A stretch of DNA of 44,064 nucleotides from Reyranella sp. Lineage in GTDB: Bacteria > Pseudomonadota > Alphaproteobacteria > Reyranellales > Reyranellaceae. The stretch is taken from positions 1 through 44,064 of the forward strand of contig JAIETA010000195.1 in assembly GCA_019745575.1 (NCBI GenBank), given 5' to 3'. The translations under genes were made by a program, and so were the position numbers. Position 1 is the stretch's first letter. Each line of letters opens with the position of its first letter. Below are positions 1-44,064 of this stretch, in pieces. The notes below the pieces were generated by a model. It did not search any database, was not told the DNA's origin, and saw only the letters and a program-made list of their open reading frames with translations.

Positions 1-294
1 GATACGGCGGCATCGGGCGCGACGCGTTTGCCCGTGCCCCTGCTCCCCGTGGGCGGCCGCGCGGCTGCTCCCGCGGCCCGCGCGCCCTGGGAGGAGCCGC
101 TGGCGAACGGCGACACGCCGCCGCCTGGCACGATGACCGAGGCCGCCGCCCGCGCGGCGATCGAAGCCGATGGCTACAAGGCCGTACGCGCGCTGAGCCA
201 CGGACCAAGCGGAGCCTGGCAGGCGCGCGCCCTGCGCGGCAGCACCGAGGTGCAGCTGAGCGTCGACCGCACCGGTGGCGTTTCCGCCAACTGA
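1..294 (+). CDS. PepSY-like domain protein, 5' truncated by window edge
   Basis: Frame 1 is open from base 1 to the stop at 294; C-terminus AAARAAIEADGYKAVRALSHGPSGAWQARALRGSTEVQLSVDRTGGVSAN resembles a PepSY-type domain. Confidence 0.55.
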   Translation, partial: DTAASGATRLPVPLLPVGGRAAAPAARAPWEEPLANGDTPPPGTMTEAAARAAIEADGYKAVRALSHGPSGAWQARALRGSTEVQLSVDRTGGVSAN

Positions 295-406
295 TCGACC
301 GCCCCGGCGCTACGCGTGACGGGAACATTCGCCGGACGGGGTCGTTTCCTGTCGGCCTCCGGCACGAACGATGCTGCAAGGGCGGCGACAACCAAGGAGA
401 ACGGAC

Positions 407-577
407 ATGGACAAGGATCGAATCGCGGGCGCTGCCAAGCAGGCCAAGGGAGCCCTCAAGGAAGCGGCCGGAAAAGCCCTCGGCGACTCGAAGCTGGTGA
501 CCGAAGGCAAGAGCGACAAGGTCGAGGGCAAAATCCAGAACGCCATCGGCGGTCTGAAGGACAGCCTGAAGAAGTAG
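407..577 (+). CDS. CsbD family stress-response protein
   Basis: MDKDRIAGAAKQAKGALKEAAGKALGDSKLVTEGKSDKVEGKIQNAIGGLKDSLKK is typical CsbD; ATG at 407 after an AAGGAGA-like RBS. Confidence 0.9.
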   Translation: MDKDRIAGAAKQAKGALKEAAGKALGDSKLVTEGKSDKVEGKIQNAIGGLKDSLKK

Positions 578-662
578 CGCGAACCGGAACGGCCGGGACT
601 GGCAAAAGATCCGGTCCCGGCATCTTCAGCCGTTCGTTCAGACCATTCCAGTGGAGTTACCC

Positions 663-827
663 ATGTCGCTCGGCACCATCCTCATCATTATTCTCGTCAT
701 CTTCCTGCTCGGTGGATTCAGCGGCCGCTTCGGCGGCTACGGCTACGGCTACGGCCACGGCGGCGTCGGTGTCATCGGCCTCGTGCTGATCGTCATCGTC
801 GTCCTCATGCTGCTGGGTCGACTCTGA
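663..827 (+). CDS. DUF3309-like small membrane protein (54 aa)
   Basis: Own translation MSLGTILIIILVIFLLGGFSGRFGGYGYGYGHGGVGVIGLVLIVIVVLMLLGRL; below the length cutoff of the supplied ORF track. Confidence 0.8.
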   Translation: MSLGTILIIILVIFLLGGFSGRFGGYGYGYGHGGVGVIGLVLIVIVVLMLLGRL

Positions 828-879
828 CACCACGCCGACCGGGAGGATCGCCCGGACGGGCGGCCGTTGCCGCCCTCGC

Positions 880-1551
880 TCACCCGCGCCGCCGCCGCGA
901 CAGGACCTGCTGCATGGCGAACACCAGGGCGGCGTAGGCGAGCACGCAGAGCACCAGCACGCCGCCCTGCTCGACCGTCGGCTCGGTGAGCAGCGCCACC
1001 AGCCGGTCGCCGACGATCGAGACCAGCAGCAGGCCGGGCGTCATGCCGATCACGGTGCCGGCGATGAAGTCGGCGAGGCCGATGCCGCTCACGCCGAGGC
1101 CGAGATTGACCACGGTGCCGGGCGCCACCGGCAGCACGCGGAAGGCCACCACCACCATGAAGCCGCGGGCGCGGGCGGCGTCGCGCACGCGCTGCAGCCT
1201 GGGACCGAACAGCCGCGCCAGCGCCGCCTGCCCGAGCCAGGCGCCGGCCAAATACATCAGGAGCGCGCTCGAGAAGGCGCCGGCCGCCGAATAGGCGAAG
1301 CCCAGCCACGGCCCGAACACCGCCGCGGTGGCCAGGATCAGCAGGTTGACCGGAAAGGCCACGACGCCGCCCACCAGGAAGGCCGCGAACACCAGCGCCG
1401 GCGCCCAGGGATCGCCGCGCGCCACGGCCAGCAGGTGCGTCACCTTCTCCGCGGTCACGATCCCGTTGGCCGCCGCCGCCCACCACGCCGCGACCAGGCC
1501 CAGGAGGACGAGCAGGAGGACGGCGGCGAGCAGCACGGGACGGGACGGCAT
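880..1551 (-). CDS. TVP38/TMEM64 (DedA-like) family membrane protein
   Basis: Multi-TM protein with FPVNLLILATAAVFGPWLGF and FRVLPVAPGTVVNLGLGVSGI, typical of VTT-domain proteins. Confidence 0.8.
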   Translation of the reverse strand: MPSRPVLLAAVLLLVLLGLVAAWWAAAANGIVTAEKVTHLLAVARGDPWAPALVFAAFLVGGVVAFPVNLLILATAAVFGPWLGFAYSAAGAFSSALLMYLAGAWLGQAALARLFGPRLQRVRDAARARGFMVVVAFRVLPVAPGTVVNLGLGVSGIGLADFIAGTVIGMTPGLLLVSIVGDRLVALLTEPTVEQGGVLVLCVLAYAALVFAMQQVLSRRRRG

Positions 1552-1673
1552 GGCGGCCGCACCCTAGGCCACGGCGGGCCACGCGGCGAGGGCGCCGGCC
1601 ACGATCCGATTCCACCGGGGCGCGGCCTGTCCTAGGGTCCGGGCGCAGAGCCGACCCTCCAGGGAGCAGAGAC

Positions 1674-3146
1674 ATGACGAACAATCCGAAGGTTCTCATT
1701 GCCGGCGCCGGCCCGGTCGGGCTGACGCTTGCCACCGAACTGGTGCGGCACGGCATCGCCGTGCGCATCGTCGACAAGAACGCGGCGCGCACCGACAAGT
1801 CCAAGGCGCTGGTGATGTGGAGCCGCACGCTCGAACTGCTCGACGATGCGGGATACGCGCAGGCGTTCATTCCGGCTGGCCTGATCGCGCACGGCGCGCA
1901 GATCTCGACCGGCAAGGAGATCATGGCGAAGGTCACGCTCGATTCGATCGACAGCCGTTTCCCCTACGCCCTGATGATCCCGCAAAGCGAGACCGAGCGG
2001 GTCCTCGAGGAGCGGCTGGCGGCGGCCGGCGTCACCGTCGAGCGCCGGGTCGAGCTGGCGGGCTTCACCGACACGGGAGCTTCGGTCGAGGCGACGCTGC
2101 GCAGGGCCGACGGTTTCAGCGAGAGCCTCTCGGCCGACTGGCTGGTCGGCTGCGACGGCGCCCATTCGACGGTGCGGCACGGGCTGGGCTTCGCCTTCGA
2201 AGGCTCCACGCTGGAAAGCCACTGGGCGCTGGCCGACGGCCATGTGACAGGGCTCGCTCCCGCGGACCGGCTGCACATCTTCTGGCATCGCGACGGCATC
2301 CTGGCGTTCTTCCCCATCGTCGGCGACCGCTGGCGGGTGATCGCCGACCTCGGCCCGGCCGAGGGCAACGAGAAGCGTCCCGACCCGACGCTCGACGAGA
2401 TCAACGCCCTGATGACGCATCGCGGCTCGCCGGGGATCGCTATGACGAACCCGGTCTGGCTGGCGGCATTCCGCATCAACGAACGCAAGGTCCGCGACTA
2501 TGCCCGGGGCCGCGTCTTCCTGGCAGGCGACGCCGCCCACATCCACAGCCCGGCCGGCGGCCAGGGCATGAACACCGGCATGCAGGACGCCTTCAACCTC
2601 GCCTGGAAGCTGGCGCTGGTGATCGAGGGCGCGGCAAAGCCGGCGCTGCTCGACGGCTACTCGCCGGAGCGCAGCGCGGTGGGCGAGCGGGTGCTGCGCA
2701 ACGCCGGCCGCCTCACCGAGGCCGCGACGCTCCGCAACCCGATCGCCCAGGGACTGCGCAACACCATCGTGAAGTTCGCGGCGGGCTTCCCGGCGCTGCA
2801 GCACAAGGTGGCCGACCAGCTGGCCGAGATGGACATCGGCTATCCCGACAGCCCGCTCACGGCGACGGGCCCCTACAGCATCAGCGGGCCGGCCGCGGGT
2901 GCGCGCTGGCCCGACAAGCTGCCGGCCGGCGCCGGTGGCCGGCGATTCACGGCGCTGGGGCCGGCCGACGCGGTGGCGGCGCTGGCCACCAAATTCCCGC
3001 GGCTGGTGGTGGCGGCCCCGGTCAAGGATCCGGCGCACACGACGTCGTTGCGGCTGATCCGGCCCGACGGCTATGTCGGTTTCGCCGGCGCCGCCACGGA
3101 TCTCGCCAAGGCCGACGCCTATCTCGCGGCGATCGCCAGCGCTTGA
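1674..3146 (+). CDS. FAD-dependent monooxygenase (PheA/TfdB-type)
   Basis: N-terminal VLIAGAGPVGLTLATELVRHGI (GxGxxG), GCDGAHSTVR, and GRVFLAGDAAHIHSPAGGQGMNTGMQDAFNLAWKLA. Confidence 0.92.
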   Translation: MTNNPKVLIAGAGPVGLTLATELVRHGIAVRIVDKNAARTDKSKALVMWSRTLELLDDAGYAQAFIPAGLIAHGAQISTGKEIMAKVTLDSIDSRFPYALMIPQSETERVLEERLAAAGVTVERRVELAGFTDTGASVEATLRRADGFSESLSADWLVGCDGAHSTVRHGLGFAFEGSTLESHWALADGHVTGLAPADRLHIFWHRDGILAFFPIVGDRWRVIADLGPAEGNEKRPDPTLDEINALMTHRGSPGIAMTNPVWLAAFRINERKVRDYARGRVFLAGDAAHIHSPAGGQGMNTGMQDAFNLAWKLALVIEGAAKPALLDGYSPERSAVGERVLRNAGRLTEAATLRNPIAQGLRNTIVKFAAGFPALQHKVADQLAEMDIGYPDSPLTATGPYSISGPAAGARWPDKLPAGAGGRRFTALGPADAVAALATKFPRLVVAAPVKDPAHTTSLRLIRPDGYVGFAGAATDLAKADAYLAAIASA

Positions 3147-3155
3147 TACCCGCCG

Positions 3156-3380
3156 CTAACGCCCGCCCGCGCGCTCCAGACTCTTGATGACAAGCGCCGC
3201 CTTGCCCGACTTGGCGGCAACCTCGCGGTCCTGCGCTTCGATGACGGCGCGCGCCGGGCCGTCCTTCTCCAGCCCGCCCAGCAGGTCGAGCGGCACGCGA
3301 CGGTTGGAGCGCTGGCTGCCGTCCTCGTAGGTGACGTTGAACAGGACGTATTCCGTCCGCTTGCCGGGCTTCTGCGCCAT
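3156..3380 (-). CDS. conserved hypothetical protein (74 aa)
   Basis: Clean ORF MAQKPGKRTEYVLFNVTYEDGSQRSNRRVPLDLL...; GGAGAC RBS-like sequence upstream on the minus strand. Confidence 0.6.
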   Translation of the reverse strand: MAQKPGKRTEYVLFNVTYEDGSQRSNRRVPLDLLGGLEKDGPARAVIEAQDREVAAKSGKAALVIKSLERAGGR

Positions 3381-3458
3381 GACGGTCTCCTGATTGTCGG
3401 GTTGGGTCGGTCGACCTGCGGCGCTTATACGCCTTTCCCGCCGGCCGCGTCCGGACGG

Positions 3459-3553
3459 CTCTTGCGCCGGCGGCCCGCGCCTTCGGCGCGCTTCAGGCTC
3501 TTGCGCCGGCGGCCCGCGCCTTCGGCGCGCTTCAGGCTCTTGCGCCGGCGGCG
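3459..3553. repeat. 39-bp tandem repeat, about 2.4 copies
   Basis: ctcttgcgccggcggcccgcgccttcggcgcgcttcagg at 3459-3497 and 3498-3536, partial third copy from 3537; each unit contains the hairpin gcgcc-ttc-ggcgc. Confidence 0.9.
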
Positions 3554-3574
3554 CGGTGGCGACAGCCTGCGGCG

Positions 3575-4144
3575 ATGAAAGCCCTCCTGATCGCCGTCCT
3601 GCTGGCCGCCGCCGTCACCGGCGCGGCCGGCGCCCAACAGCGCAAGCCGCCGGACCCCGACAAGTCTGTCGAGAAGCCGCCCGACTGCGCCGCGACGATG
3701 GGCGCGCTGCCCAAGGAGTGCGCGGGCGAGGCCTATGCGGTCGACGGCACCACGCTGGCCGCCGTCGGGCTAAAACCCACGCTCAGGCTGTGGGGCGTGC
3801 AGGCGGCCGAGCTGCGCGACCGATCGAGCGGTCGCGAGACGGTGGCCGGCATGCGGGCGCGCGCCGCGCTGGAGGACATGCTTGAGAAGGCTTCGCACAA
3901 GGTGAAGTGCCGGGCGGCGCGCTGGGACCGCGAGTGCCGCCTGGTGGCGCAATGTTCCGTCGAGGCCGCAGCATCGCCGGTCGACCTCGGCGGCTACCTG
4001 CTGGCGAGCGGCCTCGCCTGGGGCTTCCATCTCGAGGAGGGTCTGCCGTGGGAGCCGCGCGCTGGCCAGCGCTATGCCGGCGCCGAAGCCGAGGCGCGCC
4101 AGGCGGGACGCGGCCTGTGGCCGGCCTGGCTGGGCGAGAAGTAG
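3575..4144 (+). CDS. secreted thermonuclease (SNase-like) family protein
   Basis: Signal peptide MKALLIAVLLAAAVTGAAGAQ, then AYAVDGTTL..LRLWGVQAAEL and AEAEARQAGRGLW, typical of SNase folds. Confidence 0.75.
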   Translation: MKALLIAVLLAAAVTGAAGAQQRKPPDPDKSVEKPPDCAATMGALPKECAGEAYAVDGTTLAAVGLKPTLRLWGVQAAELRDRSSGRETVAGMRARAALEDMLEKASHKVKCRAARWDRECRLVAQCSVEAAASPVDLGGYLLASGLAWGFHLEEGLPWEPRAGQRYAGAEAEARQAGRGLWPAWLGEK

Positions 4145-4157
4145 CGCCGGACGGGAT

Positions 4158-4913
4158 CTAGGCGGCCTGCGGCAGCATCCGGTCGATCGCGGCGCGCCAG
4201 ACCGCCTGGGAGTCCTCGACCGAAAGGCGATGGCAGTCGCGCATCTGGTCCCAGCTTTCGAAGCTGATCAGGGTGGCGAGCGCCACCAGCAATTGCTCGC
4301 GCGCCGCGGCGTCGAGGGTCGCGAGTTCCGGCCCGTACATCAGCTTCATGCGCTCGATGTTGGCGAGACGCGCCAGCACGATGCGGGCCTTCAGTTCGGC
4401 CAGCTGGTCCTGGGTGGCGATCAGAGCGCGCCACAGCGGCAACCACTTCTCGCAGGCCAGCGCCCGGGTCGCGACATGCGAGCGGATGCGGGTCGGGCGG
4501 TCGCCGTCGACGTCGCGCGCCGCCGCCTCGGCCTGGCCGACGGCGATGGCATGGTCGGCGGTGGCGAGGCTGAGCGCGCGCAGGTCGCTGAAGCGCTCGA
4601 AGATGGAGCGCACCGAGCAGCCGGCTTCGGCGGCGATCTGGCCGGCGGTCGGCAGCTCGGGCCGGCGGCGCAACAGTTCCAGGTAGGCATCGATGATGCG
4701 CTGGCGCATCCGCAGGCTGCGCAGGCGGCGGCCGTCGGTCTGGCGGGAGGCCACGTCGGCGAGGCCAACCTCTTGAATCGTCACGGAAAAATTCTCCCCC
4801 GGTGTGTCGATGCCGACGACCGCCCGGCGGACCGGCCGGTGACGGCGTGTCACCGCAAGTAGTCCCTCCGCCGCGGCGGGGCAATGCACCACCGGCGCAT
4901 GCCTGAATGCCAA
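4158..4913 (-). CDS. TetR/AcrR family transcriptional regulator (start uncertain, probably internal)
   Basis: MRQRIIDAYLELLRRRPELPTAGQIAAEAGCSVRSIFERFSDLRALSLA is a TetR-type N-terminal HTH. Confidence 0.8.
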   Translation of the reverse strand: MAFRHAPVVHCPAAAEGLLAVTRRHRPVRRAVVGIDTPGENFSVTIQEVGLADVASRQTDGRRLRSLRMRQRIIDAYLELLRRRPELPTAGQIAAEAGCSVRSIFERFSDLRALSLATADHAIAVGQAEAAARDVDGDRPTRIRSHVATRALACEKWLPLWRALIATQDQLAELKARIVLARLANIERMKLMYGPELATLDAAAREQLLVALATLISFESWDQMRDCHRLSVEDSQAVWRAAIDRMLPQAA

Positions 4914-4917
4914 ACTT

Positions 4918-5376
4918 TTACAGGTGAGCGCGCCGGCCAGACGCTTTGGGCGTCCCTTTGACCGCGGCCGCGGGCACGCGGACGTCGCGCTGGAGATTAT
5001 CGTGCCGCTCGTCCATGCGGCGGTAGTCGATGGTGAGCTCCTCGCCGGCCGCGATGTCGCGCACGGCGTGGTAGGTCACGTCGCCGTCGTCGGAGGCGAG
5101 ATTGGGGTCGGCCGAATGGTTCATGTACCAGCCGGTCGAGATGCGCAGGAAGTCGAGCGGCACCCAGTAGCCGCCGCTGCTGCGGATGCCGAAGCGCTTG
5201 TAGAGGGCGGCGTGGCGCGAGGCGTGCGCCTGCCGGGTCGAGACCCAGCGGCTGTCCTCGCCGTCCCAGATACGGACGATCTCGCCCTTGCGGACAGCGA
5301 GATCGGCGAAGCAGCCGATGCCGTGGATGGCAGAGGGGCCGAGATAGACGAACGCCTTGCTGGTTCTACGCTTCAT
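4918..5376 (-). CDS. SET domain-containing protein
   Basis: SAIHGIGCFADLAVRKGEIVRIW ... YMNHSADPNLASDDGDVTYHAVRDIAAGEELTIDYR carries NHSxxPN and ExxxDY SET motifs. Confidence 0.88.
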   Translation of the reverse strand: MKRRTSKAFVYLGPSAIHGIGCFADLAVRKGEIVRIWDGEDSRWVSTRQAHASRHAALYKRFGIRSSGGYWVPLDFLRISTGWYMNHSADPNLASDDGDVTYHAVRDIAAGEELTIDYRRMDERHDNLQRDVRVPAAAVKGTPKASGRRAHL

Positions 5377-5516
5377 GAAAACTTCATACTCGCGGTGGCC
5401 GCCGACCGGGCGGGCCGCGTGCTTAGCGCGGCGGCCGAGGGCGTTCAATGGACGATGGCGGCGGGCCGCGTATCATTGCGGGCGCCGCCAGGACATCTCG
5501 GCGAAAGGAAAGACGC

Positions 5517-6107
5517 ATGCTCACCTTCTTCTTCTCGCCGGGATCGAGTTCGATGGCGCCGCACATCGCGTTGCACGAGACCGGCACGGCGTTCGCGGCG
5601 CGACCGGTGTCGCTGCGCCGAAAGGAAACGCGCACGCCGGACTTCCTGGCGGTCAATCCGGCCGGCAAGGTGCCAGTGCTTGTGATCGACGGCCGCGTCC
5701 TGACCGAGGTTGCCGGCATCCTGTTCTATCTGGCGCGGGCCCACGCCGAGGCGGGGCTGCTGCCGGCCGGCGACATCGAGGCCGAGGCGCAGGTCGTGTC
5801 TTGGATGTCCTACATCGCCTCGACGATCCATCCATCGCGGCGCCAGGGGTTCCAGGGACTGGAGCATGTGCGCGAGGTCTGGCAGGTCGCCGAAACGCGG
5901 TTGGCCGGCAAACCATGGCTGGCCGGCGACTATTCGATCGCCGACATCCACCTGTTCCGACTCTACTGGCGTTTCCGCGGGTCGAACTTCATCCGACCCG
6001 GCGACTTCCCCGGCCTCGAAGCACACTATGCCCGCATGATGGCGCGGCCTGCCGTGCAACGCACGATCGAGGCCGAGGCCAGGATCGGCTACGAGCTGCC
6101 GGCGTAG
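5517..6107 (+). CDS. glutathione S-transferase family protein
   Basis: MLTFFFSPGSSSMAPHIALHETGTAF..NPAGKVPVLVIDGRVLTEVAGILFYLA and C-terminal WLAGDYSIADIHLF. Confidence 0.9.
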   Translation: MLTFFFSPGSSSMAPHIALHETGTAFAARPVSLRRKETRTPDFLAVNPAGKVPVLVIDGRVLTEVAGILFYLARAHAEAGLLPAGDIEAEAQVVSWMSYIASTIHPSRRQGFQGLEHVREVWQVAETRLAGKPWLAGDYSIADIHLFRLYWRFRGSNFIRPGDFPGLEAHYARMMARPAVQRTIEAEARIGYELPA

Positions 6108-6120
6108 CGGCGGCCGGCGC

Positions 6121-6492
6121 CTACTTCGGCTGCGCGTCGATCCAGCGTTGCGCCGGCTCGGGCTGCTCGAACACGCGCATCGGCCGATCGGCGGCCGCCA
6201 GCATGCCCAGTACGCGGGCCACCAGTTCGATCTTGTCAGGAGGGATCACGACGGCCAGCGGCCCGACGGGATTGAGGGCGTGAAACGCGCGGATCCGGAC
6301 GCCCAGTTCCAGCATATCGTCCGGACCCATCGTCGTGTCGCCGCGGCTGCCGTCGAACAGCTTGCGGTAGTTCAGCGCGCCCGCCCCGACCATCTCGTCG
6401 AGGAAGGTGTCGACCTCGACGCGCGCGACGTCGCCGTCCGCCACCGCCGTCACCAGTCGGTTCTCGGCGTCGATCGTCCAGTGAAGAGGCAT
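6121..6492 (-). CDS. STAS/SpoIIAA-like hypothetical protein
   Basis: MPLHWTIDAENRLVTAVADGDVARVEVDTFLDEMV...RKLFDGSRGDTTMGPDDMLELGVRIRAF. Confidence 0.55.
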   Translation of the reverse strand: MPLHWTIDAENRLVTAVADGDVARVEVDTFLDEMVGAGALNYRKLFDGSRGDTTMGPDDMLELGVRIRAFHALNPVGPLAVVIPPDKIELVARVLGMLAAADRPMRVFEQPEPAQRWIDAQPK

Positions 6493-6560
6493 TGCGTCAA
6501 CTCACCCCGCTACACGTAGTTCAGGACACGCCGGATCTTCTCAGGCGTTACCGGCCTGGA

Positions 6561-7199
6561 CTACTTGAGCGGCGAATAGTTCGTCGGCATCAGCAGGGTC
6601 GAGTGCATTTCGGCCAGCAGCGCCGGCCCCTTGGCAAGATAGGCCTGCCACGCGGGATCCTTCATCGCCGCGGCGCGCGCCTCGAAGCGTTCCTGCAGGT
6701 TCTTGTAGCGCCACAGGTGGATCCACTCGTTGGGCTGGGGGAACTCGCCGGTCCAGGCGCCCCAGATCGGCGAGTACTTCTCGCGGGCGGCCTGCACCTC
6801 CTTGAAATTCTTGCCGTAGGTCACGGCGCCGCCCATCTGGGTGCGGTAGATGCGCAGTTCGTAGACGTTGCCCGTGGTGTCGTCGGACGGCTTGATATCG
6901 ACCACGGCGTTCATGAGCCGCAGGTCCTGGCGCTCGATCAGTGGCCGGATGACGGGCACATAGCCTTCGGTCCACGGCTTGTGCTTGGCAAGTTCGCCGC
7001 GCAGGCGCGTGCGCTCTTCGTAGCTGTCGTACTTCCACAGGTGCCAGATCTGGTTGAGCGCGCCGAACTCGGCAGTCCAGTAGCCGTGGTTGACACCGTA
7101 GTTCTGTCCGCGCGCCGGGCGGCCGATGGTCTCGGCGGCCTTCAGGTACTCCGGCATCTTGCCGGGCTTCAGGGTGTAGCAGCGAAGCTCGTAGACCAT
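6561..7199 (-). CDS. NIPSNAP family protein (two tandem domains)
   Basis: MVYELRCYTLKPGKMPEYLKA...QIWHLWKYDSYEERTRLR and repeat NVYELRIYRTQ...EWIHLWRYKNLQERFEAR. Confidence 0.9.
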   Translation of the reverse strand: MVYELRCYTLKPGKMPEYLKAAETIGRPARGQNYGVNHGYWTAEFGALNQIWHLWKYDSYEERTRLRGELAKHKPWTEGYVPVIRPLIERQDLRLMNAVVDIKPSDDTTGNVYELRIYRTQMGGAVTYGKNFKEVQAAREKYSPIWGAWTGEFPQPNEWIHLWRYKNLQERFEARAAAMKDPAWQAYLAKGPALLAEMHSTLLMPTNYSPLK

Positions 7200-7225
7200 G
7201 TCGTTTCCTCTCGGGGACGGGGTTC

Positions 7226-8410
7226 TTAGGGATGCGGATTGCGGGGCGGATGCGCCCGCACCGCGTACTCGTTGATGTCGGCGCCCCAGCCCGGCCGGGT
7301 GGGGACGATCAGTTCGCCATTCTGGATGACCGGAGGATGGGTGACCAGATCGTCCTTCCACGGCACGTCGTCGATGTCGATTTCCATCACGCGGAAGTTG
7401 GGCATGGCGGCGCACAGATGGGCGCTCATCAGCGTCGACATGTGGCCGTAGAAGTTGTGCGGCGCGCAGTTGATTTCGTAGGCCTCGGCCATGGCGGCGA
7501 TTTTTAGCGACTCCATCAGACCGTTCCACGGCACGTCGATGATCGACACGTCGATCGAACGGCTCTCGAAGAACGGCCGGAACTGGCGCCGCCCGAACAG
7601 CGACTCGCACGAGGCGATCGGCATGGCGGCGCGGTCGCGGATCAGCCGCAGTCCTTCGGGGTCGTAGGAGTCGATCTCCAGCCAGAACAGGTTGTAGGGC
7701 TCGCAGGCACGCGCGACCTTGATGTAGCCCTCCGTCTTGAAGTTGAAGTTGGTGTCGAGAAGAATGCCCATGTCCGGGCCGGCGCCCTGGCGGAAGGCCG
7801 CCAACCCGTCGGTAATGGCGGCAAGAGTGGCGCCGTCGGCATTGAGCTCGGGATAGCCCGGCCCGCGCGCGAAGCCCGGCTGGTGCATGTTGGGCGGGTC
7901 GAGGTCGAAGCGGAAGATGTTGGTCTTCAGCGCCTTGAAGCCGTGCTCCTTCACATGCTTGCCGAGCTTTGCGAGGTCGTCGAGCGAGCGCACCGGCTCG
8001 ACACCCATCACGGCGGCGTTGCGAAAGCGGTAACTGCCGCAATGCGACCAGTAGAGCGGCAGCCGGTCGCGGACCGGGCCGCCGAACAGCGCATAAACGG
8101 GAATGTCGAGCGCCTTCGCCTTCACGTCCAGCAGGGCGTTTTCGATGGCGGCCATCGCCTGCTGGTTCATGCCGCCCGGCGCCTGGCGCGTGATGGCGTA
8201 GAACGTGGTCATGATGCGCTCGATCGGTCGCGGATCCTGGCCGATGAGGCTCGCCGCCATGCGGCGAATCACGGCAGTGAGGCCGGCGCTGCCATAGCCT
8301 TCGTTGTACTCCGACCAGCCGACCAAGCCGTCATCGGTGGTGATCTTGAGAAAGGAGAAGTCGCGCCAGCCGGCGTCGCAATGCAGGTCCTCGATCTTGG
8401 CGATTTTCAT
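7226..8410 (-). CDS. mandelate racemase/muconate lactonizing enzyme (enolase superfamily) protein
   Basis: MKIAKIEDLHCDAGWRDFSFLKITTDDGLVGWSEY..IENALLDVKAKALDIPVYALFGG..DTNFNF..FWLEIDSYDPEGL. Confidence 0.9.
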   Translation of the reverse strand: MKIAKIEDLHCDAGWRDFSFLKITTDDGLVGWSEYNEGYGSAGLTAVIRRMAASLIGQDPRPIERIMTTFYAITRQAPGGMNQQAMAAIENALLDVKAKALDIPVYALFGGPVRDRLPLYWSHCGSYRFRNAAVMGVEPVRSLDDLAKLGKHVKEHGFKALKTNIFRFDLDPPNMHQPGFARGPGYPELNADGATLAAITDGLAAFRQGAGPDMGILLDTNFNFKTEGYIKVARACEPYNLFWLEIDSYDPEGLRLIRDRAAMPIASCESLFGRRQFRPFFESRSIDVSIIDVPWNGLMESLKIAAMAEAYEINCAPHNFYGHMSTLMSAHLCAAMPNFRVMEIDIDDVPWKDDLVTHPPVIQNGELIVPTRPGWGADINEYAVRAHPPRNPHP

Positions 8411-8471
8411 GATGGTTCCTCCCGCCCGGCGCGCAGCATAGACTAGAGCCAGGCCACCGCGGGATGAAACT

Positions 8472-9149
8472 ATGCCCCTCCACGGCAAGGGAATGCTGAT
8501 CACCTTCACGGAGGTGAAGGCACGCGACGAACGCGACTTCAACGAGTGGTACAACCGCGAACATATCGACGAGCGCGTCAATCTGCCGGGCTTCCACCGT
8601 GCCCGCCGCTACGCGGCCGTCCGCGCCGCGCCCAAGTACCTCGCCACCTACGAATGCGACACCGTCGGCGATCTCGCGACACCGGGCTATCTGCAGCTGC
8701 TCGCCAACCAGACGCCGTGGAGCCAGGCGGTCATGGCGCGCTTCACCCGGTTCCACCGCCTGACGCTTCGCGTCCAGGTCGACCTCGCACACGGCGTCGG
8801 CGGAGCGGTGGCCTGCGCGCGCTTCGTGCCCGACCCGCGGCGGCGCAAGGCATTGGTCGCCTGGCTGCAGGAGACCGCCCTGCCGCGGGCGATCGCGCGG
8901 CCCGGCCTGCTGGGCGCCGTCGCCGCCGAGAACGATCTCGAGATCGCCAATGCGCCGCTGCAGGAAAAGAGCATGGATCATCCCAGGGCCGACGAAGCCG
9001 AGTGGGTGGTGCTGATCGAGGGCGCCGACGCCGCCTCGGTCGGGCAGGCGGCACGAGCCCTCTTCACGCTGCCGGCCCTAAAGCCCTTCGGGGTCGCGAC
9101 GGCACCGACCATCGGCACCTACCGGCTGCTCTACGGCAACCAGCGGTGA
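8472..9149 (+). CDS. dimeric alpha-beta barrel (EthD-like) hypothetical protein
   Basis: GMLITFTEVKARDERDFNEWYNREHIDERVNLPGFHRARRY resembles ferredoxin-like barrel proteins with the FNxWYxxEH motif. Confidence 0.65.
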   Translation: MPLHGKGMLITFTEVKARDERDFNEWYNREHIDERVNLPGFHRARRYAAVRAAPKYLATYECDTVGDLATPGYLQLLANQTPWSQAVMARFTRFHRLTLRVQVDLAHGVGGAVACARFVPDPRRRKALVAWLQETALPRAIARPGLLGAVAAENDLEIANAPLQEKSMDHPRADEAEWVVLIEGADAASVGQAARALFTLPALKPFGVATAPTIGTYRLLYGNQR

Positions 9150-9196
9150 CGAAAGTTTGAGCTACCGTTGATCGGCCGACGGCGTAGGCTCCGGCC

Positions 9197-10048
9197 GTGT
9201 CAACTCAACGGACGATCTTCTGGCTGAGGCAGGCGACGCTGATCGGGCTCTGCCTGCCCGCCATCGACCTTGTCTGGCGCTGGTACACCGACGACCTCGG
9301 CCCTCGCCCGGTTACCCTGGCAACCCACGCCACCGGCGACTGGGCCGTCGTCTTCCTGCTGCTGTCGCTGGCGATGACGCCGCTCCGGGCGACGCTCGAT
9401 TGGATGCCGCTCGTGCACATCCGCCGCCGCGTCGGCGTGGCGGCGGCGCTGTACGCGCTCGTCCACTTGCTGATCTACGTCCTCGACCAGAAGTGGAACC
9501 TGCTGGTCGTCGCCACCGAGATCGTCAAACGCTTCTATCTCACCATCGGCTTTGTGGCGCTGCTGGCGCTGCTGGCGCTGGCCGTGACATCGACCAGCGG
9601 CTGGCAGAAACGCCTGAAACGGAACTGGAAGCGGCTACACTGGCTCATCTACCCGGCGGCCGCGCTGGCGATCCTGCATTTCTTCATCCAGTCCAAGGTC
9701 AAGATCGGCGAGGCAGCGTTCGCCGCCGGCCTGTTCGCCTGGCTGATGCTGTGGCGCGTGCTGCCGCCCAGGCTGCGCACGAGCTACCTCGGGCTTGTTC
9801 TGCTGGCCGCCGCCGCCACTTTGGCAACCGTGGTCTTCGAGGCCGCATGGTACGCCCTGGTGAACGATATCGATCCCGTCCGGATCCTCGCCGCCAACCT
9901 CGACTCCGACCTGGTGCCGCGACCCGCCCACAAAGTCCTCCTCGTGTCGGTCGCAGTGATCGCCCTGGTCGCTGGCCGCCGCCTGGCCGCCGCAACAGCG
10001 AGGCTCTGGACGAAACGCTATATCCAGCCGACGATATCGACGCCCTGA
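9197..10048 (+). CDS. msrQ: MsrQ/YedZ-like heme-binding membrane subunit
   Basis: Ferric-reductase-like 6-TM protein with HATGDWAVVFLLLSLAMTPLRA, RRRVGVAAALYALVHLLIYV, KRNWKRLHWLIYPAAALAILHFF. Confidence 0.85.
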   Translation: MSTQRTIFWLRQATLIGLCLPAIDLVWRWYTDDLGPRPVTLATHATGDWAVVFLLLSLAMTPLRATLDWMPLVHIRRRVGVAAALYALVHLLIYVLDQKWNLLVVATEIVKRFYLTIGFVALLALLALAVTSTSGWQKRLKRNWKRLHWLIYPAAALAILHFFIQSKVKIGEAAFAAGLFAWLMLWRVLPPRLRTSYLGLVLLAAAATLATVVFEAAWYALVNDIDPVRILAANLDSDLVPRPAHKVLLVSVAVIALVAGRRLAAATARLWTKRYIQPTISTP

Positions 10049-10099
10049 CGCGAGGCGGCTCTTGCCGGCGATACGGCGCGAACGAACCAGGAGACGGCA

Positions 10100-10462
10100 A
10101 TGCCGCATCTCAGCATCCGCATCGACTTCGACGGTCGCGGCAGCCCGGCGGGTCGGCTGGGACCCGGCAAGGTGCTGCTGCTCGAGCGCATCGCCCGCGA
10201 AGGCTCGATCGCCGCCGCCGGCCGCTCGATGGACATGTCGTACAAGCGCGCCTGGCAGCTGGTGGCGGAGATCAACGCGGGCTTCGCCGACCCGTTGGTG
10301 GCGGCGCAGACCGGCGGAAAGGCCGGCGGCGGCGCCGCACTCACGCCGCGCGGCAAGGAACTGATCCACCACTATCGCGCCATCGAACGCAAGGCGTTGT
10401 CGGCCACCGCCGCGCACCTCAAGGCGCTGCAGGCGATTTCCGGCCGTCGTCGAAAAGACTAG
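10100..10462 (+). CDS. ModE-like winged-HTH regulator (N-terminal domain only)
   Basis: LGPGKVLLLERIAREGSIAAAGRSMDMSYKRAWQLVAEINAGFADPLVAAQTGGKAGGGAALTPRGKELI. Confidence 0.88.
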   Translation: MPHLSIRIDFDGRGSPAGRLGPGKVLLLERIAREGSIAAAGRSMDMSYKRAWQLVAEINAGFADPLVAAQTGGKAGGGAALTPRGKELIHHYRAIERKALSATAAHLKALQAISGRRRKD

Positions 10463-10495
10463 GCACCCCCCCAAGCCGTTACCGACGAGGACCCC

Positions 10496-12118
10496 ATGTC
10501 ACCGCTGTTTCTGCCGTTCACGCCGCGCTTCATCACCCTCACCCTGTCTGCGCTGACGACGGTTGCCCTGGGTCTGGCATGGGTCGACGATTCCGACTCG
10601 TTATTGCTGGGCGCCTGCTTCTGTGCGGCGGCGCTTTTGACCGCCATCGGCTTCCACGACCTCTTCCAGACCCGCCATGCGATTTTGCGCAACTATCCGA
10701 TCGCCGCCCACCTGCGCTTCCTTTTCGAGGCGATCCGGCCGGAGATGCGGCAGTACTTCTTCGAGGGCGACAAGGATGGCATGCCGTTCAGCCGCGACCG
10801 GCGCGCCGTCGTCTATCAGCGCGCCAAGATGGCGCTCGATGTCCGTCCGTTCGGCACCACCTACGACGTCTACGGCGACGGCTACGAATGGATGAGCCAT
10901 TCGATTGCGCCACGACCGGTCGGCAAGGAACCGTTCCGGATCATGATCGGCGATGCCGACTGCACCAAGCCCTACTCAGCCTCGGTGTTCAACATCTCGG
11001 CCATGAGCTTCGGCGCGCTCAGTGCCAACGCCATCCGCGCCCTGAACAGCGGCGCCAAGCGCGGCGGCTTCGCGCACGACACCGGCGAGGGCGGCTATAG
11101 CCCCTATCACCGCGAGGGCGGCGGCGACATCATCTGGGAGATCGGCTCGGGCTATTTCGGCGCCCGCAATCCCGACGGCACCTTCTCGCCCGAGAAGTTC
11201 GCCGCCGGCGCCGCCAACGAGCAGGTCAAGATGGTCGAGCTGAAGCTCAGCCAGGGCGCCAAGCCTGGACACGGCGGCGTGCTGCCTGCGCCCAAGGTGA
11301 GCCACGAAATCTCGCTGACCCGCGGCGTGCCGATGGGCGAGGATTGCGTCTCGCCGTCCAGCCATTCTTCTTTCTCGACTCCGGTCGAGATGATGCGGTT
11401 CATCGGCGAAATGCGCCGGCTGTCCGGCGGCAAGCCGGCCGGTTTCAAGCTCTGCATCGGCCACGAGTGGGAATTCCTGGCCATCTGCAAGGCGATGCTG
11501 GAGACGGGTATCTATCCCGACTTCATCGTCGTCGACGGCAAGGAGGGCGGCACCGGCGCGGCGCCGATGGAGTTCGTCGACCATGTCGGAAAACCGATGC
11601 GGCAGGGGCTTTATTTCGTACACAACGCCCTGATCGGCATCGGCGCGCGCCACCGCATCAAGCTCGGCGCCGCCGGCAAGATCATAACCGCCTTCGACAT
11701 CGTGCGTTCCATGGCGCTGGGCGCCGACTGGTGCAACTCGGCGCGCGGCTTCATGTTCGCGGTGGGCTGCATCCAGTCGCAGTCCTGCCATACCGACCGC
11801 TGCCCGACCGGTGTCGCCACCCAGGACCCGACCCGCCAGCGCGCGCTGGTCGTGCCCGACAAGGCCGAACGGGTCTACAACTTCCACCGCGCCACACTGC
11901 ACGAGCTGGCTGAACTGACAGCGGCGGCAGGGCTCGACCATCCCAGCGAATTCAAGCCCGAGCACATCTCCCGGCGGATCTCGCCCAGCGAAGTCATCAC
12001 CTTTGCCGACCTCTACCCGTCTCTGGCCAAAGGCGAGCTGGTCGCGGGTTCCGGCAACCCGCGTTGGCGACGGCCCTGGGACAAGGCCCAGGCCCACTCG
12101 TTCCGCGCCGTGGCCTGA
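10496..12118 (+). CDS. FMN-binding glutamate synthase family protein
   Basis: SFGALSANAIRALNSGAKRGGFAHDTGEGGYSPYHREGGGDIIWEIGSGYFG..GKEGGTGAAPMEFVDHVG..CPTGVATQDP. Confidence 0.92.
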   Translation: MSPLFLPFTPRFITLTLSALTTVALGLAWVDDSDSLLLGACFCAAALLTAIGFHDLFQTRHAILRNYPIAAHLRFLFEAIRPEMRQYFFEGDKDGMPFSRDRRAVVYQRAKMALDVRPFGTTYDVYGDGYEWMSHSIAPRPVGKEPFRIMIGDADCTKPYSASVFNISAMSFGALSANAIRALNSGAKRGGFAHDTGEGGYSPYHREGGGDIIWEIGSGYFGARNPDGTFSPEKFAAGAANEQVKMVELKLSQGAKPGHGGVLPAPKVSHEISLTRGVPMGEDCVSPSSHSSFSTPVEMMRFIGEMRRLSGGKPAGFKLCIGHEWEFLAICKAMLETGIYPDFIVVDGKEGGTGAAPMEFVDHVGKPMRQGLYFVHNALIGIGARHRIKLGAAGKIITAFDIVRSMALGADWCNSARGFMFAVGCIQSQSCHTDRCPTGVATQDPTRQRALVVPDKAERVYNFHRATLHELAELTAAAGLDHPSEFKPEHISRRISPSEVITFADLYPSLAKGELVAGSGNPRWRRPWDKAQAHSFRAVA

Positions 12119-12124
12119 GCACGC

Positions 12125-13309
12125 TCACCAGGGAGCGGCGTCGAAGAGGTCGATGAAGGTCTGGCGCGTGACGACCAGCGGCTCGATGTGTCTCGGCGAG
12201 CCGCCGCGGTGGAACCTGATCGTCCAGGCCGAGTAGCCCGACATGAAGAACCTCGCCTCGGTGCCGGCCGACGTATCGCCGTCGTCGGGGCCAAGGCCGA
12301 TCGCCTGCGGATACCAGCTGCCACCTTCGACGATCCTCCGCGGCCTCGACCAGCCCGCGGGATCGGCCAGGTCGTCGTTGAAGGAAACGAACACGCCGCG
12401 TTGGACGATGTCGCCGTCGCCCTTCTCCGTCCAGTTCAGCAGCATGACGAATTGGTCGAGGTCGCGGTTGTAGTGGACCGCCGGCCCCCACCACGCCGCC
12501 GGATCGCGATGCCGCCAGCCACGCTCGACGCCGAAGACCGGCGACCCGTCCTGCCGACCCACTTTCGGTTGCCAGCGCCCGTCGCGCCACAGTTGCAGAG
12601 ACGTCGGCGGGTCGCGCGACGCCACCGGATAGCGCAGGACCGAGACGCCCTGGACGCTCTCGTCGGGCACGTAGGCGGAGTAGTGCAGATAGAACCAATC
12701 CGCCGGCCGGTCGGCCACGGCACAGAAGTCGCCGTAGCCGCCGGTCAGGAATCCGTTTCGGTATCCGCAGTCGGCCTCGGCGTAGGGCACCCGCAGCAGG
12801 TCGCCGATCAAGTGCCAGCTCCTGCCCTCGTCGTCCGACCGCAGCGCCCCGATGTGCGGCAGGAAAAGAGGCTTGGTACAGGGCACCACCTCCTCCGCAT
12901 GATACCAGCCGAAGAGGCGGCCATCGGGACACCGCCAGACCGACTGGATCCACTTGCCGACCGATGGCGTCCTATCGTCGAGCAGCCGGACCGCGTCGAG
13001 CGGTCCATCCGGCCAAGGACCGCACTGGCCGGTGCGCCGATAGGTATGGCCGATCGGCAGGTAGTGCGACACGAACGCAAGCGGGCGGCCGCCCTGCCGC
13101 AGCAGCGGCGAGTTGGCGTCGGTCCGCCGCAGCGGTGGCGCGTGCAGCACAAGCGGCGGCGCCGGCACGATTTCAACAGCGATATCCAACGGCGTCTCCG
13201 ACCAAGCCGGCCGTCCGTTCCGCGGCGTGGCCGGATCCGGCCAAACCAGTTGCGAACCAGGCGATCTTGGCTCAGCAATAGCGCAGACAAAAGGCCGAGG
13301 ACCCGCCAT
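12125..13309 (-). CDS. secreted/beta-propeller-like hypothetical protein (possible glycosidase or sialidase-like fold; start uncertain)
   Basis: Long ORF with repeated W-rich blades (WIQSVWRCPDGRLFGWYHAEE, RSDDEGRSWHLIGDLL, SWYPQAIGLGPDDGD, ARFFMSGYSAWTIRF). Confidence 0.6.
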   Translation of the reverse strand: MAGPRPFVCAIAEPRSPGSQLVWPDPATPRNGRPAWSETPLDIAVEIVPAPPLVLHAPPLRRTDANSPLLRQGGRPLAFVSHYLPIGHTYRRTGQCGPWPDGPLDAVRLLDDRTPSVGKWIQSVWRCPDGRLFGWYHAEEVVPCTKPLFLPHIGALRSDDEGRSWHLIGDLLRVPYAEADCGYRNGFLTGGYGDFCAVADRPADWFYLHYSAYVPDESVQGVSVLRYPVASRDPPTSLQLWRDGRWQPKVGRQDGSPVFGVERGWRHRDPAAWWGPAVHYNRDLDQFVMLLNWTEKGDGDIVQRGVFVSFNDDLADPAGWSRPRRIVEGGSWYPQAIGLGPDDGDTSAGTEARFFMSGYSAWTIRFHRGGSPRHIEPLVVTRQTFIDLFDAAPW

Positions 13310-14537
13310 GACCGCCCCATTCGATGTCGCGCCGCTCTTGGCGCCGGGAACACCGGCGCCTGCCGTCAAGTGGAACGGCTTCCCCAAGTACAATTTCATC
13401 GGCGGCCACAACGATGCCAAGCACGTGCCGGTCGACGCCCTGATCGCCGCGGCGACGGCGGTGCTCCGGCGCGAGGGTGCGACGCTTGCCACCTACGGCC
13501 TGAACAGCGGCCCGCTCGGCTACAAGCCGCTGCGCGAATTCCTGGCCGGCAAGCTCAAGGACCATGCCGGCATCGCCTGCCCGGCCGACGAGATCCTGAT
13601 CACCTCCGGCTCCATGCAGGGCCTCGACCTGGTGAACAGCCTGCTGCTCGCGAGAGGCGACACCGTGCTGATCGAGCAGGAGACCTACGGCGGCGCGCTG
13701 ACCAAGCTCACGAAGCTCGGCGTCAACGTCATCGGCATCCCGCTCGACGAGGAGGGCCTGCGTCTCGACATCCTCGAACAGACGCTGGCCGACCTGAAGA
13801 AGAAGGGTGTGACGCCGAAATACATCTACACCATCCCGACGGTGCAGAACCCGACCGGCGCCATCATGGGCGAGGTGCGCCGCGCCCGGCTGATCGAGCT
13901 TGCCGCCGCCTACGGCGTCATGATCTTCGAGGACGAGTGCTACTCGGACCTGATCTGGAGCGGCAAGCGCCCACGCTCGCTCTACGCCATGGCCAACGGC
14001 GAGGGCGTGATCTTCATCGGCTCCTTCTCCAAGTCGATCGCCCCGGCGCTGCGCGTCGGCTACATCGTCGCCAAATGGGACATCCTGGCGCGCATCCTTG
14101 GCCTCAAGCAGGACGCGGGCTCCGGCGCGCTGGAACAGATGGTGCTGGCCGAGTTCTGCACCCAGCACTTCGCGGCCCACGTGCCCAAGCTCAACAAGGC
14201 GCTGCACGGCAAGCTGCAGGTCCTGCGCGAAGCCCTGGCCGAGCAGTTCGGCACGGCTGCCGAGTTCGGCGACCCGCCGGGCGGCATCTACCTCTGGATC
14301 AAGCTGCCCGAGGCGGTCGACACCCAGAAGCTGGCGCAGGCGGCGCTGGCCGCCGGCGTGTCGCTCAACCCCGGGCCGGAATGGTCGACCAACAAGGCCT
14401 ACGCGAAGAACCGCCTGCGGCTCTGCTTCGCCAACCCCGAGCCTGAGACCATCCGGCAGGGCGTGGCCGTCCTGGCCGAGGTCTGCCGCCGCGAGTTCGG
14501 CGTCCCGCTGCGCAGCGCCAACGTCGACAAGCGCTGA
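13308..14537 (+). CDS. PLP-dependent aminotransferase, class I/II (2-aminoadipate/MocR-type)
   Basis: YGLNSGPLGYKPLREFLAGKL..ITSGSMQGLDLV..TIPTVQNPTGAIM..SFSKSIAPALRVGYIV. Confidence 0.92.
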   Translation: MTAPFDVAPLLAPGTPAPAVKWNGFPKYNFIGGHNDAKHVPVDALIAAATAVLRREGATLATYGLNSGPLGYKPLREFLAGKLKDHAGIACPADEILITSGSMQGLDLVNSLLLARGDTVLIEQETYGGALTKLTKLGVNVIGIPLDEEGLRLDILEQTLADLKKKGVTPKYIYTIPTVQNPTGAIMGEVRRARLIELAAAYGVMIFEDECYSDLIWSGKRPRSLYAMANGEGVIFIGSFSKSIAPALRVGYIVAKWDILARILGLKQDAGSGALEQMVLAEFCTQHFAAHVPKLNKALHGKLQVLREALAEQFGTAAEFGDPPGGIYLWIKLPEAVDTQKLAQAALAAGVSLNPGPEWSTNKAYAKNRLRLCFANPEPETIRQGVAVLAEVCRREFGVPLRSANVDKR

Positions 14538-14716
14538 CGGGGCGATGAGCGGCACACGAAATGTGCCGCAAAAAGCCGCCAGCTGTGCCTGAGCGTGTGC
14601 CGCTGCGATTGAATCGCGCTGGTTCTTCAATGGCTTGGCCGACTCTGCGGCACAGGCCCGATCTCTTCGCGGCCCATCCCCGAATCGCGGGGCTGTCCCA
14701 CTCGCCAACAAGCAAA

Positions 14717-14744
14717 ACGCCCGCCGGATCTCTCCGTCGGGCGT
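14717..14744 (-). terminator. rho-independent terminator for the minus-strand VOC/SRPBCC/YceI operon
   Basis: acgcccgccgga-tctc-tccgtcgggcgt, 12-bp stem with one mismatch; minus-strand reading is followed by TTTTGCTT. Confidence 0.7.
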
Positions 14745-14827
14745 TCGGCCGGACTTTCCCAAGGTAACGAAAAACATAGCCGGAATCGGCGGATTCTGCA
14801 ACTTTTTGTCGGACCTTTTTCCGGCCG

Positions 14828-15247
14828 TCAGGCCGGCGCCACGATCACCATCCAGGACACGCCGAACCTGTCGGCGACCATGCCGAACCTGGGCGAGAAG
14901 AAGGTCTTGCCCAGCGGCATCTGCACCTGCCCGCCCTCGCCCAGCGCGGCGAACGTCCGGTCGGCCTCGGCCGCGTCCGGCACGGTGATCGTCAGCGCAA
15001 ACCCCTGAAAGACCGGCTGTCCGAGGCAGCGGCCGTCCGAGCCCATCAGCTCCGTGTCGCCGATCTTGAAGCTCATGTGCATGACCTTGTTCTCGGAGCC
15101 GGGCGGCAGGCCCATGGCCTCGCAGCTGGCGTCGGGATTCTCGCTGAAGCGCATCAAGGCCTCGACCTTGGCGCCGAGCACCTTCTTGTAGAAATCGACC
15201 GCCTCCTCGGCACGGCCGTCGAAGAAGAGATACGGCTGGATCTGCAT
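14828..15247 (-). CDS. VOC family (PhnB-like) protein
   Basis: MQIQPYLFFDGRAEEAVDFYKKVLGAKVEALMRFSE..SFKIGDTELMGSDGRC..LGKTFFSPRFGMVADRFGVSWMV. Confidence 0.92.
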   Translation of the reverse strand: MQIQPYLFFDGRAEEAVDFYKKVLGAKVEALMRFSENPDASCEAMGLPPGSENKVMHMSFKIGDTELMGSDGRCLGQPVFQGFALTITVPDAAEADRTFAALGEGGQVQMPLGKTFFSPRFGMVADRFGVSWMVIVAPA

Positions 15248-15265
15248 GGTGCTCTCCCGGTTGTC

Positions 15266-15727
15266 TCAATACGAATCGATGAAGTCCACGAACCGCTCGA
15301 GGCAGCCCGTCCAGCCGCCGCGATGATCGTCGCGGGCGACGTCGGTCTCGAAGCCGGTGTGCCACAGAGTCAGCCGTGTGCGCCCGTCACCGAGATCGAC
15401 GAAGGTGACCGACACCAGCGTCTCGGGATCGACGAGGCCGGCGGCGTTCTCGGTGACGTAGGTGAAGACCAGCCGCTCGGGCGCCACGACGTCGCGGTAA
15501 ACGCCGTGCTTCAGGATCACCGACCCGTCCGGTGCCCGCATCCGCCGGCGCCAGATGCCGCCCGGGCGCACGTCCATCTCGCAGGACAGCGTCGTGAAGT
15601 CCCGTGGCGCCCACCACGGCGACGCCTGTCGCACGTCCGTCCAGGCCGCGAACACCCGCGCGCGCGGCGCGCGGAGGTCGCGCGTCAGGATGAGTTCCGG
15701 CGCGACCGGCTTGGCCATCACGTTCAT
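15266..15727 (-). CDS. SRPBCC (AHSA1-type) domain protein
   Basis: ELILTRDLRAPRARVFAAWTDVRQASPWWAPRDFTT..GIWRRRMRAPDGS..TRLTLWHTGFE. Confidence 0.9.
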   Translation of the reverse strand: MNVMAKPVAPELILTRDLRAPRARVFAAWTDVRQASPWWAPRDFTTLSCEMDVRPGGIWRRRMRAPDGSVILKHGVYRDVVAPERLVFTYVTENAAGLVDPETLVSVTFVDLGDGRTRLTLWHTGFETDVARDDHRGGWTGCLERFVDFIDSY

Positions 15728-16377
15728 GGCGTCCGCGCGAATTCGGCATCGACCACAATCTCGATCGGGTCGGCGAACATCGCCGGCAGGCCGAAGTCCT
15801 GCGGCTTGATCCAGGCGCGGGCATGGACGCCGAGGCGCGGACTGCCGCCGAACCCCTTGCCGGCACCGACCAGCGCCACGTCGAATGTGACGGGCACGGT
15901 CTTGCCCATCAGCGTCAGCTGGCCGTCCACCTTGCCACTGGTCGCGTCGGCCTGGCGGAAGGCAGTGGACACGAACGTCACCTCGGGGAAGCGCGGCGCA
16001 TCGAGGAACTGATCGCCGGCAAGCTTGCTGGCGAAGCCTTTTACGTTCGACGTGATCGATTCGGTCACCACCTGGGCTGACAGCGTCGACCGTGCGACCG
16101 CATCGGGGTTCCAGACCAGCGTGCCGCCCGCGCGGTCGAAGCGGAAGACACTGTAGGAGTAGCCGATGTGCGAGACGCGAACCAGAACCGCCGAATGATC
16201 GGGGTCGAGCGCGTAGGTGCCGGCCGTCGCGTGCGCGATGTTGCGCTCACCGCAATAGACGCCGGTCGGCACGCCCGGCGGGCAGGTGCCCTGCGTCCAG
16301 GCGCCGGCAACCGGGGTTTGGGACAGGGCAACGCCCAGCAACAAGGCGCGCGCGACCGATGAGGCTGAAACCTTCAT
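15724..16377 (-). CDS. YceI family protein, secreted
   Basis: TYALDPDHSAVLVRVSHIGYSYSVFRFDRAGGTLVWNPDAVARSTLSAQV..FLDAPRFPEVTFVSTAF. Confidence 0.92.
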   Translation of the reverse strand: MKVSASSVARALLLGVALSQTPVAGAWTQGTCPPGVPTGVYCGERNIAHATAGTYALDPDHSAVLVRVSHIGYSYSVFRFDRAGGTLVWNPDAVARSTLSAQVVTESITSNVKGFASKLAGDQFLDAPRFPEVTFVSTAFRQADATSGKVDGQLTLMGKTVPVTFDVALVGAGKGFGGSPRLGVHARAWIKPQDFGLPAMFADPIEIVVDAEFARTP

Positions 16378-16399
16378 GACATGCTCCGAATTCGGAAAC

Positions 16400-16939
16400 C
16401 TATTTCTTCTCGGCGACAACCTTCAGGTTGGCGAGGCCGGCCGCGAAGTCGTTCCCGATCATGGCGTCCATGTTCATGAAAATGCCGATCAACTTCGTCA
16501 TGAAAGCGGCAGGCCCGTACATCGCCCAGGTGACAACCGTGTCGTCGCCTTTGGGTTCCATGGTGAATTCAGCCGTGTTGTGGCCTTCGAACGGCTTGAT
16601 GAAATCGAGCTTGATCAGGATCTTGCCCGGAGGCGTCGTCTCGGTGATCTCCATCCGGCCCTTGCCGACCTGATTGTTGCCATCCCATTCGTAGATCGCG
16701 CCCTTGCCGCTCGAGGCACCGCTGAAAGTCCGCTTCATCGCCGGGTCCTTCTTTTCATAGGGCGACCAGGCATTCCAGGCGCGCAGATCGTTGATCAGGG
16801 CGAAGATCTTGTCCGGCGGGGCCTTGATGCTGGCGCTGCGCTGGACGCGGAAGGAATCGGGCTTGCTGGCGGCATAGATCAGGACACCGACGACGAGGAC
16901 GGCGATGATGGCGGCGCCATAGCCAAGTGTCTTGAGCAT
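16400..16939 (-). CDS. SRPBCC family (polyketide cyclase-like) protein with N-terminal TM
   Basis: FRVQRSASIKAPPDKIFALINDLRAWNAWSPYEKKDPAMKRTFSG..AIYEWDGNNQVGKGRMEI. Confidence 0.9.
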   Translation of the reverse strand: MLKTLGYGAAIIAVLVVGVLIYAASKPDSFRVQRSASIKAPPDKIFALINDLRAWNAWSPYEKKDPAMKRTFSGASSGKGAIYEWDGNNQVGKGRMEITETTPPGKILIKLDFIKPFEGHNTAEFTMEPKGDDTVVTWAMYGPAAFMTKLIGIFMNMDAMIGNDFAAGLANLKVVAEKK

Positions 16940-16959
16940 CGTTGGGCCTTTCCGGAGAA

Positions 16960-16979
16960 ACTTAACTTATTTGTTAAGT
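16960..16979. promoter_or_regulatory. perfect palindromic operator candidate ACTTAAC-N6-GTTAAGT
   Basis: acttaac ttattt gttaagt about 20 bp upstream of the minus-strand start at 16939. Confidence 0.6.
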
Positions 16980-17035
16980 GTTAGAAACTCCGCGACGCCC
17001 TGTCAACCGGCGCCGAAACGACCTAAGAAATCCTC

Positions 17036-18643
17036 ATGACAGACATACAGACCGGCCGTCCGGCCACCCTCGCGCCGAACGGCATGGTGACATCGCCCCA
17101 TTCGCTGGCCTCGGCGGCCGGTGTCGACGTACTGCGGGCCGGCGGTTCGGCGGTCGATGCCGCCGTCGCCACCAGCGCCGCGCTGTCGGTGCTCTATCCG
17201 CACATGACGGGCGTGGGCGGCGACGCCTTCTGGCTGGTCTACGATGCCGCCACCCGAGCGGTTCGCTACATCGACGGCGGCGGACGGGCCACCGCCGGCG
17301 GCACGATCGAGGCCTTTACCCGGCGCGGCCTCGCCGAAGTGCCCTATCGCGGCGTCCTGCCCGGCACCCTCACCGTCCCCGGCGCGGTTGCCAGCTGGGC
17401 CGAGGCGCACGCCGCCCATGGCCGCCTGCCGCTCGCGCGCTGCCTCGAAAGCGCCATCGGCTACGCGCGTCACGGCTTCCCGGTGACGGCGCGCCTCGCC
17501 TACTGGCGCGAGCTGGCGCGGGAAGAACTTGCCAGGAGCCCGGAGGCCGCCGCGATCTTTCTCAAGGACGGCGCAGTGCTCACCAATCCCGATCTCGCCC
17601 GCACCCTGGAGGCGATCGCCGGCGATGGCTGGTACGGCTTCTATGAAGGCGACGTGGCGCGCGAACTGGTGCGCTGGTCGGCGGCCAATGACGGCTTCTT
17701 CACGCCGGACGACCTCCGGGCGCAGCTCGCGCGCTGGGGCGAGCCGCTCAAGGGAACCTACCGCGGCGTGGCGATCTACGAGACGCCGGCGCCGACCCAG
17801 GGCTTCGCCGTGCTGGAGATGCTGAACCTGCTCGAGCCGCTGGAGATGCACAAGAAGCCGTTCCTCGGCCCTGACTATGTGCACTTCATGGTGCAGGCCA
17901 AGCAGCTCGCCTATCACGACCGCGACCGACATCTCGCCGACCCGCGCTTCGCCCATGTGCCGATGGAACGACTGATCTCCAAGAAGTACGCCGACCAGCG
18001 GCGCGCGCTGATGGATCCGGCGCGGGCCGTCCCGTGGGACCGCATCCCCTCCTACGGCAGCCTGGCCGGCGACACGGTCTACATCGCCTCGGTCGATGCC
18101 CAGGGCAACGCCGTGTCGCTGATCCATTCCCTCTACGGCGGTTTTGGCGCGGCAGTGGTGGCGGGCCGTACTGGCGTTGTCTTGCAGAATCGCTCGGCCT
18201 ACTTCTCGCTCGATCCGAAGAGCCCCAACCGGGTCGAGCCGGGCAAGACGCCGCTGCACACGCTGATCGCGTCGATGGCGTTCCGTGACGACAAGCTGTG
18301 GGCCGTGCTGGGCTGCATGGGCGCCGACGGCCAGCCGCAGATCCATCTGCAAACCTACCTCGCGCTGATCGACCACGGCCGCGACATCCAGGAGGCCCTG
18401 GAGACACCGCGGTTCCTCTCCGGCCGTTTCGCCATCGGCGAGCCGCGCGACACGCTGCACATCGAAGGCCGCTTCCCGTCCGCCACCATCGCCGAGCTGG
18501 AACGGCGCGGCCACCTGGTCAACCGCTGGGGCGACTGGAACGAACTCGCGGGCCACGCTCACGGCATCACGATCGATCCCAAGAGCGGCCTGCGCGCGGG
18601 CGGCTCGGATCCGCGCAGCGACGGCGCCGCGATCGGATACTAG
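17036..18643 (+). CDS. gamma-glutamyltransferase family protein
   Basis: NGMVTSPHSLASAAGVDVLRAGGSAVDAAVATSAALSVLYPHMTGVGGDAFWLVYD..GDTVYIASVDAQGNAVSLIHS. Confidence 0.92.
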   Translation: MTDIQTGRPATLAPNGMVTSPHSLASAAGVDVLRAGGSAVDAAVATSAALSVLYPHMTGVGGDAFWLVYDAATRAVRYIDGGGRATAGGTIEAFTRRGLAEVPYRGVLPGTLTVPGAVASWAEAHAAHGRLPLARCLESAIGYARHGFPVTARLAYWRELAREELARSPEAAAIFLKDGAVLTNPDLARTLEAIAGDGWYGFYEGDVARELVRWSAANDGFFTPDDLRAQLARWGEPLKGTYRGVAIYETPAPTQGFAVLEMLNLLEPLEMHKKPFLGPDYVHFMVQAKQLAYHDRDRHLADPRFAHVPMERLISKKYADQRRALMDPARAVPWDRIPSYGSLAGDTVYIASVDAQGNAVSLIHSLYGGFGAAVVAGRTGVVLQNRSAYFSLDPKSPNRVEPGKTPLHTLIASMAFRDDKLWAVLGCMGADGQPQIHLQTYLALIDHGRDIQEALETPRFLSGRFAIGEPRDTLHIEGRFPSATIAELERRGHLVNRWGDWNELAGHAHGITIDPKSGLRAGGSDPRSDGAAIGY

Positions 18644-20229
18644 GCGAGCGCGAAGCCCTCGTAGCCGTTCTTCACCACGGTCTCGCAGGCGGCGATGTAG
18701 GCCGGGAAGCCGCCGATATAGGGCATGAACACGCGCGGCTTGCCGGGAATGTTGGCGCCGACGTACCAGGAGCTGCAGGTCGAGCGCAGGGTGATGTTGG
18801 CAGCGTCGCCGACCTGGCCGACCCAGGCTTCCTGGGCCTTCTCGACCGGCTCGATCACGTTCACGCCCCTGGCGCGCATCGTCTCCAGGCAGTCGGCGAT
18901 GAAATCGACATGCTGCTCGATCGAGGGAAGCATGTTGGTCAGCACCGACGGACTGCCCGGCCCGGTGATGGTGAAGAGGTTGGGGAAACCCACGACCGTG
19001 AGGCCGAGATAGGACTTCGGGCCCTCGCGCCACTTGTCGCGGAGCGCCACGCCACCGCGACCGCGAATGTCGACCTTCAACAGCGCGCCGGTCATGGCGT
19101 CGAAACCGGTGGCGAGCACCAGGCAGTCGAACGCGTAGTCCTGGCCGCGGGCACGCAGCCCCGACGCGGTGATGCGCTCGATCGGCGCGTCGCTGATGTC
19201 GACCAGGGTGACGTTCGGCCGGTTAAAGGTCTCCCAGTAGCCGGTGTCGACGCAGAGCCGCTTGCAGCCGATGATGTTCTTGGGCGTGAGCAGCTCGGCG
19301 GTCCTGGGATCCTTCACGACCTCGAAGATCTTGGATCGCACAAAGTCGGCGGCAGTCTTGTTCGAGTCGTCGTTCAGAAGCAGGTCGGAGAACGACGCCA
19401 TGAAGCCCAGCCCGCCATAGCTCCACCGCTTCTCGAACTCGCGCCGCCGCTCCGCTTCGGGCGTGGCGATCGCCGAGGCCGGATTGATCGTGAAGTCGAT
19501 GCCGGCCGGCTTGCTCCGGGCGCGCCGGCGCATCTCGGGATAGTTTGCTTTCACCTGCCGCACATATGCCGGGTCGAGCGGCCTGTTGTGGGCCGGCACC
19601 GTGTAGTTCGCGGTGCGCTGGAAGACCGTGAGGTGGCTGGCCTGCTGCGCCATGATCGGGATCGACTGGATGGCCGACGATCCGGTGCCGATCACGCCCA
19701 CGGTCTTGCCGGTGAAGTCGACCCCTTCATGCGGCCAGTTGCCGGTGTGGTAGGTCGGGCCCTTGAAGTCCTCCAGACCGGGTATCTTGGGCGTATTGGG
19801 CGAGGACAGGCAGCCCATGGCGGTGATGACGAAACGCGCCGCGACCCGATCGCCTTTATCCGTCTCGACCCGCCAGGCGTTCGCTGTCTCGTCGAACACG
19901 GCGGCGGTGATCCGTGTTTCGAAGCGGATGTCGCGCCGGAGGTCGAAGCGGTCGGCGACGTGGTTGGCGTAGCGCAGGATCTCGGGCTGGGTGGCGTAGC
20001 GCTCCGTCCATTCCCATTCCTGCTCCAGCTCGCGCGAGAACTGGTAGGAGTACTGCACGCTCTCGACGTCGCAGCGGGCGCCCGGATAGCGGTTCCAGTA
20101 CCACGTGCCGCCGACCCCCTCGCCGGCCTCGAACACGCGCGCCGTAAACCCCTTCTGGCGCAGACGGTGCAGCATATACATGCCGGCAAACCCCGCGCCG
20201 ATGATCACCGCATCGAAATCGGTCGACAT
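18640..20229 (-). CDS. flavin-containing (Baeyer-Villiger-type) monooxygenase
   Basis: DAVIIGAGFAGMYMLHRLRQKGF..GGTWYWNRYPGARCDVES..YHTGNWPHEGVDFTGKTVGVIGTGSSAIQ. Confidence 0.93.
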   Translation of the reverse strand: MSTDFDAVIIGAGFAGMYMLHRLRQKGFTARVFEAGEGVGGTWYWNRYPGARCDVESVQYSYQFSRELEQEWEWTERYATQPEILRYANHVADRFDLRRDIRFETRITAAVFDETANAWRVETDKGDRVAARFVITAMGCLSSPNTPKIPGLEDFKGPTYHTGNWPHEGVDFTGKTVGVIGTGSSAIQSIPIMAQQASHLTVFQRTANYTVPAHNRPLDPAYVRQVKANYPEMRRRARSKPAGIDFTINPASAIATPEAERRREFEKRWSYGGLGFMASFSDLLLNDDSNKTAADFVRSKIFEVVKDPRTAELLTPKNIIGCKRLCVDTGYWETFNRPNVTLVDISDAPIERITASGLRARGQDYAFDCLVLATGFDAMTGALLKVDIRGRGGVALRDKWREGPKSYLGLTVVGFPNLFTITGPGSPSVLTNMLPSIEQHVDFIADCLETMRARGVNVIEPVEKAQEAWVGQVGDAANITLRSTCSSWYVGANIPGKPRVFMPYIGGFPAYIAACETVVKNGYEGFALA

Positions 20230-20332
20230 AAGCCCTCCAGCAACCGCGAGACTCCGTGGCAAACTTAGTGCGACAGAGGGCGTTACGGCGCAAGCCTTGC
20301 CGTGCCGCCTGTCATCGCGGAGAAGAACGAGA

Positions 20333-21658
20333 ATGACGCCTTCCGACTACCCCGCGAGCTGGTATGCCGCCACGCGAGACGCGGGCGCCGGCCCGGACAC
20401 CGGCTATGCGCCGCTCGCCGCCCGGGCCGAGGCCGATGTCGCCGTGGTGGGCGGCGGTTTTGCCGGGCTGCACACCGCGCGGCTGCTCGCCCGCCAGGGC
20501 AGGCGCGTGGTGCTGGTCGAGCGACGCCGGGTCGGCTGGGGCGCCTCGGGCCGCAACGGCGGTTTCGTCGGACCGGGTTTCGCCGAGCGGTCGGGAGCGC
20601 TGATCGACCGGCTGGGCCCCGATCACGCCCGCCGCCTCTATGCCCAGTCGCTGCGCGGCGTCGCCCTTGTGCGCGCCGCCATCGACGAGCTGGGCCGGCC
20701 CGACATCTTCATGGGTGCCGGCAAGCTCAGCGTCTCGCGCACCGACCAGGGTGCGGACTTCGCCGACCGCACCCGACGACTGGCGGAGCAGCTCGGCGCA
20801 GGCTTCGAACCGTGGGACAGGGCGCGCGTGCGCGCCCTGCTCGCCACCCCGCGCTACCATCAGGCCATCCACGATCCGCTGTCGTTCCACATCCATCCGC
20901 TGAATCTCGCGCTGGCCCTGGCCGCCGACATCGAACGGCTGGGCGGCGCCATTCATGAAGGCACGGAAGCCGTCGACCTGGCGCCGGCCAGCGGCGGCTG
21001 GCGGCTCGGCACGCCGGGCGGCGAGATCGCGGCCCGCCACGTCGTGCTGGCGGGCAACGCCGACCTCGGACCGGTCCATCGCCGGGCGGCGCGCGCGGTC
21101 CTGCCCGTGGCGACCTACGTTGCGGTCACCGGAAAGATCGGGCCGCAGCTCGCCGAGGCGATCCGCTGGCCCGGCGCGATCTCCGACACCCGCCGCGCCG
21201 GCGACTACTACCGAGTCGTCGACGGCGACCGGCTGCTGTGGGGCGGCCGCATCACGACCGACACGCGCGAACCGGCGCGCCTGCGCGAGATCATGCGCGG
21301 CGACATTCTTGCCGTGTACCCACAGCTCGGCGAGCTCAGGATCGACTATGCCTGGCCGGGCATCATGGGCTACGCACCGCACAAGATGCCCCAGGTCGGC
21401 GAGATCGAGCCCGGTCTCTGGCTGTGCTCGGCGTTCGGCGGTCACGGCGTTGCCCAGACGGCCGCGGGCGCCGACGCGGTGGCGGCGGGCATCCTGGGCG
21501 ACGACTCGCGATGGAGACTCTTCGCGCCCTTCGGGACAGACTGGGCCGGCGGGCCGTTCGGGCGCGCCGCCACCCAATTCGTCTACTGGAGCCTGCAGGC
21601 GCGCGACTGGTGGGACGAGACGCGGCAGGCGAAGAACGCGGAGACGTTGCGGACATGA
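20333..21658 (+). CDS. FAD-dependent oxidoreductase (DAO family)
   Basis: ASWYAATRD..AEADVAVVGGGFAGLHTARLLARQGRRVVLVERRRVGWGASGRNGGFVGPGF. Confidence 0.92.
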   Translation: MTPSDYPASWYAATRDAGAGPDTGYAPLAARAEADVAVVGGGFAGLHTARLLARQGRRVVLVERRRVGWGASGRNGGFVGPGFAERSGALIDRLGPDHARRLYAQSLRGVALVRAAIDELGRPDIFMGAGKLSVSRTDQGADFADRTRRLAEQLGAGFEPWDRARVRALLATPRYHQAIHDPLSFHIHPLNLALALAADIERLGGAIHEGTEAVDLAPASGGWRLGTPGGEIAARHVVLAGNADLGPVHRRAARAVLPVATYVAVTGKIGPQLAEAIRWPGAISDTRRAGDYYRVVDGDRLLWGGRITTDTREPARLREIMRGDILAVYPQLGELRIDYAWPGIMGYAPHKMPQVGEIEPGLWLCSAFGGHGVAQTAAGADAVAAGILGDDSRWRLFAPFGTDWAGGPFGRAATQFVYWSLQARDWWDETRQAKNAETLRT

Positions 21659-23955
21659 CGATCGACAGGATGGGTGACTCGCCACGGCGTCGCGAGGACG
21701 CCCGCTTCGTGCGTGGCAAGGGCGCCTACCTGGACGATCTGCGGTTCGACGGCCTCGCGCACGCCGCCGTGCTGCGCTCGCCGCACGCCCATGCGTCAAT
21801 CGGGTCGATCGACGTTTCCGCGGCGGCAGCGTCGCCCGGCGTCCTTGCCGTGCTGACGGCGGCCGACGCAGAAGCCGACGGCCTGCAGCCGTTGCGACCC
21901 TATATCGAGGCCAACGTGCAGACCGGCGAGCGGTTCGCCTTCGCGCCGCAACCCCTGCTCGCGACAGGCAAGGTCCGCTTCGCCGGCGAGCCGGTGGCAC
22001 TGATCGTGGCGGAGACCCACGCCCAGGCGCTCGATGCCGCCGAACTGGTGGCGATCGACTACGCCGCACTTCCCGCCGTGACAACGGCCGAGGCGGCTCG
22101 CGCGCCCAGCGCGCCGATTCTTTCCGAGGAAGTACCGGGCAATGTCTGCCTCGACTGGCGGACCGGCGATGCCACCGGCGCCGACGAGGCGTTTGGCCGG
22201 GCCTCGCATATCGTCACGTTGCATCTCGACAACCATCGCATCGTCATGAACCCGATGGAGCCACGCGGCGGCGTCGGGCTGTTCGATGCCGGCCGCGGCC
22301 GCTACACGCTCCACGTTTCCAGCCAGAACATCCACAACAACCGCAACCACGTCGCCCGCGCGCTCGGTGTCGAGGCGAAGGATGTGCGCTTCGTGGCGCC
22401 CGATGTCGGCGGCGGCTTCGGCGCCAAGAACTTCGCCTACGCCGAACATGCACTGATCCTGTGGGCGGCCCGGCGGACCGGGCGGCCGGTGAAGTGGATC
22501 GCCAGCCGCAGCGAGGTGTTCCTGTCGGACCATGCCGCGCGCGACATGTCGGCCGAAGCGGCCCTGGCCCTCGACGCTGAGGGGAAGTTCCTGGCCCTGA
22601 AAGTGTCGAGCGTCGCAAACCTCGGGGCCTACATGGCGGGCGCCGGCGGCGGTGTACAAACCTACCAGTACATCCACCTGCAGGGCACGGTCTATCGTCT
22701 GCCGGCGATCTCACTGCATGTCATGGCGGTGCTGACCAACACCGCGCCGATCGGCGTGACGCGCGGGCCGGGTTTCGCCGAGGCGGTGAACATCGTGGAG
22801 CGGCTGATCGATGCGGCGGCCCGCGAGGCCGGATTCGACCGGGCCCAGCTGCGCCGCCTCAATATGGTGCCGCCGGAGGCGATGCCGATGACCAACGCCT
22901 TCGGTTTCCAGGTCGACAGCGGCGCCTTCGCGCAGACGCTCGACCTGGCGCTGGTCCGCGCCGACGCCGCGGGCTTCGCGGCGCGGCGGCGACAGAGCGA
23001 AGCCGCAGGCAAGCTGCGCGGCCTGGGCTTTGCCTATCACATCAAGGGCACGGGCGGGCCGCCGGACGAGAATGTCGACATCCGGTTCGAACCCGATGGC
23101 ACGGTGTCGCTGATCACCGGCACGCAGCATATCGGCCAGGGCCACGAGACGACTTTCCCGCAGATCCTGGCCCATCGCCTCGGCCTGCCCAACGAGCGCA
23201 TCCGGCTCCGCCAAGGCGACACCGACCTGATCGCCGCCGGCGGCGGCCACGGCAGTTCGCGCGCCACCTACATGGGCGGCACGGCGATATGGCGCGCCGC
23301 CGACGAGATCGTCGCCAAGGGCACGGCGCTCGCGGCCGAGGCGCTGGAAGCGGCCGAGGTCGACATCCGCTTCGAAGACGGCCGCTTCACCGTCTCCGGC
23401 ACCGACCGCGGCATCGGCCTGCCCGAGGTCGCCGCACTGGGCAGCGAAAAGGGAAGACCGCTCGACACATTTCACGCCTGGACGCGCCAGCACATGACCT
23501 TTCCCAACGGCGCCCACGTCGCGGAAGTCGAGATCGACCGCGACACCGGTCGCGCCGGCCTCGCGCGCTACACGGCCGTCGACGACTACGGCGTGCTGGT
23601 CAATCCCATGATCGCGTCCGGCCAGGCACATGGTGCGATGGCGCAGGGTGCAGGCCAGGCGCTGCTCGAGCACGCGACCTACGATCCGCGCTCCGGCCAG
23701 ATGGTTGCGGGCTCGTTCATGGATTATGCGCTGCCGCGCGCCGACGATCTGCCGCCGTTCAACCTTGGCTTCAATCCGACGCCGTGCACGACCAATCCGT
23801 TGGGCGTCAAAGGCTGCGGCGAGGCGGGGGCGATCGCGGCCTTTCCCGCCATCGCCAACGCCATCCTCGACGCGCTGGCGCCGCTCGGTGTCCGGAACTT
23901 CGAGGGACCGGCCAGCCCGGCACGCCTCTGGCAGGCCATGCAGGCCGCGCGATGA
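21655..23955 (+). CDS. xanthine dehydrogenase/aldehyde oxidase family molybdopterin-binding large subunit (CoxL-like)
   Basis: ATGA overlap with the previous gene; RREDARFVRGKGAYLDDL, DVGGGFGAKNFAYAEHALI, GTQHIGQGHETTFPQI, GVKGCGEAGAIAAFPAIANAI. Confidence 0.93.
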   Translation: MTIDRMGDSPRRREDARFVRGKGAYLDDLRFDGLAHAAVLRSPHAHASIGSIDVSAAAASPGVLAVLTAADAEADGLQPLRPYIEANVQTGERFAFAPQPLLATGKVRFAGEPVALIVAETHAQALDAAELVAIDYAALPAVTTAEAARAPSAPILSEEVPGNVCLDWRTGDATGADEAFGRASHIVTLHLDNHRIVMNPMEPRGGVGLFDAGRGRYTLHVSSQNIHNNRNHVARALGVEAKDVRFVAPDVGGGFGAKNFAYAEHALILWAARRTGRPVKWIASRSEVFLSDHAARDMSAEAALALDAEGKFLALKVSSVANLGAYMAGAGGGVQTYQYIHLQGTVYRLPAISLHVMAVLTNTAPIGVTRGPGFAEAVNIVERLIDAAAREAGFDRAQLRRLNMVPPEAMPMTNAFGFQVDSGAFAQTLDLALVRADAAGFAARRRQSEAAGKLRGLGFAYHIKGTGGPPDENVDIRFEPDGTVSLITGTQHIGQGHETTFPQILAHRLGLPNERIRLRQGDTDLIAAGGGHGSSRATYMGGTAIWRAADEIVAKGTALAAEALEAAEVDIRFEDGRFTVSGTDRGIGLPEVAALGSEKGRPLDTFHAWTRQHMTFPNGAHVAEVEIDRDTGRAGLARYTAVDDYGVLVNPMIASGQAHGAMAQGAGQALLEHATYDPRSGQMVAGSFMDYALPRADDLPPFNLGFNPTPCTTNPLGVKGCGEAGAIAAFPAIANAILDALAPLGVRNFEGPASPARLWQAMQAAR

Positions 23956-24545
23956 GGCGCCAGGCACCGGCGGCGGCGCGCAACCGCCAACCCATCCTCG
24001 ACGTCCTGCGGCCCCGGCTGCCGGCGCGCGGCCTGGTGCTTGAAGTCGCCAGCGGCACCGGCGAGCACATCGTGTATTTCGCCGAGGCGCTGCCGCACCT
24101 CGTCTTCCAGCCGAGCGACCCCAGCGCCGAGGCCCGCGCCAGCATCGACGACTGGGCGCGGACGCTGGAGCTCGGCAACGTCCATGCCGCCCTGGCGCTC
24201 GACGCCGTCTCGGACGACTGGCCGATCGGGCAGGCCGACGCCGTGCTCTGCTGCAACATGATCCATATCGCGCCCTGGACGGCGGCCGTCGGGCTGATCA
24301 CCGGCGCCGGCCGCCTGCTGCCGGCCGGCGGCATGCTCTATCTCTACGGTCCCTATCGCCGGGATGGCCGGCACACCGCCCCCAGCAACGAGGCGTTCGA
24401 CCGCGACCTGCGGGCGCGCGACCCGGACTGGGGAGTGCGCGACCTCGAGGCCGTGGCGGCGCTCGCGGCATCGAAGGGCTTCGGTCCGCCCGAGATCGTC
24501 GACATGCCGGCCAACAACCTGTCGCTCGTCTTCAAACGGACGTGA
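23952..24545 (+). CDS. DUF938 family SAM-dependent methyltransferase
   Basis: AAARNRQPILDVLRPRLPARGLVLEVASGTGEHIVYFAEALPHLVFQPSDPS..CCNMIHIAPW; ATGA overlap. Confidence 0.9.
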   Translation: MRRQAPAAARNRQPILDVLRPRLPARGLVLEVASGTGEHIVYFAEALPHLVFQPSDPSAEARASIDDWARTLELGNVHAALALDAVSDDWPIGQADAVLCCNMIHIAPWTAAVGLITGAGRLLPAGGMLYLYGPYRRDGRHTAPSNEAFDRDLRARDPDWGVRDLEAVAALAASKGFGPPEIVDMPANNLSLVFKRT

Positions 24546-24651
24546 CCGGCTGCCACGGTGGCAATCCGGCATGGGATGCGGTAACGCTTGGCCCGTCGGA
24601 TTGGATCGATCCTGTGCCTCGATCGGAACCCGGGGGAGCGTCGTCGCAACC

Positions 24652-25818
24652 ATGTTGAATCGCAGCCTCAGGGCCTGGATCGCGCTGCCCGTGCTGGCGG
24701 CAGCGTTGTCCGCCTGCAAGCCGGAAAACAAGTTCATGCCGCCGCCGCCACCCGAGATCAGCGTGGCGCCGCCCCTGCAGCAGCAGGTGACCCCCTACGA
24801 GGAGCTGACCGGCAACACCGTGTCCTTCGCCACGGTCGACCTGGTGGCGCGCGTCGAGGGCTTTCTGACCGACATCAAGTACGTCGATGGTGCCTTCGTG
24901 AAGAAGGGCGACACGTTGTTCATCATCGAACAGACGATGTACAAGGCGAAGGTCAAGGAGGCCGAGGCCCAGCTCGCCGCCGCCAAGGCGGCGCTGGTGC
25001 AGGCCGAGGCGGAGTTCACCCGCCAGGAGACCTTGCTCAAGCAGAACGTGGCAGCGCAGGCCACCTTCGACGTGGCCAAGGCCAAGCGGGACTCGGCGCG
25101 GGCCAATGTCGAGAACCAGGAAGGCAACCTGACGGTCGCCCAGACCAACCTCGGCTACACCACCGTGCTGGCGCCGTTCGACGGCATCGTCACCAAGCAT
25201 CTGATCACGGTGGGCGAACTGGTCGGCAACGGCGTCGCCACCAAGCTGGCCACGATCGTGCAGCTCGACCCGATCTACGTCACCTTCAACATGAGCGAGC
25301 AGGACATCCTGCAGATTCGCGAGAACGTCGCGAACCGCCGGCTCTCGGTCGACGACATCAGCAAGATCCCGCTCAGCATCGGCCTGATGAACGAGGATGG
25401 CTACCCGCACCAGGGCCACCTCAACTACGTCGCGCCCGAGATCGACGCCTCGACCGGAACGATCCTGGTGCGCGGCCTGTTCGCCAACCCCAACCGCAAC
25501 CTGCTGCCCGGCTTCTTCGTCCGCGTCCAGGTCCCGATGGGACTCGGCGCCAAGGCCTCCCTGCTCGTGCCCAACCGCGTGATCGCCGAGGACCAGGCCG
25601 GCAAGTACCTGCTGGTCCTCAACAAGGACAACGTCGTCGAGCAGCGCCGGGTGACCACCGGGCAACTGGTCGTGGGCGGTCTGCGGGTGGTCACGACGGG
25701 CCTGAATGCCGACGACCGCGTCGTGCTGTCGACAAGCGGTCGGGCGATCCCGGGTCACAAGGTGGTGCCCAAGGCCACCACCATCGCCGCCGCGCCCGCC
25801 AGCGTCTCGGTCAAGTGA
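24652..25818 (+). CDS. RND efflux periplasmic adaptor subunit (lipoprotein)
   Basis: Lipobox-like LSACKPENK; VDLVARVEGFLTDIKYVDGAFVKKGDTLFIIEQ; TNLGYTTVLAPFDGIVTKHLITVGELVG. Confidence 0.94.
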   Translation: MLNRSLRAWIALPVLAAALSACKPENKFMPPPPPEISVAPPLQQQVTPYEELTGNTVSFATVDLVARVEGFLTDIKYVDGAFVKKGDTLFIIEQTMYKAKVKEAEAQLAAAKAALVQAEAEFTRQETLLKQNVAAQATFDVAKAKRDSARANVENQEGNLTVAQTNLGYTTVLAPFDGIVTKHLITVGELVGNGVATKLATIVQLDPIYVTFNMSEQDILQIRENVANRRLSVDDISKIPLSIGLMNEDGYPHQGHLNYVAPEIDASTGTILVRGLFANPNRNLLPGFFVRVQVPMGLGAKASLLVPNRVIAEDQAGKYLLVLNKDNVVEQRRVTTGQLVVGGLRVVTTGLNADDRVVLSTSGRAIPGHKVVPKATTIAAAPASVSVK

Positions 25819-25832
25819 CCGGGCCCGCCTAG

Positions 25833-28800
25833 ATGATCTCCAAGTTCTTCATCAACCGGCCGGTCCTGGCCAATGTGCTGGCCATCGTCATCGTCCTGAT
25901 CGGCGGTGTCGCGCTCGCCACCCTGCCGGTCTCGCAGTACCCCAACATCGTGCCGCCGACGGTGCAGGTCACGACGAACTACCCCGGCGCCAGCGCGCGG
26001 ACCGTGATCGACGACGTTGCCCTGCCGATCGAGCTGCAGGTCAACGGCGTCGAAAAGATGATCTACATGCAGTCGTACAGCACGGATGCCGGCACCTATA
26101 CGCTGACCGTGACGTTCGAGATCGGCACCGACCTGAACTTCGCCCAGGTGCTGGTGCAGAACCGCGTCAGTGCCGCGCTGGCCGCACTGCCGGTCGAGGT
26201 GCAGGCGCAGGGCGTGATCGTCGAGAAGAAATCGACGTCGATCCTGCAAATCGTGTCGCTGACTTCGCCGGACGACCGCTACAACAGCCTCTATCTCAGC
26301 AACTACGCCACCATCAACCTGGTCAACGAGCTGTCGCGCGTGCCCGGCGTCGGCAACGTCAACGTGCTGGGCGTCGGCCAGTACTCGATGCGGGTCTGGC
26401 TCGATCCCGAGAAGCTCTACACCTACGGCCTCACGCCGTCCGACGTCACCCGCGTCATCCAGCAGCAGAGCCAGTCGGTGGCGGCCGGCCAGGTCGGCAT
26501 GCCGCCGGCGCCCAAGGGGCTGGATTTCCAGTACACGGTCGACATCGAGGGGCGGCTGAGCACGCCCGAGCAGTTCGGCAACATCATCGTCAAGGCCGAC
26601 CAGGGCAACGGCGGCCGTATCCTGCGCGTCAAGGACATCGGCCGAGTCGAACTGGGCGCCCAGACCTACGCCCAGACCTCGCAGTTCAACGGCAAGCCCA
26701 ACTCCGGCATCGCCATCTACCAGCTGCCCGACGCCAACGCCCTCGAAGTCGCCGATGCGATCAAGGCCAAGATGGCGCAGCTCTCCAAGAACTTCCCGCC
26801 AGGCCTTGCCTACTCGGTGCCGTTCGACACGACCCGCTTCGTCAAGGCGTCGATCAACGAGGTCTACATGACGTTGATCGAGGCCGGCATCCTGGTGCTG
26901 ATCGTGATCGTGATCTTCCTGCAGGACTGGCGCGCCATGCTGGTGCCGGCGACCACGATCCCGGTGACGATCATCGGCGCCTTCGCCGCCATGGCGGCGC
27001 TCGGCTTCACCGTCAACACGACGACGATGTTCGGCATCGTGCTGGCCATCGGCATCGTGGTCGACGACGCCATCGTGATCGTCGAGGGCGTCGCGCGCCA
27101 CATCGAGCGCGGCATGTCGAGCCACGACGCGGCGATCAAGGCGATGGACGAGCTGTTCGGCCCGGTCATCGGCATCACCCTGGTGCTGATGTCGGTGTTC
27201 ATCCCGGCCGCCTTCGTGCCCGGCCTGACCGGCCAGATGTTCGCCCAGTTCGCCCTGGTCATCGCCGCCACCGCGCTGATCAGCGCCATCAACGCCGCCA
27301 CGCTGAAACCGACCCAGTGCGCCCTGTGGCTCAGGCCCACGGTGCCGCCGGAGAAGCGCAACATCTTCTTCCGCAGCTTCAACAAGGTCTACGACAAGCT
27401 CGAGCACGCCTATGCCCGGCTGGTCGGCGCCATGGTCCGGCGCAGCGGCCCGATGGTGCTTGTCGCCCTGGTGCTGGCCGGCATCGGCGGCTGGGGCGTG
27501 GCGCGGCTGCCCACCGCCTTCATTCCCAACGAGGACCAGGGCTACCTGATGATCGGCCTGCAACTGCCGGACGGCGCCTCGCTGGAGCGCACCGGCATCG
27601 CGCTCGACCAGGCGACCAAGATCGCCATGGCCATGCCGGGCGTCGACAACGTGGTGTCGCTGGGCGGCATGTCGGTGCTCGACAGCAACTCGGCGCTGGC
27701 CAATTCCGCGGTCGCCTACGTCATCCTGAAGGACTGGGGCGTGCGCGAGAAAGCTGCGGGCCAGGACCTGCGCTCGATCGTGCTCGGCCTCATGAAGGAG
27801 CTCGAGGCTCTGCCGGATGGCCGGGCGTTCGTCGTCGTGCCGCCCGCCATCCAGGGCATCGGCAACGCCGGCGGCTTCCAGATGCAGATCGAGCAGCGCG
27901 ACGGCAGCTTCGACTACGCCAAGCTGCAGGCCGTGACGGACACCATGCTCGAGCAGGCCGGCACCCAGTCGGCCCTGACCAATCTCATCACCTCTTACCG
28001 CGCCGGTGCGCCGCATGTTCGCGTCGAGATCGATCGGGTGAAGGCCGAGTCGTTGAAGGTCCCGGTCGGCGAGGTCTTCACGACTCTCTCCTCCTACCTC
28101 GGCTCCTCGTACGTCAACCGGTTCAACAAGTTCGGCCTCAGCCTGATGGTCTTCCTCCAGGCCGAGTCGCAGTACCGCACCCGGCCCGAGGACATCCTGC
28201 GGCTGCAAGTCAAGAATCTCGACGGGCAGATGGTGCCGATTGGCGCCATCGCCGAATTGCGCGACGCCCTGGGGCCGCCGCTGATCAGCCTCTACAACCT
28301 CTACCCGTCGGCCGCGATCGTGGGCTCGCCGGCGGCCGGCTTCAGCTCCGGCGAGGGCATCGAGCTGATGAACCAGATCGCCGCCGCGATCCTGCCCCCC
28401 GGCACCGGCTACGAATGGACCGGCATGGCCTACCAGGAGAACATCGTCGGCAATCAGCTGATGTATGTCTTCGCCCTGTCGATCCTGCTGGTCTATCTCT
28501 GCCTGGCCGGCCAGTACGAGAGCTGGGTCGCCCCGCTGGCGGTGATCCTGGCCGTGCCGCTGGCCTTGAGCGGCCCGGCCATCGCTCTCTCCGCCGTCGG
28601 CCTCGCCAACAACATGTACACCCAGATCGGCCTGATGCTGCTGATTGCGCTCGGCGCCAAGAACGCCATCCTGATCGTCGAGGTGGCGCGCGAGAGCCGC
28701 CTGGTCGAAGGCAAGGACATCGCCGAGGCCGCGGTCGAGGCGGCACGCACACGTTTCCGCCCCATCCTGATGACGTCCTTCGCCTTCATCCTGGGCGTCG

Positions 28801-29003
28801 TGCCGCTGGTCACCGCGACCGGCGCCGGCGCGAACGCCCGGGTCTCGCTCGGTCTCTGCGTGATGAGCGGCATGATCGCCTCGACCTGCCTTGCCGTGCT
28901 GTTCGTGCCATCGTTCTTCACGGTGCTGCAGCGCTTCGAGGAACGGGGGAAGAAGAAGGCGCCCAAGACGCCTCCTGCCGAGGTTGCTGCCGCGTCGAAC
29001 TGA
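25833..29003 (+). CDS. RND multidrug efflux permease (HAE1/AcrB-like)
   Basis: MISKFFINRPVLANVLAIVIVLIGGVALATLPVSQYPNIVPPTVQVTTNYPGASA; full-length 1056 aa. Confidence 0.96.
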   Translation: MISKFFINRPVLANVLAIVIVLIGGVALATLPVSQYPNIVPPTVQVTTNYPGASARTVIDDVALPIELQVNGVEKMIYMQSYSTDAGTYTLTVTFEIGTDLNFAQVLVQNRVSAALAALPVEVQAQGVIVEKKSTSILQIVSLTSPDDRYNSLYLSNYATINLVNELSRVPGVGNVNVLGVGQYSMRVWLDPEKLYTYGLTPSDVTRVIQQQSQSVAAGQVGMPPAPKGLDFQYTVDIEGRLSTPEQFGNIIVKADQGNGGRILRVKDIGRVELGAQTYAQTSQFNGKPNSGIAIYQLPDANALEVADAIKAKMAQLSKNFPPGLAYSVPFDTTRFVKASINEVYMTLIEAGILVLIVIVIFLQDWRAMLVPATTIPVTIIGAFAAMAALGFTVNTTTMFGIVLAIGIVVDDAIVIVEGVARHIERGMSSHDAAIKAMDELFGPVIGITLVLMSVFIPAAFVPGLTGQMFAQFALVIAATALISAINAATLKPTQCALWLRPTVPPEKRNIFFRSFNKVYDKLEHAYARLVGAMVRRSGPMVLVALVLAGIGGWGVARLPTAFIPNEDQGYLMIGLQLPDGASLERTGIALDQATKIAMAMPGVDNVVSLGGMSVLDSNSALANSAVAYVILKDWGVREKAAGQDLRSIVLGLMKELEALPDGRAFVVVPPAIQGIGNAGGFQMQIEQRDGSFDYAKLQAVTDTMLEQAGTQSALTNLITSYRAGAPHVRVEIDRVKAESLKVPVGEVFTTLSSYLGSSYVNRFNKFGLSLMVFLQAESQYRTRPEDILRLQVKNLDGQMVPIGAIAELRDALGPPLISLYNLYPSAAIVGSPAAGFSSGEGIELMNQIAAAILPPGTGYEWTGMAYQENIVGNQLMYVFALSILLVYLCLAGQYESWVAPLAVILAVPLALSGPAIALSAVGLANNMYTQIGLMLLIALGAKNAILIVEVARESRLVEGKDIAEAAVEAARTRFRPILMTSFAFILGVVPLVTATGAGANARVSLGLCVMSGMIASTCLAVLFVPSFFTVLQRFEERGKKKAPKTPPAEVAAASN

Positions 29004-29016
29004 TCAGGAGGCGAAC

Positions 29017-30225
29017 TTGTATCTGCGTGTCGTGCTGGCCTTTGCAGCGCTGTCGGTCGGCTGTCTCGGCCTCGGCGCCTGCTCGATTCCGGAGCGCGGT
29101 GCGGCGGTGCCGGCGACTGAAACCGCGCGCGCCCTGCCGCTCGGCATTCCCAACGCGCGGTTTTTCGCCGACGGGGACTCGAAGGCTATCATCGACGAAG
29201 GTGCCCGCGCCTTCGAGCGCGAGCAGGCGGCGCTGCGCGCCGAGGGCAAATCGACCACGCGTCTGCCGCCTGTCTACTATCTTGCGGTCTCCGGCGGCGG
29301 CGACAACGGCGCCTTCGGTGCTGGACTGATGAACGGCTGGACGACGCTCGGCACGCGACCGGAGTTCAAGATGGTGACCGGCGTCAGCACGGGCGCCCTG
29401 ATCGCGCCCTTCGCGTTCCTCGGACCGGACTACGACAACGCCTTGCGCGACGTCTATACGACCATGACCGCCGACAAGGTCTTCCGCGTGCGCGGCCTGC
29501 CCGCGGCCCTGTTCGACGACGCCATGGCCGACACCGGGCCGCTGGCCGAGGTGATCGCCGGCTACGCCGACCAGAAGATGCTCGATGCAATTGCCCGCGA
29601 ATACCGGAAGGGCCGCCTGCTGCTGATCGGCACCACCCACCTCGACGCACAACGGCCGGTCATCTGGAACATCGGCGCCATCGCCGCCAGTGGCCATCCC
29701 GGCGGCCTCGATCTCTTCCGCAAGATCCTGCGCGCCTCGGCGGCGATCCCCGGCCTCTTCCAGCCGGTCCTGTTCGACGTCGAGATCGATGGCAGGAAAT
29801 ACCAGGAGATGCACGTCGACGGCGGCGCCATCGCCCAGCTCTTCCTCTACCCGCCATCGATCAACATCGCCAACAGCGGCGTCCGCCGCGCCCGGCACGC
29901 CTACATCATCCGCAACGCGCGGCTCGACCCGGACTATGCGGCGAGCGAGCGACGGACCATCTCGATCGCCGGCCGCGCCATCAACACCATGCTGGCGGCC
30001 AGCGGCCAGAACGACGTGCTGCGCACCTACTTTGTCACCCAGCGTGATGGCGTCGACTACAACCTGGCCTATATCGGCGCGGATTTCCAAGCGCCCAAGC
30101 CCGGTGAATTCGACCAGGCCTACATGCGGGCGCTCTACGCCTACGGCTTCCAGGAAGGCAGGGACGGCCGTGCCTGGCACAAGTTGCCGCCGGGACTTGA
30201 ACGCGCTGCCGCCGCGACGCGATAG
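29017..30225 (+). CDS. patatin-like phospholipase lipoprotein
   Basis: TTG start at 29017 after AGGAGG; lipobox GLGAC; SGGGDNGAFGAGLMNGW, GVSTGALIAPFAF (GxSxG) and VDGG. Confidence 0.88.
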   Translation: MYLRVVLAFAALSVGCLGLGACSIPERGAAVPATETARALPLGIPNARFFADGDSKAIIDEGARAFEREQAALRAEGKSTTRLPPVYYLAVSGGGDNGAFGAGLMNGWTTLGTRPEFKMVTGVSTGALIAPFAFLGPDYDNALRDVYTTMTADKVFRVRGLPAALFDDAMADTGPLAEVIAGYADQKMLDAIAREYRKGRLLLIGTTHLDAQRPVIWNIGAIAASGHPGGLDLFRKILRASAAIPGLFQPVLFDVEIDGRKYQEMHVDGGAIAQLFLYPPSINIANSGVRRARHAYIIRNARLDPDYAASERRTISIAGRAINTMLAASGQNDVLRTYFVTQRDGVDYNLAYIGADFQAPKPGEFDQAYMRALYAYGFQEGRDGRAWHKLPPGLERAAAATR

Positions 30226-30375
30226 CAAGGCCGCGGCCCCTTGGCACTCGCCGGACCTCAGGGAGGTGGCCGATATATGTGCTTGCCGGACGGTCAGCGA
30301 GCCGGAGACAGGATCGAGCGGGGTGAGCTATTCTCGAGGGCGGACAGCTGCTGATCGGACTCGGACAATGACGCA

Positions 30376-31092
30376 ATGAACCTCGACCACCTTCTGGACC
30401 GGAACGTCGAGTGGGCGCAAAGCAAGACGCGCGACGATCCCACGTTCTTCGTCCGCATGGCCGAACAGCAATCGCCCAAGTATCTGTGGATCGGCTGTTC
30501 CGACAGTCGCGTCACGGCGAACGACGTGCTCGGCCTCGACCCCGGCGAGATCTTCGTCCACCGCAACGTCGCCAACGTGGCCCACACCAGCGACATGAAT
30601 CTCCTCGCCGTGCTGGAGTACGCCATCGACGTCCTGCGCGTGCAGCACGTCATCGTCTGCGGCCACTATGGCTGCGGCGGCATCGAGCGCGCGCTCGGCG
30701 ACGACCGCTCGGCGCTCGTCGACTACTGGCTGCAGCCGATCTTCATGCTCTACCGCCGGCACCGCGCCATGTTCGACGCCCTGCCCGACCGGCGCGCACA
30801 GGTCGACCGGATGTGCGAACTCAACATCGAGATGCAGGTCCGGCGCGTCGCCGCCATGCCCGTCGTCGAGAACGCCTGGTCGAACGGCGTGCCGCTGCAT
30901 CTGCATGGCTGGATCTACGGCATGCACGACGGCCTGCTGCGCGACCTCGGGCCGACGCTGTCATCGCTGGCCGAACGCGACGCGCTGGTCGGCATCGACC
31001 AGCGCGTTCTGGAACCGGTGGAACCGAAAAGCACCCTGCGCCGCCACGCGATCGAGGCGTTCTCCGCGCTCGATCCCGACAACAAGGCCTGA
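30376..31092 (+). CDS. can: beta-class carbonic anhydrase
   Basis: LWIGCSDSRVTANDVLGLDPGEIFVHRNVAN..VCGHYGCGGIERAL..HGWIYGMHDGLLRDL. Confidence 0.95.
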   Translation: MNLDHLLDRNVEWAQSKTRDDPTFFVRMAEQQSPKYLWIGCSDSRVTANDVLGLDPGEIFVHRNVANVAHTSDMNLLAVLEYAIDVLRVQHVIVCGHYGCGGIERALGDDRSALVDYWLQPIFMLYRRHRAMFDALPDRRAQVDRMCELNIEMQVRRVAAMPVVENAWSNGVPLHLHGWIYGMHDGLLRDLGPTLSSLAERDALVGIDQRVLEPVEPKSTLRRHAIEAFSALDPDNKA

Positions 31093-31112
31093 CGTCGCCG
31101 TCGAGGCGCAGG

Positions 31113-31159
31113 AATGGCGTCCCCGAGAGGATTCGAACCTCCGACCTCCGGTTTAGGAA
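31113..31159. repeat. att site (left), 47-bp direct repeat: residual 3' fragment of tRNA-Arg(CCU)
   Basis: aatggcgtccccgagaggattcgaacctccgacctccggtttaggaa is identical to 43988-44034; downstream sequence is not a tRNA. Confidence 0.95.
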
Positions 31160-31339
31160 GCCTGCCACGATCTATTTCATGCTGCCGCACCGCACAGCGC
31201 GAGGCGCGCTAAATCGCCGCGCCACAAGGCTTCTACGCATCATCATGCTGCACGAGACAGCATCACGCATCGCTCTGGAATATGGCTTTCGAGTGCCAGG
31301 CAAGTGCCCGCAAAGTTTTCGCGTTAACTTGGACGCGAG

Positions 31340-32692
31340 GTGCACATGCAAACAGAGATCACGACTTCCGTCGTCAAAAGCCTTCGACCCGATGGGCAGC
31401 GCTACACCGTCTGGTGCACAGAAGAGAATCCAGCGGGCTTTGGTATTCGCGTTCGTAAGAGCGGTACGAAGACCTATGTCCTGCTTGCACGCACGTTGAG
31501 CGGCGGTCAGTCGCTTGTGACGTTGGGCAGGACAGGAGCGCTATCACTGCCCGACGCTCGGAAGGCCGCCTGGGCAGCCCTGTCAAAAATCCAGAAGGGT
31601 GAGAGCCCCAATGCCGAGAAGAAAGCGCTGTCCAGCCAGACCTTCGGTACGCTGGCAACGCTCTATATGGAGGAACTCAGGACCAAGAGGCAGGGGCATC
31701 AGGTCGAAGGGTATCTGCGCCGCGAATGGCTCGGAGAGGTGCCTAGTCGGAGGCGCATCACGAAGGACGGTCGAACCTTCTGGCAGACGACCTGGACACC
31801 CGGCAAGGACAGGGGTCTGCGGGACAAGCCCGCTCCACTGATCACACGCGAAGATATACTCGCCCGCCTAAACATAGTCCGCGCTACTCGCGGCAAATTT
31901 GCCGCTCGCCATGCTTTGAATTCCGTCCGTCAGGCCCTCAACTGGGCGGCCGAGTTCAACATCTGCGGGGTTAAGACCTCGCCTGCCGCATTCCTCCGAG
32001 ACAAGAGCGTCGGCCTTGCAGGCAAGGACATGCGTAGGCAGCGCGTTCTGAGTGATGACGAGATTAGAGCCGTTTGGCGCGCCGCTAGTGACGCAGGCGT
32101 ATTCGGAGTCCTTGTTAAAGTCCTTTTGCTTTCAGGCCAGCGCCGCGATGACTGGCGGGAGGCTCGCTATTCCGAGCTAGGGCAGGACGGCGACCAGGAG
32201 CTACTGATCGTGCCATCGGCACGCTACAAGACCAACGAGACCCACGAGGTTCCGATTACGCCGCTCATGTCTAAGCTTCTCGGGACGCTCCCTCGCTTCG
32301 TCGGCTCAGACTACATCTTCACACTCGCCGGTCGCCGACCGATCACCACCTCTCGGCACAAAGAGCAACTAGACGAGGCTAGCGGCGTCTCGAGTTACAC
32401 CCTGCACGACCTCCGCCGCACAGCCCGGACGAGGATGGCAGAAATCGGTGTTGATGACGCGGCGGCAGAGCGAGTGCTGGGACACGCACTTTCCGGCGTG
32501 CACAAGACCTATAATGTCTCCAAGCATCGGAAGCAGAAGCGGGCAGCGATCGAGACTTGGGAGGCCGAATTGATGCGCCTTCTACAGCCGCCCGCGACCA
32601 GTGACAACGTCATCTCGCTGCAGCGCTTCGCAGGACCGGCCAAGACCTCGGCGCAGTCGGCCGCTGCGGACCGCTACCGGATGCCCGGCTAG
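31340..32692 (+). CDS. int: tyrosine-type site-specific integrase (GTG 31340 or ATG 31346 start)
   Basis: N-terminal arm-binding domain (GFGIRVRKSGTKTYVL), LLSGQRRDDWREARYSEL, YTLHDLRRTARTRMAEIGV, VLGHALSGVHKTYN. Confidence 0.95.
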   Translation: MHMQTEITTSVVKSLRPDGQRYTVWCTEENPAGFGIRVRKSGTKTYVLLARTLSGGQSLVTLGRTGALSLPDARKAAWAALSKIQKGESPNAEKKALSSQTFGTLATLYMEELRTKRQGHQVEGYLRREWLGEVPSRRRITKDGRTFWQTTWTPGKDRGLRDKPAPLITREDILARLNIVRATRGKFAARHALNSVRQALNWAAEFNICGVKTSPAAFLRDKSVGLAGKDMRRQRVLSDDEIRAVWRAASDAGVFGVLVKVLLLSGQRRDDWREARYSELGQDGDQELLIVPSARYKTNETHEVPITPLMSKLLGTLPRFVGSDYIFTLAGRRPITTSRHKEQLDEASGVSSYTLHDLRRTARTRMAEIGVDDAAAERVLGHALSGVHKTYNVSKHRKQKRAAIETWEAELMRLLQPPATSDNVISLQRFAGPAKTSAQSAAADRYRMPG

Positions 32693-32802
32693 CGCCGGGT
32701 AGCAGGGGTCGGGGCCACCGCGGCCGACCAGCGGGCGTAAGCCAGATCGCGCCGCGCTAACCGGGCCCACAGGGAGCGCTTATCCGATGGGGCGACCAGT
32801 CC

Positions 32803-33444
32803 CTATTTGCCGACTAAAGACGCTTGAGAGTGATTGGCGTAGGTCGGCCAGGTCGGCTCGTACTCTTCGGCCTGATTGCCCCAACAAGACCAGCCTGGGC
32901 GATTGCCGCGCGCAAACATTTCAAGGTACGGACCGTTAGAGCAATCCTCGATAATTTTGTATTGCTCGTCCGGTTTGCGAGAGTGCTCACGCTTCCTCGT
33001 CGCCATGAAGTTCACTTGCCGGCGGCCTGGGGCGTTCGTCCGAACGTTCTTGCCTCTCACGCCGAAGAGAAGAATTTCCGTGACATTCCGGAAGTAGAAG
33101 CCAACGCCGCGTCCGTCAGGCCCGCCGTCCTTCCTAATTTTGTGCCAGATGATGTTTGACTTGTAGCTGAACCCCCACGCGCTCAGCACCTTCAGGCCTT
33201 CGGGCAGTAGAGCGTTCGGCACCCAGAGATACAAGTGAGCGGTGTCAGCAAGGCTCTTCTCGACGGGGAGCGCACAAATCTCATCGAGAGTCATTGTTGA
33301 GTAGCGCTTTAGACGCTTGTGCTCAGGCGCCATCTTCCCCGTGCGATTTAAGAACTGCCACGGCGGGTCAGCCAGCACGGTGCCAAACTTCTTCTTCTTC
33401 GCGAAGCTGAGAAAGTCCTCGGAGGGGGTCATCGGAACCTTCAA
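32803..33444 (-). CDS. MT-A70 family DNA adenine methyltransferase
   Basis: KFGTVLADPPWQFLNRTGKM..HLYLWVPNALLPEGLKVLSAWGFSYKSNIIWHKIRKDG..YFRNVTEILLFGVRG. Confidence 0.93.
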   Translation of the reverse strand: MKVPMTPSEDFLSFAKKKKFGTVLADPPWQFLNRTGKMAPEHKRLKRYSTMTLDEICALPVEKSLADTAHLYLWVPNALLPEGLKVLSAWGFSYKSNIIWHKIRKDGGPDGRGVGFYFRNVTEILLFGVRGKNVRTNAPGRRQVNFMATRKREHSRKPDEQYKIIEDCSNGPYLEMFARGNRPGWSCWGNQAEEYEPTWPTYANHSQASLVGK

Positions 33445-33450
33445 TCCACG

Positions 33451-34110
33451 CTATAGGTCCAACTCGTCGGCGGGCTTCTTCTTGGCCTTCTTAACCTGAG
33501 CCTTCGCCTCTTCAACAGTCATCGTCTCGTCGTACAGCTTCTCACTAATGCCAAAGGCGAGGATGGGACATCCGCCGCCTCCACCGCCTTCGATACGCGG
33601 GAACAACTTGTCCATGTGCGTCGTGGACTGGCCGTAGCTTGAATAGATCCCGAGCTTCTTAAACGTGTTCTCTAGGTGCGAGCTGCGGGTCACAATGATT
33701 CCGACTTCGATGACGCGCAACTCAAAAAGCAGGCGAAAGTTATTTAGGTCGCGGTCGTAGAATGGGTCCTTGTTGTTCCACTCGAGCTCAAGGCCGACAC
33801 CGTTTTTGAAGTTGTCTACCTTGTGCGTTGGGCTCTCCCGAATCGACTCATCTACCTTAATGGAGGTGTGAAACTGGGTTTCCTTCCATCCGCGATTGGC
33901 TAGGTAGCCATCGAACTTCTTCGAGATGGTCGAGCGATTGCCGCCACCAGCAACAATTTCTTGGGTACTGAAACGGAACGCCTTTAGGCATCCCATAACG
34001 TCGTCCCATTCCTTTGGCTTTGCGGTCTTGAGGACGCCGGCAGCGTTGCGCCATTCCCGCACCTCCCAAGTATCTTGGATATCCTTTGGGATGAGGTAGA
34101 GGGTCGCCAT
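33451..34110 (-). CDS. BglII/BstYI-family type II restriction endonuclease
   Basis: VGLELEWNNKDPFYDRDLNNFRLLFELRVIEVGIIVTRSSHLE; immediately upstream of the methyltransferase; MATLYLIPKDIQ start at 34110. Confidence 0.85.
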   Translation of the reverse strand: MATLYLIPKDIQDTWEVREWRNAAGVLKTAKPKEWDDVMGCLKAFRFSTQEIVAGGGNRSTISKKFDGYLANRGWKETQFHTSIKVDESIRESPTHKVDNFKNGVGLELEWNNKDPFYDRDLNNFRLLFELRVIEVGIIVTRSSHLENTFKKLGIYSSYGQSTTHMDKLFPRIEGGGGGGCPILAFGISEKLYDETMTVEEAKAQVKKAKKKPADELDL

Positions 34111-34433
34111 CTTCTTCTCTCGCAAGCTTGGCCCGAGGGGGTCGGCCAAGGATAACGAGATTCCGCCATACGAGTCAGAGCCGGGCGCTGAATCCTGGGG
34201 GCAGATCACCGCCTGCGCGTCCGTGCGCACATGCAATCGTGCATCGTTGGCAAAACTTGCTCGGTCGGCTCCCTTGGAGCGCTCTCCCACAGCGGTACGG
34301 CCTTCACATGAACCGAGATGGCGAACGGTCTGACGAAGCAATCTGGAGAGATTCCCACGGTTTCCACACCCATGTGAACAGATTGGGAACATTCTCCTAG
34401 ACTCCCGCCGCCCGCAATCCGTATTTTCCCTGC

Positions 34434-35372
34434 ATGGTAAGTGACGAAACCCCGCCAGAGCTGTTCCGCGTGCTTGCACTCGATGGAGGCGGCGCAAAGG
34501 GCTTTTACACACTAGGCGTGCTGCATGAGATCGAGGCGATGGCCGGTCCGCTCCATGAGCGGTTCAACCTCGTCTATGGCACCAGCACCGGCGCCATCAT
34601 CGCGGCCCTGATCTGCCTGGGCTACTCGGTCGCGGACATCCGAAAGCTCTATCAAGAGCACGTCGTAAAGGTCATGGCGCGGCTCCTCCCGAGCTCCAAG
34701 AGCGCCGCCCTGGCGGACCTAGCTCGGGACGTGTTCAAAGATGCCGCTTTCACGGATGTGAAAACGGGCATCGGGATCGTCTGCACGAAATGGGGCCAAG
34801 AGCGCCCCATGATCTTCAAGGCGAGCAAGACGCAAGCGTTCGGAAGCAAGTCCTCATTCGTGCCCGGCTTCGGGGTGCCGATTGGCGAGGCGGTGCAGGC
34901 GTCCTGCTCGGCATATCCCTTCTTCAAAAAGAAGACGGTCGTCACGAGCCTAGGCGAGTCCATCGAACTCGGGGATGGCGGCTTCTGTGCCAATAACCCG
35001 GCGCTCTACGCGCTCGCGGACGCGACGGTTTCGATGAAGTTGGCGCACGAGAATGTCCGCCTCGTAAGCATCGGCGTGGGCGAGTACCCCTCGCCCAAGG
35101 CCGGGTTGTTCAGTCTCCGCCGCTGGTTCAACTACATGTTCACCGTGCGTCTTCTCCAGAAGACGCTCGAAATCAACACACAGTCGATGGACCAGCTCCG
35201 CATCGTCCTCTTCAAGGACATCAAGACCGTCCGCATCAGTCAGGCGTACACGCAGCCAGAAATGGCGACGGACATGTTCGAGCACAACACCAAAAAGCTC
35301 GATGAACTGTGGCAGCGCGGCCGGCGCTCCTTCGAGGGCCACGAACCGGCGCTCAAAGAATACCTGCTGTAG
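34434..35372 (+). CDS. capV: CBASS patatin-like phospholipase effector (CapV-like)
   Basis: VLALDGGGAKGFYTLGVLHEIEA (DGGGxxG), YGTSTGAIIA (GxSxG), LGDGGFCANNPAL (DGG); cytosolic, next to a CD-NTase. Confidence 0.92.
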   Translation: MVSDETPPELFRVLALDGGGAKGFYTLGVLHEIEAMAGPLHERFNLVYGTSTGAIIAALICLGYSVADIRKLYQEHVVKVMARLLPSSKSAALADLARDVFKDAAFTDVKTGIGIVCTKWGQERPMIFKASKTQAFGSKSSFVPGFGVPIGEAVQASCSAYPFFKKKTVVTSLGESIELGDGGFCANNPALYALADATVSMKLAHENVRLVSIGVGEYPSPKAGLFSLRRWFNYMFTVRLLQKTLEINTQSMDQLRIVLFKDIKTVRISQAYTQPEMATDMFEHNTKKLDELWQRGRRSFEGHEPALKEYLL

Positions 35373-35381
35373 GAGTACGCC

Positions 35382-36278
35382 GTGCCGATCCCCGAATCAC
35401 AACTCGACACCTGGGCGAAGCAGGGCTCTATTTCGCAATCCGCCGATACCTACGCCACGATCAAGAACGCACTCGAAGCGGCGGGTTCTCCGTACGCCTC
35501 GAAGTCCTACGACGTTTTCCTGCAGGGGTCGTACGGCAACGATACAAACGTATTCAAAGACAGCGACGTAGACGTTGTCATCCAGCTCACGTCCACCTAC
35601 TACTACGATACGAGCCGTCTCGCTGAGGACGAAAAGACTGCTTTCCAAAAGCACTTTGTTCCCGCCAGCTACACGCTCGGTGAGTTCAAAACGGACGTTG
35701 CGAAGCACCTTGAAGCCAAGTTCCCGATGCAAGTGCATCCGAGGAAGAAGGCGATCGACGTAGAAGCCAAAGGCAACAGGCGCAGCTCCGATGTGCTCGT
35801 GGCTACCGACTTCAGGCGCTACTATAAATTCAACACGCCGAACGAATACCAGCGTGCGGATGGCCTGTGCTTCTTACTACCCGACGGCACGCGCATCGAG
35901 AATTTCCCGAGGGTCCACTCCGCGCGGTGCACGGACAAGCACAAGGATACAGCGCAGTGGTTCAAACCTACGGTGCGCATCTTTAAGAATATGCGGAATC
36001 GCATGATCGAGGACAAAGTGCTCGCAGAAGGTGTGGCGCCGTCCTACTACCTGGAGGGAATGCTCTACAACGTGCCGAAGGAGAACTTTGGCAAGTCATA
36101 CCAAGAGAGCTTCATCAAATGCTTCAATTGGATCGCAAACGCCGACAAGACGAAGCTCGTGTGCGCACACGGTCTGGAATGGCTGGTGCGAGACAATAGC
36201 CCGACTTCCTGGGCAACCGCAGACTTCGACACGTACATGAAGAGCGCAGCAAAGTATTGGACGGACTGGTGCGGATAG
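35382..36278 (+). CDS. cdnE: CBASS CD-NTase (cyclic oligonucleotide synthase, CdnE-like)
   Basis: DVFLQGSYGNDTNVFKDSDVDVVIQL (GS..DxD) and SSDVLVATDFRRYYKF third acidic residue; GTG start 9 bp after capV. Confidence 0.92.
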   Translation: MPIPESQLDTWAKQGSISQSADTYATIKNALEAAGSPYASKSYDVFLQGSYGNDTNVFKDSDVDVVIQLTSTYYYDTSRLAEDEKTAFQKHFVPASYTLGEFKTDVAKHLEAKFPMQVHPRKKAIDVEAKGNRRSSDVLVATDFRRYYKFNTPNEYQRADGLCFLLPDGTRIENFPRVHSARCTDKHKDTAQWFKPTVRIFKNMRNRMIEDKVLAEGVAPSYYLEGMLYNVPKENFGKSYQESFIKCFNWIANADKTKLVCAHGLEWLVRDNSPTSWATADFDTYMKSAAKYWTDWCG

Positions 36279-36463
36279 GCAACCAGCTGGCGATAAGTGC
36301 CCTAAACAATCGAACTCCGGTTTTCCAAACCTGGGGCTCTGTCGCCCAATTCCTTTCCTGCGGGAATCAAATTGCGGAGCGTCGCTTGCAGCCTTTGAGT
36401 GGCCTTTGCATTCCTGAAATTTGCCCCTTTACCCGCTCGGAGCTGGAAGGCAAACAGACTTCC

Positions 36464-36793
36464 ATGATTGTAACTCTGCCGACAGGCACCCAGGACATAC
36501 CGGATGACGGTAAGTATCATTTGGAGGTGTGCGATGATGGCAAAGCCTTCTCGTTTCGCATCGTACCGGGGCGACCAGATGACAAACCGGATGACCCAAA
36601 ATTTATCGCGGGTCTCCTGGCCCAAAGCACAGGCAACATGCTGCTGATCACAAATCTATTGGCATCTGAGATACAGAACGTCGTCGATCATCCGCGGGAC
36701 TTCGGCGTCAACCTACGATGCCGGGTTTGGAGCGCCAAGATGGTGAGCGAAGGCCTGCGCCTTGCGATGCTCACCAAAGATGAGGAAGCGTAG
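36464..36793 (+). CDS. hypothetical protein (109 aa) downstream of CBASS
   Basis: ORF with internal start MIVTLPTGTQDIPDDGKYHLEVCDDGKAFSFRIVPGRPD...; no family recognised. Confidence 0.6.
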   Translation: MIVTLPTGTQDIPDDGKYHLEVCDDGKAFSFRIVPGRPDDKPDDPKFIAGLLAQSTGNMLLITNLLASEIQNVVDHPRDFGVNLRCRVWSAKMVSEGLRLAMLTKDEEA

Positions 36794-36839
36794 CCGCTCG
36801 CACGACCAAGAGACCGCATCTGTCGCTGAGAGGGAATCC

Positions 36840-37484
36840 ATGGGAGCGGACTCACATAGATGCACTGATCTACACAAGCTCTTACAGCACAAGCCGCGCT
36901 ACCGATTCCCACCTCCATTTGTACAGCTTCCATTGAACGGCTTGTACTTCATCTTCGACAATGGTCAGTCTGTTCACGAGGGTTTTGACCGGATCGCACG
37001 TATTGGAAGCCACACTGGGCGTAACAATTTGGTACCCCGACTATGGCAGCACATCACGCCCCATGGCCGGAGCAGCTTTCGGTGGGATATAGGAGCGGCA
37101 GTAATCCGAGCCAGAACAAAAGGCTTTGAACTTCCCTCGATGGATGTATGGAACGAGTGCGATTCAATATCGCGGAAGACGGCAATCGAAGACGAGCGAG
37201 TAGGCACTCTAGATAGATTTGAGACGCAATTGTCTGCATATATTGCCAATAGGTTCGTCTTCAGCGTCATTGGGACCCGCGATCAGAGCGAGGCGCTCGA
37301 ACTGGAGAAAGCCTGTATCGCCACGGTCGCGCAGTGCCCCCTGTGTAAGGAGATCACGACTACCGAACTTCAGCCTAAGAAGGGGTTTCTCTGGAACGCG
37401 ATGCATACTGGCCCTCGAAGCCCACGTCTTAACGATCAACAATTGAGTCTTCTGAGAGCGCGGGCTGGTATCGGCGCACGCTAG
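36840..37484 (+). CDS. divergent GIY-YIG-like nuclease-fold protein
   Basis: LPLNGLYFIFDNGQSVHEGFDRIARIGSHTGRNNLVPRLWQHI follows the GIY-(x)n-(Y/R)IG pattern; longer starts at 36762 or 36780 possible. Confidence 0.65.
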   Translation: MGADSHRCTDLHKLLQHKPRYRFPPPFVQLPLNGLYFIFDNGQSVHEGFDRIARIGSHTGRNNLVPRLWQHITPHGRSSFRWDIGAAVIRARTKGFELPSMDVWNECDSISRKTAIEDERVGTLDRFETQLSAYIANRFVFSVIGTRDQSEALELEKACIATVAQCPLCKEITTTELQPKKGFLWNAMHTGPRSPRLNDQQLSLLRARAGIGAR

Positions 37485-37683
37485 TGCGTAAATGGGCTTT
37501 CCGGGGGCATCCATGACAAGACGCGCTTACAGTGGGTGCTCCCGTCGAGAGTTGCGGAGCCTGCTCGCACACGGCTAGTCCGCGATACCCTAGTCGCCTA
37601 GAATTTTCGTGCGTGCGTATCGGATGGTTTTTGATCCCTGTACCGTTCGCTCGACCGTCTGCCTCGGAGGACTGCAATGCCGT

Positions 37684-37926
37684 CTAACTGGTGGTGCGCG
37701 GACGGCCTGCTGACGGTTGCGGGCGACGCAGAAGGTCTGCAGCTTCTACTCTCAGCACACGCGCTAGACGGTCCACGACGTCTATACCGGCCGCATATTT
37801 GGACCTCTCAAGGGCGCTCACGTAGGTACGGTCGATCTCCGCTCGGTGGGCAAGCTCCTCCTGTGACAGTCCCGCAGACCGCCTACATCGTCTCAAGTTG
37901 AGTGCCAGCACCTCTCGAATCTCCAT
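37684..37926 (-). CDS. XRE-family HTH transcriptional regulator (80 aa)
   Basis: NLRRCRRSAGLSQEELAHRAEIDRTYVSALERSKYAAGIDVVDRLARVLRVEAADLL. Confidence 0.92.
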   Translation of the reverse strand: MEIREVLALNLRRCRRSAGLSQEELAHRAEIDRTYVSALERSKYAAGIDVVDRLARVLRVEAADLLRRPQPSAGRPRTTS

Positions 37927-38129
37927 GCCTAGAAGAGCACGGCCTTGTCGAGTATTCTGCCACGGAGTATTCTCTACAATCAGTGGCTAGAAGATTCTGT
38001 CTCGCCGATTGCCTTTGGGAGTTTCGAGATAAGTGACCACCGGCCGAAAGCGATATTCGCTGCCGTCGCCTTGTAAGCTGCCACGAAAATTCGGCAACTA
38101 GGCCGGAGCGGATATTCGCGATTCACTCG

Positions 38130-38558
38130 ATGAAAGCCCAACCAATTGACCTTGGTCTTCTCATCAGCCGCGGCTTCACGCAGGTGGCGACGTGGCACCG
38201 TGACTCTGCGAACCGCGTGTCGTTTCTCGGCCATTTCCCCTCTTCCCCAGGCCTCTATCTATTCGTCGAAGGCGAAGTCATCCGGTACGTCGGCTCAGCA
38301 TCGGATGGCTTGCACAGGCGTATGCGCAACTATCAGCGTCGGCAGAACGCGAGAAACTCACTTCGGCCGGTTCATACCAGCCTGGCCGATGCCCTCGGGG
38401 GTGGCGCGTCCATTGCGGTCTTCGTCAAGGTCGTCGCCGACTCCGAGCAGTGTGAATGGAATGGATTACCCGTCGATATCTTGCTTGGAGTCGAAGCTGC
38501 CATAATCAAGAAGATCAACCCATTATGGAACCGGCGTGGACGCCCGCCACTACTCTAG
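38130..38558 (+). CDS. GIY-YIG nuclease family protein
   Basis: FPSSPGLYLFVEGEVIRYVGSASDGLHRRMRNYQRR..GVEAAIIKKINPLWNRRGRP. Confidence 0.8.
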   Translation: MKAQPIDLGLLISRGFTQVATWHRDSANRVSFLGHFPSSPGLYLFVEGEVIRYVGSASDGLHRRMRNYQRRQNARNSLRPVHTSLADALGGGASIAVFVKVVADSEQCEWNGLPVDILLGVEAAIIKKINPLWNRRGRPPLL

Positions 38559-38625
38559 GAACGAGGACTCAGCGTCACTCGGGTACTGCAGCGTAGGGTG
38601 GTGGCGCGATCACAGTGTCCGTTCA

Positions 38626-39120
38626 TCACGAATCAACGGCGAAGTCGATGTCAGAAAGTGCGAGCGTAGTAACCTCTAGGCTGCGTCCTGGTAGCCCTTC
38701 AGTCTCAAGTCCCGGACTTGCCGAGCCGATGACCACCATCAATTCCTCGTCGCTAAAATCTTCAACGCTCCGCTTTTCGATCTGAGCATTGATCCGAGTT
38801 TCCGGTCGGCCCCATGCGCGATCGAGGAGGGCGTTGGTAGCGGCAAGTTGCACCGCTGCGGGAACTTCGGGATCGTCGCGAAGTTCGACCAACTTCTGCA
38901 AACACGCTCTCGTCTCGGCGCGGGCGAGAGTCCGCAACTCGGCAGGTAAGGCCGGGCGGCCCGCCGGATAGGGCGATGCCGTCCCTGGCAGGAACCGGCC
39001 GTGGCCATCGCGTATCACATCTTGCACGACAACCTCCGTGATAGGTCGCTTAAACTTGCACTCATGTGGAGGGGCAATGAAAGGAGTTACTCGCGAGTTC
39101 GACAAGATGACTGGGGGCAC
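38626..39120 (-). CDS. DUF5681-like / small-terminase-like protein (start uncertain)
   Basis: RDGHGRFLPGTASPYPAGRPALPAELRTLARAETRACLQKLVEL..AATNALLDRAWGRPE resembles phage-associated GRFxxGxxxNPxGRP proteins. Confidence 0.6.
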   Translation of the reverse strand: MPPVILSNSRVTPFIAPPHECKFKRPITEVVVQDVIRDGHGRFLPGTASPYPAGRPALPAELRTLARAETRACLQKLVELRDDPEVPAAVQLAATNALLDRAWGRPETRINAQIEKRSVEDFSDEELMVVIGSASPGLETEGLPGRSLEVTTLALSDIDFAVDS

Positions 39121-39159
39121 TCACAAGTGAATGCATAGTTTCCATCGCGCGCGCCTTGC

Positions 39160-39531
39160 GTCCCGCACGAAAGGCCTCTGCGGGGCTGCGGGACGGGTCG
39201 CAAAGCGTGCACCGGCGGACGACGGCCACCCCGCATGCAAGCTTTGCGGGACAACGTCATCGGCCACCAAACACGCCCCCAGCAGCCCCTAAAATAGACG
39301 TCAGTCTATCGGGAGCATGAGGGGGCATTGTTTCGTCGCCTGGGTCCCGGGATACCGCGATAGGGACAAGGAGACCGCTCCTGATGTCGGGCGCTCTCGG
39401 GCGCTCTACGCGCACTGGCGAACGCTTCGTCGTGCGGTTCCGGTTTTTCTGCGCCCCGCCGGTATTGGGTGGGCTGGGACAGCCGGTATGGGGGTCGTGC
39501 GCCCCACCACCCCCGAAGGGGGTGGGGTGGG
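39160..39531. other. noncoding repeat/hairpin/G-rich region, candidate replication origin
   Basis: TGCGGGAC octamers at 39160(-),39187(+),39245(+); atagac-gtca-gtctat 39294-39309; tandem tcgggcgctc 39387-39406; G-runs 39467-39531. Confidence 0.4.
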
Positions 39532-39616
39532 TGCCCGTACCCTGAGCGTCAGAGTTTTGGGTCCGCCCCGGCTCCGGCCTTAAGGGCGCTAAAACAGGGC
39601 GCGCTGGGAATTACGT

Positions 39617-41617
39617 CTAATTGAATCTCACTTCGTGACCCCCGACCGCAAACGGGAAGCGCTCGAAGAATAGGCAGTCGCCCTCTATCCGATGCTTGAA
39701 CTTGCTCTTCAGAAGTTCCTTCATCGTCAACTCGCGCCTGTTCGAGATATTTAGCGGCCTCAGGACGTCGTCCCGGAAACTCTTCTTCAAATAACCAGTG
39801 GGGGGCGCGCCCTTCTTGATTCCAAACACCACGCCACCGTTAGCCAACATCCAGCGCAGACGCCACACGGCCTGATCGCCATCTCTGCGCTCGTTTGCTT
39901 TGTCCTTAGCGTCTTTCTCCTGAGCCTTATCCTCTCTGGACATGAACGCGAAATGTCGCGGCACTTGGTAATGTTGTTCGGCTTCACCATCGTCCGTCAT
40001 GCATGTCTCGCTGGTCCGCTCGGTCGTGATTCTCAAGATTGGATTCGGAACACCAACGCGAGTTTTTCCCACCGTTAGATAGTAGGTATCTCTATCATGT
40101 GTGTCGGCAGTGGCTGTGATCGTGCCGTCACTATCACCGGTGGCCGCGCCTGCGCCGCTTATCGTCTGGAGGCCGTCCTTGCCCCAGCTTGCCTTTACGG
40201 AGTGACCAACAACGATCATCGGACACGGGCTGGAGCGCTGACGGAGCAGAGCGATGGCCTTGCTCATCTCCGAATTATCCTTTTCGTCGTCGGTCTTTAG
40301 GTTGGTCCGGAAGGTATCCAGTACGCCCAGCGGAAGGATGTCGTAGGGCTGCCCCGTAAGGGAGGACGTTGCTTGCGTAGTGAACGCAACAGTTAGCTCG
40401 TTCAGTCGAGCGGAAATCTCTACCGCGCTAAGCTGTAGGGCATCGGTCAAGTGGAACATGCTGCCCAGCTCATCTGGTCTAGCTATATCCCCGAAGAGAT
40501 TCATCCCGCGCAAGATGTTCTCCACGCGGTCCGCGTTCTCCGAAATCACGAAAACCTTGCGCGGCGGTAGACGCCAAATAATGTCGGATGGCGGTGCGCG
40601 AAGGCCGGCCACCATGCACAGCAAGGACGTTAAGAGGGAGGTCTTGCCGACCCCCGGTTCCCCCACCAAAAACGTCAAACCCTGGCCTATAAAGGCCGGG
40701 AAGACATACTTGTCTGGCTTCGGCCTAATAACGTCGATCTTGCGCCAAACGTAGGGCTGTGAGGGTTCCTTCTGCTCACGCGCACTCGCCGGGTTAACCC
40801 AGCCGAAATCGTTCGCGGCCCAAACCAAGATGGACTTCCAGTGGGCATGCGCTTTGCCCGCAGCATGTTCCCATTTCTTGCGAACTTCATCGGCATTGAA
40901 CTTGTCTGACCAGCGGCTCCATTGCTCAAACAGGACGAAGCCGTCTTCAACGCTCTGAAGTGCGAGTGCAACCCGATACCAAACGTCGTAGTCATCGGCA
41001 TCCAGCGCCGCGAGGGCGTCACGCAGGTCCGCACGCTGCCTGCTGGACAACTTTTCCACGGAATGTCCTGTGGGGAGCCCGGCGGGCATCGGCTCGGTCT
41101 TCTCAAGTTCCGGGTAGACAGTCATAAGATCAACGATTGGGCCGTCTAAGATTTGATCTCCAGTGAACGTGAAGAACCGGCCATGGGAATAAAACTCCCT
41201 GCCATCTTTCTTGCGCGCTTTGAAATCCCGCCCAAGGCCGAGGACGTGGTAGCCGGTCCCACTCGGGCTCTTCTCAACGTAGCCGGGAGCTGTATCGGCT
41301 CCTTCTAAGGAGCCGTCGCGGTCGTGGCCCTGCCAGTATTCGCCGAGCGTGTCGTCATACCCTAGGGCGAAGCCGAGGCCCCAGTCGCCGCTCCGGTCGC
41401 CAAGAGCGGCCTTTGCCTCCGTAAACGAGACGAGCTGTTCAAGGTCTTCGCGCGTATCAGTGATCTGGCGCCTTTGGCCGTTTACATAGTGCGGCACCTT
41501 GCGCGGCTTCTTGCCGTCCTGGTGCTGAATGATTTGGTAGAGGAGCCAGCGCCGCGCTGCCTTCATGCGCTCTAGCGTAGAAGAGTAAGGCTCAGACTTT
41601 AGGTTAAACTTGACCAT
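39617..41617 (-). CDS. primase-polymerase/RepA-like helicase fusion (666 aa)
   Basis: N-terminal PrimPol-like (KPRKVPHYVNGQRR..WGLGFALG..YVEKSPSGTGYHVLG..GRFFTFTG), middle PriCT-like (ALDADDYDVWYRVALALQS), C-terminal Walker A VGEPGVGKTSLLTSLLCMVAG. Confidence 0.88.
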   Translation of the reverse strand: MVKFNLKSEPYSSTLERMKAARRWLLYQIIQHQDGKKPRKVPHYVNGQRRQITDTREDLEQLVSFTEAKAALGDRSGDWGLGFALGYDDTLGEYWQGHDRDGSLEGADTAPGYVEKSPSGTGYHVLGLGRDFKARKKDGREFYSHGRFFTFTGDQILDGPIVDLMTVYPELEKTEPMPAGLPTGHSVEKLSSRQRADLRDALAALDADDYDVWYRVALALQSVEDGFVLFEQWSRWSDKFNADEVRKKWEHAAGKAHAHWKSILVWAANDFGWVNPASAREQKEPSQPYVWRKIDVIRPKPDKYVFPAFIGQGLTFLVGEPGVGKTSLLTSLLCMVAGLRAPPSDIIWRLPPRKVFVISENADRVENILRGMNLFGDIARPDELGSMFHLTDALQLSAVEISARLNELTVAFTTQATSSLTGQPYDILPLGVLDTFRTNLKTDDEKDNSEMSKAIALLRQRSSPCPMIVVGHSVKASWGKDGLQTISGAGAATGDSDGTITATADTHDRDTYYLTVGKTRVGVPNPILRITTERTSETCMTDDGEAEQHYQVPRHFAFMSREDKAQEKDAKDKANERRDGDQAVWRLRWMLANGGVVFGIKKGAPPTGYLKKSFRDDVLRPLNISNRRELTMKELLKSKFKHRIEGDCLFFERFPFAVGGHEVRFN

Positions 41618-42053
41618 CTCGACCTTCAGCGACTGCTTGAATCTGAAGGCTCCGATCAAAGAAGGAGGGAAGAGGGTTCTCATCGGGAACCGCTGTCCCA
41701 TTTTCCGCGGTCGCGACTGGCTGCGGTTTTTGGGACAGCCGATGCGCCGTCGATTTGGACACCCCTTCGGCAGCCGCAGTGTCGCGGATCGACTCACCCG
41801 CCGCGAGTCGGGCTGCAACACGGTCACGCATGCCCAACTCTGCCAGATACTCCGCCAAACGCGTCTCTTGCGCCTCGCGCTCAGCCGGGTCCATCGCGCG
41901 AATGGCGATGACTTTCTTCAAGGTCGGGATATTACGGCCCTCGGCTTTGGCCGCCTTGTAAGTGTCCTTGACGCGAACGCCGATAGCTTGGCGTTCCGCT
42001 TCAAGGTCCTCGATGGCCTTGACGATGACGGGAAGGTTGCTGGTCGTCATCAT
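41604..42053 (-). CDS. GapR-like (DUF2312) domain fused to HTH
   Basis: VKAIEDLEAERQAIGVRVKDTYKAAKAEGRNIPTLKKVIAIRAMDPAEREAQETRLAEYLAELGM (DUF2312/GapR) then AGESIRDTAAAEGVSKSTAHRLSQ (HTH). Confidence 0.85.
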   Translation of the reverse strand: MMTTSNLPVIVKAIEDLEAERQAIGVRVKDTYKAAKAEGRNIPTLKKVIAIRAMDPAEREAQETRLAEYLAELGMRDRVAARLAAGESIRDTAAAEGVSKSTAHRLSQKPQPVATAENGTAVPDENPLPSFFDRSLQIQAVAEGRDGQV

Positions 42054-42271
42054 GCCACCCTGCGCTTGGTCGCGCGCGCACGCGGCCCAGCGACGGGCAA
42101 CTCCGCAATCCACGCCTCAATCTCGCTCGCGACGAAAGCGATGTGATGCCGCCCCAAGCGCCGCGGCATCGGAAATAGATTTTGTCGGGCTAGACGCCGA
42201 ACGGTGTCACGCGAGAGCGTGATGCCCATAGACGCAAGCTGTTCGTATCTGACTAGAATAGGCATAGACAT
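42050..42271 (-). CDS. AlpA/excisionase-like HTH regulator
   Basis: MSMPILVRYEQLASMGITLSRDTVRRLARQNLFPMPRRLGRHHIAFVASEIEAWIAE. Confidence 0.85.
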   Translation of the reverse strand: MSMPILVRYEQLASMGITLSRDTVRRLARQNLFPMPRRLGRHHIAFVASEIEAWIAELPVAGPRARATKRRVA

Positions 42272-42595
42272 AGCTTCGCTCCTCGCGGAAACACCAGAGC
42301 GCGTCCGCATTGGTTAGTGTGAGCGCCAGCTATGAGGCGATAGTCGGCCAGTTATAGGCCTCGGCCCGATCACTGATCAGCCTGAAACTCGAAGCGCAGC
42401 GTTGTTAGCCGGTTCGGTTGTGAACGTAAGATAAATTAGCGGCGCGCGCTGAGTCAAGAGCGAGTACCTTCACCGCACTTCGCGCAGTCTAACTTCGAGC
42501 ACCAACTCAGTTATTGCAGATGACGCCATGGTAGATTGAGTTGAAACCGGTCTACGCTAATCGAGCGAGCGACGGCCAAGAACTGGGAGAACACG

Positions 42596-43027
42596 ATGAG
42601 CAAATCCGCTCTTGTTGGGAAAGCGGGAGAGATGCTCGTGGCGGCTGAACTCATGCGAAGAGGCATCTATGTCGCACATCCCGCGTACGATGGTGGCATC
42701 GACCTGCTGGCCTTCCGGGAGGAAGCGCCCTCTCACGTAGTGCCGATACAAGTCAAGGCGCGCGCCGGCTCTTGTTACAATTTTCAGAAGGCTTGGTTCA
42801 GCAAGGCACCTGGCATTGTGCTGGTGCAAGTATGGAATCTGGCAACTGAGCCGGCTTGCTATGTCTTCGGATCGCTAGATGACGTCTCTCAGGCTCTTGG
42901 CGATCACGGAAGTTCCCCTAGTTGGCGAGATAAGGGCGGTTATAGTGTTACCAATCCAACTCCCGTTCACTTGGAGCGAATGGCGCTTCATCGCGAAAAA
43001 TGGGACCGGATAATCAGTCGCCTGTGA
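42596..43027 (+). CDS. PD-(D/E)XK-like endonuclease-fold protein
   Basis: ALVGKAGEMLVAAELMRRGIYVAHPAYDGGIDLLAFREEAPSHVVPIQVKARAG: E..GID..QVK pattern. Confidence 0.75.
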   Translation: MSKSALVGKAGEMLVAAELMRRGIYVAHPAYDGGIDLLAFREEAPSHVVPIQVKARAGSCYNFQKAWFSKAPGIVLVQVWNLATEPACYVFGSLDDVSQALGDHGSSPSWRDKGGYSVTNPTPVHLERMALHREKWDRIISRL

Positions 43028-43229
43028 GTGCGAGACGTCCATAGTGGCAGAACATCGTGCTGCGCATAGAACACTTGATAGGGACGATACCCAAGACCGC
43101 TAACTGCAGTTTCCGCCGCTCGGTCGGTTCGCTGCCCGTTCAATGGCCCGCAGGTACCGTTGCAGGCGCCGCTCGGCCTTGGCTTCGGAACCGCGCGCCC
43201 CAACCCAGTGGGCCGCTGGAGCGCTCGCA

Positions 43230-43475
43230 CTAGTTCGTCCTGCATTCAACGCGGTCGCCAACGCGCCAACACCGCGTCTCCTTGGGTAGGCGATAGCCGG
43301 GACTCTGCGGATTGCCATCTTGCCCAATCAGCGGCCGCGGTGGCTCTTGAGTTCGGCACCGAAGTTCCTTGCCGACGTGCCAGCAGTCAGTCCGTTCCTG
43401 GGCGCTTGCATCTATGGCCACGACTGAGATTGCCGTGGCCATGATGATCGCGAGTCCGAGGATGGAATGGTTCAT
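43230..43475 (-). CDS. small secreted protein with duplicated CWxVGxxxxCRT motif
   Basis: Signal peptide MNHSILGLAIIMATAISVVAIDASAQ; CWHVGKELRCRT and CWRVGDRVECRT. Confidence 0.65.
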   Translation of the reverse strand: MNHSILGLAIIMATAISVVAIDASAQERTDCWHVGKELRCRTQEPPRPLIGQDGNPQSPGYRLPKETRCWRVGDRVECRTN

Positions 43476-43798
43476 GCAGCCTTCTCTTCGGCAATCTTGG
43501 CACGAAGGCCGTCCAGCGTCTCCAAGACGACTTCCCGCCTCATGCCCAAAGCAAACGCTTGAGCAATGCGCCGCTGGATGCGGCGGGCGAGCTTGGCCTC
43601 GGGAGTGGACGCGTCTCGCTTGACGCGGGGCTTCTCCGCCGGCCTTGGCCCTGCGGCCTCCACAGGGGCCTCGGGCGTGGCGTCCGCGATGACCTTTGGA
43701 GCGATATCTACGACGACCATCGGGATGTCCTTCAGGACCAGCGTCTCGGCGGATTTCTTGGCGACGGGCTTCTTGGTAACGGGCGTCTTGGCAGGCAT
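43472..43798 (-). CDS. hypothetical protein, Lys/Pro/Ala-rich N-terminus and basic helical C-terminus
   Basis: MPAKTPVTKKPVAKKSAETLVLKDIP...EAKLARRIQRRIAQAFALGMRREVVLETLDGLRAKI; 4-bp overlap with the downstream gene. Confidence 0.6.
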   Translation of the reverse strand: MPAKTPVTKKPVAKKSAETLVLKDIPMVVVDIAPKVIADATPEAPVEAAGPRPAEKPRVKRDASTPEAKLARRIQRRIAQAFALGMRREVVLETLDGLRAKIAEEKAA

Positions 43799-43987
43799 CG
43801 GATTCTCCTGTTTTTGCTATCCGGTTGTCTCAGCTCAACCGTGCGGCAACCCTGCGGGTAGCTTCCCAAGTCCGAAAGACATTTTCCTGCGGGCATCACG
43901 CATCACCATGCAACGACATGCATCACAAGATGCGAAAATTCGGGGCCAAGTGCCCCGTGAGTGCTGGGGCCGAGGCATCTTTGTAAA

Positions 43988-44034
43988 ATGGCGTCCCCGA
44001 GAGGATTCGAACCTCCGACCTCCGGTTTAGGAAA
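43988..44034. repeat. att site (right), 47-bp direct repeat within tRNA-Arg 3' half
   Basis: Identical to 31113-31159; flanking bases differ on both sides. Confidence 0.95.
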
Positions 44035-44064
44035 CCGCTGCTCTATCCGGCTGAGCTACGGGGA
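43990..44064 (-). tRNA. tRNA-Arg(CCU), missing about one 5' nucleotide at the window edge
   Basis: Reverse complement tccccgtagctcagccggatagagcagcggtTTCCTAAaccggaggtcggaggttcgaatcctctcggggacgCCA; cloverleaf arms and encoded CCA. Confidence 0.93.

Follow-up and report, generated by a model that had tools for sequence, protein, structure and literature searches.

We conclude, from gene content and comparison, that a defense-carrying island in a tRNA-Arg gene of a Reyranella species is likely an integrated satellite of the PICI kind that depends on phages. The island lies in the window, by which we mean the whole 44,064-nucleotide stretch of DNA that was analyzed (contig JAIETA010000195.1 of assembly GCA_019745575.1). 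A PICI-like satellite with its own small terminase subunit (TerS) is the most likely explanation because the TerS family is syntenic with the large terminase subunit (TerL), because it matches known small terminases, and because five complete tRNA islands of the same plan lack TerL. Judging from the open-access literature searched, the element in the window is apparently an undescribed form of phage satellite.

Borders and gene content of the island

The island is delimited by direct repeats at 31113-31162 and 43987-44036 that are identical at 49 of 50 positions and exact over the first 47. This agrees with the 47-bp repeats in tRNA-Arg that had been noticed in an earlier reading of the DNA letters made without database searches (the sequence-only reading). 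The repeat is a copy of the 3′ half of tRNA-Arg(CCT). Its left att copy (31113-31159) adjoins the integrase gene, and its right att copy (43987-44033) falls within the attachment gene itself, which is predicted on the minus strand at 43989-44065. This tRNA gene is cut by the contig end at 44064, and the right chromosomal flank is therefore out of view. The two copies are 12,874 bp apart, which is the length of the island; the repeat-bounded element of the sequence-only reading thus stands, but its figure of 12,875 bp for the excised circle does not. The GC content is 0.583 within the island versus 0.682 in the left flank. No undisturbed (empty) att site was recovered in relatives, where a search via the carbonic anhydrase and tRNA genes gave no shared flank.

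A tyrosine integrase gene on the plus strand (31340-32692; Arm-DNA-bind_3, 2.9e-12; Phage_integrase, 1.8e-10; PHROG integrase) is transcribed inward from the left att copy. At the opposite side of the island, three genes on the minus strand, each overlapping the next by a few bases, form the tight operon that the sequence-only reading had described, and each is now backed by domain matches. These genes encode an AlpA-type excisionase/regulator (42050-42271, with the ORF open from 42310; PF05930, 7.3e-8, above the cut-off), a GapR domain fused to a helix-turn-helix (41604-42053; PF10073, 1.1e-13; HTH_23, 5e-4), and a primase-helicase (39617-41617) with a primase N-terminus, PriCT_2, and AAA_25. 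The primase-helicase ORF extends to 41827, and its likely start is the ATG at 41617. Upstream of the AlpA gene, a promoter-like sequence (42428-42457, minus strand) matches the consensus, a kind of match found at chance frequency. Between the primase-helicase gene and the DUF5681 gene described below is a 496-bp noncoding gap (39121-39616) with short direct and inverted repeats, which might serve as an origin or packaging site.

Searches of 76 genomes from the order and 385 from the class found no homologue of the primase, nor did pattern scans across GTDB contigs and IMG/VR, and the phage matches to the primase-helicase span only its N-terminal or ATPase part. Candidate relatives of the GapR-HTH protein were set aside, since these match mainly the GapR domain, occur about once per genome, and resemble chromosomal GapR. 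With no near relative of either protein in the samples searched, the family to which the island belongs is defined by its architecture and TerS rather than by a shared primase.

The region between the TerS gene and the integrase gene contains the defense block of the sequence-only reading, which can now be specified as a BglII-like restriction-modification set, a phospholipase-cyclase pair, a PDC-M57B-like gene, and a small endonuclease-like gene. The restriction-modification genes are all on the minus strand. They include a type II DNA methyltransferase of the MT-A70 type (32803-33444; Pfam MT-A70, 1.7e-30; PADLOC MTase_II, 9e-91) and a BglII-like restriction endonuclease (33451-34512; Pfam Endonuc-BglII, 2e-46, with the domain at residues 156-322), whose true start codon probably lies downstream of the beginning of the ORF. 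An XRE-type regulator (37684-37926; HTH_3, 3.4e-13; PADLOC Control_protein) is, by its matches, probably the control protein of this set.

On the plus strand, a CBASS/DS-2 phospholipase effector (34434-35372; NCBIfam DS2_1_antiphage, 4.7e-142; PADLOC Effector) precedes an oligonucleotide cyclase, or CD-NTase (35382-36278; NCBIfam DS2_2_antiphage, 1.8e-130; PADLOC Cyclase). The best PDB match of the phospholipase is a cUMP-AMP-activated phospholipase (6e-118). Both proteins score above the DS-2 equivalog cut-offs and correspond to two components of DS-2/CBASS (PMC13092281). DS-2 as described there has a third gene, for a diadenylate cyclase, of which the island has no recognizable counterpart, so the pair falls outside that system as defined. 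Further along the same strand are a small gene without a family match (36464-36793, with an inferred start codon), the PDC-M57B-like defense candidate that follows it (36762-37484; PADLOC PDC-M57B, 5e-32), and the small endonuclease-like gene (38130-38558; phrog_1111 endonuclease, 1.9e-7; GIY-YIG by inspection). Another plus-strand gene, at 42596-43027, is a weak candidate for a small YraN-like nuclease fold (NCBIfam YraN, 0.0028, far below the cut-off).

As in the sequence-only reading, no genes for capsid, tail, or conjugation were found; Pfam, PHROGs, NCBIfam, and PADLOC scans of the island's main ORFs matched none of these and likewise no terminase large subunit or relaxase.

A DUF5681 gene predicted to encode a small terminase subunit

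The minus-strand gene at 38626-39120, whose start is uncertain and perhaps at 39027, is predicted to encode a DUF5681-type TerS. This assignment is based on homology, on synteny with TerL, and on profile and fold matches. Small terminase subunits are ring oligomers that bind pac/cos DNA and activate TerL. The protein is divergent: no relative shares more than about 40% identity with it, and it falls below the Pfam threshold for DUF5681, whereas its aligned homologues pass (6 of 6). "TerS-like" had been the weakest claim of the sequence-only reading, and it has become the strongest.

Gene position provides the first line of evidence. In Acetobacter phage phiAX1, the DUF5681 homologue overlaps the start of the TerL gene, and portal and coat genes then follow. 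A scan of IMG/VR with the DUF5681 family gave 80 loci, in 72 of which the gene was re-identified automatically. In 70 of these 72 loci, TerL follows downstream at no more than 3.5 kb and on the same strand, mostly overlapping or adjacent, and the remaining two have it elsewhere. A second IMG/VR scan with island-type queries placed DUF5681 just upstream of TerL in 71 of 77 loci, although the two scans overlap in part and are not fully independent.

Sequence and fold comparisons point in the same direction. When a DUF5681 profile built from 68 sequences was run against all PDB chains (177,635 sequences), the best match was the small terminase of PaP3 (E=0.0036), with that of NV1 lower (0.14); the similarity is remote. 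An AlphaFold model of the DUF5681 protein has well-predicted helices at residues 60-82 and 88-103. In a fold search with this model, ranks 1 through 9 were all PaP3 or NV1 small terminases (prob 0.82-0.99), and E217 TerS was at rank 16; the corresponding E-values (0.36-1.8) are not significant alone, and it is the ranking that counts as evidence. Given the agreement of gene position, sequence, and fold, we infer that the DUF5681 gene encodes a small terminase subunit.

DUF5681 is possibly not always the sole TerS, because a Terminase_2 TerS and a DUF5681 gene occur together on one Roseomonas contig. A DUF5681 tree based on 108 columns has poor resolution. In it, phage sequences and island sequences tend to cluster (13 changes versus 26.6 in shuffles), but they do not form two clean clades. 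The sole literature mention of this family that we found is a Salmonella phage study in which a DUF5681 protein was detected by mass spectrometry of the phage, and no link between DUF5681 and small terminases was found in the open-access literature searched.

Related islands and known satellites

A DUF5681 scan of GTDB, with one genome per species, yielded 80 loci, of which 79 were classified. TerL is downstream in 22 of them (phages or prophages), an integrase without TerL is present in another 22, and 35 have neither, several of these last being cut by contig ends. Five of the 22 loci with an integrase and no TerL are complete islands bounded by tRNA att repeats, spanning 6.4-11.8 kb between exact repeats of 45-85 bp in tRNA-Met, tRNA-Thr (twice), tRNA-Arg(CCT), and tRNA-Arg(CCG). 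Just as in the window, their integrase genes adjoin the att copy that is not in the tRNA gene. AlpA/HTH genes and primase or RepA-type helicase genes are present where recognizable, and 38 ORFs of the five islands match integrase, primase/helicase, AlpA/HTH, and cargo families. TerL, capsid, structural, and relaxase families are absent among their Pfam matches and the best 25 of 43 PHROGs. The place of TerS differs: it is next to the replication operon in the window, but on the tRNA side of the int/replication block, and antiparallel to it, in the five islands.

DUF5681 genes without TerL also tend to be near tRNA genes. A tRNA gene is within 600 bp of 14 of the 57 TerL-free DUF5681 genes versus none of the 22 that are linked to TerL (Fisher p=0.008), and this proximity also exceeds local tRNA density (p about 4e-5). 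The sequence-only reading proposed an alphaproteobacterial satellite-like family; its satellite-like character is upheld, but the taxonomic range was too narrow, as TerL-free DUF5681 loci were also located on contigs with the titles Betaproteobacteria, Methylobacter, and Candidatus Obscuribacterales. In an Obscuribacterales contig, a primase with the same PriCT_2 and AAA_25 pair as in the window adjoins a DUF5681 gene. Three integrase-only neighbors (G069, G020, and G002) were excluded as analogous rather than homologous islands, and the gene of G069 that looks like DUF5681 matches nothing in Pfam.

Among described satellites, the Gram-negative PICIs (PMC6092414) are the closest in plan. They share with the window an integrase, a replication module, an AlpA-type regulator, and the absence of structural and lytic genes. 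These PICIs are 12-15 kb in size and sometimes carry terS, compared with 12,874 bp and a TerS in the window. They are further characterized by att sites that prophages never occupy and by induction, interference, and packaging that depend on a phage. Judged by genes, the window thus agrees with PICIs in gene set, lack of structural genes, and size. It differs in that its TerS belongs to the DUF5681 family, a GapR-HTH gene is located between AlpA and primase, and AlpA and int occupy opposite ends of the island, so that the gene set agrees but the order does not. A capsid-forming PICI (cf-PICI) was rejected, because scans of the island's main ORFs found no capsid or head genes of its own.

The PICMIs of Vibrionaceae (PMC10803314) share the minimal core of int, alpA, and primase, in which single genes separate alpA from prim, and two complete islands related to the one in the window (L137 and L200) have a gene overlapping int by 4 nt as described for PICMI. 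PICMIs neighbor fis, their primases are of the DUF3987/DUF5906 type, and their core lacks terS, whereas the window has a TerS. Its tRNA-Arg site and PriCT_2/AAA_25 primase place the element outside the PICMI definition. P4-like satellites have int, AlpA, a primase-helicase, a tRNA site, and defense cargo in common with the window. Nevertheless, the sequence-only reading's "P4-like" label does not apply, because Pfam and PHROGs searches of the main ORFs matched no Psu, Sid, Delta, or P4-type primase, and the window has a TerS.

Alternative explanations and a proposed life cycle

The TerS and primase genes are of phage type, and DUF5681 is common in complete phages. Thus, the island might be a decayed prophage that lost its structural genes and retained int, primase, and TerS by chance. 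We consider this unlikely. Five complete islands of distant hosts, all with exact att repeats, show this reduced set again, and in the window the core ORFs are open and tightly overlapping. Furthermore, independent decay would not repeatedly drop TerL yet spare int, primase, and TerS. The presence of conjugation or full phage genes in every homologous island was, for the sequence-only reading, the observation that would count against it, and the complete tRNA islands with int, replication, and DUF5681 genes carry neither.

Defense cargo is common on islands that are moved by conjugation (IME), natural transformation, or generalized transduction. In such an element, DUF5681 would be otherwise employed, for example in DNA binding or replication; 35 of the 79 genomic loci, with neither TerL nor an integrase in the contig examined, are in line with this possibility. 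It seems rather unlikely to us, because no relaxase or conjugation family was found and because nearly all viral loci pair DUF5681 with TerL and the family matches small-terminase structures. An integrative mobilizable or conjugative element was rejected because scans of the island's main ORFs found no relaxase or type IV secretion genes. It is also conceivable that the DUF5681 TerS acts mainly in interference, poisoning or diverting the packaging of an infecting phage rather than moving the island. Its gene does lie between the defense block and the replication operon, and satellites often exploit and inhibit their helpers alike. Nevertheless, interference as the main role appears very improbable, in that an intact excision and replication set and the att repeats imply mobility; both roles are compatible.

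The favored PICI-like satellite would depend on a helper phage. The draft host genome has no match to the TerL family PF03237, and DUF5681/TerL phage loci are present in other genomes of the order, among them one (L236) in a genus-mate, G024; this combination fits an external helper. A PF18932 search of the host genome gave no match, but its controls were likewise unmatched, which makes this negative uninformative.

We infer that the island may be mobile, and a cycle can be proposed from its genes. Phage infection or induction would switch on the AlpA operon, and AlpA and the integrase would then excise a 12.9-kb circle via the tRNA-Arg att sites; AlpA-triggered excision and induction have been demonstrated for PICMI (PMC10803314). 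The circle might be replicated by the GapR-HTH protein and the primase-helicase. DUF5681 TerS would recognize the element's packaging site and recruit the large terminase of the infecting phage, thereby filling phage heads with satellite DNA. TerS-directed packaging by an infecting phage is on record for PICIs with terS (PMC6092414), and in a review of mobilizable elements, terminase genes are taken to indicate mobilization by phages (PMC11389934). The restriction-modification genes, like the DS-2/CBASS pair, could protect the host or exclude competing phages.

On balance, we lean slightly toward a broad, unrecognized group of phage satellites, 6-13 kb in size, that occupy tRNA genes in Alphaproteobacteria and beyond. 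Its members would combine an integrase, AlpA/HTH, a primase-helicase, and a DUF5681 TerS without TerL, and the window would be a defense-laden branch with a GapR-HTH replication protein. Phage satellites are known mostly from Enterobacterales, Vibrionaceae, and Gram-positive cocci. Searching for DUF5681 by a tRNA gene, together with an integrase and no TerL, is a simple rule that yields candidate satellites in groups for which the literature searched apparently describes none. DUF5681, a domain of unknown function, gains a testable role, and a defense island is tied to a probable transfer vehicle.

Defence pair of the island

Both the phospholipase and the cyclase of the window island (34434-36278) pass the DS-2 equivalog cut-offs of NCBIfam, and the closest solved relative of the effector, by PDB match, is a cUMP-AMP-activated phospholipase. 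These two genes are common to DS-2 and the window pair, whereas the third DS-2 gene, a diadenylate cyclase (PMC13092281), has no recognisable counterpart here.

Other islands with an integrase

An island in the same genus (L015 and L024, on G069:C13) has a related integrase (43% identity); it also carries a primase of the VapE/RepB type, together with a defence-like block of very large size. In L137 and L200, two complete related tRNA islands with DUF5681, the integrase and the gene after it overlap by 4 nt. This second gene has no Pfam family; the 'iolg' gene of the Vibrionaceae satellite PICMI likewise overlaps its integrase.

DUF5681 genes in other settings

Near-identical DUF5681 genes lie directly after tRNA-Ser/Gly/Pro at L138, L139, L140, L142, and L157, for which no integrase was found within the fetched contig. 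These loci are perhaps remnants, or belong to a different kind of element. An integrase was also not found in a DUF5681-carrying stretch of ~9.9 kb flanked by a 38-bp tRNA-Ser repeat (L231, G058:C13, 1615-11477).

Two IMG/VR viral contigs (L299 and L304), in which no large terminase was found, carry a weak integrase fragment and an HTH gene. DUF5681 is also present in them, along with a protein that has a transglycosylase domain and another protein of 790 aa; they possibly represent another satellite type. On a Roseomonas contig (L174, 2014-3445), three neighbouring genes encode an integrase, a small terminase of the Terminase_2 family and a DUF5681 protein. Two TerS-type genes may therefore coexist.
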